Assembly: GCF_019263745.1 (NCBI RefSeq)
Contig: NZ_CP077107.1
Location: 434,001-498,000 of the forward strand
DNA: 64,000 nt
Reading direction: 5' to 3'
DNA from: Methanospirillum hungatei
GTDB taxonomy: Archaea; Halobacteriota; Methanomicrobia; Methanomicrobiales; Methanospirillaceae
Shown: positions 1 to 64,000 of the stretch, in pieces
Numbering within the stretch: position 1 is the first letter of the stretch
Layout: the number at the start of each line of letters is the position of its first letter
Position numbers and translations under genes: made by a program
The notes under the pieces: model-generated
Seen by the model: only the letters and a program-made list of their open reading frames with translations
Told to the model about the DNA's origin: nothing
Databases searched by the model: none

Positions 1-1
1 T

Positions 2-1021
2 TTTTCTTCCCGGTTTTCTTCTTCTATTGTAGTCAAGGGAGATTTTATCCCATTCAAAGATGCGATGGACACTATCGGTATTGAGACAGGTAAGGCAATT
101 TCAGCAGTTAATAAGGAGATTGAAGCACTGCAGACAAATATGGAGGAAACAAATGCAAGTTCTGAAGAAATATCATCAGGAACTCATGTTCTGGCACAAA
201 ATGCCACGCAGGTCAGTGATTTATCTGATAAATCATCCCAAGGAATTATGCAGATTCTTCAGGCTATGAATGATCTTGCATCCGCTGTTTCATCTGTTGC
301 ATCCGAGACAACCGATGTTGCAGGTCTTACTCAGAAAACCAATGAGTTATCTGTTGAAGGGACTAGACTGGTAGAACGAACTGATGAGGGAATGACCAGT
401 ATTAAGAATTCATTTGAAGAAACGAACCAAGTTGTCAAAGAAATTGATGCTCAAATGGGTGAAATCGGTTCCATTGTAGAAGTAATTGGTGGTATTGCTG
501 ACCAAACAAATTTACTCGCATTAAATGCAGCAATTGAAGCAGCACGGGCGGGAGATGCAGGATTAGGATTTGCAGTAGTTGCAAATGAAGTAAAAACACT
601 CGCAGAAGAGTCACGCGTATCTGCAGAAAAAATTGGCGGTTTAATTGATATACTTCAAAGAAAGTCTAAAAATGTAACAAGTTCAATGAACAAATCTCTC
701 GGGGATGTAGAATCCGGTGATTACGCAGTCAAAGAAATGATGAAAATATTCACTCAGATTGCAGAATCAATAGAGAATGCTTCAAGAAGAGTAAGTGATG
801 TTGCAGCAAATACTCAGGAACAAGCAGCTTCAGTTGAGGAAATAACTGCAAGTGTTCATGAACTGGAAAAAATAGCAACAGAAAGTTCTCAAGAAGCCTT
901 ATCTGCATCAAGTGCCACCGAACAGATCAGTTCATCAATTGATCTAGTAACTAAAGCGATTACTGAAGCAAATATTTCAATACAAAAAATTTCTACCGAA
1001 ATGGGAAAATTCTCTTTATAA
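2..1021 (+). CDS. Methyl-accepting chemotaxis protein, C-terminal part (5' end outside window)
   Basis: The reading frame is open from the left edge, so this is the C-terminal ~339 residues of a larger receptor; the ATG at 65 is internal, not a start. The part seen is the cytoplasmic signalling region of a chemoreceptor: a long heptad-rich coiled coil around the family hairpin tip, with QTNLLALNAAIEAARAGD at about 508-561 and VVANEVKTLAEESR just after it. The family binds CheW and CheA and controls the archaellum through CheY. Repeated Glu/Gln-Ser-Ala-Ser stretches on both arms are typical methylation regions. No other che gene lies in this window, so the receptor is either distant from its partners or belongs to a cluster to the left. 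The sensory domain is not visible. Confidence 0.93.
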   Translation, partial: FSSRFSSSIVVKGDFIPFKDAMDTIGIETGKAISAVNKEIEALQTNMEETNASSEEISSGTHVLAQNATQVSDLSDKSSQGIMQILQAMNDLASAVSSVASETTDVAGLTQKTNELSVEGTRLVERTDEGMTSIKNSFEETNQVVKEIDAQMGEIGSIVEVIGGIADQTNLLALNAAIEAARAGDAGLGFAVVANEVKTLAEESRVSAEKIGGLIDILQRKSKNVTSSMNKSLGDVESGDYAVKEMMKIFTQIAESIENASRRVSDVAANTQEQAASVEEITASVHELEKIATESSQEALSASSATEQISSSIDLVTKAITEANISIQKISTEMGKFSL

Positions 1022-1029
1022 TTTTTTTT
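1022..1029 (+). terminator. Oligo-T transcription terminator after the chemoreceptor
   Basis: Eight consecutive T residues follow the stop codon immediately. Archaeal RNA polymerase commonly terminates at such U-tracts without needing a hairpin. Assignment is from position and composition only. Confidence 0.4.
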
Positions 1030-1385
1030 AAAGATATCTCAAGACTTATTCTCCATCTAACAATTGAAATTTTTAGATTAAAAATTAATAATTTATAGCT
1101 ATAAAATCATCATTTATTTATATCGATTGAATTTTTTTCCAACTTAAATATATATGTAATTTTATGTGTGGTAAAATGATGCGAAAAAAATAAAATCAAT
1201 ATTGATCAATTACTCAAAAAAATATGATCTTCTAGATCAAAACCTCTCAGTCACAAACATTTATGTGATAGGGAGTGAGAATACCCCAAATGAAATGAGT
1301 ATACTACACAAGGACTCATAACACATTACTATGATATATTCGTGATATTATTACCGGTTCCATTTGTAATAGATTGATTTCCATC
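1030..1385. other. AT-rich intergenic region upstream of the binding-protein/sensor operon
   Basis: About 350 bases hold no convincing gene. A TATA-like stretch (TTAAATATATATG, about 1144-1156) could serve the operon that begins at 1386. Two short dyads lie downstream of it: ATTGATCAAT at 1201-1210 and TGATCT-TCT-AGATCA at 1225-1239. They could be operator sites, but at this base composition short palindromes also arise by chance. Confidence 0.35.
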
Positions 1386-2405
1386 ATGAAAAAGATATTA
1401 TTCCTCTGTTTATTGATTTTATACACCATTGCATTGACATTGCCGGTTGAAGGAGCTACAGCAACCCCTATACCTCCAATAAAAATTCATACAGGTGACT
1501 GGGATTCAATCAAATTAACAAACGCTATTGCAAAATATATTCTGGAGTTCGGATATGGATATGAGATTAGAATACATCCAACTCCGGAGAAAACTCTGTC
1601 TGATGATCTCTCATCCGGCGAGGTTGATGTAAGTTTTGAAGTATGGAAAGAAAACCATCCTGCTACTCTTGAAAGAAAAATCAACACTGGAGAAATCATT
1701 GATTTAGGATCGATATATTCTCACGCATCTCAATATTTTATTATCCCAAAATGGGTTGCTGAGTCCCATAATATCTCAAGACTGGAACAGATGAAAGATT
1801 ATTGGTACTTTTTTAAAGATCCAGAAAACCATCATATGGGTCTTTTTTATCCTGGGCTTATTTCATGGTTTGTCCATGATACGAATATTGAGAAACTTAA
1901 AGCCTATGGATTAACTCCATTTTTTAATTCCATAACTATGCCTTCTGGAAGGTCATATGAAGCATCTTTTATGAAGGCAGCAATGAATAATCAAACAATA
2001 TTTGGTCATTACTGGTCACCGAGCACAGTAATGGGACTTGATTATTGGACTATCTTAAAAGAACCTGAACTATTTGAAGAATGTTCATATAATGCATCTT
2101 CATTAAATGAGACATCGCTCTTGTTATGCCCGTTTAAAGATGCACGTGTACACAAATTAGTTCATCCTGGATTAATTGGCTCTGCACCAGATATTATTTC
2201 ATTTATTGAGAAATTTTCGCCAGGTACCAAAGAGATCAGTGAAATCCTCGCATATGGGTATCTCCATTCAATTGATGACTATGATAATTTGGCCCAATTA
2301 TATCTAAAAAAATATCCCGATAAATGGAAAAACTGGATTCCATCAGATAAAATAGAAAAAATATCCACCTCTTTAAATCAAAACGGAGAGATGGTTTCGA
2401 AATGA
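1386..2405 (+). CDS. OpuAC-like substrate-binding protein (glycine betaine/choline family)
   Basis: A secreted solute-binding protein of about 339 residues. The ATG at 1386 is preferred over a TTG at 1374 because it gives a clean signal peptide (MKK followed by a hydrophobic stretch ending near VEGA). The mature part has the look of the OpuAC/ProX family: HTGDWDSIKLTNAIAKYILE near the start, a VDVSFEVWKENHP segment, and later a GHYWSPS segment resembling ligand-loop motifs. The family usually delivers quaternary amines to an ABC permease, but no permease or ATPase gene lies beside it. Instead its stop codon overlaps the start of a membrane sensor (ATGA, 2402-2405). I infer that it acts as a ligand-binding partner of that sensor. 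The ligand cannot be read from sequence. Confidence 0.78.
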   Translation: MKKILFLCLLILYTIALTLPVEGATATPIPPIKIHTGDWDSIKLTNAIAKYILEFGYGYEIRIHPTPEKTLSDDLSSGEVDVSFEVWKENHPATLERKINTGEIIDLGSIYSHASQYFIIPKWVAESHNISRLEQMKDYWYFFKDPENHHMGLFYPGLISWFVHDTNIEKLKAYGLTPFFNSITMPSGRSYEASFMKAAMNNQTIFGHYWSPSTVMGLDYWTILKEPELFEECSYNASSLNETSLLLCPFKDARVHKLVHPGLIGSAPDIISFIEKFSPGTKEISEILAYGYLHSIDDYDNLAQLYLKKYPDKWKNWIPSDKIEKISTSLNQNGEMVSK

Positions 2406-4450
2406 CTCATCTTTCCCTCCGGACCAAAATTTTACTCTCGATACTCATACCTTTTTTTATTGCTCTCCTTATTCTGACAATTAGTGGCTTTTCCGTTATT
2501 GATACCGGTGTTAAAAAAATCGTATCTGATCAGCAGGTGTCCATTGCAGAATTGATTGCTTCACGGATGAATGACAATTTGGAGAAATATGCTCGTTTAT
2601 TACATTCTTTTTTTCCTCCCCCCCATAAAAAAATAAATGAATTAATCTTAAATCAAACCATAAAAGAATTTGAAGAGTCAAATCTGAATCTCATTTTTGA
2701 TCAGGGAATTTTACTATATGATGAAAATGGATCTATCATTATACAATCACATGGAACACCTGTTGTTGAGTCATTATCTCCTTCGATTATATATTCTTTA
2801 AAAACTTCTAGAAATTATTACTATTCTTCATTGAATATTAAAAATGAGATACAATACATCTCTTTATTTGTCCCTATTTTTTCCGATTCAGACGGGTTAC
2901 TATATATCATCGAAGGCAAATTTTCTCCAGAATATTCAATTTTTGGTTCGATGCTCGTTGATGTTCTCGAAGTCAGAAAAGGAACAACAGGATATGCAAT
3001 ACTAATTGACCAATCTGGAAATATTATTTATAAAAGGTTTATTGGGGATTTGTATGATGAGGGAGATATATCCCTTATTAAACAGTTTTCTAATTCTGAC
3101 CAAAATTCTCCTTCATCTATTATTTTTTATAATAATATTTCCGAAAAGGAAGAGTATGCAGGATATAGTCCTATTCCCGGAACTAGTTGGGGAGTTATTG
3201 CGAGAGAAGACAGAGATGTACTCTATCGTGATTTAAATTATCATTATTTCTTAACTATTTTATTAATATTTACAACCATTTGTTTCACTCTTTTTTTGAT
3301 ATATCTGTTAATTCACTCATTTCTAAAACCGTTATCTTTATTAATTTCCCGGATTAGGGATATTGAAAAGGGGAATTTTGATCTGATACCTGTTCCAGAA
3401 TCCGAAGACGAAGTAGGAGTATTGGCACACCGGTTTAATCAAATGGTCCATTCTTTAAAAGAATCATTTGAAAAATTAGAGACTGCAAAAAGACGGTACT
3501 GGTTGATTCTTGATCAATCCTATGATGGTTTCATTCTTATACGTCCCCAATCTTATGAAATATTAGAGACAAACCGGATGGCAAGAGAAATTACTGGCTT
3601 TTCTGATATCGAAATGTCTCAACTTAATTTCACATCATTACTTTTTGAACCAGAAAAATCCCCGTTTTTTGATGCTGTTTCAGAAATTTCTTCAGAGGGT
3701 ATGAAAACAGAATTGATGGCTCAATTGTTGAAAAAAGATAATACAATAATTACTGTTGATATTACACTCATTAAGATTAGAATAGATGATAAAATAAAAA
3801 TTCAGGTTACTATAAGAGATATTACAAAAAAAATTGCAGCAGAAAATGAAAGTAAAGAGAAAACTAAAGAATTGAATCGGTTTTTCTCGCTTAATCTAGA
3901 TTTACTAGCCATATTAGATATTGAAAGGAGATTTAAACGATTGAATCCTGAATGGACCTTACTGACTGGATATTCAACGGATGAATTATTATCTATGTCT
4001 CTATCTGATTTGATTCATCCGGATGACAGAGATATTACAATTCTACGAATTCTTTCATTAAAAGTAAATTCGTATCCATTAGATACCTCCAATCGAATCA
4101 GATGTAAGGATAACACATACCGATGGATTGAATGGCGTATTGTCAGGTATGATGATCTTATTTACACTGCTGCACGTGATATCACCGAACGAAAGGAAGC
4201 TGACGAAAAAATTCAATCCGGAGTACAGATGCTTGCACAAACTCAGGAGACGTTGGCAACATTAAATGATCAAATAAGAAATCCGCTCTCTATTATCATG
4301 ATATATACTGAAGAATGTGAGGAAATGAACGGGAAAAAAATCAGGGATGAAGTCATGAGAATTGATGCAATTATTGACACACTGGATAAAGGGTGGATCC
4401 AATCTGATAAAGTGAGAAGAGTGATGCAAAAATATTTTGAAGAAAAATAA
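2402..4450 (+). CDS. Membrane sensor: dCache-like, HAMP, two PAS and a histidine-less kinase-like C-terminus
   Basis: A 682-residue membrane receptor, translationally coupled to the binding protein before it. Order: TM helix about 9-30; extracytoplasmic region about 35-278 with a Cache-like GTTGYAILIDQSGNII segment and a GTSWGVIAREDRD segment; second TM about 279-306; HAMP about 306-358; PAS about 366-475; PAS about 494-600 ending in RDITERK; then a short terminal domain of about 73 residues. That last domain reads LNDQIRNPL where histidine kinases have the H-box (typically SHELRNPL), so Asp-623 sits at the phospho-acceptor place. It continues to LDKGWIQSDKVR and stops. There is no ATPase domain. 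It therefore cannot be a conventional histidine kinase. Its output is unknown, and the same terminal domain recurs near 62380-62640. Confidence 0.85.
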   Translation: MTHLSLRTKILLSILIPFFIALLILTISGFSVIDTGVKKIVSDQQVSIAELIASRMNDNLEKYARLLHSFFPPPHKKINELILNQTIKEFEESNLNLIFDQGILLYDENGSIIIQSHGTPVVESLSPSIIYSLKTSRNYYYSSLNIKNEIQYISLFVPIFSDSDGLLYIIEGKFSPEYSIFGSMLVDVLEVRKGTTGYAILIDQSGNIIYKRFIGDLYDEGDISLIKQFSNSDQNSPSSIIFYNNISEKEEYAGYSPIPGTSWGVIAREDRDVLYRDLNYHYFLTILLIFTTICFTLFLIYLLIHSFLKPLSLLISRIRDIEKGNFDLIPVPESEDEVGVLAHRFNQMVHSLKESFEKLETAKRRYWLILDQSYDGFILIRPQSYEILETNRMAREITGFSDIEMSQLNFTSLLFEPEKSPFFDAVSEISSEGMKTELMAQLLKKDNTIITVDITLIKIRIDDKIKIQVTIRDITKKIAAENESKEKTKELNRFFSLNLDLLAILDIERRFKRLNPEWTLLTGYSTDELLSMSLSDLIHPDDRDITILRILSLKVNSYPLDTSNRIRCKDNTYRWIEWRIVRYDDLIYTAARDITERKEADEKIQSGVQMLAQTQETLATLNDQIRNPLSIIMIYTEECEEMNGKKIRDEVMRIDAIIDTLDKGWIQSDKVRRVMQKYFEEK

Positions 4451-4455
4451 AAAAT

Positions 4456-6855
4456 TTAGATGAGATTAAATGCAGAAACCGATTGATTCATAGAAGAAGG
4501 AAGATTGGGTGGTAATAACGAGATATCCAACGTCTCATCTAAAACTTCGTCAATAGACTCTACCATGACAAAAGTTAATTCTTGTAAGACATCTAATGGT
4601 ATTTCTTCAAGGTCTACCGAATTCTCTTTAGGCAGAATAATTTTAGTTATTCCAGCCCGGTGAGCAGCTAGGATTTTTTCTTTAATACCCCCGACCGGTA
4701 ATACAGAACCACTTAAAGTAATCTCACCAGTTAAAGCAAGTCTTGTATCTACAGGTTTTCCAGTAATTAATGAGGCCAGAGCAGTGAAGAGAGTAATTCC
4801 TGCAGATGGGCCATCTTTAGGGGTAGAACCTGATGGAACATGAATATGAACATCACGATTCATAAAGTCAATATGAGGAGTTGTATGTGCGAATCGGGAT
4901 CGTATCAGACTCATGGAAATGTTTGCCGATTCTTTCATGACTTCACCTAATTGACCTGTAAGGGTTAATTTTCCTGTCCCTGGCATAAATGTTGCTTCAA
5001 TAAAGAGTATATCACCACCTATAGGAGTCCATGCCAATCCGGTTGCGACTCCTGGTACGGCGATTTTCTTTGCACATTCATGCCTGCGAATTTCTTTTCC
5101 CAAAATATCGTGCAACATATCTGGAGTAATTTTGCATGGAAGATTCCATTTTTCTGATACAATTTTCTCAGAAATATATCTGGAGATTTGGTCAAGTTGT
5201 TTTTTAAGTCCTCTTACTCCTGCTTCATGAGTATATTTATCAATTATTAACCGTAAAGTAGCATCTTCAATAGTAATTTTTTCATTATGCAGACCATGTT
5301 CAGATAACGATTTAGGGACTAAATGTTCTTTTCCAATAAAGAACATCTCTTGTTTTGTATAACTGGATATTTCTATTACTTCCAGCCGATCAAGTAATGG
5401 TGGTGGTATTGTTGATGTAGTATTTGCTGTAGCAATAAAGAATACGTCTGAAAGATCGTAGGGCAATTCAAGATAATGATCTGAGAAGCTATTGTTTTGC
5501 TCAGGATCCAAAACTTCAAGAAGTGCACTTGCCGGATCTCCTGAATAAGATACACCCAGTTTATCAATCTCATCTAAAACAAAAACAGGATTTTTTGTCC
5601 CTGCTCGTCTGATACCTTGAATAATTCTTCCTGGAAGTGCTCCAACATAGGTTCTTCTATGTCCACGTATTTCTGATTCATCTTTGATTCCTCCAAGACT
5701 TATCCTAATGTATTCTCTTCCAAGAGCCTCTGCTATACTTTTCCCAAGGCTAGTTTTACCAGTTCCTGGTGGTCCTACTAATAACAGAATAGATCCTTGT
5801 TTTTCCTGTTTTAATTTCAAGACTGCAAGATGTTCAATAATTCGGTTTTTTACTTTGTTCAGTCCAAAATGATTACAATTTAGAATATTTCTGGTTTTTT
5901 GAATGTCAATAGATTTCTTCTCATTCAAAACCCAGGGCAAATCTAGTAGAAGGTCAAGATAATTCCGAATTATTGGACTTTCATGGCTTTGAGAACCATT
6001 TATTTCCAATTTTTTTACTTCAGTGTTCGCTCTTTTTTTGACATCATCAGGCATTGATGAACGGTTAATTCTCTCTTGATAACCACTATCTCCTGATTCA
6101 GCGCCATTAATCTCATTAAGTTCTTCTTCAATAGCCTTCATCTGCTCCCGTAACATAGTTTCGCGGTTAATTCTGGCTGATTTCTCTGAAACTTTTTTTG
6201 TTAATTCTATCCGGAAATGAATATTTTCTTTACAATCTATCAGCAATTTGAGAAATCTTAAATACCTTGTACGGAGTGAATCAATCTCTAGAAGAATTTG
6301 TTTTTCTGCAAGAGAAACCGGAAGGAATGGCAAAACAAAACCGATGATACTTTCTATTGATTCCATCTTATCAATTGGGCCGGTGAATTGTTCTGACCCA
6401 GTAAAATTCATGCTGATATCATGTATTGTATTTCGTATCTCTTCTCGTACAGACCATTTTTCTGAGTCATATATGTCAACAATATCTCTTCTTTCAGAGA
6501 TTTCTGCAAAAAATCCTAAATCATTTTGGGTAATAGAATCTATATGAACTCTTGATTTTGCTTTTATACTTAGTAGGTATCCCTCATCTGTTTTATGAAT
6601 ACTTATAATCTCTAAAAGATTTCCTGTTGTATAAAGTGAACTTTTAGAGATGTCCGAAGAATTTAATTGTTCCTGAACTGTCAGACCTATTGGATAAATC
6701 TCACTGGTTTTTTTGATCTCCTCTAAAAGATATTTACCGGTTGCATAATCGACAAGAATTTTGGTTTGGATGTTTGGATAAATTACCGTATTAATGAGGG
6801 GAATAACATAATGTTTGTTTTTATTTTCCAGTTTTTCTGTTTGAATTAAATCCAT
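4456..6855 (-). CDS. lon: ATP-dependent Lon protease, bacterial LonA type
   Basis: A soluble AAA+ serine protease of 799 residues that unfolds and degrades damaged or regulatory proteins. The N-terminal substrate-binding domain starts at [12 protein letters not shown]. The ATPase module has Walker [10 protein letters not shown] and Walker [10 protein letters not shown], and the C-terminal protease domain has PKDGPSAG with catalytic Ser about 684 and the Lys of GGIKEK about 727. The N-terminal domain and the absence of transmembrane helices make this LonA, whereas the usual archaeal enzyme is the membrane-anchored LonB, so an origin by transfer from bacteria is likely. The ATG at 6855 is chosen over an in-frame TTG at 6864. 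It lies just behind a marR gene on the same strand and probably shares its transcript. Confidence 0.95.
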
Positions 6856-6875
6856 AATAATCAATTAGTTTGAAT

Positions 6876-6885
6876 TTACCTAACT
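6876..6885 (-). promoter_or_regulatory. Possible MarR half-site in front of lon
   Basis: The plus-strand sequence TTACCTAACT in the marR-lon gap repeats the TTTACCTAA arm of the palindrome in front of marR (7341-7355). It could be a second binding half-site for the MarR protein. The match is only about nine bases in AT-rich DNA, so this is a weak call. Confidence 0.25.
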
Positions 6886-6902
6886 TTTAGATTAAAAAAT
6901 TT

Positions 6903-7322
6903 TTACCTTACTTTTCTGAGAATTTCAATGAGAAGTTCAATTTCCTGGTTGTCAAGTGATCCCACAAGTCGTTGAATGACCTGATGTAACGCATATTGTT
7001 CAGCTCTTGCGATATTTTCTCCTTTTTTTGTTAAACGAATATACTGAATTCTGCCATCATGAGGACACGGCTCTCTGAAAACACAATCCAACCGAGATAA
7101 TTTATTTATCATTTCTGTTATCGTAGGTTTGGAGTTTTGAGTGATTTCTGCAAGTTTACTGAATGTAAGAGATCCATTTTCATCGATCTTTTTCAGATAG
7201 AATATTTGTTTCATCGTAATATCTGATACTGCACATTCAGATAAGATGCCACATGAGCACTCTGATTTCATTCTGATCAAATGATCAAATATCTGAAATA
7301 AATGCTCTTCAAAGTCACACAT
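6903..7322 (-). CDS. MarR-family transcriptional regulator, cysteine-rich
   Basis: A winged-helix DNA-binding protein of about 139 residues. The helix-turn-helix region is LTFSKLAEITQNSKPTITEM and the wing carries the family DGR signature (CPHDGRIQYIRLT). The start could be the ATG at 7322 or a GTG at 7334. The N-terminal part contains SECSCGILSEC, and two more cysteines sit just before the wing (C84 and C90, numbered from the GTG). This pattern suggests a metal site or a thiol redox switch, an inference from spacing only. The gene precedes lon on the same strand with a short gap. A palindrome upstream suggests autoregulation. Confidence 0.85.
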   Translation of the reverse strand: MCDFEEHLFQIFDHLIRMKSECSCGILSECAVSDITMKQIFYLKKIDENGSLTFSKLAEITQNSKPTITEMINKLSRLDCVFREPCPHDGRIQYIRLTKKGENIARAEQYALHQVIQRLVGSLDNQEIELLIEILRKVR

Positions 7323-7340
7323 GATACACAGCACTCTTAG

Positions 7341-7366
7341 TTAGGTTTTACCTAATGATAAATATT
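7341..7366 (-). promoter_or_regulatory. marR promoter with overlapping palindrome (putative autoregulatory operator)
   Basis: TTAGGT-TTT-ACCTAA at 7341-7355 is a perfect dyad with six-base arms. On the minus strand it follows immediately after a TATA-like AATATTTATC (about 7356-7366) and lies just before the expected start of transcription of the marR gene. A repressor bound here would block initiation, as is usual for MarR proteins. No binding data are implied. Confidence 0.5.
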
Positions 7367-7490
7367 CTCTATTCATATTAAATGGAAAAAATGTTTTTTT
7401 AAAACCTATCTCTTATGAACCTGTTGGATATTTAGCAAATCCCACTTTTATCTTTTAATGATCCTGATGAAATATAAAGCGGAATTTTGA

Positions 7491-8441
7491 TTATTTCCGC
7501 AGGATTATTTCCCCTGGTTCAATGTATTCTCCTGCACCTATCATCCATGTGCCATCAATATCCTGCACATAACTAATCTTCAGATCAGTGAGATTGGAAA
7601 ATGGATTCACGGAATAATAATCGGTTATTCCTCCACCCGATTTTGCTTTTGCGAGAAATGCCTTTACATGCTGAAGTCCTACGATATCGGTGGCATTAAT
7701 ACGGTTTACCCCGATCTGATCCTTGCGATAAGGCCAGGCAAGAACCGTTCCATTATAATCATATGCAAAAATGTAGAGATCGTCCTGAATAAATGAGCCA
7801 TTTAAGTCGTTAAACATGGCTAGAGCAGTCTTCTTGCCATTCTCTGTAACAAATTTTTTTGCACTTTGAACAAATTGTTGCAATTTTGGGGTAAGGATAT
7901 AATCTTCATCAGTATACATCCCGGCTCCTATCCAGTATGTCTCATCCACTGGACGAACATAGCTGATTTTTAATGTGCTTTGTTGTTCACCGGTGGGATA
8001 GGGATAATGATATAGGATGTATCCTCCACCCTGCTCTGCAAGAGCAATCTCAACTTTAGTATATGGTTTTCCTGATGCATCTACTATCGGAGTGAAATTT
8101 TCACCGACCATTTCTGGCTGAAAAGGTAGTGCAAGTGCAATGCCCGAATAATCAAGAGCATATACATAAATATCCTTTTGAACAAATTTGCCCAATTTAT
8201 TGTTAAATTCCTTCAATGCAATTAATTTTTCTTGTTTTTGTGCCCATTCTGCAGCAGCATCAACATATTCCTTTATTTCTTTGGAGGTGTTCGGAATTTT
8301 CAGGGATAGATTATTATTTTCTCCATTATTGATTGGGTCGGTAATATCTGATATGTTTTGAGCAGATGCATAAAAACAAAACAATACAAGAAATAAAAGC
8401 AATATTATCATAGAACCGATTTTTCCTGTCATCCATTTCAT
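7491..8441 (-). CDS. Secreted or membrane-anchored protein with two Cache domains
   Basis: About 316 residues. The ATG at 8441 is chosen over a TTG at 8468 because it opens directly into a signal peptide or anchor (MKWMTGKIGSMIILLLFLVLF ending near ASAQ). The rest is two tandem Cache_2-like modules of roughly 120 residues each. The repeats correspond: VQKDIYVYALDYSGIALALPF with IQDDLYIFAYDYNGTVLAWPY, and YWIGAGMYTDE with WMIGAGEYIEP. Cache domains normally form the outer sensing part of chemoreceptors and kinases and bind small organic ligands. Here no cytoplasmic output domain is present, so the protein may be a free ligand-binding or accessory protein. It lies on the same strand just after the antiporter gene at 8626-10743. 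Confidence 0.8.
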   Translation of the reverse strand: MKWMTGKIGSMIILLLFLVLFCFYASAQNISDITDPINNGENNNLSLKIPNTSKEIKEYVDAAAEWAQKQEKLIALKEFNNKLGKFVQKDIYVYALDYSGIALALPFQPEMVGENFTPIVDASGKPYTKVEIALAEQGGGYILYHYPYPTGEQQSTLKISYVRPVDETYWIGAGMYTDEDYILTPKLQQFVQSAKKFVTENGKKTALAMFNDLNGSFIQDDLYIFAYDYNGTVLAWPYRKDQIGVNRINATDIVGLQHVKAFLAKAKSGGGITDYYSVNPFSNLTDLKISYVQDIDGTWMIGAGEYIEPGEIILRK

Positions 8442-8625
8442 ATGTTGTATATGGATGAATGGTATCAATTAAGATACCGGTTTTACAAATTATGGATAGT
8501 AACCCATATCTAATTATAATACTTTTGATATAACCTAGAATTGATTAAGAAAAGTAACAATATTGGTTGAATTTTCATGTGAATTTTCTAAAAGGGTGAT
8601 AACGAAATTGTTTAAATATGGATAT

Positions 8626-10743
8626 TTAAGGAAGTATTTCATCGCCACAAGATTTGAACACTTTTTTTCTCGCTTTATTTTTTTCTTTAATAAACCCATC
8701 AATCATATGTCCAAGAGTTTTTTCATCTCCTATACCTTCTTCGATATGATGGGTGATTACCTGTATAATGCCTGCTCCTGCTGTTCGCTCAGCCAAATAT
8801 CCACTGACATATATCAGGTTTTGTGTCCCAATAACCTGCTCTGAGGTAAGATGAATGAGTGCTTTTTGTTTGATTTTTTTATAGAAACCAATGATCTCAG
8901 ATATTTCTGCAGGATTAAGACATACCCATTTTGCTAGTTTTTCTAGATATTCTATTGTTGCTGATGAAGCAATATAAATTGCTATAGAAGCAAAAATCAA
9001 ATGAATATCAATCCGTTTCTGATAAGTGTTTAACATTTTACTATCCGGGAATGATCGTTTAAGAAACTTGCAAAATTTTATTTTATACCTTGACCCGGGT
9101 GCATAAAGACGAATGTCTGTATAAATATTACCTGACTGAATGAAATCCTCTCGGATCGTAATCTGATATTGAAGCTCAGTATATACTGGAGGAAGAATTA
9201 GCCCGTTGTCATAAAGTTGTCGGTATTGTTTCTGTTCATAGTGGAGTGCTTCAAGCTGAAATAGCCTGATAACACTCATCCGGTCAGGGTTTTGATGAAC
9301 ATTTTTCCAGAATTCCCGAACCATCTGCTCTATATTATGAGATTTCTCTTTATGCTTTCTAATATGCTCATCAAGAATCGCTGAATCAATAATCCCTCTA
9401 ATATTTGCATTTTCAAGACTGGATTGTGCCGCCCTGAATGTAACAAGTTCTCCATATAATTGGTGAAATGTTCGGAGCAATTTTGACTGTCCAAGGCCAA
9501 GAAACTGAATAAGGGGCCCAATGGTCATACCCTCTACAAAAATCGTAAATAGTACTGTAAGGATGGAGAATGCAATAATGAGATCCCGAAATGGCAGAGA
9601 AAGTGGGATAGAAAGAACCAGGGCAATAGCCACAGCTCCACGAAGACCACCCCAGAAACAGATTGCTTGATATGAAAAGGGAACCTTATGTTTTGTAAAC
9701 CGGTTAAATATTGCAAATGTTCCAATAACCGGAACAAGTCTTGCAAGTAAAACTGCACCAATGAGGAAGAATATCCCCAATATTCCACCTTTGATGAGAA
9801 GAGAGAGATCTTCCAAAGATGCTATGGTAATACCTACAAGGAGAAAGATCAGACTATTTGCAAGAAATCCGATATATTCCCAGAATCGATTCAATTCCTC
9901 ACGACGATCAGGTCCTATCCAATCTGATGCTGCCTGTGCGGTAATAAACCCACATGCGACGACAGCAATGACTCCGGAAAATCCCAATTCATCTCCAAGA
10001 AGATAGGTCAGATATGCTGCAACGAGAGTTGCGGTCTGATGAATATGTGAATGCAAGGGTGTTTTTCTCAGGATAGTCCGAAGAATGATACCCCCCACCA
10101 CACCGATGAGGATTCCACCAATAAATGATGTGAGTAATTGTGAAGTAAAAAGAGCAGAAGTTTCCAAAAAGTTAAGGTCATTTTTCAGTAGTGGTCTGCT
10201 AATGAGAAGAAGCACTAACTGAAACATAATGATAGAGCAAGCATCATTTAACAGACTTTCTCCTTCAACAAGTATTTGCAATCGCTTCGGGACCCCTACC
10301 TCTTTAAAAATAGAAATAACGGCTACCGGGTCAGTAGACGAGATCAAAGCTCCAAACAGGAGAGCAAAGAGAAGAGGGATTGCAAAATACCATGATATCA
10401 TATATCCAATAATCCCTGCAGAGATGATTACACCGAAAATTGCAAGGCATAATACCGGAAACAAATTTCTATTAAGCAGACGGGTATTTACCGCTATTGC
10501 AGATTCAAAAATCAATGGTGGAAGAAAAATATAAAGAATGATATCCGCTGCAGGAAAATAAGGTCCAATTGACTTTAATGCTTCAATATGAGGAACAACA
10601 AATTCAGAAAAGGCATATCCGATAATAACAAGCCCGATGGAATAGGGCATTTTCAGGTGACGCAATGTCATTGAAGCAATAATTGCGACAAGAAGAAGAG
10701 TTATGATGATTATTTCATTGGCAATAATAAGATTATGTTCCAT
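8626..10743 (-). CDS. Na+/H+ antiporter, CPA1 (NhaP/NHE-like) family
   Basis: A 705-residue membrane protein exchanging Na+ (or K+) for protons to control cytoplasmic pH and sodium, which matters because methanogens couple energy to sodium gradients. About twelve hydrophobic segments fill residues 10-420. The family's SSTDPVAV motif and the EGESLLNDA segment carry the acidic ion-binding residues, and FWGGLRGAVAIAL matches a further conserved CPA1 stretch. A hydrophilic C-terminal tail of about 270 residues is probably regulatory and has no domain I can name. The ATG at 10743 is preferred over a GTG at 10761. Confidence 0.92.
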   Translation of the reverse strand: MEHNLIIANEIIIITLLLVAIIASMTLRHLKMPYSIGLVIIGYAFSEFVVPHIEALKSIGPYFPAADIILYIFLPPLIFESAIAVNTRLLNRNLFPVLCLAIFGVIISAGIIGYMISWYFAIPLLFALLFGALISSTDPVAVISIFKEVGVPKRLQILVEGESLLNDACSIIMFQLVLLLISRPLLKNDLNFLETSALFTSQLLTSFIGGILIGVVGGIILRTILRKTPLHSHIHQTATLVAAYLTYLLGDELGFSGVIAVVACGFITAQAASDWIGPDRREELNRFWEYIGFLANSLIFLLVGITIASLEDLSLLIKGGILGIFFLIGAVLLARLVPVIGTFAIFNRFTKHKVPFSYQAICFWGGLRGAVAIALVLSIPLSLPFRDLIIAFSILTVLFTIFVEGMTIGPLIQFLGLGQSKLLRTFHQLYGELVTFRAAQSSLENANIRGIIDSAILDEHIRKHKEKSHNIEQMVREFWKNVHQNPDRMSVIRLFQLEALHYEQKQYRQLYDNGLILPPVYTELQYQITIREDFIQSGNIYTDIRLYAPGSRYKIKFCKFLKRSFPDSKMLNTYQKRIDIHLIFASIAIYIASSATIEYLEKLAKWVCLNPAEISEIIGFYKKIKQKALIHLTSEQVIGTQNLIYVSGYLAERTAGAGIIQVITHHIEEGIGDEKTLGHMIDGFIKEKNKARKKVFKSCGDEILP

Positions 10744-11004
10744 ATATGCAGACCTCTGCACATGTATTGGCAGTTATGAGTAATGAGGAGTCGCACAAGG
10801 AGATTTTTAATTAAATTCGATGAAGATCTAATAATTCATCATATAATTAAAAAGACCATAACTATGGAGAGAACCCCGGTTTTCCTGATGTTCAATGATA
10901 ACGATGATAAAGATTGATTTTAAATTGAATAAACAAAACAGGTCAGATATGACTTTAATATAGATCCAATATTTTTTATAGAATATCTGCATTTGATCTT
11001 ACAT

Positions 11005-11517
11005 ATGGATTCAGAAAAGATCCTTGCAATCATTTTAAGCATCGTAGTTCTGTTATTTGGTTTAGTATCAGTCACCGCACCTACCGCTGTCTTTGATTTC
11101 CTAGTTCTTATTGTTGGCGTTATCTTTTTGATATTTGGAATTCTGACTGCGGGAGTTGCTTTATCAGCAGAGAGTGGAACACCAAAGATGATACTCTTGG
11201 GATCTGGTCTTGTGAGTATTCTCATCGGACTTCTTGCAATCATCTCCCCATATGTCGCAACGATTGCAATAGGATATCTCATAGCATTATGGCTTACCCT
11301 CAATGGTTTGCTTACCATTGCATATGCTGTCTCAATCTCATGGGAAAAACATCGAATCCTGACCGGTATTGCTGGAATTATCAGTTTACTCATTGGTATT
11401 TACTTGTTCATGAATCCGAGTGCAGGAACAGCTCTTCTCATCATGATTCTCGGAATATTCTTTATCATTTCAGGAATACTGTCACTAATAATGGCAATTT
11501 TTTACTGGAAAAAATAA
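11005..11517 (+). CDS. HdeD/DUF308-family membrane protein
   Basis: About 170 residues, almost entirely hydrophobic, forming roughly six transmembrane helices in three similar pairs (LIVGVIFLIFGI, LIGIYLFMNPSAG, LGIFFIISGILSLIMAIFYW). This is the pattern of the HdeD/DUF308 family, which has been linked to acid or stress tolerance in enteric bacteria. Its role in archaea is not established. The ATG at 11005 is taken instead of an upstream in-frame TTG at 10993. The gene stands alone, diverging from the antiporter gene to its left. Confidence 0.8.
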   Translation: MDSEKILAIILSIVVLLFGLVSVTAPTAVFDFLVLIVGVIFLIFGILTAGVALSAESGTPKMILLGSGLVSILIGLLAIISPYVATIAIGYLIALWLTLNGLLTIAYAVSISWEKHRILTGIAGIISLLIGIYLFMNPSAGTALLIMILGIFFIISGILSLIMAIFYWKK

Positions 11518-11587
11518 ATACTTTACATTTTTTCATATGAGTGTACAAAATATGAGATGTCATTCGGATTAGTTCACGATTATAAAA

Positions 11588-13604
11588 TTATGGTATTCCT
11601 TTTATAATAAGAAGGGTGATATCATCAAATTGTGGTTCTGATTCACTAAATTTTTGTACTTCTTCAAATATTTTATTTTGAATGAGAGTAGCGGTTAATG
11701 ATTTATTCTCACGGATAATTGATTTAAGGCGTAATTCACCAAACATCTCATGTGATGAACTCAAAGATTCAGTCACACCATCAGTATAGAGAACAATGAT
11801 ATCACCAGAATTAATCAGAACAGATCTCTGGTCATAAATTTCATCTTCAAGAACACCAATTGCTATCCCAGTCATTGATAATTCTTGGAAACTATCATCT
11901 GCTGCCCGATATACAATAGGTGGATTATGTCCTGCATTGACATAGGTAAGGGTCCTATCCTGTTCAGAGAGTATCCCATAAAAAAGGGTTACAAACATTC
12001 CTGACTTTGAGTCTTGTGTGATTATCGTATTTGCAGAACCAATTGCCTTCGCTGGTTCATGGTGCCAGGTTGCATTTACTCTGACTACAATACGGGATAA
12101 TGCCATGAAAAGGGCTGCTGGAATTCCTTTTCCTGATACATCAGCTATTAGAATACCTTACAGTCCTTTATGGAGAGGAACAAGTTCCATTGGTATAACA
12201 TCAAAAAAATCTCCTCCGACTTCTTTTGCCATCACACTGGTCGCTGCTACATCAAAACCTTGAATGATAGGAATCGTGTCAGGAAGAAAACTTCGCTGAA
12301 TTTCTGCAGCGATGTCAAGTTCTGCTTTTGATCTGGCAAGGCGTTCCTCCATCTTTCTTCGGTCAGTTATATCCCTGATGGTCTCAATTGATCCTGTTAT
12401 GGTGCCCTTCAGATCATAGAGGGGACTTGCTTTGGCCCAAACAAAACGACCCTCTTTTCCAGATAACGGAAGAAATGTATCCACAATGAGAGTGTCTCCT
12501 TCCCGATCAATGTGCGAATATTTTTCCTCTAGTTCTGCTATTGGCTGAAATACCAGATCTGTAAGTATGGGTCTTCGCTCTCCATAAAAGGGAAGAGCAT
12601 ATTCATAATTTCCTTTCCCAACCATATTTACCGCAGAGACTTCAGAAATTTGTTCCATTGCATGATTCCATGCCCGAACAATCCCGTTCGTGTCAATAAC
12701 AACGGTAGCATCAGGAAGGAAATTGATTATCTCCTCAAGCCTTTTTCGAGAAATTTCAGATTCATGTTCAGCCCGTTTTCGGTCAGAAATATCTCTGATA
12801 CTCTCTATCGCTCCATATATTTCTCCATGTTCATCATAAAGGGGACTTGCTTTGGCCCAGAAATATGTTCCATCTTTCCCAAAAGAGGGAATAAAGATAT
12901 CTACAACGAGCGTATCTCCATCCCGAGTGATATTATTATATCGTTTTGCTATTTCTTCATCCGGAAGAAGAATGAGGTTTGCAAGCATTGGTTTTCGTTC
13001 TCCGTAAAAAGGAATGGCATATGCATAGTTACCCTTTCCAAGCATTTGAGAAGCAGAAGCTCCTGTGATATCCTCCATAGCCTTATTCCAGGCGATAACT
13101 TGTCCATTCAGATCAATAACGAAGGTAGCATCAGGGAGGAAGTTAATAATCTCCTCCAAACGTTGAACAGTTTTTTTTTATCTCATTTTCCGCTTTTACC
13201 CGATCGGTAATATCCCTGATGGTCTCAATGGCACCAACCACGTTCCCGCCCGGATCATAAAGGGGACTTGCTTTGGCCCAGAAATATGTTCCATCTTTCC
13301 CAAAAGAAGGAATAAAAATATCAACTACGAGCGTGTCACCATCTCGATTGATATGATTATACCGTTTTTCAATTTCCTCATCAGGGAGAAGAATGAGATT
13401 TGAAAGCATTGGTTTTCGTTCACCATAAAAAGGAATGGCATATGCATAGTTACCCTTTCCAAGCATTTGAGAAGCAGTAACTCCAGTAATATTCTCTAAA
13501 GCATGGTTCCAGGCAATGACCTTTCCATCCAGATCAATAACGAAGGTAGCATCAGGGAGGAAGTTAATTATTTCTTCACAATACCCTTCCATTTTTGGTT
13601 TCAT
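11588..13604 (-). pseudogene. PAS-PAS-PAS-SpoIIE (PP2C-type) phosphatase gene, interrupted by a frameshift and a stop codon
   Basis: Three fragments read as one protein of about 670 residues: 13604-13143 (first PAS), 13159-12158 (two PAS plus the start of the phosphatase domain) and 12157-11588 (rest of the phosphatase domain). The join between the first two falls on a run of nine T at 13171-13179 (A on the coding strand); eight would restore ENEIKKTVQRLEEIINFLPD. The second break is an in-frame TAA at 12158-12160, between LVPLHKGL and GILIADVSGKGIPAALFM, a core PP2C/SpoIIE motif. The intact form would be an RsbU-like serine phosphatase (EIQRSFLP, GGDFFDV, LYTDGVTES, FDDITLLII) controlled by three near-identical PAS modules. 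Two lesions in one gene suggest decay, but a homopolymer miscall could explain the first. An ATG at 12106 could also start the last piece separately. Confidence 0.8.
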
Positions 13605-13794
13605 AATATCCTGATGGTAGAGTATGGTGGAATAAAGTATAAGTATAATTCCTTCAATTCAATTTTACGAAAGAATCAAATAAATCTATAATTTTAAAAA
13701 TCTTTAGAGAATTAATATCTACAAAGATGTCAATTCCATTGAATTTCGAGAGAGACGTTTATCCAGATTGAAATATACATTGATTAGTGGTTTT

Positions 13795-14196
13795 ATGAAA
13801 TGGACAACTATCAATATTCAATCAAATACCAGAATTCAATTCATTGATATCACACTTCGCATCTCTGAAATTATACGGGAATCAGGAGTGAAAAGTGGAA
13901 CTTGTGTAATTTTTTCCCAACATACCACAGCAGGTTTGACAATTAATGAAAATGCAGATCCTGATGTAACAAGAGACATTTTAGTCAGTCTTTCACGACT
14001 TATTCCCCCTACCGGAGATTACAGGCATGCTGAAGGGAATTCTGATGCTCATTTGAAGGCTTCACTTATGGGGTTTTCTCTTACGGTACCAATCATCGAT
14101 GGCAGGTTAAGCCTCGGAACCTGGCAAGGTCTTTACTTTTGCGAATTTGATGGTCCCCGGAATAGGCACGTTTTGACAGGGATATCCGGAGTTTAA
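13795..14196 (+). CDS. YjbQ / UPF0047 family protein
   Basis: A small soluble protein of about 133 residues. The family signatures are HTTAGLTINENADPDV near the first third and HLKASLMG followed by LSLGTWQGLYFCEFDGPR near the end. YjbQ proteins form trimers with conserved His residues. A weak thiamine-phosphate synthase activity has been reported for some members, but the physiological role is not firmly known. The ATG at 13795 gives the usual family length; a TTG at 13768 would add nine residues. It is a single gene with no obvious partner. Confidence 0.88.
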   Translation: MKWTTINIQSNTRIQFIDITLRISEIIRESGVKSGTCVIFSQHTTAGLTINENADPDVTRDILVSLSRLIPPTGDYRHAEGNSDAHLKASLMGFSLTVPIIDGRLSLGTWQGLYFCEFDGPRNRHVLTGISGV

Positions 14197-14331
14197 TAAG
14201 GGTATAATATCGACATTATAAAATTGGGTGATATATATCCGTTATTCTTAATTTAAATTGAGTATTAAAAAAATGTCATCCATATTTTTCATTATATCTA
14301 TCAATCTTTTTAATTTACTAACAATAATGCT

Positions 14332-15012
14332 CTAACTCATTAAATCATATAGATCATAATAGGTATAAGGTCCCCCATGTCCAGGATATATTCTTGTACA
14401 AGTACTATCACAAATGTTCCGAATACTATCCATTATTAACTCAGGCTTTTCGGCCCAGAATGGTAACCCTGGTTTTCCAGAAGGAATTTTAGGAAAAATG
14501 AGATCACCAATAAATCTCTCTCCTGAATTTAAAACAATTGAGACTGAACCTTTTGTATGACCAGGGGTTGGGACAATCATTCCGGAAATACCATAAGGCC
14601 TCAGATCATAGGGTGATTCAATGAGAATATCTGGATGAACCGGTGGAAATACTGATAGTTTTTTTCTATTGAAAAAGAATTTTAGAAAATATCCCACTAT
14701 CGAACATGGCTTTAATCTCCCCTGTTTTCCATTTTCCAGATAACCAGCATCTGCTGAATGGCATATAATTGGTGCACCCGTCTCCTCTTGGAGAGCAGCA
14801 GCTGACCCAGCATGGTCCTGATGTCCATGAGTAATAATGATAAGCGATACATCCGGTGGTTTGAAACCAAGACCTTTTAACGTGCCCAGAATTATTTCTT
14901 CGCTTCCAGGAATTCCGGCGTCAATAAGTATAATTCCATTCTGTTTTACGATGTAAGCAGTAACAAATCCAAGAGGAACGGGTTTAATCATCGTATCAGC
15001 AGAATACATCAT
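14332..15012 (-). CDS. Metallo-beta-lactamase-fold hydrolase
   Basis: A 226-residue soluble enzyme with the metal-binding signature HGHQDHAG, a later PTPGHTKGS histidine motif, a GDLIF aspartate and a final YPGHGG. This is the complete ligand set for a two-metal site. The fold covers glyoxalase II-like thioesterases, lactonases and others, and the substrate cannot be told here. The ATG has a good ribosome-binding site (AGGAGAT). It follows the cupin gene by 29 bases on the same strand, so the two are probably cotranscribed. Confidence 0.88.
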   Translation of the reverse strand: MMYSADTMIKPVPLGFVTAYIVKQNGIILIDAGIPGSEEIILGTLKGLGFKPPDVSLIIITHGHQDHAGSAAALQEETGAPIICHSADAGYLENGKQGRLKPCSIVGYFLKFFFNRKKLSVFPPVHPDILIESPYDLRPYGISGMIVPTPGHTKGSVSIVLNSGERFIGDLIFPKIPSGKPGLPFWAEKPELIMDSIRNICDSTCTRIYPGHGGPYTYYDLYDLMS

Positions 15013-15041
15013 GATCTCCTGATAGTTGTATCAGGTATTAA

Positions 15042-15377
15042 TTATTCCCTGATCATCGTTAACATCATCTTAAACCGGGTGACTGCCTTCACGGCATGGG
15101 GTGCATGTGCTGGAAATATTATTGTTTCTCCTTCCTTCATTCGAAATATAGCCAAATTAAGAGTTACATCACAAACCCCTTCAAGAACGGTTACAACTGC
15201 ATCATATGGGGCAGTATGCTCAGATATCTCTTCTCCTTCGTCAAATGAAAATAGAGTAATTGATCCAGCTTTTGATACTATGACCATTCGACTGGCGATT
15301 GTTCCATTCTGGTATTCAACAAGATCATTCAGTCTTATGACTTTTCCATGAAGATCCTCTCGGTTTTTATCGGCCAT
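15042..15377 (-). CDS. Cupin-domain protein
   Basis: A 111-residue single-domain cupin beta-barrel. Motif one reads GEEISEHTAPYDAVVTVLEG and motif two IIFPAHAPHAVKA, with histidines positioned to bind a metal. Small cupins of this type occur as sugar isomerases, dioxygenases or ligand-binding proteins; this one cannot be assigned further. It heads a two-gene unit with the MBL-fold hydrolase. Confidence 0.85.
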   Translation of the reverse strand: MADKNREDLHGKVIRLNDLVEYQNGTIASRMVIVSKAGSITLFSFDEGEEISEHTAPYDAVVTVLEGVCDVTLNLAIFRMKEGETIIFPAHAPHAVKAVTRFKMMLTMIRE

Positions 15378-15538
15378 AATATCATTGTAGGTTGGCTAAC
15401 TTTATTAGTAATATGATATTATTTTTTAAAAATGTACTAAAAGATATATGCGATAAACTAAAAGATAAAAAAATTGTAAAAATTATCAGATCTTTAATAT
15501 GTATTTAATTTCCAATTCTAAATTGAACTTTAAGATAA

Positions 15539-18500
15539 TTATGATTTTTTCCATCCATCTGGTAAAATGAATATCTCAAAACGTGCTCCATCTCCAGGTA
15601 TTCCGGTTTCTTTGATGCAAATATCGGTAAGATTTAGAATTTCTTGTGCGAGAAAAAGACCAAATCCTGTATTTTTTCCAAATCCTTTCCCGAATATTTC
15701 CTCTTTCTCATCATAAGCAATTCCTAAACCATTGTCTTCCCATATAACAACTATACCTCCTTTGATCTCTTTCGTAAAAATACGGATTTCGGTAACCTTC
15801 TGACCATGACGAATCGAATTATCAAGTAAGGTGAAAAAAACCTTTTGAATCATCAAGTCAGCAAAAATACTTATGTCAGCTATATCTTTTATGAAATGTA
15901 TTGAATCAGGAATATGTAACTTAGAGATGACCGACTGGAGATCAACCCATTGAGGTTCCTGAGACCCTAATTCTTCATAAACACGTGTAAATTCTATTAA
16001 AGATTGAATTTCTTCGATTGTAGAAATAGTAGATTGAAGATAACCGGATAATTCAGGATCTTTGCATTCCAATTGCCCGAGTTCAAGTAGTGTATACATC
16101 ACAGAGATTTTGTTCAGGATATCATGACGAGTAATACCGGTCAGTAAACTCAATTGACGGTTTGCTTTTCTGATAACCTCTTCAGCTCTCTTTCGCTCGG
16201 TAATATCCTGATTGACACCATGAGTCTTGGTGGTCCGTCCCAAATTATCTTTTGTTATACGAATACGAACACTAATGTGACGAACCTCTCCATCACCCCG
16301 TATAATCCGATGCTCAACATGAGATAAAAAATTGGGATCTGTTGCTTGAATATCTCTTTCGACTTCTTTGGCAACTAAATGAGAATCTCCTGGCAAAGAG
16401 AATTTTCGTGCATAGGTTTGAGAACTCATATGATAACCCCCTTCACGTTCTGCAGTTGTTCCATATAATGAATAAAATCGATCATTAAATGTGAACATAT
16501 CACGTGCTACATCGTATTCCCAATTTGCCAGATTTGCAAGATCCATTGCCTCTTCAAGATCTCTCTGACTTTTTAACAAAGTTTTCTCTATTTGAGCACG
16601 TTCAATTTCTGCTGCAGCCTTAACAGCAATTATTTCTAAAATTTTTTGAATGGCTATTGATGGCTCTATTGGTTGTCTGAAAAGTGCACAAAGAATGCCT
16701 ACAACTTCTCCATCCGAGTTTCGAAGAGGTGTTCCAATATAGCCCCGAATATTAAATTCCTGTAAATCAGGACTATTTGGAAAGATTTTCTCAACATCAT
16801 CAGTATATACACAAAATCCTTTTTCAGCTACATTCTCGCAGGGAGTGCCAACAAGAGTATATGAATAATCATAAATTTCTTTCCCATCAAGAATCATCGA
16901 AAGAACTTTCACAGTCTTTTTATCTTCTAGAATTTCTCCAATCATGGTACAATCTGCATTGAGCCATGAATGAATGTTTTCAGTTATGGTCTTTAGCGAG
17001 TTGATACCTATTGTCCCGACCATACTTCGAATGAGTGCCTCAAATGCAGATTGTAGACTTTTTTGCATGGTTATATCTTCGATAGAAGAGAGAATGTGGG
17101 GTTTATTCCCCATCATGATAAATCCTGAAGAAAATCTGCAAATATTTTTTTCTCCTGAAGCTTTCTGACAGATGATCTCCAAGCCTGAAACTGGTTTTTG
17201 GTTTTGTAATAATGATAATAAATTACGATATTGATTATTATCTGAGAAAATACCTAATTCTTCAGAAGTTTTTCCTATGACGGATGATTTTTCATACCCT
17301 GTCATTTTTAAAAAAGCTTCATTTACGTCTGCAAAAACACCATCCGCTGCCGAAACTACAGTTAATGCAACAGGATTGTTTCTAAAGATTGTTCCCATTT
17401 TTTCTTCAGAATCCCGGAGAGCATCTTCAGCAATTTTTCGTTCGGTAATATCATGAATAGAAAGAAGAATTGCAGGAAAACCTGAATATGATATTTTTTT
17501 ACCAGTACATTCAATCCAAATTTTTCGGTTATCTACTGTTTGTACCTGATATAATACAGCATACCCCTCATGTCCGGATTTAACTTCGTTCATATCATGT
17601 TTTATTTGTTCGTGAAATTCTGGGAGTATAAAAGAAAAAATATTTGAATTGTGAACAAGATTCTGAACATTGGTATGTCCGATAATAATACCTATTCGGG
17701 GATTTGCAAATAATACATTTCCGGAAAAGTCAACAATAATTGTTCCGTCATGAGATTGCTCCACAAGTGCACGAAACTTCTCTTCACTTTCTTTTAATTC
17801 AGTCTCAAATCTTTTTCGTTCAGAGATGTCTATAATGACACCCCTGATACCGGTTACTGTTCCATTTCTATAGATTGGGGAAGAGTAAATATTAATGGGA
17901 AATGTGCTTCCATCCTTTCGAATTGCCAGGTATTCTTCTAATTCATAAGGAATTCCATCTATCAGTTTTTGAATATTATCTTTGACTTTTGTATGATATG
18001 ATGGATGGATAAAATCTAAAGCAGATATACCTTCTTTTATAATATTTTGAGGTGTCTGACTTTCAGATCGTCCATGTTGATTAATATATGTCAGAGTAAG
18101 ATGGATATCAGTCTCAAATACCATTTGTGGTTGAAGTTCTGCAAAGGAGCGGAATTTTTCTTCACTCTCTCGTAACTTTTCTTCAGCCAGTTTTCTTTCT
18201 GTAATTTCACGTAACGAAATAAGAATCGCTTCAGAATGTTGGTGTGGAATTTTTCGTCCATGCCCTTCAACCCAGATTTCCCTATTTTTCCCAGTTACTA
18301 ACTTATATTGAAGGGTGTATCCCTCATTTCCCTGCGCAATCAAATTCATATCCTTGATTACCATTTCTAAAAAATCTGGATGAATATAATTACGTAAATA
18401 TTTTTTACCGATGATTTGATCCAGATTATCTTCGTCCACCATAGATAATCCGGTGGGATTCAAAAACTGGATTATTCCAAAAAAATCGACAATAAGAATA

Positions 18501-19417
18501 CTGTCACGAGAATATTCTACCAGGTTTCTAAATTTAATTTCGCTTTCTATGAGTGATAACCCTGTTTTTTTAGCTTGAGTAATGTCTCGAATTGATTCAA
18601 TAGCTCCGGTAATTTCTCCGGATTGATTATATAATGGGCATGCTTTAATCAGAGTATATACATCATTTCCTTTTGGAAAGGAGAGAACAGCTTCAGCCGT
18701 AATTGCATTACCAATCCGATTAATGTTTGAGTAATATGATGTTATCGTATTATCTGGATTCTGGATTAAATCTAAAAGAAGTGGCCTGCGATGTCCATAG
18801 AATGGAAGGGCATATTCATAATTTCCTTTTCCCATAATTTGAGCTGAGGAAATTCCTGTCATTTCTTCAATGGCACGATTCCACGCGATAACAAGGCCTG
18901 ATTTGTTTATAGCAAATGTTGCATCAGGAAGAAATTCGATGATGTCAGATAACTGTTTTTTAGAGTCCCGTAATGATCGTTCTGCTCGCTTTTTTCCTAC
19001 TGCCTGTTTAATTTTATGAGATAATTCTGCATATTGGGATCTAGCCTCCCCACCTTTCTGGAGGTAAAAATCTGCCCCATTATTTATTGCCTCAATAACA
19101 ACATCTTCACGACCCTTGCCGGTGAATATAATAAATGGGGTGTCCCCAATCTGTTTTCTTACTTCTTTTAGAAATTCAATACCATCCATATCTGGCATTT
19201 GATAGTCAGAAATAATGGCATCATAAAATCGAAGATTTGAAGAGCTCAAAGCTTCTTCTGCACTATATAATATATCAACCAGAAATTCTCCTGTATCTTC
19301 AAGAAAAAGTTTTCCCAATTCAAGAAGGTTACTTTCATCGTCTACATAAAGAACTGAAATTTTTGGTTGAGAATTCGTTAAATCACATGTATTATCAATT
19401 ATTGTATAATCCGGCAT
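15539..19417 (-). CDS. Giant hybrid sensor histidine kinase: receiver, multiple PAS, GAF, PAS, HisKA-like, HATPase
   Basis: About 1292 residues with no transmembrane helix, so cytoplasmic. Receiver domain about 18-140 (VLYVDDES, phospho-acceptor in SDYQMPDMDG, TGKGRED). Then about five PAS modules to residue 790, the first of the same GKGNYEYALPFYG type as in the phosphatase gene at 11588-13604. A GAF domain spans about 790-930, another PAS about 960-1080, a dimerisation helix with the H-box ITRHDILNKI near 1100, and an ATPase domain with LLDNSIRHG, EDNGLGI and GKGFGKNTGFGLFL. The kinase is therefore complete. An N-terminal receiver suggests that another kinase controls it. The ATG at 19417, with GGAG just upstream, is preferred to a TTG at 19441. 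Partner and signal are unknown. Confidence 0.9.
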   Translation of the reverse strand: MPDYTIIDNTCDLTNSQPKISVLYVDDESNLLELGKLFLEDTGEFLVDILYSAEEALSSSNLRFYDAIISDYQMPDMDGIEFLKEVRKQIGDTPFIIFTGKGREDVVIEAINNGADFYLQKGGEARSQYAELSHKIKQAVGKKRAERSLRDSKKQLSDIIEFLPDATFAINKSGLVIAWNRAIEEMTGISSAQIMGKGNYEYALPFYGHRRPLLLDLIQNPDNTITSYYSNINRIGNAITAEAVLSFPKGNDVYTLIKACPLYNQSGEITGAIESIRDITQAKKTGLSLIESEIKFRNLVEYSRDSILIVDFFGIIQFLNPTGLSMVDEDNLDQIIGKKYLRNYIHPDFLEMVIKDMNLIAQGNEGYTLQYKLVTGKNREIWVEGHGRKIPHQHSEAILISLREITERKLAEEKLRESEEKFRSFAELQPQMVFETDIHLTLTYINQHGRSESQTPQNIIKEGISALDFIHPSYHTKVKDNIQKLIDGIPYELEEYLAIRKDGSTFPINIYSSPIYRNGTVTGIRGVIIDISERKRFETELKESEEKFRALVEQSHDGTIIVDFSGNVLFANPRIGIIIGHTNVQNLVHNSNIFSFILPEFHEQIKHDMNEVKSGHEGYAVLYQVQTVDNRKIWIECTGKKISYSGFPAILLSIHDITERKIAEDALRDSEEKMGTIFRNNPVALTVVSAADGVFADVNEAFLKMTGYEKSSVIGKTSEELGIFSDNNQYRNLLSLLQNQKPVSGLEIICQKASGEKNICRFSSGFIMMGNKPHILSSIEDITMQKSLQSAFEALIRSMVGTIGINSLKTITENIHSWLNADCTMIGEILEDKKTVKVLSMILDGKEIYDYSYTLVGTPCENVAEKGFCVYTDDVEKIFPNSPDLQEFNIRGYIGTPLRNSDGEVVGILCALFRQPIEPSIAIQKILEIIAVKAAAEIERAQIEKTLLKSQRDLEEAMDLANLANWEYDVARDMFTFNDRFYSLYGTTAEREGGYHMSSQTYARKFSLPGDSHLVAKEVERDIQATDPNFLSHVEHRIIRGDGEVRHISVRIRITKDNLGRTTKTHGVNQDITERKRAEEVIRKANRQLSLLTGITRHDILNKISVMYTLLELGQLECKDPELSGYLQSTISTIEEIQSLIEFTRVYEELGSQEPQWVDLQSVISKLHIPDSIHFIKDIADISIFADLMIQKVFFTLLDNSIRHGQKVTEIRIFTKEIKGGIVVIWEDNGLGIAYDEKEEIFGKGFGKNTGFGLFLAQEILNLTDICIKETGIPGDGARFEIFILPDGWKKS

Positions 19418-19612
19418 CAGAGCTCCATCTTCAAGTACCAAATTAATAGCAAAAAACCTGTAATGTGATATTAGTAAAAGGATTAGATATGAGTTATGAT
19501 GTGTTGATCAGAAAAGGAATTTTAGAAAAATTTATTAGATAGTTTACAATTTTTATTGTGTAATTATTTATTTTGTTCTAAACTTATAAAATCCAATAAT
19601 TAATCAAAGAAC

Positions 19613-20308
19613 CTAATCCGGACAGGATAACGGACAGGAACGTATGCACATCCCACACCGGAGACCACCAAGCGTTTGAAACATATACTCAGCACATGAT
19701 GAACGGGAAATTGTGCCGTCCTCATGAATTGCATGTGCTGGACATGCATCGATACAAGCGGTACAATTTTTGCATGAAGAATGTAAAAAAGTCGCAGATC
19801 TGGTTCCATGCTCTAGAAGAGCATCCGTTACAATCGCCATAAACCTGACTCGTGATCCATACTTTTCAGAAATAAAGAGATGATTTTTACCAAATGATCC
19901 TAACCCAGCACAAAATGCAGCATATTTCATTGAGAAATCAGCTTTTAAAGTTTTTTTATCTGCATACCAATAACCAAATTCGCTTCCTTCACTCGGTGCA
20001 ATACTCGCAAGAAAATTTTCTTCTTCCAATTTCCTGGCAATTTTGTATGATATGATCCTGAGGGTAGCAGTACCTGCCATAAGTGTATTTGTATATAATG
20101 CTCGTCCTTTCGGAAGAGGCATAAAGGCACCTTTCGGGATCATAACACCAATGAGAATAATTGATTGAAATTGTTCACTTATTTCAAGTGGACTATTACC
20201 TTGGTATTCTTGACCAGACAACTCTTTTGGATCTGCTATTCCAATAAGGTCTGCTCCCGATTCTTTTGCCATGATAATAATTTTATTTGTAAGGGTTACT
20301 GTATTCAT
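19613..20308 (-). CDS. 4Fe-4S double-cluster protein, QueG-like
   Basis: 231 residues. The C-terminal third holds a bacterial-ferredoxin-like pair of cluster motifs, CKNCTACIDACP and CGMCIRSCP, each completed by a further cysteine. The N-terminal part (KESGADLIGIADPKEL, LIGVMIPKGAF) resembles the substrate-binding half of epoxyqueuosine reductase (QueG). It is far shorter than true QueG (about 350-380 residues), and archaea do not make queuosine by that route, so the queuosine function should not be transferred. It is probably a cytoplasmic redox enzyme using a corrinoid-like or other cofactor. Confidence 0.75.
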   Translation of the reverse strand: MNTVTLTNKIIIMAKESGADLIGIADPKELSGQEYQGNSPLEISEQFQSIILIGVMIPKGAFMPLPKGRALYTNTLMAGTATLRIISYKIARKLEEENFLASIAPSEGSEFGYWYADKKTLKADFSMKYAAFCAGLGSFGKNHLFISEKYGSRVRFMAIVTDALLEHGTRSATFLHSSCKNCTACIDACPAHAIHEDGTISRSSCAEYMFQTLGGLRCGMCIRSCPLSCPD

Positions 20309-20447
20309 TGTATTCTGTTAGTCCTCTTATTGAATTATTTTTTATTATAGCTTAATCGCTCTACTTTATCATAACTATTGATTTTTGGGTAATATTCTCT
20401 ATAGTTAAGAAAATCATCTTAAAATTTTACTCATAATAATAGGTTGA

Positions 20448-20888
20448 TTATCGTAATCCGCGAGGACGTAAATGATAGTGCCCACGTTTTCGAATGATCC
20501 GCCGAACTGGAATCACCTTACAGGTTACATGATACAAATGTTCATACATATGGGTAGCTTCATTTTTTAGCACTGACTGTTCATTTTCTGTCCGATTATG
20601 GTATATTCCTATAGCCTCAATCGCTTTTTTCGCTTCTGCCTTCACATCCATATCTTTTTCAATCCGAATACGTTCCTGTATATCAGGAATAGCATCTTTC
20701 CATTTCATTTGTTTTAAATTCTGAAGTGCAATAATCCGGTATCTACGAAGTGGATGGTGAATATAACGAATCATAAGTTCAGCATACTGTTGTTCTGTAT
20801 AAAAACTATTCGTTGCACCACAGGAAGGGCAGCGGTATTGAAAAGAAGGGCTTACATGCCAGCAGGTAGAACAATAAAATGCTCCCAT
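20448..20888 (-). CDS. Zinc-ribbon protein with HEAT-like helical repeat
   Basis: 146 residues. The N-terminus has two CxxC pairs (CSTC and CPSC, separated by about 13 residues), which would form a zinc ribbon. The middle (LRRYRIIALQNLKQM, IPDIQERIRIEKD, VKAEAKKAIEAIG) looks like one or two HEAT/armadillo helical repeats, and the tail is basic (RRIIRKRGHYHLRPRGLR). The function is unknown. A zinc ribbon joined to helical repeats with a basic tail would fit a nucleic-acid or protein adaptor, but that is only an inference. No operon partner is evident. Confidence 0.6.
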   Translation of the reverse strand: MGAFYCSTCWHVSPSFQYRCPSCGATNSFYTEQQYAELMIRYIHHPLRRYRIIALQNLKQMKWKDAIPDIQERIRIEKDMDVKAEAKKAIEAIGIYHNRTENEQSVLKNEATHMYEHLYHVTCKVIPVRRIIRKRGHYHLRPRGLR

Positions 20889-21214
20889 ATTATAGAACCA
20901 ATGAATATTTCCGAGTATACAAAAATAAATTCAAAAGGATTTTCATTTGAATATACATGTAATCAATACATATCCTTCTCTGATATATCAGATATACTTT
21001 TTTATTATCGCGAGATAAATTTCCTAATCATGAAAAGATTCTATTCCTTAAAAGATTGAAATAAAATATATTTCTATCACAATTTCTTTGAATTTTTGTT
21101 TTCGTACTCACTGTATTGGAATATTTTTTAGTAATTTATGAAACTGTATATAAATAATTTTAAAGTTAATGAAATAATTATTCATTGCCACCTAAAAATC
21201 TGATAAAACAAGAG
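20889..21214. other. Intergenic region between the zinc-ribbon gene and tRNA-Glu
   Basis: About 325 bases without a supportable gene. The only structure I can point to is a perfect 14-base palindrome, TCTGATATATCAGA at 20979-20992, about 90 bases upstream of the zinc-ribbon gene's start. T-rich stretches near 21090-21140 could terminate the tRNA transcript, which runs leftwards. Confidence 0.3.
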
Positions 21215-21289
<75 letters not shown>

Positions 21290-21315
21290 GTGTGCCAATA
21301 TAGGTCTACCCGATC

Positions 21316-21328
21316 ACATAAAAAGGTT
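21316..21328 (-). promoter_or_regulatory. Possible TATA/BRE promoter of tRNA-Glu
   Basis: On the minus strand AACCTTTTTATGT lies about 30 bases before the tRNA 5' end, matching the spacing expected for an archaeal BRE-TATA element. It sits in the short gap after ilvE. It was identified by position and composition only. Confidence 0.35.
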
Positions 21329-21341
21329 TTGTCTCCAGATC

Positions 21342-22208
21342 TTATACGATCTGAGTTCCTTCCTTCTGAACCACGTTTTTGAACTGTTCCATACACTGAC
21401 GCGTGACAGGACCTGGCTTTCCAGTACCAATATCACGACCATCAATCCATGTAATCGGGGCCACCTCGGCCGCTGTTCCTGTAACAAAGACTTCATCTGC
21501 ACAATAGAGATCATAATATCCCATGTTGCGCTCAACTACAGAGAATCCGAGTGAGTTTGCAATCTCTATAGCGACCATCCGAGTAATCCCTCTTAGATTA
21601 TTCAATGTCGGCGGGGTGATAATTACTCCATTCTTTACAACAAAGATATTATCTCCTGATCCCTCTGAAACATATCCATTGGTGTCAAAAAAGATTGCTT
21701 CATCTCCACCCTTACAATTTGCCTCTATTTTAGCCAGAATATTATTCAGATAATTCAGACTTTTTACGTTTGGAGGGAGAGCTTCAGCTGGATTTCTCCG
21801 GACTGATACCGTGATGGCTTTTAGACCCTTTTCATATAAGTCTCCATACATGGCTCCCCATTCAACTGCCATGATAACAACACAGGCCTTTGAACATTTT
21901 CGTGGATCAAGCCCAAGATCTCCTACTCCACGACTCACGATAGGTCTGATATAAGCATCTTTGAGATTGTTTCGCTTACATGTTTCAATAATTGCAGCAG
22001 TCATCTCTTCTTTCGTGATCGGAACCTTCAAATCGATGGTTTTTGCAGAATCATAGAGTCGATCAAGATGTTCCTCAAGTCTGAATATTCGGCCGGAATA
22101 TGCACGAATACCTTCAAAAACTCCGTCACCATAGAGAAATCCATGATCAAAAACTGATACCTTTGCCTCCTCTTTGGGATAGAAATTCCCATCGATATAT
22201 ATCTGCAT
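21342..22208 (-). CDS. ilvE: Branched-chain amino acid aminotransferase
   Basis: A 288-residue PLP enzyme of fold type IV that makes leucine, isoleucine and valine from their 2-oxo acids with glutamate as donor. Landmarks: [23 protein letters not shown] at the N-terminus (split: the substrate loop is [11 protein letters not shown]), the catalytic lysine in VKSLNYLNN, the PLP glutamate region [11 protein letters not shown] and the terminal [11 protein letters not shown]. Full length. It follows cfbB by 84 bases on the same strand and may be the last gene of that transcript, although its function is unrelated to F430. Confidence 0.94.
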
Positions 22209-22292
22209 ACCAAAGTATCTGACTCACTTTCTCTTAAAGGATCATCATTTTCGATCAGATCCATATCAAAAATAGAAGATCCCAGGTCTTCT

Positions 22293-23684
22293 TTAGTGTT
22301 GGTCACCTGAACAAGCGGATAAATAGGAGAAGAGAAGAGCACGAGAAGGGACCGGGTGCAGGTGTGTATATGAACCAATAACATTCTGCATAACAATCCC
22401 ATCATGTACCTTATCAATACCAAATCCCCGGTCAAGTTCATAAGCATAAGAAATTCCTGAATCCGGGTGAACGGTAGAATAGTGAAATGCATGACCTCGT
22501 ATAGGAAGTGATACATTTTTAGAAATAGGACATGAAGGAGTCGTTCTACCGGTTACATAGGTGACAACACGCTTTTTTGGAATAGTACAGGTTGCAGGAA
22601 GCACTCCAGTCATTTGAAAAGAATCACCGGTATGAAGACCTGAGAAATCCTGAAGAACTTCTATCTTTCTGCAAAGATACATAAGCCCGCCACATTCTGC
22701 CAATATAGGAACCCCATTTATTGCAAGCCGATTTATATCCTCAATCATCGCATGATTCTGAAATAATTCTCTACCATAATACTCTGGGTATCCACCGCCC
22801 AATATGTATCCGTCTGCATCAGGTAGTGTATCATGGATTGGTGAAAAAAATGTTATCTCATAACCTGCAGATTCAATTAAAGAGAACAAATCAGCATAAT
22901 AAAAATTGAAAGCCTCATCTCTGGCTATCCCAATAGTTCCCGATTTCTTACTTGTTTGTGGGGTGAAAAGATCTGGTATTTTTTTAGGGGATTCCAATTC
23001 ACGAGATAATGACATCAGGAGATCAAGATCAAGATGACTGCATATCATCTCTACTATCGATTCCACCCGGTTCAGGAATGGTTGGTCTTTTAATCCCTCT
23101 TCAAAAGGCACAAGGCCTAAATGACGCATAGTAAGATCCAGGTTATCTACCCGGGGGATTGCCCCAATTACTGGAATATTACAATAATGTTTGATAGCCT
23201 CGGTTGCTTTCCGGATATGTTTCTCGCCTCGTACATTATTGAGAATCACACCGGCAATGGTGACACCGGGATCAAACTTCATAAACCCATAAAGCAATGC
23301 AGCAGCACTGCGGGTTATACTTCTCGCATCAATTACCAAAATTATGGGGATTTGTAGCAGTTTAGCTATCGATGCAGTACTCCCGATATCATCAGTACTC
23401 TCTGCTCCTTCATAGAGACCACGTACACCTTCAATTATTGCAATATCTGCTCCAATGCAAGCATGTTTAAATACTGCATAGATTTCATCCTGACTCATTA
23501 CAAATGAATCTAGATTCCGGCAAAGACGACCGGTAACTCCCGTAAGGTATGACGGATCAATATAATCCATCCCGACTTTAAATGTCTGGACAGTCCATCT
23601 TTTGGCAAGTGCAGCAGCAATGGCAAGAGTAATGCTCGTTTTCCCTGATCCCGAACGATCTCCGGAAATCAGGAATGCTTTCAT
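22293..23684 (-). CDS. cfbB: Ni-sirohydrochlorin a,c-diamide synthase (CbiA-like)
   Basis: 463 residues. It amidates the a and c acetate side chains of Ni-sirohydrochlorin with glutamine and ATP during coenzyme F430 synthesis. The N-terminal P-loop domain has SGDRSGSGKTSI and EGVRGLYEG. The C-terminal class I glutamine amidotransferase-like domain has the nucleophile region LAECGGLMYL and a histidine in GHAFHYS. By sequence alone it could be the cobyrinate synthase CbiA; the neighbours cfbA, cfbE and cfbD point to CfbB. Its ATG overlaps the cfbD stop (ATGA). Confidence 0.92.
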   Translation of the reverse strand: MKAFLISGDRSGSGKTSITLAIAAALAKRWTVQTFKVGMDYIDPSYLTGVTGRLCRNLDSFVMSQDEIYAVFKHACIGADIAIIEGVRGLYEGAESTDDIGSTASIAKLLQIPIILVIDARSITRSAAALLYGFMKFDPGVTIAGVILNNVRGEKHIRKATEAIKHYCNIPVIGAIPRVDNLDLTMRHLGLVPFEEGLKDQPFLNRVESIVEMICSHLDLDLLMSLSRELESPKKIPDLFTPQTSKKSGTIGIARDEAFNFYYADLFSLIESAGYEITFFSPIHDTLPDADGYILGGGYPEYYGRELFQNHAMIEDINRLAINGVPILAECGGLMYLCRKIEVLQDFSGLHTGDSFQMTGVLPATCTIPKKRVVTYVTGRTTPSCPISKNVSLPIRGHAFHYSTVHPDSGISYAYELDRGFGIDKVHDGIVMQNVIGSYTHLHPVPSRALLFSYLSACSGDQH

Positions 23685-24745
23685 GCCATACTCCGAAGGA
23701 CAGCTCCAAATTCTGATTCAATAATTGACCGAACACCAAGAGTCTTAGGATGAAGATCTATTTCCACTACAACATGAGCATGTCCAAGATCTTTGAGAGG
23801 TGCAACCTGTCGTGGCCCATTCGTTATTGAGAAACATTCTATGCCATCAGTATATTTTTGTTCAATCGCATGAGGAACTCCGGTAAGTAAAGCAAAATCC
23901 GGATTTTCTTCCTGTATCCATTTCCCAAGAAGATCTCCGGTTGCTCCATATTCATCAAGAGCCCCCTGTTTTACGTATGAAAGACCTCCAGAATCCAGGT
24001 CACGAATTATACGCTCTGCATCACGTTTCACCTTTGGAAGACCACGCAATTCAAGGTTTGCAGAATACGAAATGTTCGCATTGGGAGCAATCTCATGAAA
24101 TGCTAGAAGACTATCAGCAAACATGTATGCAGTCTCTTTTTTTGCATTCATAATAGCCACTCCCTTCTTCCCTTCACGGATAAGTTCAACCAGCCTTTTC
24201 GCTACCAGGTGCTTTAAGTCACCTCGTGATGGTTCAATATATTCCTTCACCGCTGCACCACGAAGTCGTTCAACCTGATTTGCTGCCTTTAAAAGAACCT
24301 GTTGACGTGATAATTCATCATGAGTGATCCATCCAATGTCTGCTGCAGGTTTGAGTGTAGCTATAACTCCATCAATGTTTTCGGTAAAACCTGCATGGAT
24401 ATCTACTGCAATTGTCTCGGTTAGTACCCCTGAGTTATCTATTGCTGCCTGCAAATCTTCTCCGATGATCATAGATACACATGTTCCCATGACTGCCATC
24501 CGTTTTGGAGAAAATTTTTCTTCTGCATAAAGCAGAACATCTTCCAGCCGGGATTGTCCTCCGAACACAAATTCATTCTCTGCAAGTGAGGTTGTCAGGA
24601 CTCGCATTCCATCCTCTTCCAACAGTCGGGCATGTTTAAATGAACACCCGGAAGGGCCATGCAAAACAGCGACATCTACTTCAAGATCTCTGGCTGTATA
24701 AAGTGCAGCAACTATTGAACTGGGGCGGGGCTGTACATATTTCAT
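23681..24745 (-). CDS. cfbD: Ni-sirohydrochlorin a,c-diamide reductive cyclase, catalytic subunit (NifD-like)
   Basis: About 354 residues of the nitrogenase-component-1 family. With the NifH-like reductase CfbC it reduces and cyclises Ni-sirohydrochlorin a,c-diamide, forming the F430 ring system. It opens MKYVQPRPSSIVAALYT and has the family cysteine in HGPSGCSFKHA; later VMGTCVSMIIGEDL resembles the cluster and substrate region of NifD-like proteins. The start at 24745 is chosen because it overlaps the cfbE stop (TAATG); the open frame reaches 24802 but would intrude into cfbE. The partner cfbC is not in this window. Confidence 0.9.
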   Translation of the reverse strand: MKYVQPRPSSIVAALYTARDLEVDVAVLHGPSGCSFKHARLLEEDGMRVLTTSLAENEFVFGGQSRLEDVLLYAEEKFSPKRMAVMGTCVSMIIGEDLQAAIDNSGVLTETIAVDIHAGFTENIDGVIATLKPAADIGWITHDELSRQQVLLKAANQVERLRGAAVKEYIEPSRGDLKHLVAKRLVELIREGKKGVAIMNAKKETAYMFADSLLAFHEIAPNANISYSANLELRGLPKVKRDAERIIRDLDSGGLSYVKQGALDEYGATGDLLGKWIQEENPDFALLTGVPHAIEQKYTDGIECFSITNGPRQVAPLKDLGHAHVVVEIDLHPKTLGVRSIIESEFGAVLRSMA

Positions 24746-25959
24746 TATTTCCACCGTTTTACAGATAATAGAATAAGAGGATTTTTTAGACATTTTGCAC
24801 ATTTGATGCCTTCTTCAGAAGAGACAGCAAGGGTGCAGGTAATATCATAAGATTCACAAAACCCGATAATGTCGGTACTCATTATCCGTTTATCACCAGG
24901 TATAAGAATAACGGATTGAGGTCGAATTTTTTCAATTGATGATATAATTTCTTTGGTTGTAAAATTTTCACAAACTGATGCTGATTCCTGTCCAATAATA
25001 ATTGTAACTGGTTTATCACCAACTATTTCTTTTCCATAACGAAAAGAATCCATCGTAGTAGCTAAACAAGTGCCGCTGTTTGCATTATCAATAATTATAT
25101 AACCGTCTTCATGGAAAACTTCCATGCGACCTGGAAGGGCAGTAAATTCTGATAATTTATCTGGTTTAATTCCAAGGAGAAGAGCAGCACCAGCTGCCAG
25201 CATCAAAGGAGTCTGATAACCGGGGAGAGTCAGGAGAGGATTAGAAAATTCTCCGGTTATTCCTAAATAATTATAAAAAGCAGTTGACCCTTCAATAGTT
25301 ATCAGGTCTTTTGCAAAAATTGCACCTGTGTGTTGAAGCACAACACCGGGTGCAACCAGAACTTTCTCCATCACATGGGATTGTTCAGATTTTACTGTAA
25401 AGGCACTTCTTTTCTCATTCGCGATAGAATAATCAAGTCCTGAAGTGATAATCCCCAAGGATCCTATACCACAAAATCCGATTGAAATCTCTGCAATGAA
25501 CCATCCATTAGGAGGAATGAATGCAGATGTGGTTAATAGAGAAGCGGGTGTGATAGAATATCTTCCAATTACTTCCTTTTCAGGATATCTATACAGTCCG
25601 CTCGATGTCTGTAACAAACCAGGTCCCTGCATAAGAAATGCCAGAGCTGTTGCTGTCGTAGATTTTCCCTGTTTTCCGGTAATTTCGATAACAGGTTTCG
25701 AAAAATTGTTCCCCAGTATCCATCTTACAGCAGCATGATGAGATATTACCGGTGATGAAATCTCATGAAGAAGAGCGTAATCCGGATCTAGATGAACCGG
25801 AACGACCACAAGATCATACGATCGAGAACGTGCTATCTCGGGAATAATTCCTTCCTGACCACGATAGACATCAACCATATCTATATTATGACCAAGACGG
25901 GAGAGGTGATCAGCAATCACCTTTCCTCCATGGATAGTATCCAGAACAAGAATTTGCAT
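24745..25959 (-). CDS. cfbE: Coenzyme F430 synthase (Mur ligase-like)
   Basis: 404 residues, catalysing the last step of F430 synthesis, in which the propionate side chain of seco-F430 is activated by ATP and closed to the carbocyclic ring. The central Mur-ligase ATP-binding motif is EITGKQGKSTTATAL; later GRMEVFHEDGYIIIDNANSG corresponds to the C-terminal ligase domain. No UDP-sugar-binding domain is apparent, as expected for CfbE rather than a murein enzyme. It overlaps cfbA (TGATG at 25957-25961) and cfbD by one base. Confidence 0.9.
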   Translation of the reverse strand: MQILVLDTIHGGKVIADHLSRLGHNIDMVDVYRGQEGIIPEIARSRSYDLVVVPVHLDPDYALLHEISSPVISHHAAVRWILGNNFSKPVIEITGKQGKSTTATALAFLMQGPGLLQTSSGLYRYPEKEVIGRYSITPASLLTTSAFIPPNGWFIAEISIGFCGIGSLGIITSGLDYSIANEKRSAFTVKSEQSHVMEKVLVAPGVVLQHTGAIFAKDLITIEGSTAFYNYLGITGEFSNPLLTLPGYQTPLMLAAGAALLLGIKPDKLSEFTALPGRMEVFHEDGYIIIDNANSGTCLATTMDSFRYGKEIVGDKPVTIIIGQESASVCENFTTKEIISSIEKIRPQSVILIPGDKRIMSTDIIGFCESYDITCTLAVSSEEGIKCAKCLKNPLILLSVKRWK

Positions 25960-26360
25960 CAGATCAGGTCAAGTGCCGCCTTTGCGTTCTCCATCATGAG
26001 GTCTGCCAAGAGCGGATTTGGTCCGATAGGATCAGCGTATACGAGAGGGACTTCCTTGTTTGCGAGTGCAAAAAGACCTCGTTTCTGGCCAGCAGCAAGT
26101 CCGAGGATTCCAGGGATATCCTCATCTATATGAACTCCGCGGGCGAGGAAAAGGGGAACGACAGCAATACTGTCAACATTATCATTTCTGAACATATCAA
26201 GCGATTCTTTAATGGTTGGCTGGTTAAATTCCATAAATCCGCATCTGACGATATAGTCAGGGTGTTTCTGCTGAATTAGATCTGCAGTTTTTGTAATGAG
26301 ATCTTTATTGTATTCCTTTTTACTACCATGCCCTACCAGAAGAATTCCAGTTTTTGTCAT
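25959..26360 (-). CDS. cfbA: Sirohydrochlorin nickelochelatase (small CbiX-like)
   Basis: About 133 residues, a single chelatase half-domain that acts as a homodimer to insert Ni2+ (or Co2+) into sirohydrochlorin, the first committed F430 step. The N-terminus TGILLVGHGSKKEYN carries the first conserved histidine and VVPLFLARGVHIDEDIP the second. The ATG at 26360 is preferred over a GTG at 26381. It is the first gene of the cfb operon, facing a divergent promoter region shared with the marker-9 operon. Confidence 0.92.
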   Translation of the reverse strand: MTKTGILLVGHGSKKEYNKDLITKTADLIQQKHPDYIVRCGFMEFNQPTIKESLDMFRNDNVDSIAVVPLFLARGVHIDEDIPGILGLAAGQKRGLFALANKEVPLVYADPIGPNPLLADLMMENAKAALDLI

Positions 26361-26550
26361 TCTCAATAGGTACTCCTGCACGTAATAAAATAGTTACCAA
26401 ATGTTATACTCTTTAGAAATATGTATCAAGATCTTCTCATCTGGGATACATTCTTCATAATTATAGAAAAGTATTGTTCTGGTTTTTATTGAGAAACCAG
26501 AGAGAACCTTATACCCAAGTAGGATCGATGATTATGGACAAGGGTTACTA

Positions 26551-27654
26551 ATGGATACGAATTTCAATCTCTTTATCGGGGAAAAACTAATAAAAACTCC
26601 AATTGCTGTAGCCTGCATGGCAGGTATAACAGATGGTGCATATATTCGCAATGTCGCAGAACATATCGGTCTTGGAATAATAGGAGGTTATGCAATCGAT
26701 GACCTTACTATTCAGGCAGCACGAGCACTCTCTGATCAGGGAAGAGAAGAGTTTTTACCTAGAAATGTTGTGGAGGACATCAAAGGTCAGGTAGCGCTTA
26801 TTGAAGCATCTGGTGTTGTACCGGTAGTAAATATCAGGGCTTCGGAATCAGGGTCTTTGGCTGCCCTTGCTCAAGAGCTCGATAATTCAATAGTATATGA
26901 GATTGATGCACATTGCCGACAGCAACCTATGATAGATGCACGAAGTGGTGAATTTCTACTGCATCATCCGGAGGTTCTGATAGCTTATGTTCAGGCATTA
27001 AAAATATCTGGAGTTCTGGTATCGGTCAAGATACGCGCAGGAGTAGCATCAGATGATGTTGAATTATCCCGTCTTCTCTGGAAGGCCGGAGCAGATATCT
27101 TACATATCGACCTGATGGACTATGGTTATTCGTATCTGAAGAAAATTCGCGACGCATCACCAATTTTTATCATAGCAAATAATTCCATTAATACCTTTGA
27201 AAAAGCCAAAGACATGTTTGCTCATGGTGCAGATATGATATCACTGGCAAGAAAGTCAGATTCTGAAACACTTTCCTCTTTACGAGCACAAATAGCCCAA
27301 TATACAAAGGAACATGGCTGGTATAATGCCCCAAAACAATTGTGTCGTGGGGGAGATATTAGATCACTTGCCTTTTGTTGTATGCCGGTAAAACCATGCC
27401 CCCTTCTTCCCACCCTAGAAAAATACAAAATATCTCCTCAGGAGTTTGTCTCAATGAAGATGGAAGCTGTCAAAGGAACACCTCTTGAACAAGGAGCAAA
27501 TACCTGTTTTGGTAGTCTGGCATACTGCTGCAAAGATTCTACACCCTGTATGTTCCGCGATGCAACACTTCGGCAGGCAGGTCTAAAAAAATCTACTTAT
27601 ATGGATTTAAAGCGGGAAGTTTCCAAAAAATTACTAAAGAAAATTTTTTCATGA
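26551..27654 (+). CDS. Methanogenesis marker 9 protein: Dus-like TIM barrel plus eight-cysteine domain
   Basis: 367 residues. Residues 1-250 resemble the FMN-binding TIM barrel of tRNA-dihydrouridine synthase/NifR3 proteins (VACMAGITDGA, VKIRAGV, GADMISLARK). Residues 260-340 form the methanogen-restricted marker-9 domain with eight cysteines (265, 276, 277, 283, 319, 326, 327, 333) in two similar units, FCCMPVKPC and YCCKDSTPC. The family occurs essentially only in methanogens. Its role is unknown, with metal or Fe-S binding likely from the cysteines. The stop overlaps the next gene (ATGA). It is transcribed divergently from the F430 operon. Confidence 0.9.
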   Translation: MDTNFNLFIGEKLIKTPIAVACMAGITDGAYIRNVAEHIGLGIIGGYAIDDLTIQAARALSDQGREEFLPRNVVEDIKGQVALIEASGVVPVVNIRASESGSLAALAQELDNSIVYEIDAHCRQQPMIDARSGEFLLHHPEVLIAYVQALKISGVLVSVKIRAGVASDDVELSRLLWKAGADILHIDLMDYGYSYLKKIRDASPIFIIANNSINTFEKAKDMFAHGADMISLARKSDSETLSSLRAQIAQYTKEHGWYNAPKQLCRGGDIRSLAFCCMPVKPCPLLPTLEKYKISPQEFVSMKMEAVKGTPLEQGANTCFGSLAYCCKDSTPCMFRDATLRQAGLKKSTYMDLKREVSKKLLKKIFS

Positions 27655-28481
27655 TTCCCGAAATATCTAGAACTGAACGAGCCCAGCTTGCGATGACTTT
27701 AGAGGTATGTGCTTGGAATAAACCTGGAAATATAGATCGGTGTCATGATTATCCTGATACAAAACTGCAACATTTTCTTGCTTCAGTAATCTTTTGCAGA
27801 CCGGTTTTGGAAAAAGCAGAACAAAATAATGGTTCAATTGGAACACTCATCAAGGAGGCTACCATTCTTACCGGACGACATAAAGGTGGGAATACTCATT
27901 TTGGAGCTTTTATCCTTCTCATACCACTTCTTATGGGAGGAACAATACAAGAAGCTTACCGGCTTGTAAAAGAATCGACAATTGATGATGCACTGGATTT
28001 TTATGATGCTTTTGCACATACTGCCGTGAGGGTCAGAGAATCTGATGAACTGGATATCAATGATCCTCAGGCAAAAGAAGAACTAAAAAGCCGGGGAATG
28101 ACATTTTTTGATGTAATGAAATATTCTTCACCTCATGACCTGGTTGCTAAAGAAATAATATCTGGTTTTCCTCTCACCAGATATACAGCAGATCTTCTTT
28201 TTTCATCTCATAATGACAAATGTCAGATATCACAGGTATTTCTTACCCTCCTTTCTGAATATCCGGATACATTTATTGCAAAAAAATTTGGATCTCATGC
28301 ATCAGAAAAAGTTAGAGATATGGCAATTATGGTAAAGAAAGGATCTATGACTTTAGAAGAACTAGATAATTATTGTCTGATGAATGGATACAATCCCGGC
28401 TCCCTGGCAGATATTATGATATCAGGAATCTATATTGCTTTGGGAGAGGGGTGGCAGTGGGATCACGATTGTATCCAATAG
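27651..28481 (+). CDS. Triphosphoribosyl-dephospho-CoA synthase (CitG/MdcB) family protein
   Basis: 276 residues. The family makes the prosthetic-group precursor of citrate or malonate lyases from dephospho-CoA and ATP. Signature segments are CAWNKPGNIDRCHD, GRHKGGNTHFGAFILLIPLL and the acidic helix SDELDINDP. No citrate lyase or malonate decarboxylase gene is nearby, so the substrate here is probably different; homologs in methanogens are uncharacterised. It overlaps the marker-9 gene and also the following DUF447 gene, so the three probably form one operon. Confidence 0.85.
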   Translation: MIPEISRTERAQLAMTLEVCAWNKPGNIDRCHDYPDTKLQHFLASVIFCRPVLEKAEQNNGSIGTLIKEATILTGRHKGGNTHFGAFILLIPLLMGGTIQEAYRLVKESTIDDALDFYDAFAHTAVRVRESDELDINDPQAKEELKSRGMTFFDVMKYSSPHDLVAKEIISGFPLTRYTADLLFSSHNDKCQISQVFLTLLSEYPDTFIAKKFGSHASEKVRDMAIMVKKGSMTLEELDNYCLMNGYNPGSLADIMISGIYIALGEGWQWDHDCIQ

Positions 28482-29062
28482 ACAACATTTTTATTGAGGG
28501 AATCAACGAAGTTATCGTCTCAACCAGTTATAATGCTGCACCAATGGGCATTATTCTGAAGAATAATTCCTTATCGATGATTGTGTTCCGAACAAGTCAT
28601 ACTGCTGAAAATATAATCAGAGATGGTTGGATAGTTGCACATATTACACATGATCCTGTTCTTTTTGTAAGAACTACCTTTGAAGATCTTTCTAGTGAAT
28701 CATATGTTGAAGAGAAAATTGGAGAATATCATATCCAACGTCTGCGCAGTGTTCAAAACTGGATTCTTTGTAAAGCACAAATTCTGAATAAAACCTCTGA
28801 AAAAATATTTGTTGGATTGGAACCAGTCCATATTGCATTGACACCAGAACCACCACATCCGGTCCATCGTGGTTTTAACAATGTAATTGAAGCAACAGTT
28901 CATGCAACCCGGTATATTTTATACCAGGATACGAAGCTTGCAGAGCTAATCAGGCATCATGGGGACCTGGTTATGAGATGTGGAGGAGAATCAGAAAAAC
29001 GAGCGATGAAACTTCTATATACTTTTGTAAATTCAAAAAATCCCGGAACATTTTTTGAGTGA
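28457..29062 (+). CDS. DUF447 family protein, flavin-reductase-like split barrel
   Basis: About 202 residues if started at the GTG at 28457, which has a purine-rich GAGGGG just upstream; other in-frame starts are the GTG at 28451 and a TTG at 28469, and the longer frame from 28373 overlaps its neighbour too deeply to be likely. The opening INEVIVSTSYNAAPMGI is the typical beginning of DUF447 proteins, which adopt a flavin-reductase-like split barrel. FMN binding is possible but unproven. The DUF447 and CitG-like genes are coupled here, and the operon as a whole is best described as a methanogen-associated set of unknown function. It converges on the moeA genes to the right. Confidence 0.8.
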   Translation: MGSRLYPIDNIFIEGINEVIVSTSYNAAPMGIILKNNSLSMIVFRTSHTAENIIRDGWIVAHITHDPVLFVRTTFEDLSSESYVEEKIGEYHIQRLRSVQNWILCKAQILNKTSEKIFVGLEPVHIALTPEPPHPVHRGFNNVIEATVHATRYILYQDTKLAELIRHHGDLVMRCGGESEKRAMKLLYTFVNSKNPGTFFE

Positions 29063-29109
29063 AATATAATTTATTTTATATCTGTAGTTAATGTTTATGT
29101 GATTGAAAT

Positions 29110-30969
29110 TTATGTAATCCTTCTGATAACTCCGGTTTCTTTTGTTTGGTATCCTCCAAGTCTGTCGAGGAGAGATTTAAATGATGGTGATTGTATGGTT
29201 GCAATTATTTGCTGAATTCTTACATCATGATCATAACTTTCGGCTTTCATGACAATTTCATATCGCTCAGTCCCAACCGGAACAAATGAAAGACCATATG
29301 CTTTTGCTGCTGAATGAACAGCCATACCCATATCTGCATCTCCAGACATAATTCCTAGACATACGGCGAGATGAGTTGTTACTTCACGAGTATACCCATC
29401 AATATCATCCGGCAAAATTCCTTTTTCCTTTAAAAGATAATCAAGAAGCATACGGGTTCCAGAACCCTTTTGACGATTAATAAACCGGTATTTTGTTATG
29501 TCATTAAATGACAAATTCTGTTTTGATATAATGCCTTGTTCTCGTTCTGCGACACAGATAAGGACCAGTTCTTCCCCTAACATGTACCGTTTCAGGTATG
29601 AAATATTATAGTCTCCATCATCGGATAACAGGTGCATCGGTGCCAGGTGACAATCTCCTCTTTTCAGTGCAAGAAGTCCCCCCATACTTCCTACATGTAC
29701 AGATGCAGGAAATATTCCAAAATCGCGAAGTTGATCTGCCAGATAATCGATAACCGGATCATGACTCCCGGTAATTAGAATAGTTTTTTCTGCTTCTGAA
29801 ATCGATGTTGTGACAAAAACATCAACGATTGACCCGGATTCAAATCCTTCTGAAGATGATGGGATGCAAATGTATCCATTCGATCTGACCATACTCATCT
29901 GTACGCCAGATCCTCTGGATAATGGAAGAGCAATCCATTGTTCTCCAATTTTTCCTATGGTAACCAGGACAAATTCATCCACACCTATATCTGAAAATAA
30001 TGGCCCGGCAAGACGCGCAGATATCTTATGATATTCTTCAGTACACAGACCTTGCCAGGAAAGGAAAGGATTGACGATCTCACGAAGAATAGTATGACAG
30101 GCAACAGGATATCCCGGCATCCCGATAATGGGTTTCTCAGAAATTTCTCCGAGAATTACTGGCTTTGCGGGTTTTATAGCAACACCATGAACAAATACAG
30201 AACCAAGATCAGCGATAATAGAATTTGTATAATCTTTTGTTCCCTTGGATGATCCTGCAGATATAAGAACAAGATCGTGAGTCTCTACTGCATTCTGAAT
30301 AGCGGATGAAATGAGATTTGGTTCATCTGGAACAATAGGATACAAAGTTACAAAAGCACCGGTTTTTTGGATCTCTGCAGCAACCATAAGCATGTTACTT
30401 TCAATAACTTGTCCTGGTCCAGGAGTTGTTCCAAGAGGGACTATCTCACTTCCAGTTGGAATGAGCGCTACACGAAGAGAAAGGACATCAACAACGGTAA
30501 TTCCATAAGAGGCCATAGCTCCGACATCACAAGATCTGATAGCATGACCTCCAGGAATGACCATTTCACCTTGGGCAATGTCTTCTCCAACCGGTCTAAT
30601 ATGTTGCCAGGGATATGCTGGTTTTCGTATCAGGAAACCTTCTTCATCCTCTTCGGTATCTTCGATCATAATGACAGCATCATATCCATATGGAACAAGA
30701 TTTCCAGTATTTACCCGAATGAAATCTTGAATGATTACTGGGTGTTGATCGGTTGCTCCATGAGTGTCATTCGTTTTTACCGCTATACCATCCATTGCAG
30801 AAAGGTGACCCGCAGGATATGACAATGGAGCATGAATTGCATGAGCGGTAACTCGTCCAATAGAATCAGACACAGGAATTTTCTCAATCTTCCGGATTGC
30901 AGGAAACTTATCACGAAGTAACTTCAAAGCATCAGGAAGAGAGGTCAGGTGCAGATATCGGTCACTCAT
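29110..30969 (-). CDS. moeA: MoeA-like molybdopterin molybdenumtransferase fused to a periplasmic-binding-like domain
   Basis: 619 residues. Residues 1-400 are MoeA (YPAGHLSAMDGIAVKT, LISAGSSKG, PVILGEISEKPIIGMPGYP), which inserts molybdate or tungstate into adenylylated molybdopterin. Residues 410-605 (GSMGGLLALKRGDCH, NRQKGSGTRMLLDYL) are a PBP-like domain related to molybdate- or ligand-binding proteins and common in archaeal MoeA fusions. It would supply or sense the oxyanion. Methanogens need Mo or W pterin for formylmethanofuran and formate dehydrogenases. The start overlaps the stop of the next upstream moeA (ATGA). Confidence 0.92.
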   Translation of the reverse strand: MSDRYLHLTSLPDALKLLRDKFPAIRKIEKIPVSDSIGRVTAHAIHAPLSYPAGHLSAMDGIAVKTNDTHGATDQHPVIIQDFIRVNTGNLVPYGYDAVIMIEDTEEDEEGFLIRKPAYPWQHIRPVGEDIAQGEMVIPGGHAIRSCDVGAMASYGITVVDVLSLRVALIPTGSEIVPLGTTPGPGQVIESNMLMVAAEIQKTGAFVTLYPIVPDEPNLISSAIQNAVETHDLVLISAGSSKGTKDYTNSIIADLGSVFVHGVAIKPAKPVILGEISEKPIIGMPGYPVACHTILREIVNPFLSWQGLCTEEYHKISARLAGPLFSDIGVDEFVLVTIGKIGEQWIALPLSRGSGVQMSMVRSNGYICIPSSSEGFESGSIVDVFVTTSISEAEKTILITGSHDPVIDYLADQLRDFGIFPASVHVGSMGGLLALKRGDCHLAPMHLLSDDGDYNISYLKRYMLGEELVLICVAEREQGIISKQNLSFNDITKYRFINRQKGSGTRMLLDYLLKEKGILPDDIDGYTREVTTHLAVCLGIMSGDADMGMAVHSAAKAYGLSFVPVGTERYEIVMKAESYDHDVRIQQIIATIQSPSFKSLLDRLGGYQTKETGVIRRIT

Positions 30970-32177
30970 TCAGAACTCCATGGTTCAGCAAAAATTCGTG
31001 TGTTTTTTTCATATCCCTCAATATCAGCAGGAATACAAAGGAAGCCATCACTCATCACCAGAGTATTGGTAAGCCCTGATTTTCCAAACACAGGCGTAAT
31101 AATATCTCCATCGTGTATAATCCTGATATAATCCTCACGACCTTTTGCTGATGGAACCGAGGATGAGAGTGTTCCAGATAATTTTACCGGTGATCGTATC
31201 TGACCGGTCATCGCATAAAGAAGATCTCTGACCAATGCAATGAGAACAATATATGCCGATGCAGGATGTCCTGGAAGTCCAATTATCGGTTTGCCATCTA
31301 TTTTTCCGATTATTGTAGGTTTTCCTGGAGATAATGCAATTCCGTGAATAAGAACTTCTCCACGAGCAGCAATAATATCAGCACACATATCCCGTTCTCC
31401 CTTGGAGCTACCCCCGGATATTAAAACAATATCCGCTTTTTGAACTGCATCATGTATCGCTGTTTCTAGTGCTTCTCGTTCATCGGGAATAGTTCCGATA
31501 ACAATTGGTGTACCACCACATTCAGCAATGAACCCTGTGCAAAGGTACGTATTGACATCCCTGATCTGACCAGCTTTGGGAGTTTCATGAACTGCAATAA
31601 TTTCATTTCCTGTCGAGATAATAGCAACCCGTGGGGGAGATGCGACAATAACCTCCTGTGCTCCGCAAGCAGCAAGGACTCCCATATCACGTGAGGAGAT
31701 CTTCGTTCCAGCCTTTAAAGCAGGGTTTGTTGTAGAAAAATCCTCACCCTTAAAAACAATATTTTCTCCAACCGCCATGGGTTTTGAAATGAGAACTTCT
31801 TCTCCTATCTCCTCACAATATTCAATCATTGCAACTGCATCTGCACCTGGTGGAAGAAAACCTCCAGTTGGTATATACATACATGTTCCCGGAGTAATTG
31901 GATCAGATGGTTCCTCCCCCATTCCAACCCGTCCAATAAGAGTAAGCATTATTGGAATACTCTCACCAGCTCCGACAGTATCAGATGCACAGACTGCATA
32001 TCCGTCTACTGATGATCGATTAAATCCGGGTATATCACAATCAGATAGGATATCTTTTCGGAGAATCAGTCCCAATGAATCTCCTAATAAAACACTTTTA
32101 TCTGCTGTTTTCCTCGCAAGAAAAGTAAGAGTGTCTCTGGCATTCTGAACAGAGACAACCGAAAGGAATCGGCTCAT
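30966..32177 (-). CDS. moeA: MoeA molybdopterin molybdenumtransferase, second paralog
   Basis: 403 residues, full-length MoeA without the extra domain. Landmarks: NRSSVDGYAV, PTGGFLPPGADAVAMIE, ISGGSSKGERD and KPIIGLPGHPASAY. Archaea often carry two MoeA paralogs, thought to divide Mo and W insertion; which does which cannot be read here. Its ATG overlaps the stop of the 58-codon gene upstream (32174-32177) and its end overlaps the fused moeA, so the three are translationally coupled. Confidence 0.92.
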   Translation of the reverse strand: MSRFLSVVSVQNARDTLTFLARKTADKSVLLGDSLGLILRKDILSDCDIPGFNRSSVDGYAVCASDTVGAGESIPIMLTLIGRVGMGEEPSDPITPGTCMYIPTGGFLPPGADAVAMIEYCEEIGEEVLISKPMAVGENIVFKGEDFSTTNPALKAGTKISSRDMGVLAACGAQEVIVASPPRVAIISTGNEIIAVHETPKAGQIRDVNTYLCTGFIAECGGTPIVIGTIPDEREALETAIHDAVQKADIVLISGGSSKGERDMCADIIAARGEVLIHGIALSPGKPTIIGKIDGKPIIGLPGHPASAYIVLIALVRDLLYAMTGQIRSPVKLSGTLSSSVPSAKGREDYIRIIHDGDIITPVFGKSGLTNTLVMSDGFLCIPADIEGYEKNTRIFAEPWSSE

Positions 32178-32350
32178 TTAAAACAGCCAAGCTGACAGGC
32201 GCGGATTTTTATATTGTTCTTATTGCAATATCTGGCGATCTCCATTTTTGATACGCCATATTTCTCTGATATTTCAAAAGCTTTCGTACATTGGATTTCT
32301 GAAGTAATACCTTCTTTTTCAAAGATGGTTTTTATCTGTTCATTTTCCAT
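32174..32350 (-). CDS. Small 58-residue protein with a C-terminal IRACQLGCF motif, first gene of the moeA operon
   Basis: A short gene of 58 codons starting with the ATG at 32350 and ending in TGA at 32174-32176, which overlaps the moeA start. Residues 21-45 (AFEISEKYGVSKMEIARYC) look like a small helix-turn-helix. Cysteines sit at 21, 42, 52 and 56, the last two in IRACQLGCFK at the extreme C-terminus. Four cysteines in a tiny protein suggest metal binding, perhaps zinc or Mo/W-linked sensing. I recall similar small proteins in methanogens but cannot name a characterised family. Coupling to two MoeA genes suggests a role in molybdopterin synthesis or its control. Confidence 0.72.
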   Translation of the reverse strand: MENEQIKTIFEKEGITSEIQCTKAFEISEKYGVSKMEIARYCNKNNIKIRACQLGCFK

Positions 32351-32402
32351 ATGTATAAATTATGTACCTGAGAATAAAGGTTATAGCTATCAGTTACCAC
32401 CA

Positions 32403-33728
32403 ATGACATCCAAATCAACAATTCCCAGAACGCTTCTGATTAGTTCACGCAAAGATCCTGCAGGTACATTAATTCACGAGGAACTCTGCATGATACTGAA
32501 AAATGAACCTGGGATTGCACCATATATCAGGCATCTATACAGCGATGAACGCTTAATTTTTCTCAATGGTCCATCAATACCCGGGGATTCTGAAAGAATA
32601 ATTTTTCTCTCTCGTCATGCGAGTGAGCGGCCACGACCAGTTATGACTGTCCATGTGACTGGTAATTTTGGGCCGGCTGATTATGGCGGAACCCCACACA
32701 CATTAACTCCGGCTGCTTCAGAACTTATGCATGCCCTGTTAAATGGTCTTGTCAGATATGCTCCGGAAGGATATGAAGTCATGTACGAAGCAACACATCA
32801 TGGACCAACCAATATTCCCCTACCATCCTGTTTCATAGAAATTGGTAGTTCTTCAATTGAATGGAATGATCGGGGAGGTGCACGGGCAGTAGCAATGACA
32901 GTCCGTGATGCTCTCGTAAATGATACATCAACAGTTATTCGGATGGCAGGATTTGGAGGAACCCATTATGCACAAAGGCAAACTGAAATCTCTAAGTTAA
33001 CAAGAGGTGGTTTCGGACATATCATGCCAACTCGAGATATCCAGTATCTGACCGAGAAGATGTTTCTGGAGGTAATCTCATGTTCTCAGGCACAAGCGAT
33101 TTTCGTCGATGGAAAAGCTATGTCCGGAAAGGAAGAACGAATGATATCGGGATTAGCAGAAAAATATGCTATTCCGGTGCTTGGACAAGGAGATTTAATC
33201 CGGCTCAAACAGTTACCTTTTTCAGATTACCTGAAGATCAGAAATCTTGTGTTGAAAGAAGCTCCTGGATGCTCATGTATTGTCCATGATTTACCTCATT
33301 GTTATGAACCTGTAATATGTACTATCCCCGATGATCTTTTACAGGAAGTTATGAAGACTGCACCAGATGAGTTTATTCAAACCCTGGGACCACTTCCGAT
33401 TGTTCATCTTACCGGGAAAGGAAAATCATGCCATTCGATGTTTATCACGGACAAAAAATACAGCCTTGGATTATCAGATCAATTAATATCTCTCTGTCTA
33501 ACATTGATACAGGACAGATATGCCTGTTCTTTTGAGGGGGATACACTCATTATCAAAAAAACCAGGTTTGATCCGAAAAAAGCTCAACGACTAGGAATCT
33601 CTCCGGGACCACTTTATAGCGAACTTATAGCAGGAAAATCAATACTTGTGGGAGAATCTATGGTTTATCCGGATATGGTGATGACTGAAACAGAACATCG
33701 GATAATGATATCGCAGAGGCAGATTTGA
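32403..33728 (+). CDS. dtdA: D-aminoacyl-tRNA deacylase, archaeal DTD2 type, with C-terminal extension
   Basis: 441 residues. DTD2 removes D-amino acids (and some aldehyde adducts) from mischarged tRNAs. The catalytic domain covers roughly residues 1-270, with [31 protein letters not shown] and [19 protein letters not shown]. The remaining ~170 residues extend beyond the basic archaeal enzyme and have no function I can assign. The ATG at 32403 matches the family N-terminus ([19 protein letters not shown]); the open frame upstream to 32214 runs antisense to the small moeA-leader gene and is not taken. The stop overlaps ftsZ (TGATG). Confidence 0.88.
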
Positions 33729-34816
33729 TGAAATCTATCGTAGAAGAAGCGCTTAACAGGGCAAAAGCAGAACAGCAGATTCCGCAAAACAACAGCGATC
33801 TGGATGCAGTCCTCCGGACGATGACCACCAGGATTTCTGTTGTCGGTTGTGGTGGAGCCGGATCCAACACCATTACCCGGATGATGGATGAGGGGATTGC
33901 AGGCACAACATTGTATGCCATTAATACAGATGCCATGCATCTTGCAACCGTGAAAGCGGATCACCGGATATTAATTGGACGGCAACGAACAAGGGGTCTT
34001 GGAGCCGGCTCATACCCACAGGTCGGGGAAGAAGCTGCTCTTGAAAGTGAACATGAAATTCGTCGGGCTGTTGAAGACTCAGATATGGTATTCATTACTG
34101 CCGGTCTTGGTGGGGGGACCGGGACCGGATGTGCACCAGTGGTCGCCCGGGCAGCTCATGAAGAGGGAGCATTAACTATAGCAATTGTCACGCTTCCTTT
34201 CTCATCCGAAGGAGCTATCAGGATGGAAAATGCTGAAGCAGGACTTGAACGGCTCAGAGATGTTGCAGATACGGTTATCGTCGTTCCAAATGACCGTTTG
34301 ATGGAGGTTGTTCCAAAGCTTCCTTTATACGCTGCTTTTAAAGTGGCTGATGAAGTTCTTATGCGGGCAGTAAAAGGGATCACAGAACTCATTACCGTTC
34401 CCGGATTGGTTAACCTGGATTTTGCTGATATCCGTGCGGTTATGGAAAAAGGAGGTGTCGCCATGATCGGTATGGGCGAGAGTGAAGCACAAGACAAATC
34501 TGCGGATGCTGTACGAAAGGCCATCAGATCTCCACTCCTTGACATAGATATTTCCTGCGCCACATCTGCACTCGTTAATGTGACCGGAGGTCCTGACATG
34601 ACCATGGGCGAAGCAGAAGGAGTTGTAGAAGAAGTCTATAATCTTATTGACCCGGATGCACGTATAATCTGGGGAGCTCAAATAGATCCTACCATGCAGA
34701 ACACTATCCGGACTCTCCTTATCCTGACTGGTGTTCGGTCGCCACAAATATATGGTAGGAATGAAAAAAATAACCCGAAATTTCAGAGACACTTTGAGAT
34801 TGATTTTCTGAAGTGA
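33728..34816 (+). CDS. ftsZ: Cell division protein FtsZ (FtsZ1 type)
   Basis: 362 residues. A tubulin-like GTPase that forms the division ring. The signature [12 protein letters not shown] lies near residue 120, an earlier [12 protein letters not shown] marks the N-terminal nucleotide loop, and DADM-type T7 sequence precedes [11 protein letters not shown]. The location directly before secE-spt5 is that of archaeal FtsZ1. A C-terminal tail with basic residues after the second domain is short. The start at 33728 overlaps the dtdA stop by one base. Confidence 0.96.
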
Positions 34817-34821
34817 TATAT

Positions 34822-35013
34822 ATGGAAATCCCTAAACTGGACATCAACTTAAACGAGGAACTCTTCCGCAAATACGTGCGTATCCTCAAACTCGCCCGCT
34901 TTCCAACCAGAGATGAATATACAAAAATCGCTCTTGTTGCTGCGGCAGGTGTCGTACTCATAGGTATCATCGGGTTCATCATCTACGAACTCTTCCTGCT
35001 GCTCCCGGCCTGA
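34822..35013 (+). CDS. secE: Protein translocase subunit SecE (Sec61 gamma)
   Basis: 63 residues with one C-terminal transmembrane helix (VAAAGVVLIGIIGFIIYELFLLL, split across a Gly-rich start) preceded by an amphipathic helix (NEELFRKYVRILKLARFP). It clamps the SecY channel. The ATG at 34822 is used; a GTG at 34813 overlaps the ftsZ stop. Its position between ftsZ and spt5 is conserved in many Euryarchaeota. Confidence 0.92.
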   Translation: MEIPKLDINLNEELFRKYVRILKLARFPTRDEYTKIALVAAAGVVLIGIIGFIIYELFLLLPA

Positions 35014-35018
35014 TCATC

Positions 35019-35501
35019 ATGGAGACTGAACACCGTCTTACCCGCATCTTTGCGGTAAAGACCACGAACCGGGCAGAACGGTCGGTCGCAGACAATATCG
35101 ACAAGGCGGTGCGGGACGAGGATAATGATATCCGGGTAATGTCGGTAATTGTTCCTGATGAACTGAAAGGGTACGTTCTGGTAGAAACAGATGAACCATT
35201 GGCCAGAGTTCAGGAACTGATGGAACATGTACCGAGTGCGCGCACTGTGCTTACCGGAATAACCACCCTTGAGGAAGTTGGGCATTACCTGATTCCAAAA
35301 CCTGCAGTCAGCGGGATAGATGAAGGCACTATTGTCGAACTTATCAATGGTCCCTTTAAGGGTGAAAAAGCGGTTGTCAAGCGAGTTGACGCCTCTAAAG
35401 AAGAGATTACAGTTGAACTCTACGAAAGTGTACTGCCAATTCCAATCACGGTTCGCGGCGATCATGTCCGCGTTATTGACCGTGGTGAGGATGATTCATA
35501 A
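35019..35501 (+). CDS. spt5: Transcription elongation factor Spt5 (NusG homolog)
   Basis: 160 residues: an NGN domain (RIFAVKTTNRAERSVADNI, VPDELKGYVLVET) followed by a KOW domain (GIDEGTIVELINGPFKGEKAVVKRVD). It binds the RNA polymerase clamp together with Spt4 to promote processive elongation and couples to ribosomes. It begins five bases after secE and is cotranscribed. Confidence 0.95.
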   Translation: METEHRLTRIFAVKTTNRAERSVADNIDKAVRDEDNDIRVMSVIVPDELKGYVLVETDEPLARVQELMEHVPSARTVLTGITTLEEVGHYLIPKPAVSGIDEGTIVELINGPFKGEKAVVKRVDASKEEITVELYESVLPIPITVRGDHVRVIDRGEDDS

Positions 35502-35524
35502 CATCCTCTCAGTACCCATTCGGA

Positions 35525-35541
35525 CATATTCTTTTTTATCT
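35525..35541 (+). promoter_or_regulatory. Possible internal promoter for the ribosomal protein genes
   Basis: The 98-base gap between spt5 and rpl11 is the largest in this cluster and contains CATATTCTTTTTTATCT, a TATA-like element about 60 bases before rpl11. That spacing fits a promoter with a short leader. Composition-based only. Confidence 0.3.
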
Positions 35542-35599
35542 AGACTTCCAACCTTCATGAACCCAGATGGACATGAACCGTCCTGACTGGTGATACACA

Positions 35600-36076
35600 A
35601 TGGCAGAAGTAGTCGAGGTACTAGTACCCGGTGGTAAAGCAACAGCTGGTCCACCACTTGGTCCGGCGCTGGGTCCCCTCGGTATCAACGTCAAAGCCGT
35701 TGTTGATGAGATTAACAAAAAGACCGCATCCTTCAATGGTATGCAGGTCCCTGTCCGTGTTGAGGTGGATGATAAGAAGAATTTCACCATCTCGGTCGGT
35801 ATTCCGCCCACGACAGCTCTCATCATGAAAGAGGCAGGCGTTGAAAAAGGCTCTGGAGAGCCGAATACCAATATTGTCGGGGACATGCCGCTTGAGTCTG
35901 CTGTCACGATTGCCAAAATGAAACTTGATGATATGCTTTCTTATGATCTCAAAAATGCGGTCAAAGAGGTTATCGGTACCTGCGTCTCGTTAGGTATAAC
36001 CGTTTCAGGCAAAAAGCCCAAAGATATGCTCAAAGAGATTGATTCGGGCGCTCATGACGCAGTTCTCGTGGGATAG
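35600..36076 (+). CDS. rpl11: Ribosomal protein uL11
   Basis: 158 residues. The N-terminal domain opens [26 protein letters not shown], with the conserved Gly-Pro-rich segment, and the C-terminal RNA-binding domain is recognisable in [15 protein letters not shown]. It binds the GTPase-associated region of 23S rRNA beneath the L10-L12 stalk. It is the first of four stalk-region ribosomal protein genes in a row. Confidence 0.96.
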
Positions 36077-36135
36077 GATCGATAAGTAACCATAGAAGAT
36101 CGTAATTCACGGTCGCATCACTATGGAGGAACCTG

Positions 36136-36783
36136 ATGGTAGAGAAAAGCGTCCTTATTGACGCATTGAAAAAGGCAAAAGAACAGGCGCCTGAACGGAA
36201 ATTCACCGAGAGTGTCGATATGACCATTAACCTGAAAAATATCGACATGTCTCAGCCGAAAAACCGTATTGATGAGACAATTCTCCTTCCTAATGGGAAT
36301 GGAAGAGTAGTCAAGATTGCCGTTCTCGGATCTGGTGACATTGTTACCCAGGCCAGAGAATCCGGTGTCGAACTCATCATGGGACCGGAAGAGATTGAGC
36401 GCCTTGGAGGTGCCCCTCGTGAAGCACGTAAAGTTGCATCCGAGCATCAGTTTTTCCTTGCAGAAACGCAGGTTATGAGTCTTGTCGGAAGATGGCTGGG
36501 TCCAAGGCTTGGTCCCCGTGGCAGAATGCCGCAGCCGATTCCCGCCGGTGTGGACATCCGTCCAATCGTGGAACGACTTCGGAAATCTGTAAAAGTCAGA
36601 ACCAAAGACAAGATGTCATTCTCACTCAAAGTTGGTACTACCTCTATGAGTGAAGAGGAAGTTGCAGAGAACATCGATGCAATCCTCAAGCGTATTCTTG
36701 GAAAACTGGAGATGGGTGACTTCCAGGTCAGATCGGTCTATGTTAAGACAACCATGGGGCCGTCTGTAAAGGTGGAGTTATAA
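36136..36783 (+). CDS. rpl1: Ribosomal protein uL1
   Basis: 215 residues. It forms the mobile L1 stalk and helps release E-site tRNA. Landmarks: KFTESVDMTINLKNID near residue 20 and the SLVGRWLGPRLGPRGRMP segment in the middle, the most conserved part of L1. In other methanogens L1 represses its own operon by binding its mRNA. I looked for but could not confirm a binding site here. The stop overlaps the next start (TAATG at 36781-36785). Confidence 0.96.
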   Translation: MVEKSVLIDALKKAKEQAPERKFTESVDMTINLKNIDMSQPKNRIDETILLPNGNGRVVKIAVLGSGDIVTQARESGVELIMGPEEIERLGGAPREARKVASEHQFFLAETQVMSLVGRWLGPRLGPRGRMPQPIPAGVDIRPIVERLRKSVKVRTKDKMSFSLKVGTTSMSEEEVAENIDAILKRILGKLEMGDFQVRSVYVKTTMGPSVKVEL

Positions 36784-37631
36784 TGGCATTGTATACCGCT
36801 CATCTGCCCCAGTGGAAGAAGGATGAGATTTCAACTATCAAACGTCTTACCGGTGAATATAAACTGGTAGGTCTTGTTGATATGTATGGAATCCCAGCCA
36901 GACAGGTGCAGGATATCAGAAGAAATCTTCGCGGCAAAGCCGAACTGATAATGACCCGGAACACACTCATCGAACATGCGTTTGGTGAGAATGAAGGATC
37001 AATATTAGAACTCTCTTCACACCTATCCGGACACTCTGCTCTCATCTTTACCAATGAAAATCCTTTCAAGCTCTACAGTATGCTTGAAAAGACAAAAACG
37101 AAGATGGCAGCACGTCCTGGTGAGACTGCACCGGAAGATATCGTCATTTCAAAAGGACCGACCAGTTTCCGTCCTGGTCCGATCGTAGGAGAACTTCAAC
37201 AAGCCGGTATTCCTGCGGCAATTGAGGCAGGAAAAGTTACCATTCGTGAAACAAAAACAGTGGTAAAGGCCGGTGAGGAGATCAACAAAAAACTTGCAGA
37301 TGCACTCGCCAAGTTAGATATCAAACCGATGGATGTCGGTCTGGTTCTGCAGGCAGCCTTCTATGAAGGAAGTATCTATGAGTCTGATGTCCTTGCGATC
37401 GATGAGACTGCATTCTACAACAGCATTATCACCGCTGCAACACATGCTTTTAACTTATCAGTCAATGCTGCATATCCAACCAAGGATACCGCATCTGCAC
37501 TGCTTACGAAAGCTGTTCGTGATGCACGGGGAGTTGCTGTCGAAGCTGCGGTCACTAGCAGTGACGTTATTGACGCCGTTATTGGAAAGGCACAGGCTCA
37601 GGCCATGGCCCTTTCAAACGTTGTCAATTAA
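36783..37631 (+). CDS. rplP0: Ribosomal protein uL10 (P0), lacking the usual charged C-terminal tail
   Basis: 282 residues. It anchors the L12 dimers at the ribosomal stalk. The N-terminal rRNA-binding domain has LPQWKKDEISTIKRLT and LVGLVDMYGIPARQ. The archaeal insertion and helical spine follow, ending with VIGKAQAQAMALSNVVN. Most archaeal P0 proteins are about 330-350 residues and finish with an acidic stretch and a GLFG-like end; this one stops before that. No frameshift is evident, because the following bases carry no acidic tail in any frame. The shortening may be lineage-specific. Confidence 0.94.
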   Translation: MALYTAHLPQWKKDEISTIKRLTGEYKLVGLVDMYGIPARQVQDIRRNLRGKAELIMTRNTLIEHAFGENEGSILELSSHLSGHSALIFTNENPFKLYSMLEKTKTKMAARPGETAPEDIVISKGPTSFRPGPIVGELQQAGIPAAIEAGKVTIRETKTVVKAGEEINKKLADALAKLDIKPMDVGLVLQAAFYEGSIYESDVLAIDETAFYNSIITAATHAFNLSVNAAYPTKDTASALLTKAVRDARGVAVEAAVTSSDVIDAVIGKAQAQAMALSNVVN

Positions 37632-37682
37632 TCAATATGAGAACAATACGAACTATCGGAAAAAATAATTGGTGAATTAAAC

Positions 37683-37997
37683 ATGGAGTATGTATACGCT
37701 GCACTCCTTCTGCACAAAGCAGGAAAGGAGATCAACGAATCCTCTGTTCAGGCAGTACTTTCTGCCGCTGGTATCGCTGTCAACGAATCACGTGTAAAAG
37801 CACTTGTTGCATCCCTTGATGGTGTAGACATTGAGGACGCAATCAGCAAGGCAGCAGCAGCCCCAGTCGCTGTTGCAGCAGCACCTGCAGCAGCTGGAGC
37901 CGCTCCGGCAGCAGCTGCAGCAGAAGAAGCCCCAGCTGAAGACAAGAAAGCTGAAGAAGAAAGTGGAATGGCAGGGCTCGGAGCCCTCTTCGGCTAA
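37683..37997 (+). CDS. rpl12: Ribosomal protein L12 (P1/P2 family)
   Basis: 104 residues. The dimerising N-terminal domain is [17 protein letters not shown]; it continues through an Ala-rich hinge (about residues 60-85) to an acidic tail ending [10 protein letters not shown], which contacts translation factors. This is the archaeal/eukaryal P1/P2 protein, unrelated to bacterial L7/L12. It is the last gene of the secE-to-rpl12 cluster. Confidence 0.96.
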
Positions 37998-38001
37998 ACC
38001 C

Positions 38002-38011
38002 TTTCTTTTTT
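38002..38011 (+). terminator. T-rich terminator after rpl12
   Basis: A pyrimidine tract with six T in a row follows the rpl12 stop within about fifteen bases. It is a likely archaeal U-tract terminator and also ends the convergent transcription unit from the right. Confidence 0.4.
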
Positions 38012-38085
38012 CTCGTACGATATAGTATCGAATTGTTCCCGGTTTATAAATCCCTCAAAGAAGAGACGAATCTATACTGAAAAAA

Positions 38086-38994
38086 TCAGGGGATGAGAGC
38101 CGTTGCATTATACGGAGGATTCATCTCATGGTAGGGAACGCCCAGTCGCTTAAGAACTGTCGGAACGATATCTTTTTGATCTCCGGTCAGGTTATATCCA
38201 GGTTCATTTGTTACCATCCAGAGAGATATCTGTCCGGTATGATCCTTGGGACCAGTATTAAACCCATGATCTGTGGTTACATAAAGGACGGTCTTATCTG
38301 ATATCCCCAGATCATCTAATGCTTGTAAAATCATCCCGGTAGCTTCATCTATCTCCCGGATAGCCGCAATCTGCTCAGGAGATCCTGCCCCGTATGCATA
38401 TCCTGCATCTGCCGCATCTCTGAAGTGAGCGAAGATAAAAAAGCGTCCCAGAGAACCAAAATGATAGACTGACTCGGATGCTACTGATCCAACCAGTCCG
38501 GCATCACTGTTCCGGCCATAATAATAATCAACCACCCTGCCTGCATGGTAAAAGGGCAGACCTTTGAGTGTCCCAAGACTTTTCTCCTGTGATGCAACAA
38601 TTGCAGTACTGATGTTATCTGATCCAAGGGTATCTTCAAGTCGTTCAAAAACTGTCATTCCTAGAGGAATCTCACCATACCGCATACTTTTAAAAACGCC
38701 GGTCTGTTCTGGAGAATAGCCTGTTAAAATCTGGGCATGGCCTGCCATGGAATCAGGATAATGATCTGTAATAGAAATGTTAATAATAGTCCCGTTTTCT
38801 AAAAGATTGGTTAGATGAGGGAGACCATCTCCTTCCAGAAGGTTTTCCAGAGTATCTTTTGATATCCCATCCCAGGAAATTAGAATAACTCCATAAGGAT
38901 CTGGTGATGCTGCAGATCCCATCTCAATTGAGAGAATGAAAATGAGAATCAGCACAAATTTTTTTATCAAACCATATCGAAAAGAAGAGTTCAT
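38086..38994 (-). CDS. Alkaline-phosphatase-superfamily hydrolase, secreted (phosphodiesterase/nucleotide pyrophosphatase-like)
   Basis: About 302 residues with an N-terminal signal peptide (MNSSFRYGLIKKFVLILIF). The catalytic domain of the alkaline phosphatase superfamily shows GVILISWDGISKDTL, with a metal Asp and the Ser/Thr nucleophile region, PHLTNLLENG, and later VTTDHGFNTGPKDH, giving the second metal site. The substrate is unknown: phosphodiesters, phosphonates or sulfates are possible. The start at 38994 is chosen because the longer frame overlaps msrA by 32 bases; with this start it lies one base after msrA. Confidence 0.82.
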   Translation of the reverse strand: MNSSFRYGLIKKFVLILIFILSIEMGSAASPDPYGVILISWDGISKDTLENLLEGDGLPHLTNLLENGTIINISITDHYPDSMAGHAQILTGYSPEQTGVFKSMRYGEIPLGMTVFERLEDTLGSDNISTAIVASQEKSLGTLKGLPFYHAGRVVDYYYGRNSDAGLVGSVASESVYHFGSLGRFFIFAHFRDAADAGYAYGAGSPEQIAAIREIDEATGMILQALDDLGISDKTVLYVTTDHGFNTGPKDHTGQISLWMVTNEPGYNLTGDQKDIVPTVLKRLGVPYHEMNPPYNATALIP

Positions 38995-38995
38995 A

Positions 38996-39472
38996 TCAAA
39001 ACAGACTCCGACCATAACGCTGTCCAATTTTCATAAAATATGACTGATGGTAATCTTCCGCAGGCCAGAATGTAGATGCTGGAATTACCTCCGTGGCTAC
39101 TGGAACATTATATCGGTCGGACAGATTGATATCTGCAATAAACTTTTCTGCCTGCTCTTTTTGTTCATTTGTAGTGTAAAAAACAACTGAACGATATTGA
39201 CTTCCGATATCCGGACCTTGCCGATCTATCTCGGTAGGATTATGCATAGAGAAAAAATGTTTGAGAAGCGATTGATAGGATACTATTGTTTCGTCAAATT
39301 CAATAGCAACAGTTTCAGCATGACCTGTTTTATCTGAGCAGACATCCTGATATGTTGGTTCATTGGTATGCCCCCCCATATATCCAACACGTGTGCTTTT
39401 AATTCCTGGAATCTGCTGGAATGCTGCTTCTATACCCCAGAAACAACCCCCAGCAAAAAAAGCAACTTCCAT
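38996..39472 (-). CDS. msrA: Peptide methionine sulfoxide reductase MsrA
   Basis: 158 residues. It reduces methionine-S-sulfoxide in proteins, a repair function for oxidative damage. The catalytic Cys is in [11 protein letters not shown] at the N-terminus, followed by [23 protein letters not shown] and [14 protein letters not shown]. No secretion signal is present, so it is cytoplasmic. It shares an operon with the AP-superfamily hydrolase downstream. Confidence 0.95.
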
Positions 39473-39551
39473 ATACTGAATCTTGACCTGATAACTATAT
39501 AGGATCTGGTCTAGTAGAGAAGACTATATTGTCAGAAAGAAATTGTTTGAT

Positions 39552-40619
39552 ATGAATACACAGACACTCCTTATCGTCTTCATTTTTTTGGCAGGAATAT
39601 TTATTTCTCCGGTTGTGGCAGACTTGAAGATAATCAGGGCAGGCGGAACCGTTTTTTTGGGTGAGGAGGGACTTGACATCACAGCATCAGGGATAGAAGA
39701 TGGTGGACAAATTGGCTGGTGGGCTCCAGGTAGCAGCAGATCTTCAGAGCCAACAGAGATAATGAGTGTCTCTAATCCAACATCATTTTATGTATCTCCA
39801 TCAACGTTCTCTGGAAAAGAAGGGCTCTGGTATGCATGGCCTGACCAGACTCCGGTTTTTCAGGTAAAAAAACCCCAGATTTCTGTACGAGTGTATGATG
39901 AATCTTCGGATTTTGATGCTTCAGGAAAATGGGTTCCCAGAGGAGATGCAATTTCGTTTAGAATTTCATCAAACGTCTATGAGGCAAATTCAAGAGGCGG
40001 ACCTGATGGGCAAGTAGATATTGTCCTAATCAGCCCACAGGGTGCCAGGTTTTCTTCTGTTTCAGGTCCTTCCGGATCATTTAGTCTGACCGGGATTCCT
40101 CTTACTTCCTCACTCACATCAACTGGCCCGGTCTGGAGTACTGGTGGTGTAGACAGCGGAACCTGGATAGTTCAGGCAGAACTTTCCATGAACCGAATAA
40201 AAGACAATCTCCCAGACATGGGATCAGGAATTTCTACACAAGTTGAAATATTAATTCAAAATGTCAATCCCCTGATAAAATCTCCAGTCGCCATTGAAGT
40301 TGGAACACCAACTCAGGAAAAACCCATAGAAAAAGAAACAAGTACTCCTGTTATTACACCCAAAATTACACGAACCCCAACAATACAAACGACACCAACT
40401 TCACAAGGAACTCCTGTCTTCACTCAGTCAGAACTGCCCAATGCACAGAAAAAAATTACGGAATCTTCGGTATTACTTCAGCCAACAATAACAATTCATA
40501 CTGCTGAGGAAGAACCAACCACAGAGACCACCCCGTATGCGACACAAACTCAAACACCTCTGGGATTAGCATCCATAACAGGGGCATTATTAGTCCTGTT
40601 TATTATCAGAAGATCCTGA
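39552..40619 (+). CDS. Surface-anchored DUF3821-like secreted protein
   Basis: About 355 residues. It has an N-terminal signal peptide, a beta-rich domain beginning IIRAGGTVFLGEEGLDITASG (DUF3821-like, found in Methanomicrobiales), and a Thr/Pro/Ser-rich linker (about residues 270-330) that looks like a glycosylated stalk. A C-terminal hydrophobic segment with basic end (GALLVLFIIRRS) would anchor it in the membrane. The function is unknown; an S-layer or envelope-associated role is likely. The ATG at 39552 is used rather than TTG 39543. Confidence 0.75.
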   Translation: MNTQTLLIVFIFLAGIFISPVVADLKIIRAGGTVFLGEEGLDITASGIEDGGQIGWWAPGSSRSSEPTEIMSVSNPTSFYVSPSTFSGKEGLWYAWPDQTPVFQVKKPQISVRVYDESSDFDASGKWVPRGDAISFRISSNVYEANSRGGPDGQVDIVLISPQGARFSSVSGPSGSFSLTGIPLTSSLTSTGPVWSTGGVDSGTWIVQAELSMNRIKDNLPDMGSGISTQVEILIQNVNPLIKSPVAIEVGTPTQEKPIEKETSTPVITPKITRTPTIQTTPTSQGTPVFTQSELPNAQKKITESSVLLQPTITIHTAEEEPTTETTPYATQTQTPLGLASITGALLVLFIIRRS

Positions 40620-40662
40620 AGAGAACAGGATCCTTTTTTTGTAATGGACACCATTACATGTC

Positions 40663-41175
40663 ATGAATCTTGGAGCTACGATAATCAAATCACGCCGTAG
40701 CGTCAGGTCATATACTGACTCACCGCTCAGTGATGAAATTATAAAAGAAACGCTTGAATGCGGTCGTCTAGCGCCGACTGCGATGAACCTTCAACCATGG
40801 CTGATAGGTGTTGTAACCGACCGCGATCTCTTAAAGAAGATCGCTGATTTTACAGATCATGGAAAATTCATTGCAGATGCTGCTGCATGTTTTGTTACCT
40901 GTGGCGATAAAAGTGCCAAATATTACCTGGAAGACTGCTGTGCTGCAACGATGAATATGATCACCTGCTTACAGGCATATGGTGTTGGAACGTGCTGGGT
41001 GGCAGGTGATAAAAAAGAGTATGGAACAGATATTTGTAAACTTCTGGATATCCCTGAGCCTTTCTCTTTAATTTCTCTAATACCTGCAGGATATCCGAAA
41101 GAAGTGAAAGTGCCGAGTAAAAAACCAGGAAAAGAGATATTCTTTACAAATCGGTGGTCACCAGAAGAAAAATAA
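40663..41175 (+). CDS. Nitroreductase-family FMN oxidoreductase
   Basis: 170 residues with SRRSVRSYTD at the N-terminus and RLAPTAMNLQPW, the FMN-binding segments of the nitroreductase fold. The C-terminal half has a GVGTCWVAG motif. It probably transfers hydride from a reduced cofactor to a quinone- or nitro-like acceptor. The native substrate is unknown. It follows the DUF3821 gene closely but the functions are not obviously linked. Confidence 0.88.
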   Translation: MNLGATIIKSRRSVRSYTDSPLSDEIIKETLECGRLAPTAMNLQPWLIGVVTDRDLLKKIADFTDHGKFIADAAACFVTCGDKSAKYYLEDCCAATMNMITCLQAYGVGTCWVAGDKKEYGTDICKLLDIPEPFSLISLIPAGYPKEVKVPSKKPGKEIFFTNRWSPEEK

Positions 41176-41202
41176 AAAAAAGACTGGAATATCCACCCTC
41201 AT

Positions 41203-42852
41203 TTATATTGACTGAAATAATTTTACAACATCAGTAAAGTCAATTCTATTATTCCCTGAAAAGTCAAATGCTGTAACCGGTTCATTTTTGCTTATCCATT
41301 CCATTTGTTTGAAGAAGGTTACAACATCAGAATAATCTGCTCTACCATTCCCATTTACATCCTCAAATTTCCCATCACCATTCAGGTCTTTTGGTGACTG
41401 ACTCATACCAGGGAGAGGTACTACACCTGAAGATGAACTTCCACCGCCAAGTGCTTTTTGTACATTAATCCTTCCACCGGAGACTGTTTTCCCATTAAAC
41501 GCAGAGAGTTTATCCACTGTCTCCATAATTTTTGCCTTCAGGGCAGAAGGGGTCATGGATGGATTCTTTGAAAGGAGTAATGCTGCGAGCCCTGCTACAT
41601 GGGGTGTTGCCATTGATGTCCCTTTCATTTTTACATACGGGTACCCAAGAGAACTTGGATAGGTTGACATGATCCAGTCACCTGGAGCGGCAACATCAAC
41701 GGTTGATGCCCCATAATTAGAAAATGAGGGGATTCCATCTTTTGCATCTGATGCCGCTACAGAAATAATCTGTGGGGAATCAAATCCGGATGGATAATGC
41801 GGAGTGATATCATTATTCGATCCGGCATTTCCTGCAGCACACGGGATCAGAATGTTTGTTGAGGCAATTGCATCGCCAAGAGCCTGACTTTTTGCAGTGC
41901 CACCCCACGAACAACTTATGACATCAGCTCCCATACGACGTGCATATGCGATAGCATTCAGTGATGCTGCGGTATCTCCATTTCCATCAGCACGGAGGAA
42001 CTTTAATGGCATGATTTTTACTTTCCAGTTCAAACCTGCAATGCCGACTCCATTATTGCCAACAGCTCCGATGACTCCGGCACAGTGGGTTCCATGACCA
42101 TTATCGTCCATAGGGTCATTGTCATTATTGATGAAATCATAACCATGGACATCATCAATATACCCGTTACCGTCATCATCTATACCATTATTCGGAATTT
42201 CACCAGAATTTGTCCAGATATTAGCAGCAAGATCCGGATGAGTATAATCAACACCGGTATCAATTACCGCAACGACTATTGAATCAGACCCGGTAGTCGT
42301 ATCCCATCCCTCTTTTGCATGAATATCCGCACCACTCATTCCACCGGTCTGTCCGGTATTTGCAAGTCCCCACTGCTCTCCGAACTTCGGATCATTGGGA
42401 ACAGAAAGAGCGGAAAGAGCCCCAGGATCATCCGGTCCCGCAGGTTCGGTTTCAGGCAATGATAAAGAAATGATATAATTTGGTTCCGCATATGCCACAT
42501 ATGGTGACTGTTCTAATTCGTCAATTGCTTCTTTTACTGACAATGGACCTGATATATCAAGTGCCTGGAGATTTGAAAGTCCCTCCGATGAGAAATCAGT
42601 AGAGACTTCTGCACCGAGAGCTTCCAGAGCCACTGGACCAGATCCTTCTGCTGCAAGAGCCGCTACAGTACCATCTTTATATTTAACAATTAATTCACCC
42701 GGAACATATGGAGCAGAATTTTGGTCCACACTCATAGTATCTGTCTGGTTTTCTGACTGGTCAGCAATGGTGATTCCAATAACAAATCCAGATAAAAATA
42801 ATCCGGTTAATAATAGCAGTTTTAGCATAAAACGTATATGCGCGAATTTCAT
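41203..42852 (-). CDS. Secreted subtilisin-like serine protease with a dockerin-like C-terminus
   Basis: About 549 residues. A signal peptide (MKFAHIRFMLKLLLLTGLF) precedes a propeptide-like region (GELIVKYKDGTVAAL). The S8 catalytic triad is Asp in VIDTGVDYTHPDL (about 198), His in HGTHCAGVIG (about 253) and Ser in GTSMATPHVAGL (about 413), with oxyanion Asn in AAGNAG. The last 70 residues hold two calcium-binding-like repeats (DLNGDGKF, DFSGNNRIDF) resembling dockerin or EF-hand modules. They could bind calcium or attach the enzyme to a scaffold. The start at 42852 follows a strong GGGGG; upstream TTG or ATG alternatives exist. Confidence 0.9.
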   Translation of the reverse strand: MKFAHIRFMLKLLLLTGLFLSGFVIGITIADQSENQTDTMSVDQNSAPYVPGELIVKYKDGTVAALAAEGSGPVALEALGAEVSTDFSSEGLSNLQALDISGPLSVKEAIDELEQSPYVAYAEPNYIISLSLPETEPAGPDDPGALSALSVPNDPKFGEQWGLANTGQTGGMSGADIHAKEGWDTTTGSDSIVVAVIDTGVDYTHPDLAANIWTNSGEIPNNGIDDDGNGYIDDVHGYDFINNDNDPMDDNGHGTHCAGVIGAVGNNGVGIAGLNWKVKIMPLKFLRADGNGDTAASLNAIAYARRMGADVISCSWGGTAKSQALGDAIASTNILIPCAAGNAGSNNDITPHYPSGFDSPQIISVAASDAKDGIPSFSNYGASTVDVAAPGDWIMSTYPSSLGYPYVKMKGTSMATPHVAGLAALLLSKNPSMTPSALKAKIMETVDKLSAFNGKTVSGGRINVQKALGGGSSSSGVVPLPGMSQSPKDLNGDGKFEDVNGNGRADYSDVVTFFKQMEWISKNEPVTAFDFSGNNRIDFTDVVKLFQSI

Positions 42853-43014
42853 GTTCATCCCCCACAAAGACAGCTTATACAGACTGTATGTATTAAGATC
42901 TATCAATTCTGGGAGATTTAAGTATCTTCTCTGATTGAGTGTCAGGTTCCATAAAATGTGTACATATCTCCATAGAGGAGAACAGTTATCTCATAAACCG
43001 GTAACGTGTACCAT

Positions 43015-44304
43015 ATGAACCGTCCTGTACTCCAGGTCGCGCTGGATCTGGTTGAACTGGACCGTGCCCTGACCATTGCAGGGGAAGCGGTCAATGGAGG
43101 AGCAGACTGGCTTGAAGTCGGTACTCCTCTCATTAAAAGCGAAGGAATGCGGGCGGTACGCATGCTCAAGTCAGCATTTCCGGACCTGAAGATTATTGCG
43201 GACATGAAGACCGCAGATACTGGTGCGATAGAAGTTGAGATGGCAGCAAAATCCGGAGCTGATATTGTCTGTGTTTTGGGTGCCTCAGATGATTCAGTAA
43301 TTGCTGAATCAGTCAGAGCTGCACGGAAATATGGTGTCAGGATAATGGCTGATCTGATTTCTGTTCACAATCCCGCTGAACGAGCCGAAGAGTTAGAGCG
43401 ATTGGGTGTTGACTATATCTGTGCTCATACTGGTATAGACCAACAGATGACGGGTACAGATTCTTTGGATCTTCTCATGAAAGTGATAAATAAAGTGAGC
43501 ATCCCGGTAGCTGCTGCAGGAGGGATTTCTGAAAAAACAGCACCTGGAGCAATAGCATCTGGAGCTTTCATTGTAATTGTTGGGGGATCAATAATCCGGT
43601 CATCTGATGTGTCAGGATCAACGCGCAGAATCCGTGAAGCAATGAACCAGCCTGTCCCATATACTGGCCCGGAAAAAACAAGAGAAGAAGAGATTTTAGA
43701 AATCCTGAACATGGTCTCTTCATCGAATGTATCAGATGCCATGCATCGAAAGGGATCAATGGTAGGAATGATTTCTGTTTGTTCTGGAACAAAAGCGGTG
43801 GGGAAAGCAATTACAGTCCAGACATTTGCAGGAGATTGGGCAAAACCCGTAGAAGCGATTGATCGTGCCGGAGCAGGTGATGTCATCGTCATTAACAATG
43901 ATCAGGGAACTTTTGTGGCACCATGGGGAGAACTTGCAACCATCTCATGTCAGAACCGGGGCGTTGCTGGGGTAATTATTGATGGCGCCGTAAGAGATGT
44001 TGACGATATAAAAAAGATGCATTTTCCTATCTGGGCTAAGACTTTCCAACCAAATGCCGGAGAACCGAAAGGATTTGGTGAGATCGGGTCTGAAATCTCC
44101 TGTGGCGGACAATCTGTTTCACCTGGTGACTGGATTATCGCTGATGAATCAGGAGTAGTTGTAATTCCCAGAACACGTGCATATGAAATTGCACGGAGAG
44201 CACGTGAAGTATACAATACAGAGCTTCGGATCAGAGAAGAACTGAGACGAGGAAAAACTCTCTCACAGGTTATGAACCTCCTTCGTTGGGAGAAAAAACA
44301 ATAA
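43015..44304 (+). CDS. hps: Bifunctional 3-hexulose-6-phosphate synthase / RraA-like protein
   Basis: 429 residues. Residues 1-210 are 3-hexulose-6-phosphate synthase (VALDLVELDRALTIA, IIADMKTADTG), which in archaea makes pentose phosphates from fructose-6-phosphate with release of formaldehyde (reverse direction). Residues 220-425 form an RraA/aldolase-like domain (SDAMHRKGSM, GAVRDVDDIKKMHFPIWAKTF). This fusion is common in methanogens. The second domain may be an aldolase or cyclohydrolase-like activity rather than an RNase E regulator. It stands alone. Confidence 0.9.
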   Translation: MNRPVLQVALDLVELDRALTIAGEAVNGGADWLEVGTPLIKSEGMRAVRMLKSAFPDLKIIADMKTADTGAIEVEMAAKSGADIVCVLGASDDSVIAESVRAARKYGVRIMADLISVHNPAERAEELERLGVDYICAHTGIDQQMTGTDSLDLLMKVINKVSIPVAAAGGISEKTAPGAIASGAFIVIVGGSIIRSSDVSGSTRRIREAMNQPVPYTGPEKTREEEILEILNMVSSSNVSDAMHRKGSMVGMISVCSGTKAVGKAITVQTFAGDWAKPVEAIDRAGAGDVIVINNDQGTFVAPWGELATISCQNRGVAGVIIDGAVRDVDDIKKMHFPIWAKTFQPNAGEPKGFGEIGSEISCGGQSVSPGDWIIADESGVVVIPRTRAYEIARRAREVYNTELRIREELRRGKTLSQVMNLLRWEKKQ

Positions 44305-44346
44305 TTTACCTTTTTTAATTGACGTTTGATAGATGCGCATATATCC

Positions 44347-44375
44347 AAATTATATAGTTACTAAATAAATTAGTA
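44347..44375 (+). promoter_or_regulatory. Promoter and palindromic operator of the marR-MFS operon
   Basis: A TATA-like AATTATATAG (about 44348-44357) is followed by the dyad TACTAA-ATAAA-TTAGTA at 44359-44375, only ten bases before the ATG. The geometry matches the palindrome before the other marR gene (7341-7366): operator between TATA box and expected start, as for self-repression. Confidence 0.5.
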
Positions 44376-44385
44376 TCTAAGCGAT

Positions 44386-44913
44386 ATGTCCGATGATAAA
44401 AAATTTCGCAATCTGTACCAAATCTGGATGCGAATAGTTAACAAATTAAATGAATCAGAAAAAATACCACGGAATTTTGGAATTGATTTTTTGATTACCC
44501 CTTCAGATATTCATCTTATCCAGGCAGTGGGAGATAATCCTGAGAGTAATGTAAGAATTATTTCAGAAATTTTGGGTGTCACTCCTGGAGCTGCATCCCA
44601 GCAACTCAGTAAATTATCTAAACGTGGTTTTATCGTGAAAGAAAGAGGACTGAAAAATGAAAAAGAAGTTACCTTATCATTAACTGATCAAGGCAGAATG
44701 GCATACAAAAATCATGACATAATTCATGAAATGATTTACCAACGACTTATTCATCGGATCGGACCACTTGACGATGATGAAATACAGGTATTACTTCGAG
44801 TATTACACGCAATAGAATCTGTATATGATGAGCGAATTATGGAAGTCAGACAGGGAGAAACCATGAAACTTCCATCTGATAAAATACCTGATTTAAAGGA
44901 GCAGGCATCATGA
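44386..44913 (+). CDS. MarR-family transcriptional regulator
   Basis: 175 residues. A winged helix with VRIISEILGVTPGAASQQLSKLSKRGFIVKERG, and a long C-terminal dimerisation helix region. It probably represses its own operon and is released by a compound exported by the downstream transporter. The stop overlaps the transporter start (ATGA at 44910-44913). Confidence 0.88.
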   Translation: MSDDKKFRNLYQIWMRIVNKLNESEKIPRNFGIDFLITPSDIHLIQAVGDNPESNVRIISEILGVTPGAASQQLSKLSKRGFIVKERGLKNEKEVTLSLTDQGRMAYKNHDIIHEMIYQRLIHRIGPLDDDEIQVLLRVLHAIESVYDERIMEVRQGETMKLPSDKIPDLKEQAS

Positions 44914-46049
44914 GTGCTCTTCGAAAAGTTGGAGAACTTACCATTGCCCATCTTATTAACGATATTTATGCCCCGGTCCTTATGGCCCTTCAACCGGTTC
45001 TCATTACCATGTATGGATATGGGTATTTTGAAGCTGCTTTACTTCCAGTTGTTCATAGCCTTACATCATCCCTACTCCAGCCACTGTTCGGCTATCTGGC
45101 AGATAACAAGGGGATGAAGGTAAGTGTCGGAATTTCTATTCTCCTCTCTGGAATTGGAGTTTCTGTACTTGGTCTGATACCTGACCATTATCTTATTATG
45201 CTCGGATGTGTTGCACTTTCAGGTGTAGGTCATGCCAGTTTTCATCCTGGTGCCCTTTGTCAGGTAAATACATTAGCTACAGGCAATTCACGAGGAAAAC
45301 TTACCTCGCTCTTTGTTGTTGGTGGAAACATGGGAATGGCTCTCGGGCCGATAATTGCAGGAATTATTCTTACCACCGGGGGAGTTCCCCAGGTCATCTG
45401 GTTAATTATCCCAGCGATTGCCACTGCATTATTTTTGCATTTACACCCCTTGGAAGACATATGTACAATAAAACATGAGAGGCAAAATACCATAAAAGAG
45501 GACTGGAAACCCGTAATTCTTCTCTTTTCAGGCGCAACACTCAGATCATGGGTTACCTTTGGTGGAATGACATTTTTACCAACATACCTGGTTCTGGAAG
45601 GATATTCTCTCCTGGAGGCCACCACTCTTGTCAGCATTATGATGATCGCGGGTGTTGCCGGACAACTCGGCGGAGGTATCCTTTCGGACAGAATTGGCAG
45701 AAAACAAGTGATTGTTTTCACTACGATTGCATCCATTCCGGCCTTTATTGCAATACTACTAACTCATGGAATTTTCCTCATTGCTTCCATGATGATCTTC
45801 GGATTCTTGCTCTGGTCATCATTCTCAGTCACTATTGCAATGTCCCATGAGATGATTCCAACAAAAGTAGGACTTATATCCGGATTATTCCTTGGAATTG
45901 CCATGGGTGCAGGGGCAATCGGTGTATCAGTATCCGGAATAATTGCAGATATAGCGGGTTTGTATACCAGTCTTCAAGTATTTCCGGTTATCCTGATAAT
46001 TACATCCGGTATATTTATGTTAGTAAAAAATCCGAAATCTCACACATAA
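44910..46049 (+). CDS. MFS efflux transporter, fosmidomycin-resistance-like
   Basis: 379 residues with about twelve transmembrane helices. The N-terminus (LTIAHLINDIYAPVLMALQPVL) and the loop PLFGYLADNKGMK match the Fsr branch of the major facilitator superfamily, drug efflux pumps driven by protons. The second half has GGGILSDRIGRKQ, the usual repeat of the loop motif. Substrate unknown; coupling to a MarR gene suggests a toxic or signal compound. Confidence 0.88.
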   Translation: MSALRKVGELTIAHLINDIYAPVLMALQPVLITMYGYGYFEAALLPVVHSLTSSLLQPLFGYLADNKGMKVSVGISILLSGIGVSVLGLIPDHYLIMLGCVALSGVGHASFHPGALCQVNTLATGNSRGKLTSLFVVGGNMGMALGPIIAGIILTTGGVPQVIWLIIPAIATALFLHLHPLEDICTIKHERQNTIKEDWKPVILLFSGATLRSWVTFGGMTFLPTYLVLEGYSLLEATTLVSIMMIAGVAGQLGGGILSDRIGRKQVIVFTTIASIPAFIAILLTHGIFLIASMMIFGFLLWSSFSVTIAMSHEMIPTKVGLISGLFLGIAMGAGAIGVSVSGIIADIAGLYTSLQVFPVILIITSGIFMLVKNPKSHT

Positions 46050-46167
46050 ACAAAATATAAGAATATTTCACCAAAACCCGAGTGGAATATTGTATATATT
46101 TTCAATTTTTTATGAAAAAGAAAATATGTATCTTTGCTGAATATATACCATACAGGGATGAGTATGT

Positions 46168-49100
46168 ATGGGGATTCAGAATAAAATATTGTTATATCTG
46201 ATTTTTTTTCTATTCACTATAATTGCTAGTCATTGTTATGCGGATTCTGATGATATAACGAGCGGGGCATTTGCTCCACTATCAATTACCTGGATGCAGG
46301 ACACACATATTGCAAACGCTTCGGTAAATACTCAATATTGCTGTGGAAGTGGAATATTACGAGAAAGTCCGGTTGATCTCTCACATTTAATTGGAAAAAA
46401 AGTAAGCAGTCTTCACATCCTGGCTGACTATCCTTCATCATTTGATTTAAGAAATTCTAACCGTGTCCCTGCAATTCGGGATCAGGGACAAAGTGGAAGT
46501 TGTTGGGATTTTGCCTCAATAAAGTCCCTGGAATCATCTCTGCTTCCTGAAACAGCAAAAGACTTTTCAGAAAATAACCTCAAAAACCATGTTTCGGTCT
46601 ATGATCCTGCAGGTTTTGATTTTGCTGATGGTGGAAATGATCTTATGGCCGCTGCATACTTCCTCAGAGGATCCGGTCCGGTTCCAGAAAAATTAGATCC
46701 CTATAATCCATATTCATTCGTCTCTCCACAAAATCTACCTGTAGAAACCCTTGTTTCTGATGTCCCCATGATACCAGGAAGATCAGGGCCTACAGATAAT
46801 GAAAACATCAAATGGGGTATAGTAAACCTAGGATGCCTTTATACTACCATAGAATATTCAGATACGCATTTTAACTCAGCAACCAGTTCTTTTTATAATC
46901 CATATGGGAAAACCCCAAATCATGCAGTATCCATTATTGGGTGGGATGATAATTTCAAAGCATCTTCCTTTTCTACAAATCCTCCAGGTGATGGAGCATT
47001 TATCTGTGCAAATAGTTGGGGTCCAAACTGGGGAGAAAAAGGATTTTTTTATATCTCATATTATGATGTGCTTATAGGAAAGCGTGTTTCTGCATTTTCT
47101 GCTGCAACAGATAATACTGATGGTACATATGGATATGATACACTGGGTTGGGTCAATAGCTTCGGGTTTGGCTATGATGATGCGTCAGCGGCTAATGTTT
47201 TTACCGCTGATACTGATATTGAAATAACCAATGCCGGATTTTACATCCCACAAGTCGGGACAAGTGTTACAGCAACAGTATATGTAAACCCTGAAGATGG
47301 TCCGGTTGGAAGTGCCCAGCCGGCAACATCAAATAATGAAGTATACCAGATCCCTGGATATCATACACTCAGATTTGATCTTCCCGTAAAAGTGAAAAAA
47401 GGAGAGAAATTTTCGATAGTGATAGACGTTCATACACCAGATTATGGATTCCCTATCCCGGTTGAATATCCAGTCCCCGGATATAGTAGTAAAGCAACAG
47501 CTGCAGCAGGTCAGAGTTATGTGAAAACTTCAACAGGGAAATGGTCTGATCTTACAACATGGGATCCCCAGGCCAATGCCTGCATCAGAGCAGGATATGT
47601 ACTTATTTCCGGACCTAAAGCAGATTTTTATGCTGAACCTACCAGTGGTAGTGCTCCCCTTACAGTTTCATTTCATGATACATCAACAGGTAATCCCGAA
47701 CGATGGCTCTGGCAGTTTGGAGATGGCTCAACATCAACTGAGCAAAACCCGGTCCATACCTATACAATAAATGGTGTTTACTCTGTTTCTCTCACGAGTG
47801 ATACTCCTGCCGGAGAATCAAGAACAATAAAGAGAGATTATATTACAATTTCTGAACCAACTGAAATCATCGTACCAGATGATCATTCACTCATTCAGGA
47901 GGCTATCAATAAAGCTCCTCCCGGATCAACGATTCTTGTCAGATATGGGTATTATCCAGAAAAACTTACCATAGGAAAACCATTATCCCTGATAGGTGAA
48001 TCTGATGCTGATGGACAAAAACCTATCATCGATTCACAATTCACCGGCACACCGGTTAGTATTACTGCAGCAGGAGTTACAGTAGAGAACTTTTCTCTTA
48101 CTGGTGCCTGGTCAGAAACGGCAATACGTCCGGGAATAGCTGTAAGAGGAAATGAGGCCATTATTAAAAATAACTGGATATTTGAAAATTATGCAGGAGT
48201 ACGGTTTGAAAGTGTTACCGGAGGAACATTAGATAGTAATATTATCTGGAATACGACCAGTAACGCAATTTTTTCTGAATCCAGCTCATATCTTAAAATC
48301 TTCAATAATACCCTAATCTGGACAAAAGAGGCCCCTGCACTTCGCATCACCGGAGGGTATAATTCAGTTGTCAAGGGAAATGTTATCGCTGAAAATACCA
48401 AAACAGGTCTTTCTCTATCTGGAACAGGTATCACGCTTTATGATAATTATTTCAATAATACCCAGAATGTCGCATTAACAGCTGAAACAAAAGCTACCTG
48501 GAATGTACCCAAAACAACTGGACCGAATATTGTTCTCGGTCCGTTCATCGGAGGGAATTTCTGGGCTGCACCTGACGGTTCAGGATTTTCTGAAACACAC
48601 CCTGATGATAACGGCGATGGGTTTTGTGATGAAGTATACCGTATCGGAGGAGAAAATGTGGATGAATTACCTCTCGCAGTGCCAGACTCTGTTCCACCAA
48701 CAGCATCTTTTGAAGCTTCTCCACAAACCGGAACTCTTCCTCTTACCGTTCAGTTCAAGGATACATCTTTCGGAACAATCGAGAGTTGGAACTGGGATTT
48801 CGGTGATGGGAGCAGGTCCCAGGAGAGACATCCGATCCATGTCTACCAGACCATTGGAACATATGACGTGCAACTTACGGTTACCGGGCCAAAGGGATCT
48901 GACTCTGAAATAAAATTACACTATATTCATGTTACCGGAACAGGAAATACATATACGCTTACTTTTTTACCTGGATGGAACTTTTTTACTCCACCCAAAA
49001 CTCTCTCATCCGGAAGTGATACTGCCGCACTTTTTGCAACTATCGATACTGCCGGACATTCACTCTTTATGTTCCAGAATCTTACCGATGGATGGAAAAA

Positions 49101-49449
49101 AGTGAATAGGGATACTGTCCTTCACCCGATGCATGGGTATTGGATATATTCAAAAAACCGGATTGATACAACACTCTGGCTCGATCCCATTGGTGGTGGA
49201 AAGCGGACTATCGATGCTGGCTGGAATGCCATCGGATCTCCTGGAACCGGACCTGTTCCTGCAAAGACTGCAATGAGTACCCTTGGAGATACATGGTCTT
49301 ATCTTATAGGCTATGATGAAAGCAAACAAAAATATGAGGATGTCATTATCAGGAAAGGAACTGGTACCAATTCAGATGACCGGCTTTTAAAATCCGGACA
49401 TGGATACTGGCTTTATGCAACCGGAACAGGAGAATTGTTTGCCGCATAA
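46168..49449 (+). CDS. Large secreted papain-family (C1A) cysteine protease with PKD domains and beta-helix
   Basis: 1093 residues with a signal peptide. Catalytic residues: Cys-112 in GQSGSCWDFAS, His-252 in NHAVSIIGW, Asn-282 in ANSWGPNWGEKGFFYISY. A lectin-like beta domain follows (about 310-480), then PKD domain 1 (about 490-570, ADFYAEPTSGSAPLTV, WQFGDGSTS), a NosD-like right-handed beta-helix (about 575-840), PKD domain 2 (about 845-925, WDFGDGSRS), and a Methanomicrobiales-type C-terminal domain with repeated GYW[IL]Y segments. There is no C-terminal anchor. It likely acts outside the cell, perhaps on polymers at the surface. No propeptide-inhibitor is obvious beyond the first 85 residues. 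Confidence 0.9.
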   Translation: MGIQNKILLYLIFFLFTIIASHCYADSDDITSGAFAPLSITWMQDTHIANASVNTQYCCGSGILRESPVDLSHLIGKKVSSLHILADYPSSFDLRNSNRVPAIRDQGQSGSCWDFASIKSLESSLLPETAKDFSENNLKNHVSVYDPAGFDFADGGNDLMAAAYFLRGSGPVPEKLDPYNPYSFVSPQNLPVETLVSDVPMIPGRSGPTDNENIKWGIVNLGCLYTTIEYSDTHFNSATSSFYNPYGKTPNHAVSIIGWDDNFKASSFSTNPPGDGAFICANSWGPNWGEKGFFYISYYDVLIGKRVSAFSAATDNTDGTYGYDTLGWVNSFGFGYDDASAANVFTADTDIEITNAGFYIPQVGTSVTATVYVNPEDGPVGSAQPATSNNEVYQIPGYHTLRFDLPVKVKKGEKFSIVIDVHTPDYGFPIPVEYPVPGYSSKATAAAGQSYVKTSTGKWSDLTTWDPQANACIRAGYVLISGPKADFYAEPTSGSAPLTVSFHDTSTGNPERWLWQFGDGSTSTEQNPVHTYTINGVYSVSLTSDTPAGESRTIKRDYITISEPTEIIVPDDHSLIQEAINKAPPGSTILVRYGYYPEKLTIGKPLSLIGESDADGQKPIIDSQFTGTPVSITAAGVTVENFSLTGAWSETAIRPGIAVRGNEAIIKNNWIFENYAGVRFESVTGGTLDSNIIWNTTSNAIFSESSSYLKIFNNTLIWTKEAPALRITGGYNSVVKGNVIAENTKTGLSLSGTGITLYDNYFNNTQNVALTAETKATWNVPKTTGPNIVLGPFIGGNFWAAPDGSGFSETHPDDNGDGFCDEVYRIGGENVDELPLAVPDSVPPTASFEASPQTGTLPLTVQFKDTSFGTIESWNWDFGDGSRSQERHPIHVYQTIGTYDVQLTVTGPKGSDSEIKLHYIHVTGTGNTYTLTFLPGWNFFTPPKTLSSGSDTAALFATIDTAGHSLFMFQNLTDGWKKVNRDTVLHPMHGYWIYSKNRIDTTLWLDPIGGGKRTIDAGWNAIGSPGTGPVPAKTAMSTLGDTWSYLIGYDESKQKYEDVIIRKGTGTNSDDRLLKSGHGYWLYATGTGELFAA

Positions 49450-49499
49450 ATTTTTATAAAAAAGAAAAACTCATCGGTAATAATCACATAAATACTGTA

Positions 49500-50246
49500 A
49501 TGATTTCAAACCGGACCTGGCTGATATTATTTGCAATTAGTCTGTGTTGTTCTTCTTTTCTCCTTTTTATAATACATTATGAGATTTTTCATGATTTCCA
49601 CCATATTTTCATATATACAATTCATGACCTGGCATTTCTTCCAATTGAAGTATTATTGGTTACTCTCATTCTACACCAGATGCTCGAGCGACGGGCGATG
49701 AAAAATAAACTAAATAAACTGAATATGGTTATTGGAGTATTTTTTTCAGAAATCGGAACACCATTACTCAGATTCTTTTCAGATCATGACACTGATAGAG
49801 CAAAAAAGATTGCATACTTTTCTTTACTTAGAACCTGGGATGATACATTATACCAGAAGAAAATAAAAGAGTTAAAATTAATTCCCTGTTCAGTTCATGT
49901 TACCTGTAGTGATCTCATTCTCGTGAAAAAAACTCTGACAGAAAAAGAAGATCTACTGGTCAGAATGCTTGAAAATCCGGTTTTGTTAGAACATGAATTG
50001 TTCACAGAAGTACTTCAGGCTGTTTTTCATCTGACAGAAGAATTAAAGCGCCGGGGAGAGTGTTCAGATCTACCAGATAGTGATCTCAATCATGTATCTG
50101 GAGATATGACCCGGAGTTATACGCTTATGATCCCAATATGGCTCTCCTATCTTAAATATCTGAAAAATAATTATCCTTATTTGTATTCACTTGCTGTCAG
50201 AACAAATCCTTTTACAGAAACCGAAGATGTGATCGTTCGGGAATAA
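49500..50246 (+). CDS. Two-helix membrane protein of unknown function
   Basis: 248 residues. Two transmembrane helices near the N-terminus (LILFAISLCCSSFLLFII and FLPIEVLLVTLILHQML) precede a cytoplasmic, mostly helical region of about 180 residues with no motif I recognise. It is not recognisably a sensor or enzyme. It begins 50 bases after the protease gene on the same strand and could be cotranscribed, but a link is not evident. Confidence 0.65.
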   Translation: MISNRTWLILFAISLCCSSFLLFIIHYEIFHDFHHIFIYTIHDLAFLPIEVLLVTLILHQMLERRAMKNKLNKLNMVIGVFFSEIGTPLLRFFSDHDTDRAKKIAYFSLLRTWDDTLYQKKIKELKLIPCSVHVTCSDLILVKKTLTEKEDLLVRMLENPVLLEHELFTEVLQAVFHLTEELKRRGECSDLPDSDLNHVSGDMTRSYTLMIPIWLSYLKYLKNNYPYLYSLAVRTNPFTETEDVIVRE

Positions 50247-50399
50247 TTATCTATCCTAAATTTTTTTCTATCAACTTCTTTCAAGATTTCCTTCCCTGGA
50301 ACAGAAAGGAGATTTATTTAATGAATAGAAAGTGATTCAGAAAATGTATATGTTGAAAAAAAGGCAAAAAAAGTGAAATTACAAATAAGATCTATTCAA

Positions 50400-51515
50400 T
50401 TAAACTTCACATTCCTTTGGTTCAATTGAAATTACAACAATCTCTTCTATCTCTTTGTGTTCTTTATCCATAACCGGACTATATGTTCTGACAAAAGTTC
50501 GGTTGTTTTCAGAATACCGTTCACAAATTGGTTTTTTATTTTTTAGTACATCCTGAATATGCGATATAAACCGACTGGTAGCTTTTTCATCATGGTGATC
50601 GCCATACCAGGATCCGATATAATCACCAGTAATACCAAGACGTTTCTGATGGTGAGAATTCATAAACCGGTACCTGCATTCTTTATCTACCGCATACATT
50701 GAATCCTGCATAGATTCAACAAGAATTCGGTAATATTCTTCCAGAGTATTTACAGTCTTTTCAAGTGTCCGGGTATGGGTAATTTCTGTTGATATTACCG
50801 TTGCAGCAATAGTAAGACCAAGAATCTCATTTCTAACAGGGCTAATAGTCCGCACAAACCACCGATACCCTTTCTGATATTCATCATGCTGTGGCTTGCT
50901 CGTTTCAATAACCGTTCGTATTAATGTCAAGAAATGATCCGTTTCTGATTCAGTGTGAAGATCTTCGTAATAGAAATCCTGGTACCTTTTATCATTGATA
51001 TCAAGGCGTTTTTTATGATGAGAATTCATAAAGAGATATTTTCCATGTTTATCTACCATGTATATAGAGTCCTGAGTACACTCAACAAGAGTTTTGTAAT
51101 TGGTTTCAGACTGAATGAGTGCTTCTTCTATTCTCTTCCGCATAACAGCCTGATGAATCATATTTCTGAGCTCTGCAAACTGAACTTTTGGTTCAGTACC
51201 TTTCTGCAGATAAAAATCAGCACCTGAATTTAACGCTTCTATAACCACATCTTCTCTGCTTCTTCCCGTAAATATGATAAATGGTTTTTCCAGACCCTGT
51301 CTTTTGATGGTTCGTAGAAATTCAATACCATCCATTTGTGGCATTTCATAATCAGAAACGATCGCATCATACTTTTTTTCCTTCAACATATCTATTGCAG
51401 ACATTGCAGAAGTACATGTATCTACAAGGATATCCCCTCCTTTTTCAAGGAAAATTCGAGTGATGTCTAATAGTTCTTCCTGGTCATCCACAAGCAGAAT
51501 GTTAATGATTGTCAT
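50400..51515 (-). CDS. Response regulator with receiver and two PAS domains
   Basis: 371 residues. Receiver about 1-125: acidic pocket VDDQEE, phospho-acceptor Asp in SDYEMPQMDG, and TGRSRED then a lysine in YLQKG. The two PAS domains (about 140-245 and 255-371) are paralogous and share an unusual helix segment, FMNSHHKKRL in the first and FMNSHHQKRL in the second. No kinase or DNA-binding domain follows, so the output is unknown. Its receiver resembles that of the giant kinase at 15539-19417. Confidence 0.9.
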   Translation of the reverse strand: MTIINILLVDDQEELLDITRIFLEKGGDILVDTCTSAMSAIDMLKEKKYDAIVSDYEMPQMDGIEFLRTIKRQGLEKPFIIFTGRSREDVVIEALNSGADFYLQKGTEPKVQFAELRNMIHQAVMRKRIEEALIQSETNYKTLVECTQDSIYMVDKHGKYLFMNSHHKKRLDINDKRYQDFYYEDLHTESETDHFLTLIRTVIETSKPQHDEYQKGYRWFVRTISPVRNEILGLTIAATVISTEITHTRTLEKTVNTLEEYYRILVESMQDSMYAVDKECRYRFMNSHHQKRLGITGDYIGSWYGDHHDEKATSRFISHIQDVLKNKKPICERYSENNRTFVRTYSPVMDKEHKEIEEIVVISIEPKECEV

Positions 51516-51636
51516 GATTATTGCAGGGTTAGGAGATTTTCAGATGAAAGTTTCATGAATATTTCTCATTCAATTGGATACATATTACATTTGAATCATA
51601 GCATATAACATGATGGGATTCTCATATTTCAAATAT

Positions 51637-52284
51637 TCAGTAATATGGGTTAAATCTTTTCTTTTTCCATTTCATTTCTTTTGTTTCAGGTTTCATCCAT
51701 AACTCCTGAAAAAGTCCCTGTTTTCGGAGCTCAAGATAACACCGCATACAGGCATCAACATCTGCAAGGGCATCATGAGCATCTTCAAAATCACTTTCAA
51801 AGAGATGGTGATGGAGTTCAGAGAGGGAGGGCCATTTGTATCCTCTTCGGCCGCCTTTCGGAGGCAATTTACATACATCTGTAGAACCTTTCATGGTGCA
51901 ATGATAGGGAAGCTTCAGAATTGGTGCATTTTGTTTTGCTCTGGCAAATTCCGATGTAACAATACTTCTGTCAAAAGAGACATTATGACCAACCAGAACA
52001 TCTGCCAAAACAACGGATTCTGAGAAAACAGATAACACATCCATGATTGGTTTACCCTCACTTTGTGCCTTTTCATTCGTAATCCCATGTACCTCGATGG
52101 CCGACTGGGGTATCACAAATCCTTCTGGTTTAATATAATGATTTTCACGAACCCGAACAGTTTCACCATCAGTCAATACCCAGGCAATCTGCACCATTCG
52201 GGGCCAGTATTCAGGATAATGAAAAGGATCTTTCTCTTCTTTCGGAAGTCCGGTTGATTCAATATCAAAGATGAGAAAATTCAT
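51637..52284 (-). CDS. 3'-5' exonuclease, DnaQ-like DEDDh family
   Basis: 215 residues with the exonuclease motifs FDIESTGLP (Exo I), VGHNVSFDRSIV (Exo II) and HDALADVDACMRCY (Exo III with catalytic His). It is likely a free-standing proofreading or repair/RNA-trimming exonuclease. No polymerase is fused. It lies upstream of nothing on its strand and stands alone. Confidence 0.88.
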   Translation of the reverse strand: MNFLIFDIESTGLPKEEKDPFHYPEYWPRMVQIAWVLTDGETVRVRENHYIKPEGFVIPQSAIEVHGITNEKAQSEGKPIMDVLSVFSESVVLADVLVGHNVSFDRSIVTSEFARAKQNAPILKLPYHCTMKGSTDVCKLPPKGGRRGYKWPSLSELHHHLFESDFEDAHDALADVDACMRCYLELRKQGLFQELWMKPETKEMKWKKKRFNPYY

Positions 52285-52329
52285 GGGAAGTATTGATTAT
52301 ATGAGGAGATAATGAGTTGGAATGATCAT

Positions 52330-53007
52330 CTATTGGGGCTTCTCTAGTACCTCCCGGACCTTCTGAATGACCGACTCATGTGCAACCGCAAGCACATCAT
52401 CACCCGGATGTAGAATAATATTTCCACGTGGAATGACAAGCTGATTATTCCGGATTATTGCAGATAAGACACATTCCTGCGGGAGATGAAGATCTTTAAT
52501 CGCTTTTCCGGATGCAGAAGAACCACTGGTAACCTTGTTTTCAATAAGCGAGTAATCTCCGGTGCGAAGCTTTAACATCGTCATCATATCCCCAACTGTC
52601 ATTTCCCGAGCGATAAGATGAGCCATAAAATCAGCCTGGTTTACCGTAACATCAACACCCATTTCTTTCGTAAAAAGCCATGCATTTTTCGGGATATTCA
52701 CTCGTGCTATGGTTCTTTTTACTTTAAATTCAAATTTCGCAAGACTCGTTATTACCAGATTCGTCTCATCAAATCTGGTGACAGCAGCAACCACATCAAC
52801 CGAAGAGATACCTGCTTCACTCAAGTCATGAGGATTTGTCGGATTCCCTTCTCTCAAAAGAGAAGAGGAAAATTCCTTTCTTAATTTGTCTAAATCATTC
52901 TTATTATCTTCTAAAATCGTAACCCTATGCCCCTCCGTCAGGAGAATTTTCGCTAGGTACATTCCAACTTTTCCCCCTCCGGCTATCAACACCGACAAGA
53001 CCATCAT
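52330..53007 (-). CDS. TrkA-family protein (RCK domain), second copy
   Basis: 225 residues with an N-terminal Rossmann RCK domain (VLIAGGGKVGMYLAKILL) that would bind NAD(H) or ATP, and a C-terminal RCK_C domain (IENKVTSGSSASGKAI). TrkA proteins gate K+ channels or transporters. The start overlaps the preceding trkA stop (ATGATG), so the pair is coupled. No TrkH/KtrB pore gene lies nearby. Confidence 0.88.
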   Translation of the reverse strand: MMVLSVLIAGGGKVGMYLAKILLTEGHRVTILEDNKNDLDKLRKEFSSSLLREGNPTNPHDLSEAGISSVDVVAAVTRFDETNLVITSLAKFEFKVKRTIARVNIPKNAWLFTKEMGVDVTVNQADFMAHLIAREMTVGDMMTMLKLRTGDYSLIENKVTSGSSASGKAIKDLHLPQECVLSAIIRNNQLVIPRGNIILHPGDDVLAVAHESVIQKVREVLEKPQ

Positions 53008-53663
53008 CCACCTCCTGCTGCATGTATTCCATGTTTGAGACGATCAACAGAATGTTCCTCTACCGCAAGGTGGATAATATCACCTTTCTCCAAGGTAGTT
53101 CCGAGTGTAGGAATACTGGTTTTTCCTTTCCTGGTAAGTGAGATAACGATTATTTCTCCTGGGACCGTGAGATCTTTTACCTGATGTCCGGCAAGAAGGG
53201 AAGGAACATCATATCTGACAATCCCAACATCTCCATTTCCAATTCCATGAATAATATCAAGATGAGAAAAGGTTAAAAGTTCTGATATACGCTCGATTCC
53301 CAGTGAGACGTTTGTTACGGTCTGGATCCCGAGTTTATGATATAGCTCAGAATACCTGGGCTCATGAGTTCGTGCAATTACTTTTGGGACCCGGAACATT
53401 TGTCGTGCAGCACGAGCCACCACGATATTTATTGCATCATTTCCGGTAACTGCAGCAAGACCATCAGCTTTTGCAACTCCGCTCTCGTAAAAAGATTCTT
53501 TATCAAGAGCGTCATGTTCTCGAATGGTTCCGGAAAATCCCGGACCCAGCCTTTGAAATGATAAAGGATCATTATCCACTACTGTCACATCATGATGGGA
53601 TCTGACTAACCGGTGTGCCAATCCTGAACCCATCCGACCACACCCTATAACGATAAATTTCAT
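53004..53663 (-). CDS. TrkA-family protein (RCK domain), first copy
   Basis: 219 residues: RCK_N with GCGRMGSGLAHRLV and an acidic residue in VVDNDP, then RCK_C (VPSLLAGHQVKDLTVPG). Like its partner, it probably senses nucleotide. It overlaps both the P-type ATPase gene (ATGA at 53660-53663) and the second TrkA gene, so all three are translated from one message. Confidence 0.88.
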   Translation of the reverse strand: MKFIVIGCGRMGSGLAHRLVRSHHDVTVVDNDPLSFQRLGPGFSGTIREHDALDKESFYESGVAKADGLAAVTGNDAINIVVARAARQMFRVPKVIARTHEPRYSELYHKLGIQTVTNVSLGIERISELLTFSHLDIIHGIGNGDVGIVRYDVPSLLAGHQVKDLTVPGEIIVISLTRKGKTSIPTLGTTLEKGDIIHLAVEEHSVDRLKHGIHAAGGG

Positions 53664-56476
53664 GAGATTCCTCCAGATGAAGAACTAATTTTATGCCTTT
53701 CTATCATTCGCATGATACCTTTTCTGAATTCTTCAGCAATAAGCAAAGCTGGAGCCCATGCAAACAGAAATAACCAGTTTTGAGCTGGAAACGGTGCGGT
53801 TCCGATAATTGTCTGAAAAAATGGAACATACAGAATGATAAGAATAATTACCAGTTCACTTGCGATACCTAACCAGACCATTTTATTCGAGAACAGTCCC
53901 GCTGCCCGTATCGAACTACGCTCTGTCCGATGTGCTAACACGTTTCCTATCTGTGTTGTTACCACTGCAGCAAGGGCCATCCCAACCGCTGAATGATAAA
54001 GTGGACCCTCAGCTGGCAGATCAAAAATCTGACCCCAATACCCATTCGTCCAGTACTGGTAGAAAAATGCTGACATCACCGCAAGACTTTGAATCGGACC
54101 AAGCCAAAGATATGATCTCAGTAACAAGGACCGGGTAATTACATGCTCTTTAAGATTTCTCGGCGGTTTATCCATGATACCTGGTTCAGGAGGCTCTGAA
54201 CCTAATGCCAATGCCGGGACCAGATCTGTTCCAAGGTCAATTGATAAGATTGGCATGACATCTAGTGCCAGAGGTATCCTGGCTTTACTAAATGCAAATA
54301 AAATAAATGGAACTGCTTCAGGAGTATTGCTGGTAAAAATGTAACCTGTAAATTTTTTGATATTTGAATACACGGCACGTCCTTCCTCTATTGCATTTAC
54401 AATTGATGCAAAATTGTCATCAGTCAGGATCATATCTGCTGCTTCTTTTGCAACATCTGTGCCAGTTATTCCCATTGCAACACCAATATCTGCTTTTTTA
54501 AGAGCCGGTGCATCGTTGACTCCATCTCCGGTAACGGCTACAATCTGGCCGGTTTCTCGTAATATTTCAACTACTTTTAATTTGTGTTCTGGAGATACCC
54601 GTGCGAATATAACTTCTCCGGTAAGATGTCTTTTCAATTCCTCATCATTCATCTGATCAAGATCTGCACCAGTAATAATATGGGGATTTTCTGTCGTAAT
54701 GATTCCAATTTTTCGTGCAATACTCTTAGCTGTAAGGCCATAATCCCCAGTTATCATGATTATCCGGATTTGTGCATGATGGCATTTTTTCACTGCTTCA
54801 GATACTTCAGACCGTGGAGGATCCATCATGGCGATCAAACCAAGGAATATGAGATTATGTTCTACGTCTTCAGAATTTTCTATTTGATCATCGTCTGTGA
54901 TTTCTTTCATGGCAATTGCCAATACCCGAAGCCCTTGTTCAGCAAAGAAATCATTTACCGTAATAATTTCTGATCGAATATCTTCTGATATTGGATACAA
55001 CCTTGAATTCTTCATGAATGACGAGGTGAGATCAAGAACAGATTTTGGTGCACCCTTTAGGTACAATATCTGATCGGAATTCTTCAGATGAAGAGTACTC
55101 ATGAGTTTTCGTCGTGAATCAAACGGAAATTCACGGATACGTGGATATTGCGAATTCTCCTCTTCATAATGTACACCTAATTTTTCTGATGCTACAAGAA
55201 TTGCCGCTTCAGTCGGATCTCCAAGTATTGTCCATGGGTCTGTTTCATGGTCTGGTGGTATCAGGCGTGCATTTGAACACAATGATCCAGCGACACACAA
55301 ACGGTGTAAATCTTCAAGAAGGCCAGAATCTATATTAACCTCATCTGGAGTAATCGTTCCTTCTGGATTGTAACCTACTCCAGTCACTGAAAAAGATGCT
55401 CCGGGAATCCAGATTTTTTGTACCGTCATCTCATTTTGAGTAAGAGTTCCGGTTTTATCAGTACAGATAACAGATGTACATCCCAGTGTCTCTACAGCAG
55501 ATAATCGTTTTATGAGAGCATTTCGTTTCGCCATCCGCTGTGACCCCCGGGCCAGGGCGAGAGTTACGGTTGGTAATAGTCCTTCTGGGACAAATGCCAC
55601 AATCATACCCAGTGCAAAAATAAAACTAGATGCAAGCGTGACTGATGTGAGAGTTATAAGCATGAAAAAAAACAAGATACCAATACTCACCGCAACTATC
55701 GTTACCATTCTGGTAACATGAACCATCTCTTGTTGCAAGGGACTTTTTTCTTCTTCAATTCCCTGAGTCAGGTCTGCAACTTTTCCAAATTCTGTATTCA
55801 TCCCCGTGGCAATAACTACTGCTAGTCCTGTGCCTGATGCAACACTAGTACCAGCAAAAACAAGATTTGGATACTCAATCTTCGAAAAACCAGAATCATA
55901 CCATGGATCTGCAATCTTTTTAACCGGATGAGATTCACCAGTCAGTGTGGATTGATCAATCCGAAGCTCTGATGCTTCAATTAAACGACCATCAGCAGAT
56001 ATATGATCTCCTTCACTGAGGACCATAATATCTCCGGGAACTAAATCTTCTGCTTCAATATTTTTAGTTATGCCATCACGAATTACCCGCACATGAAGCG
56101 GTAATAACTGAACCAGAGCATCAGCAGCTTTCTCTGCTCTGAATTCCTGCCAGAAAGAAAATAATCCATTAATAAGATTTACCATCCAGACAGCAATGCC
56201 TAACTGTGGCATGTGGGCAATGAAAGCAACAATTCCCCCAACCCAAAGAAGAATTGCCATGAGATGTGTAAAATTTGCCAGAAATCGGATGTATATCGAC
56301 TTTTTCCGAGGTTTAATGAGAGAATTTTTTCCATACTTTTGTACTCGCCTGGCAGATTCATCACCAGTCAGTCCTGAAGATCGGGTTTCAAATTGAGTGA
56401 ATATTTCCGATATAGATGAAGAATAATTTAATTCAGATTGATCGTCAGATGGACGAACATTTGGATCACCTATCAT
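53660..56476 (-). CDS. P2-type cation-transporting ATPase
   Basis: 938 residues. P-type phosphorylation motif CTDKTGTLTQNE near residue 340, TGES at LTGESHPVKK, hinge GDGVNDAPALKKADIGVAMG, and ten or so transmembrane helices. The sequence is like Ca2+/Na+,K+ (P2) pumps rather than heavy-metal pumps: there is no CPC motif and no N-terminal metal-binding domain. The transported ion is not determinable; Na+, K+ or Ca2+ are candidates. It is the first gene of an operon with two trkA genes. Confidence 0.92.
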   Translation of the reverse strand: MIGDPNVRPSDDQSELNYSSSISEIFTQFETRSSGLTGDESARRVQKYGKNSLIKPRKKSIYIRFLANFTHLMAILLWVGGIVAFIAHMPQLGIAVWMVNLINGLFSFWQEFRAEKAADALVQLLPLHVRVIRDGITKNIEAEDLVPGDIMVLSEGDHISADGRLIEASELRIDQSTLTGESHPVKKIADPWYDSGFSKIEYPNLVFAGTSVASGTGLAVVIATGMNTEFGKVADLTQGIEEEKSPLQQEMVHVTRMVTIVAVSIGILFFFMLITLTSVTLASSFIFALGMIVAFVPEGLLPTVTLALARGSQRMAKRNALIKRLSAVETLGCTSVICTDKTGTLTQNEMTVQKIWIPGASFSVTGVGYNPEGTITPDEVNIDSGLLEDLHRLCVAGSLCSNARLIPPDHETDPWTILGDPTEAAILVASEKLGVHYEEENSQYPRIREFPFDSRRKLMSTLHLKNSDQILYLKGAPKSVLDLTSSFMKNSRLYPISEDIRSEIITVNDFFAEQGLRVLAIAMKEITDDDQIENSEDVEHNLIFLGLIAMMDPPRSEVSEAVKKCHHAQIRIIMITGDYGLTAKSIARKIGIITTENPHIITGADLDQMNDEELKRHLTGEVIFARVSPEHKLKVVEILRETGQIVAVTGDGVNDAPALKKADIGVAMGITGTDVAKEAADMILTDDNFASIVNAIEEGRAVYSNIKKFTGYIFTSNTPEAVPFILFAFSKARIPLALDVMPILSIDLGTDLVPALALGSEPPEPGIMDKPPRNLKEHVITRSLLLRSYLWLGPIQSLAVMSAFFYQYWTNGYWGQIFDLPAEGPLYHSAVGMALAAVVTTQIGNVLAHRTERSSIRAAGLFSNKMVWLGIASELVIILIILYVPFFQTIIGTAPFPAQNWLFLFAWAPALLIAEEFRKGIMRMIERHKISSSSGGIS

Positions 56477-57125
56477 ACCTCACTCCAATTTTCATCTTCT
56501 ATCACACATCAATGCAGGATTCTTGTCACAGAAGCTTATAATACAAACGGATAACCATATAGAATAAAAATTAACCATCATAAAACATGAAAATTGATAA
56601 TAAAACTAGAATATTATTTATATTATTTAATATATAATAATAATATATATAATAATATTATTGATGTGAGATAATCTGAAAATTATCTTCACCCATATAG
56701 TTCATTAATTAATTCGTTTTTTGAGAATTCTACTAAAATTATAGCAAATTTTTTAGCTACCCAAATAACCATTATCAGAATTGCCCTGCTTTAATTTCTT
56801 CAATATACGAACAAAGAAGGGGTCCAGTATGCGAAACGTATATTTTTATTATTTTTTTAATCTTAATCTATCCAATGAATACAAAAGGATATAGCATCTT
56901 TCTTTGATACTACTATTCACGAATATAATGAAAGTCTTAATATTCTATAGGTATTTGTATGGTTAAATAGCTCCCTCTCTATTGCATTATTATGATGCGA
57001 ATTCCGGGGGAATTTTTGAGATTTATCGCATATTTACTGAAATTTTCCATTCAGACCTTTGTACAAAAAAAGTTCGTGGTATTATATTGTTAAAGCCTAA
57101 ATTCATCGAGAACAATTATTACTTA
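56477..57125. other. AT-rich intergenic region between P-type ATPase and ywbE
   Basis: About 650 bases with no convincing gene. It includes a run of alternating A/T with a perfect 12-base palindrome AATAATATTATT at 56651-56662. A 68-codon frame at 56982-57188 overlaps ywbE on the opposite strand and has no protein-like character. I see no Orc/Cdc6-box repeats that would make it a replication origin. Confidence 0.4.
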
Positions 57126-57371
57126 TTATTCTTTCTCAGGCTCACAAGGAATGATCAAACTTACTCTTCCTACCTGACCACTGACTAATCTTACTTTAAT
57201 GCCATGAGGGTGAGTAGGTGATCTGGTCAATATATCCCGAACAATCCCACGAGTTGTTTTTCCACTTCGCTGATCCTGCTTTTGAATAATATCTACGCAC
57301 AGGCCGGTCCTGATTTGGGATCGATTTTTTCCATTCAATCCGGTTTTTAATATGGTTTCATGTTCTTTCAT
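57126..57371 (-). CDS. YwbE/DUF2196 family protein
   Basis: 81 residues, nearly all matching the small YwbE family: IRTGLCVDIIQKQDQRSGK, TRGIVRDILTRSP, HPHGIKVRLVSGQVGRV. The repeats suggest a small beta-barrel that may bind nucleic acid. The function is unknown. It is widespread in bacteria and some archaea. Confidence 0.9.
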   Translation of the reverse strand: MKEHETILKTGLNGKNRSQIRTGLCVDIIQKQDQRSGKTTRGIVRDILTRSPTHPHGIKVRLVSGQVGRVSLIIPCEPEKE

Positions 57372-57656
57372 TATCCAACTCTTGACAATAATAGATATAG
57401 ATACAAAACTCCCATTCCATGAGACTTAAAGACACTAAATCATTTCCTTGTTAAAAAAAATACTGATAAATATTATTTAGAAAATTAACTTCATAGACAC
57501 TCTTTAAAATTGCTATTCGTAAATATGAGGGAATATAAAAAAAGGTCTGGTAATAAGTTCTTCCCCAGTATCAGAATCTTTTCCATATCCTCATATAGCT
57601 CGCAGGATAATTACTCACATAATCACATAATACGATAGAATTTTATCGGAGGAATT

Positions 57657-58253
57657 ATGTCTCTTGTGTATTCACCACATAATATGTTAATATCAGAAAT
57701 TACTGCAAATCCTGCCCCACTCGGATTACTAGGATTTGGAATGACTACAGTTCTTTTAAATCTACATAATGCCGGATTATTTTCTTTAGGATCAATGATT
57801 CTTGCCATGGGTTTATGTTATGGAGGAATTGCTCAAATCATTGCCGGAATTATGGAGTGGAAGAAAAATAATACCTTTGGTATGACAGCTTTTCTTTCAT
57901 ACGGTTTATTCTGGTTTTCGTTTGTGCTCTTACTTCTTCTTCCCCAATCTCAATTGGTAGAAGGAACCGGGGGAAATATCGCGATTGCATCATATCTCAT
58001 CATGTGGGGTATTTTTACCGGAGTTATGTTTATCGGAACATTAAAAATAAATAAGGCATTACAAATTGTCTTTGGATCTCTGACAATCTTATTTTTTCTC
58101 CTCGCAATTGGAAACATCACAGAGATTGAAACAATAACGAAAATTGCAGGTATAGAAGGAATTATTTGTGGATTTTCTGCAATATACACCGGACTTGCCC
58201 AGGTATTAAATGAAATTTTTGAAAAAGATATCTTCCCTCTTGGACCAGTATAA
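57657..58253 (+). CDS. Acetate uptake transporter family protein (SatP/YaaH, GPR1-FUN34)
   Basis: 198 residues with six transmembrane helices. The family NPAPLGL motif near residue 17 ([17 protein letters not shown]) is complete. Members move acetate or succinate with protons. Acetate is a carbon source for methanogens of this order. A good ribosome-binding site (GGAGG) precedes the ATG. Confidence 0.9.
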
Positions 58254-58344
58254 GATGATGGAATAAATTATCATCATTGGCAAAACCCCAGAAAACAATT
58301 TAATAGTTGTATTATCGATAAATATTCAATTTTCAGGCGGCAGA

Positions 58345-60129
58345 ATGCTTCCAATAACAATTGATCAAATAATCGTCTTTTTGATCCTTTTTTTATCACT
58401 TGTTTTGTTTATTCAAGGCCGGTTCAGATATGATATTATTGCTCTCCTCGCATTATGTTCTGCAACAATCATCGGTGTTGTCCCTTGGGATCATGCATTT
58501 TCAGGATTTGCAAACCCTGCCATTATAACAGTGGCAGCTGTTTTGATAATCAGCAGAGGATTACTCAATGCCGGAGTTGTTGAGATGATCTCAGGATGGC
58601 TTCAAAAGGTAGGAAACCGTCCAACAATGCAAGTATCAGCCCTGACCGGACTTGTGATAACGCTTTCTGCATTTATGAATAATGTCGGAGCACTTGCCCT
58701 CCTCATGCCAGTTGGTATAAAAATGGCAAGAAACAGTGCCCTTCCGGTATCACTTCTTCTTCTTCCCCTTGCATTTGGCTCGCAAATTGGTGGAATGATA
58801 ACCCTCATTGGAACACCACCAAATTTAATAATTTCAGCTTTTCGGGCAGAACATCTCGGTCAGGGATATGGTATGTTCGATTTTTCACCTGTTGGCCTTG
58901 GAATTGCTCTTTTCTCCTTTGTATTTATTGGTCTCATCGGATGGCGTCTCATACCCAGACGAACTGGTTCAGGATCCAGAGATGATTTTTTCCATATTAA
59001 AGATTATATCACTGAAATTTATGTTCCGGAAGATGCAAAATTTGCCGGAAAACCACTCAGAGAGATATACAAAGCAACGAATGCAAAGATCACTATCATT
59101 CAGGTAATCAGAGGGAGTCATACCCGTCCGGTACCATTTATATATGAAAAAATTAAGATCGGAGATATCCTGATTGTCCAAGCTGCACTTGATGAACTAA
59201 AAAAATTTTTGAATATAACCGGTTTTCAGCTGGAAGAGAAAAAAATCACTCAAGATGGATTCATTCAAACCGGTGACTCACTTCTTATGGAGGCAACAAT
59301 CAGCCTTGAATCTCCGACGATTGGGCTGAATGTTAAAGATATCGACTTATGGTCAAGTTTTGGAGTATCTCTTATTGCAGTAGCACGACAAGGGATCCTG
59401 GTAAAGGAAAGACTCAAAGATATAAAATTTCAGGCTGGTGATGTTTTACTTCTCCAGGGAACAGAGGGGCTTTTAAAAGAGGCAATAAAAACATTAGGCT
59501 TTTATCCGCTCGCAGAACGAGGACTGAAGATTGGTGAACCAAAACGTATTGCAGAATCAATTGGGATCTTTGCTCTTGCTATCATCATTGCAGCACTTGG
59601 TCTATTGCCGGTTCAGATAATTTTCACCCTTGCTGCAGTAGTAATGGTTCTTATCCAGTTAGTCCCAATTCGGGAAATTTATGAAAGTATTGACTGGCCT
59701 GTAATCATTCTCCTCGGTGCATTTATTCCGGTTGGTCAGGCAATGGAAGATACCGGGGGAGCAGAATTGATTGCATCGACGTTATTATCGTTTCAAACTA
59801 TACTCTCACCGGTAATCCTGCTTGTGATTATCCTCATCGTGACCATGTTGCTTTCAGCTCTTATTAATAATGCAGCAACTGCTGTGCTGATGGCTCCGAT
59901 ATCATTTAGCATTGCAACCGGTCTTGGGGTTTCTCCTGATCCTTTCCTAATGGCCATCGTGATAGGAGCATCCAGTGCTTTTCTGACACCAGTCGGTCAT
60001 CAATCCAATGCCCTTGTAATGGGGCCTGCCGGTCTGAAATTTGGAGATTACTGGAAACTCGGACTTCCATTAGAGATAGTTATTGTTATTGTTTCGATAC
60101 CGGTGATACTTTATTTCTGGCCGATGTAA
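58345..60129 (+). CDS. SLC13/DASS-type transporter with two RCK_C domains
   Basis: 594 residues. About eleven transmembrane helices in two halves (1-220 and 395-594) flank two cytoplasmic RCK_C domains (about 215-290, YVPEDAKFAGKPL, and about 300-385). The anion transporter hallmarks are SAFMNNVGALALLMPVG and IGTPPNLIISA, with SALINNAATAVLMAP as the repeat in the second half. It probably carries sulfate, carboxylate or a similar anion with Na+. RCK_C insertion is common in archaeal and bacterial members. Confidence 0.9.
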   Translation: MLPITIDQIIVFLILFLSLVLFIQGRFRYDIIALLALCSATIIGVVPWDHAFSGFANPAIITVAAVLIISRGLLNAGVVEMISGWLQKVGNRPTMQVSALTGLVITLSAFMNNVGALALLMPVGIKMARNSALPVSLLLLPLAFGSQIGGMITLIGTPPNLIISAFRAEHLGQGYGMFDFSPVGLGIALFSFVFIGLIGWRLIPRRTGSGSRDDFFHIKDYITEIYVPEDAKFAGKPLREIYKATNAKITIIQVIRGSHTRPVPFIYEKIKIGDILIVQAALDELKKFLNITGFQLEEKKITQDGFIQTGDSLLMEATISLESPTIGLNVKDIDLWSSFGVSLIAVARQGILVKERLKDIKFQAGDVLLLQGTEGLLKEAIKTLGFYPLAERGLKIGEPKRIAESIGIFALAIIIAALGLLPVQIIFTLAAVVMVLIQLVPIREIYESIDWPVIILLGAFIPVGQAMEDTGGAELIASTLLSFQTILSPVILLVIILIVTMLLSALINNAATAVLMAPISFSIATGLGVSPDPFLMAIVIGASSAFLTPVGHQSNALVMGPAGLKFGDYWKLGLPLEIVIVIVSIPVILYFWPM

Positions 60130-60264
60130 AGAAAAGTGAGGGATCAGAAGTTTCCATATGAAATAAGATCTAACAAATCTGAATCAATTATTAAAAATGA
60201 AAATAAACATAATGTGGATCCAAAAAAATTTAGAATTATAAAAATATTAAAAAATAAAAATTAA

Positions 60265-61086
60265 TTATTCTGATACGGGGGTTATCCTGTCCCGTATCTC
60301 CTTTTCAACATTCAGGTTCATCATTTCGATGACATTATTTACAACGCCCCGGGTATGAGCCCGAAATAGTTCATCAGTATTGAAAAATTCTCTATCTTCA
60401 TTACTTGAGTATTCTGCACCATGGGTCCGGTATCCAATCCCAAAAGGAGCCAAAATATACCCAAGCTGTTGAAAATTCAGGAAAATATTCATAGCGGTAG
60501 TAATTCCTCCATCCTCATGACCGCAGACCAGAATCCCAACTACTTTCCCATGTGTCAGACCTGGTTTTTTCAGATGATAGAGGTTCTGCATACAAGTTGT
60601 CCGGTCAAGGAACGTCTTAAGCCTGGCAGACATGCTGTTCCAGTTGATAGGTGAAGCGATAATCACCGCTTTAGTTTTCGTCAGCATCTCATGAAACACA
60701 TGCATGTCGTCGTCTTTATTCCGACAGGGATAATCACATGACTGAGCCCTGACCGCATAACAACACCAGCAATGATCGATAGAATATTCATTCAGATTAA
60801 ACCTTCGATATGAAATGTTTCGTTCTCTCAGGACTTCCTCTGCGATATCACTCATCACCCCGGTGTTCCCGGCCCGGTGAGAACTTCCATTTATGAGAAG
60901 GACGTCAAAATCCTCTACCGGACAGGTAACCGGCTTTTCATGGACCGGGATGAACTCTCCGGAGGGACTATGACAATGAGGACATCCTTTCGGTGGTTTG
61001 TCTCCGGTGAACAAAAAACCGCAAACAGTGCATTTCCAGGTTATCTTTAATCCAGAAATTGGTTGATCATTTGATTGTAGAACCAT
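60265..61086 (-). CDS. Rubredoxin-like domain fused to a flavodoxin-type NAD(P)H/FMN reductase
   Basis: About 273 residues from the ATG at 61086 (a TTG at 61140 would add 18). The N-terminal rubredoxin-like zinc or iron site has CTVC and CPHC pairs. The rest is a flavodoxin/iron-sulfur flavoprotein fold (LLINGSSHRAGNTG for the FMN phosphate, IIASPINWNSMSARLKTFLDR) with a cysteine-rich CWCCYAV-CDYPC segment that could hold an Fe-S cluster. It would transfer electrons from a rubredoxin-like site to FMN. Likely a redox protein of oxygen defence or methanogenesis. Confidence 0.85.
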   Translation of the reverse strand: MVLQSNDQPISGLKITWKCTVCGFLFTGDKPPKGCPHCHSPSGEFIPVHEKPVTCPVEDFDVLLINGSSHRAGNTGVMSDIAEEVLRERNISYRRFNLNEYSIDHCWCCYAVRAQSCDYPCRNKDDDMHVFHEMLTKTKAVIIASPINWNSMSARLKTFLDRTTCMQNLYHLKKPGLTHGKVVGILVCGHEDGGITTAMNIFLNFQQLGYILAPFGIGYRTHGAEYSSNEDREFFNTDELFRAHTRGVVNNVIEMMNLNVEKEIRDRITPVSE

Positions 61087-61140
61087 GTTTTTATCACTTG
61101 AATGAAATATATGTATATTTGTCTCTTTTTTTATATCCAA

Positions 61141-61635
61141 GTATCTGTTTGGTTCATTCTTGAAAAATTCATTTCTTTATTTATATATCCCTCCATCTCC
61201 AATCATTCAATTATTCGGCTATAAATCACATTTTAGATCTTAATAAAAAGTGTAAAAACCACTCGCTGACCGATTACATCCAGATGAATATCTATATTTC
61301 ATATGAGAAATGACTTAGACTATATCTGGGACTATTGACATAAAAGATTGCTCGAATATGCCTCGACAATTTAAGAGAATCTGTATTTTCGGAAGGTGAA
61401 ATTCTGGTTATCATCCAGACATAAATCTTTACAATACCCTAAATATCACTCATATATGTTCCATAGAACAGAATTTTTTCATCTCTATAAGATATATTTC
61501 TCGAATTTACAAGATGTGGAGTGATAATTATTTGAGTGATTACTTTATCATATTGAATTTTTAGATGGTTATAATTCATTAGGATCAGAACATTTTATTT
61601 TGTTTAAGGCTATCTATACTTCAAGGAGTTCTTCT
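61141..61635. other. Intergenic region upstream of the frameshifted receiver gene
   Basis: About 500 bases of AT-rich DNA with no supportable gene. It lies between divergent genes and must contain both promoters. I could not identify a unique TATA box among many AT-rich stretches. Confidence 0.4.
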
Positions 61636-62653
61636 ATGACCAAGAATAGGATTTTAATTGTAGAAGATGAATTTGTCACCGCTGCCAGTCTCTCAGTAGT
61701 CTTGAATGATTTTGGGTTTGAAGTTGTAGGAACGGCAGACAACGGTGAAGAAGCAATATTTTCTGCAAAAGAGCTCTATCCTGATCTTATTCTTATGGAT
61801 ATTGTACTGAATGGCGAAATGACCGGTATTACTGCTGCTTCAATAATAAAAGAAAAATATGACATTCCAATAATATTTCTCACAGGTCAATCTGATGATG
61901 CTACGGTAAATGCAGCTCTCGAAAGTGAACCTTTTGGATACATTGTAAAACCATTTGAAGAGAGAAATTTAAAAGCAAGCATTAAAATGGCTTTGTATAA
62001 ACATGCAATGGATGAAAAATTACGTTCAAGTGAACGAACAAACCGGATACTCCTAAATTCGGTTCCAGATCCTATGATTCTGCTAGATAATAAAAAAAAT
62101 ATTATTGCTGTGAATGATCCGATGATTCATCTTCTTGATATCAGTACAGAAAATTTTAAAGAAATCAGTATATCTGAACCAATATTTCAAGTAAAACTAG
62201 GGATTTCGGAAAATGAAATTGAACAATTTTATACAAATACAAATCCTGAAAATAATGGTTATTTCTCACGAAGACAGGTGGTATGAATTAGCAATTCACA
62301 AACTTACGGAAATAAATAATTATATTACTCTTGTTGCTATCCAATACCATGATATTACAGACTATAAACATCTCGAAAAAGAATTGAGTGAGAGGGGATT
62401 TGGACAGATTGAACATAATATGGCTCAATTTCAAATTTTAAATGATGAGATTCGAAATCCTCTTCAAATCATTCGATTATTAATAGACATCAGTGAAACA
62501 GAATATAAACAACAAATAGACGATCAGATCACGGTGATCGATAATCTAGTTACTAAATTGGATAAAGGGTGGCTGAAATCAGAAAAGGTCCGCACTTTCT
62601 TATTCAAACATTACCAACATGGTATGGGAATTAATCCGGATATGTCAGAATAA
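61636..62653 (+). pseudogene. Receiver-PAS protein with histidine-less kinase-like C-terminus, frameshifted
   Basis: The ATG at 61636 has a strong AAGGAG. Receiver about 1-125 (VEDEF, phospho-acceptor in LILMDIVLNGE, VKPFEERN), then PAS from about residue 140. The first frame ends with TGA at 62284-62286, while the PAS end (HEDRWYELAIHKL) and the terminal domain (LNDEIRNPL, LDKGWLKSEKVR) continue in the +1 frame to 62653. One extra base near 62262-62275 explains this; GYF-HEDRWYEL would result from its removal. The terminal domain matches that of the membrane sensor at 2402-4450, again with Asp in place of the H-box His. Intact length would be about 338 residues. Whether the lesion is real, programmed or a sequencing error is open. 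Confidence 0.75.
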
Positions 62654-62689
62654 TCTCATTTTAGACATTTAATTTGACAGGAGATTATT

Positions 62690-64000
62690 ATGAATGAAGA
62701 AAACAATCCTGGATTAAGAGATATTATCAACCTGATCCTTACAATATCTACCCGATTTGTAAATGTTCTGCCTGAAAACATTGATGAAGAAATAACAGCC
62801 TGTATTGCAGAAATTGGTTCATTTACAAACGTTGACCGTTCTTACGTGTTTTTTTTATCATCTGATGGAACGACCATGAGTTGTTCATTTGAATGGTGTG
62901 CTGAAGGTATTCAATCTCTCAAAGATAATTTTCAAAATATTCCTACCAGTATGTATCAAAGATGGATTGATATTTTATCCAGATTTGAACCAATTCATAT
63001 CTCTCATCCATCAGATCTCACAAAAGGTTCTGATACAGAAAAAGAGATGCTAAATAAACTCGGTATTCAGTCAATTCTTGTTGTACCTCTTGTTATTCAC
63101 AAAAAACTGATAGGTTTTTTAGGATTTGACAATTTTTTAAAACAAAAATTCTGGGACCAACAGATTATTACTTTACTTGAGATAATTGCAAAGGATATTG
63201 CCAGCCTTACCTACCGGAAAGATGTTTATAACGCCCATATTAAAAGTGAAAAAAAGGTACGAAACCTCATTCAGAATATCCCCGGGATGGTGTATAGTGC
63301 CAGTTATAACTGGTCTGTTAATATTATTACCAACAGTGAGAACATTTGTGGATACTCAGAAGACAATTTCAAGAACCATGATATAGAATGGATAAACCTC
63401 ATTTATGCAGAGGATATTAATAGAGTATTTGAGGAATCACAAGCACTCCTTCAAGAACCAGTACAATCTATGGTACAGGAATATCGAATAGTCCATAAAA
63501 ATGGAGAAATTCGCTGGGTGAGGGATCACAAAACATCAATATTCTCTCATAATGGTTCATTTATTGGAGTAGACGGAATTGTGTTTGATATTACGGATAT
63601 AAAAAAGGCCGAGGAAAAAATTGGTGCCAACCAAAAACAACTAATCAATGTTTTGGAGAATCTTCCAAATCCGGTTATTGTGGGTCATGATGGAGTTGTT
63701 AGTTATGCAAATCCATCAATGATGAAAATGCTTCAATGTGACTGTAATAATTTTGATCAATTATTGCGAAGTTCAATACTTGCAGACTATTATGATAACA
63801 TCCATTCAGCTCTTAATCTGCAAAAACATACCGAATCGATTGAACCCTATGAATTAGAGTTTGAGAATAAATCAGGAGACACAGAAACAGTTCTGATTCA
63901 TAGTAATACAATTGATTTTTATAATATTCCTTCTTATTTGTTCGTCCTTACAGACATCACCCAACTTAAAAAGACAGAAAATTTGCTGGAAGTTACCGCT
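62690..64000 (+). CDS. Cytoplasmic GAF-PAS-PAS sensor protein (3' end outside window)
   Basis: The frame starts at the ATG at 62690 behind AGGAG and stays open to the right edge, giving at least 437 residues. It begins with a GAF-like domain (about 1-170, VDRSYVFFLSSDG, LVIHKKLIGFLGFDN). A PAS_3 domain follows (about 190-305, LIQNIPGMVYSASY, GEIRWVRDH, ending VFDITDIKKAEE), then a further PAS (about 315-430, ILENLPNPVIVGH read with a V). No transmembrane segment is visible. It lies 37 bases after the frameshifted receiver gene on the same strand and is likely in its operon. A kinase domain may follow outside the window. Confidence 0.85.
   Translation, partial: MNEENNPGLRDIINLILTISTRFVNVLPENIDEEITACIAEIGSFTNVDRSYVFFLSSDGTTMSCSFEWCAEGIQSLKDNFQNIPTSMYQRWIDILSRFEPIHISHPSDLTKGSDTEKEMLNKLGIQSILVVPLVIHKKLIGFLGFDNFLKQKFWDQQIITLLEIIAKDIASLTYRKDVYNAHIKSEKKVRNLIQNIPGMVYSASYNWSVNIITNSENICGYSEDNFKNHDIEWINLIYAEDINRVFEESQALLQEPVQSMVQEYRIVHKNGEIRWVRDHKTSIFSHNGSFIGVDGIVFDITDIKKAEEKIGANQKQLINVLENLPNPVIVGHDGVVSYANPSMMKMLQCDCNNFDQLLRSSILADYYDNIHSALNLQKHTESIEPYELEFENKSGDTETVLIHSNTIDFYNIPSYLFVLTDITQLKKTENLLEVTA

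Follow-up and report, generated by a model that had tools for sequence, protein, structure and literature searches.

Whether two TrkA-type (RCK) regulators encoded directly behind a P-type ATPase belong to that pump is the question raised by a locus of Methanospirillum hungatei, which lies in a stretch of 64,000 nucleotides (contig NZ_CP077107.1, positions 434,001 to 498,000; the window). On the minus strand, three open reading frames follow each other head to tail with 4-nucleotide ATGA overlaps: the ATPase gene (53660-56476; 938 amino acids, P2C or Na,K-ATPase-like), RCK1 (53004-53663; 219 amino acids) and RCK2 (52330-53007; 225 amino acids). At the first junction (ATGA, 53660-53663) the ATPase TGA (53662-53660) shares bases with the RCK1 ATG (53663-53661), while at the second the RCK1 stop (53006-53004) falls inside an ATGATG (53007-53002) that contains both candidate starts of RCK2. 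The end-to-end overlap of the three genes given in the preliminary description was borne out by direct reading of both junctions. Since the second of the two methionines is the one conserved in the RCK2 alignment, the true start may be 53004. A GGAGG precedes the start of RCK1, within the ATPase gene (53670-53674), and another precedes that of RCK2 (53011-53015). Among 56 measurable triads, the 4-nucleotide ATPase/RCK1 overlap was also present in 30, and a gap of 30 nucleotides or less was measured between ATPase and RCK1 in 43 and between RCK1 and RCK2 in 54. A scan with a sigma-70-type promoter model, which does not fit archaea, returned no more matches than in shuffled sequences. In passing, no fusion of an RCK to the ATPase was noticed among the collected loci.

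With respect to the pump itself, five Pfam domains were identified (PF00690, PF00122, PF13246, PF00702 and PF00689), and the actuator, N and P domains are present together with the DKTGT motif of P-type ATPases at residues 340-344 (catalytic D340) and PEGLL at 297-301. The best family model was TIGR01106 (P2C) at 634.7 bits, which is under its curated cut-off of 946.1, and the KdpB model (TIGR01497) reached only 134 bits. The protein is, as judged from its sequence, a P2 ATPase of P2C-like type and not KdpB. It could be argued that the pump is a Ca2+ ATPase of the SERCA/PMR1 type with an RCK pair that is incidental or linked to Ca2+, as TIGR01522 (PMR1 type) scored a close 627 bits, also under its cut-off. 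We regard this as most improbable because the top PDB matches were Na,K-ATPase both by sequence and by predicted fold (model pLDDT 77.7, weak at 652-687, used for the family match alone and not for geometry), and because both M6 aspartates, equivalent to D804 and D808, are invariant in all 87 RCK-linked ATPase rows (76 distinct, 11 being duplicates). SERCA has N796 at the first of these positions.

The cation ligands of the window ATPase are E298, S716, N717, E720, D747, D751, Q842 and E874. As in the alpha subunits of Na,K- and H,K-ATPase, with which it also shares its best model and best PDB matches, all ligands of sites I and II, where Na,K-ATPase binds K+ (E327, S775, N776, E779, D804 and D808 of Na,K-ATPase), are identical, and they are kept in 85-87 of the 87 linked rows. 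In contrast, the site III ligand D926 is replaced by N845, and this position was occupied in the linked rows by N (69), A (10), I (6), V (1) and X (1). The position of N324 in Na,K-ATPase, which is Tyr340 in gastric H,K-ATPase according to PMC8481561, is F295 in the window ATPase and F in 87/87 linked rows. With mostly N at the one position and F at the other throughout the clade, 3Na/2K transport is doubtful. The Ser-Tyr-Gly-Gln/Glu motif of beta-subunit assembly was absent, with SYLW at the aligned place; the lack of Ser-Tyr-Gly-Gln in prokaryotic members has already been reported (PMC9609216).

Both small proteins carry a TrkA_N Rossmann domain followed by TrkA_C, each above the gathering score. 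The nucleotide motif reads G7-C-G9-R10-M-G12 in RCK1, with D30, T73 and R98 in addition, and G10-G-G12-K13-V-G15 in RCK2, with E33 and R102. RCK1 retains most of the AMP contacts, and the predicted model of RCK2 (pLDDT 92.6) had RCK structures as its top matches. The closest single-RCK chains were TM1088A for RCK1 and TM1088B for RCK2, which are likewise encoded by two adjoining RCK genes, the stop of one overlapping the start of the other, and which form a two-subunit octameric ring (PMC4380455); the likeness of RCK1/RCK2 to them is known from sequence. Two differences are evident, namely that TM1088A has 143 amino acids and no C-terminal domain whereas RCK1 has one, and that the partner of TM1088A/B is the TrkH protein TM1089 whereas the partner here is a P-type ATPase. 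From a tree of stand-alone RCKs no conclusion was drawn, as 6 of its 16 rows are probably wrong-frame open reading frames (branch 3.3). Instead of gating activity, the pair might be a soluble, nucleotide-binding protein that acts as a chaperone or assembly factor for the pump, a reading with which co-assembly through translational coupling and the occurrence of the pump without the pair at four loci (see below) would agree. However, the nucleotide contacts are conserved across 75 RCK1 and 69 RCK2 sequences, as in gating rings, and the TrkA_C domain is retained in both subunits, so that we consider a chaperone very unlikely.

To follow the three genes as a cassette, relatives were collected from species genomes through two peptide patterns of the ATPase subfamily and the best 80 of 523 were kept. 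In these 80, the same order was found at 73 loci, three were cut by contig ends and four lacked the pair (77 testable); given this selection, the count of 73 describes close relatives only. Triads occurred in seven NCBI phyla. At class level, the order was the same in 15/15 testable orthologues. These came from 19 places sharing at least 59% identity, less L005 and L017, which stop at contig edges, and G186 and G187, for which no locus was obtained; in L009 and L012, RCK2 is truncated. In a tree of 133 ATPase rows, from which two short ones of the 135 were omitted (duplicates occur between the class and species sets), the RCK-linked ATPases formed a single clade in which the pair was lost about three times, and 36 sister rows had no RCK gene nearby. 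One locus labelled Chloroflexi (L093) is near-identical to Acetobacterium, likely a binning error. An incidental neighbourhood was rejected on the basis of the order kept in 73 of the best 80 of 523 and of outer genes that are lineage-specific: outside the triad no neighbour recurred widely, and the next cluster, an ABC-type ATPase, was present in 12/80 loci at scattered distances. Pairwise distances of ATPase, RCK1 and RCK2 correlated at 0.73-0.75 over 67 distinct full triads out of 87 (best of 500 permutations, 0.19), for which co-inheritance alone would suffice.

At the four pair-less loci (L100, L109, L118 and L122), about 8 kb of downstream sequence was examined for the first three and 1.9 kb for the last, and no cassette-type RCK1 was found elsewhere in these genomes. 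As partly checked, and as far as the assemblies go, these appear to be real losses, and the pump can therefore do without the pair. Five positions that are conserved in the linked rows (F108, E155, Q347, S454 and F624) were altered in at least two of the four pair-less rows, although the losses are too few to name docking residues.

The preliminary description had noted the lack of a TrkH/KtrB-like pore at this locus, and this holds even genome-wide, with no match to PF02386 in the 3,393,136 bases of the organism's own genome in a search whose control was positive in 11/14 known genomes. TrkH was also absent from 10/10 genomes of the genus Methanospirillum and from 3/10 named cassette genomes of other phyla. 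Within 34 Methanomicrobiales genomes, cassette-type RCK1 was present in all 14 with the cassette and in none of the other 20, and six TrkH-less genomes carried just the two cassette RCKs. All 28 TrkH genomes of the order carried a different RCK gene that is missing from the TrkH-less ones. With no TrkH in the genome or in the ten of its genus, and with this RCK distribution, the idea that the pair belongs to a TrkH system that was lost or lies far away was rejected for the organism's own genome. Widespread occurrence of these trkA genes beside trkH or ktrB was looked for and not found: TrkH flanked a cassette at 1/80 loci (L058/L222; best 80 of 523), about 440 bases upstream of a complete cassette. 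In related genomes RCK pairs were found beside TrkH (L220 and L221) and beside KimA-like symporters (L218 and L219), so that the earlier statement that TrkA proteins normally gate TrkH/KtrB-like pores is too narrow, KimA-like symporters not being TrkH pores.

These data also bear on the proposal that pair and pump are merely co-regulated for K+ homeostasis, their linkage reflecting shared physiology, while the pair acts in trans on a Trk-type or 2TM/6TM channel. The one upstream TrkH and three Ion_trans_2 proteins in the organism's own genome could supply such a client, and to our knowledge all known RCK clients are channels, symporters or antiporters. We nevertheless consider this unlikely, given the missing TrkH, the other RCK that TrkH genomes carry, the want of a widely recurring neighbour, and the nature of the Ion_trans_2 proteins, which by eye read as two 6TM voltage-type channels and one pentapeptide-repeat protein. 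Cross-phylum linkage, a single ATPase clade, an RCK1 type confined to cassette genomes and a genome free of TrkH strongly support the assignment of the RCK pair to the pump, which was the central inference of the preliminary description, and that the ATPase and the pair form a functional unit is well supported. The likeness of the ATPase to Na,K-ATPase and the precedent of two-subunit RCK rings (TM1088A/B) were not part of that description.

The cassette would combine features of two K+ uptake systems. As in Trk/Ktr (TrkH/TrkA, KtrB/KtrA), an RCK regulator would serve a K+ import protein, although here the pore partner is absent and the partner hydrolyses ATP. As with KdpFABC, a P-type ATPase would take up K+, and regulators of the kdpDE type stand ahead of some cassettes (kdpD-kdpE immediately upstream in L125, a kinase with DUF4118 together with a regulator in L113, and just upstream of L120 a regulator); in contrast to KdpFABC, the cassette has no KdpA-like channel subunit and its ATPase is of the P2 class. 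As the organism's own genome also encodes KdpA and three Kup proteins, the cassette pump is not its sole K+ route.

The explanation we favour as probable is that a K+-importing P2C-like pump and a dedicated, nucleotide-sensing two-subunit RCK ring constitute one K+-uptake machine. RCK1 and RCK2 would assemble into a mixed ring resembling TM1088A/TM1088B, with coupled translation maintaining the subunit ratio. The ligands of this ring would be adenine nucleotides (AMP, ADP/ATP, NAD(H)) or possibly c-di-AMP. Docked to the pump, at its cytosolic domains or its membrane face, the ring would raise or lower pump turnover, such that ATP-driven import of K+ in exchange for Na+ or H+ would track the energy or K+ state of the cell. 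Within this scheme we infer the direct binding of ring and pump, the exported ion and the RCK ligand. RCK rings follow a four-fold design, and we know of no P2C pump that is a tetramer, which we count against the favoured explanation. More tentatively, and with somewhat less than even confidence, we suggest that the turnover of a Na,K-ATPase-like K+ pump is governed by a heteromeric ring sensing AMP/ADP/ATP (or c-di-AMP), and that evolution has joined the same two-gene module to three unrelated K+ importers, of which TrkH is channel-like, KimA is a symporter and the third is a pump driven by ATP.

In Metazoa, Na,K-ATPases depend on beta and FXYD subunits. No description of a system of ATPase and RCK pair was found in the open literature searched, and prokaryotic alpha subunits were suggested to exist by themselves in a 2022 survey (PMC9609216). 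Here, a prokaryotic subfamily that spans archaea and bacteria is accompanied by two dedicated partners of the K+-channel-regulator class. Binding of the ring to the pump, if it occurs, would mean that RCK sensing is not confined to channels and secondary transporters and includes a pump driven by ATP, and it would suggest that many proteins now called TrkA are pump subunits. The system is testable in cultured hosts, which include Acetobacterium, Pelolinea, Meiothermus hypogaeus and Methanospirillum. Gating of this kind, if real, would turn off a pump that is costly in ATP when energy falls, in cells whose life is spent close to the energy limit.

The P-type ATPase gene (938 aa; 53660-56476, minus strand) is followed on the same strand by genes for two TrkA-type proteins, RCK1 (219 aa; 53004-53663) and RCK2 (225 aa; 52330-53007). 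At both junctions of this cassette the stop codon and the next start overlap in the four bases ATGA, in agreement with the preliminary description of three genes overlapping end to end, and GGAGG precedes the starts of both RCK1 and RCK2. Of the two candidate methionines of RCK2 the second is the one conserved, and translation may therefore begin there. The nearest upstream gene on the same strand, encoding a DUF2196 protein (57126-57371, minus), lies about 650 bases from the cassette, and an exonuclease gene (51637-52284) lies downstream. Also near the cassette, a gene on the opposite strand (58345-60129) encodes an anion transporter of the CitMHS type that contains two stretches of TrkA_C.

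When 199 genomes of the class were searched with the ATPase, 19 places were found at 59% identity or above; at all 15 that could be tested, RCK1 and then RCK2 came after the ATPase gene, as in the window. No RCK was present within the roughly 1.5 kb examined at any of 13 retrieved ATPase places of 47% identity or less in these genomes, and five distant plasmid-borne ATPases (42-47%) had no annotated RCK neighbour. Among species genomes, 523 stretches encode ATPase relatives, and linkage was scored on the best 80: 73 carried the full triad, three ended at a contig edge and four did not have the pair. Triads were distributed over Methanobacteriota, Chloroflexota, Thermodesulfobacteriota, Myxococcota, Deinococcota, Bacillota and Actinomycetota (NCBI phyla), with isolates including Methanospirillum stamsii, Meiothermus hypogaeus, Pelolinea submarina, Ornatilinea apprima, Acetobacterium species and Desulforhabdus. 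The cassette on one Chloroflexi-labelled contig (L093) is nearly the same as the Acetobacterium one, probably through a binning error. In the ATPase tree the RCK-linked sequences formed one group (support at least 96) with the four unlinked sequences nested within it and 36 further unlinked ones outside. Of 56 triads, 30 had an ATPase-RCK1 gap of exactly -4 and 43 had one of 30 bases or less; the gap between RCK1 and RCK2 was 30 bases or less in 54.

Domain searches placed TrkA_N and TrkA_C in both RCK proteins. Full-length TrkA was the first match of each in profile searches, and the best single-RCK chains were TM1088A for RCK1 (120 bits) and TM1088B for RCK2 (122 bits). According to PMC4380455, these two proteins, from overlapping genes, build an octameric ring which works for the TrkH protein TM1089, with AMP seen bound in TM1088A. 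Residues 10-138 of TM1088A align with residues 3-131 of RCK1 (offset 7), and the AMP-contact places are conserved among 75 RCK1 sequences (three Gly, 75/75; R10, 70; D30, 71; T73, 68; R98, 69). The RCK1 of the window has His at position 50, where 71 of the 75 have Gly, and is among the 14 carrying Ala at position 52 (Gly in 54). All 69 RCK2 sequences retain three Gly and have E or D at 33; the predicted RCK2 model (pLDDT 92.6) matched RCK structures, with TM1088A and TrkA among the top.

The absence of a TrkH-like pore noted in the preliminary description held for the entire genome, and for 10 of 10 Methanospirillum genomes; TrkH was present in 168 of the 199 class genomes. The alternative, that such trkA genes lie widely beside trkH/ktrB with the ATPase an incidental neighbour, was not borne out, as TrkH flanked only 1 of the 80 best ATPase loci, upstream of a complete cassette. 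This gene, in a Methanoregula genome (L222:4324-5874; L058:5944-7494), is on the same strand just upstream. In a census of 34 chosen genomes, cassette-type RCK1 (>360 bits) occurred in 14 of 14 cassette genomes and in none of the 20 others, where the top score was 101 bits. The six cassette genomes without TrkH had, at the threshold used, the two cassette RCKs only, and all 28 TrkH genomes had a further RCK gene (Fisher p 7e-7, treating genomes as independent, uncorrected for kinship). Five of 14 named genomes were without TrkH, three of them with the cassette (Pelolinea, Flexilinea, C. aerotolerans).

The best family model for the ATPase was TIGR01106 (Na,H/K antiporter P-type ATPase; 635 bits, below the cut-off of 946), with Ca2+ pump models scoring lower, and Na,K-ATPase alpha chains were both the best PDB sequences and top structural matches of the predicted fold. 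For ligand comparison, ATPases were aligned to the Na,K-ATPase sequence of the PDB match, whose numbering we take to be pig-type. These numbers fit a constant offset of 7 from those in PMC8481561. The window ATPase retains equivalents of E327, S775, N776, E779, D804, D808, Q923 and E954, whereas D926 is replaced by N845 and N324 by F295. Phe occupies this M4 place in all 87 linked and all four unlinked subfamily members, and Asn in the 36 sister sequences; on this alignment it is a subfamily marker. In gastric H,K-ATPase, Tyr340 at the equivalent place influences the number of K+ ions accommodated (PMC8481561). From comparison with both pumps, K+ is likely the imported ion.

A second RCK pair adjoins TrkH in two Acetobacterium genomes (L220, L221). 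RCK1-like and RCK2-like genes directly follow a KimA-like APC K+ symporter gene in Ornatilinea apprima (L219:6040-9340; KimA match E 2.7e-140) and Flexilinea flocculi (L218:6269-9603), which, judged by gene order, adds a third class of K+ importer to those associated with the two-gene module. Directly upstream of the cassette lie kdpD and kdpE at L125:4137-7548, a DUF4118 histidine kinase and regulator at L113:5458-7690, and a regulator at L120:206-922. Together with the TrkH- and KimA-linked pairs, such neighbours favour K+ as substrate. In Flexilinea (L094:2646-10811; L098:2571-10769) genes for a permease-like protein and a second, divergent P-type ATPase precede the cassette in a larger cation cluster, and a fragment of a KdpE-like regulator lies about 7 kb upstream. 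Kup adjoins KdpA in the window's genome (G000:C1:585887-590135) and similarly in three others (G048, G073, G102), and Kup/TrkH neighbours occur in several relatives.

Searches of the open-access PMC literature turned up no description of a P-type ATPase regulated by RCK proteins; the term TrkA is absent from the main text of PMC7016017 (bacterial P-type ATPase neighbourhoods) and PMC9609216 (prokaryotic Na,K-ATPase alpha). From the order, overlaps, conservation and residues of the cassette, all of which are shown by the sequences, we infer a mechanism in which RCK1 and RCK2 would form a mixed ring binding adenine nucleotides, this ring would set pump turnover, and the pump would move K+ in and Na+ or H+ out. 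Against it stand the four loci among the best 80 of 523 where the pair is missing, a ring symmetry that does not obviously fit pump stoichiometry, and the Kdp and three Kup also encoded in the window's genome. Many cassette hosts are anaerobes with little spare energy, for which it would be sensible to slow an ATP-driven pump according to adenylate state.
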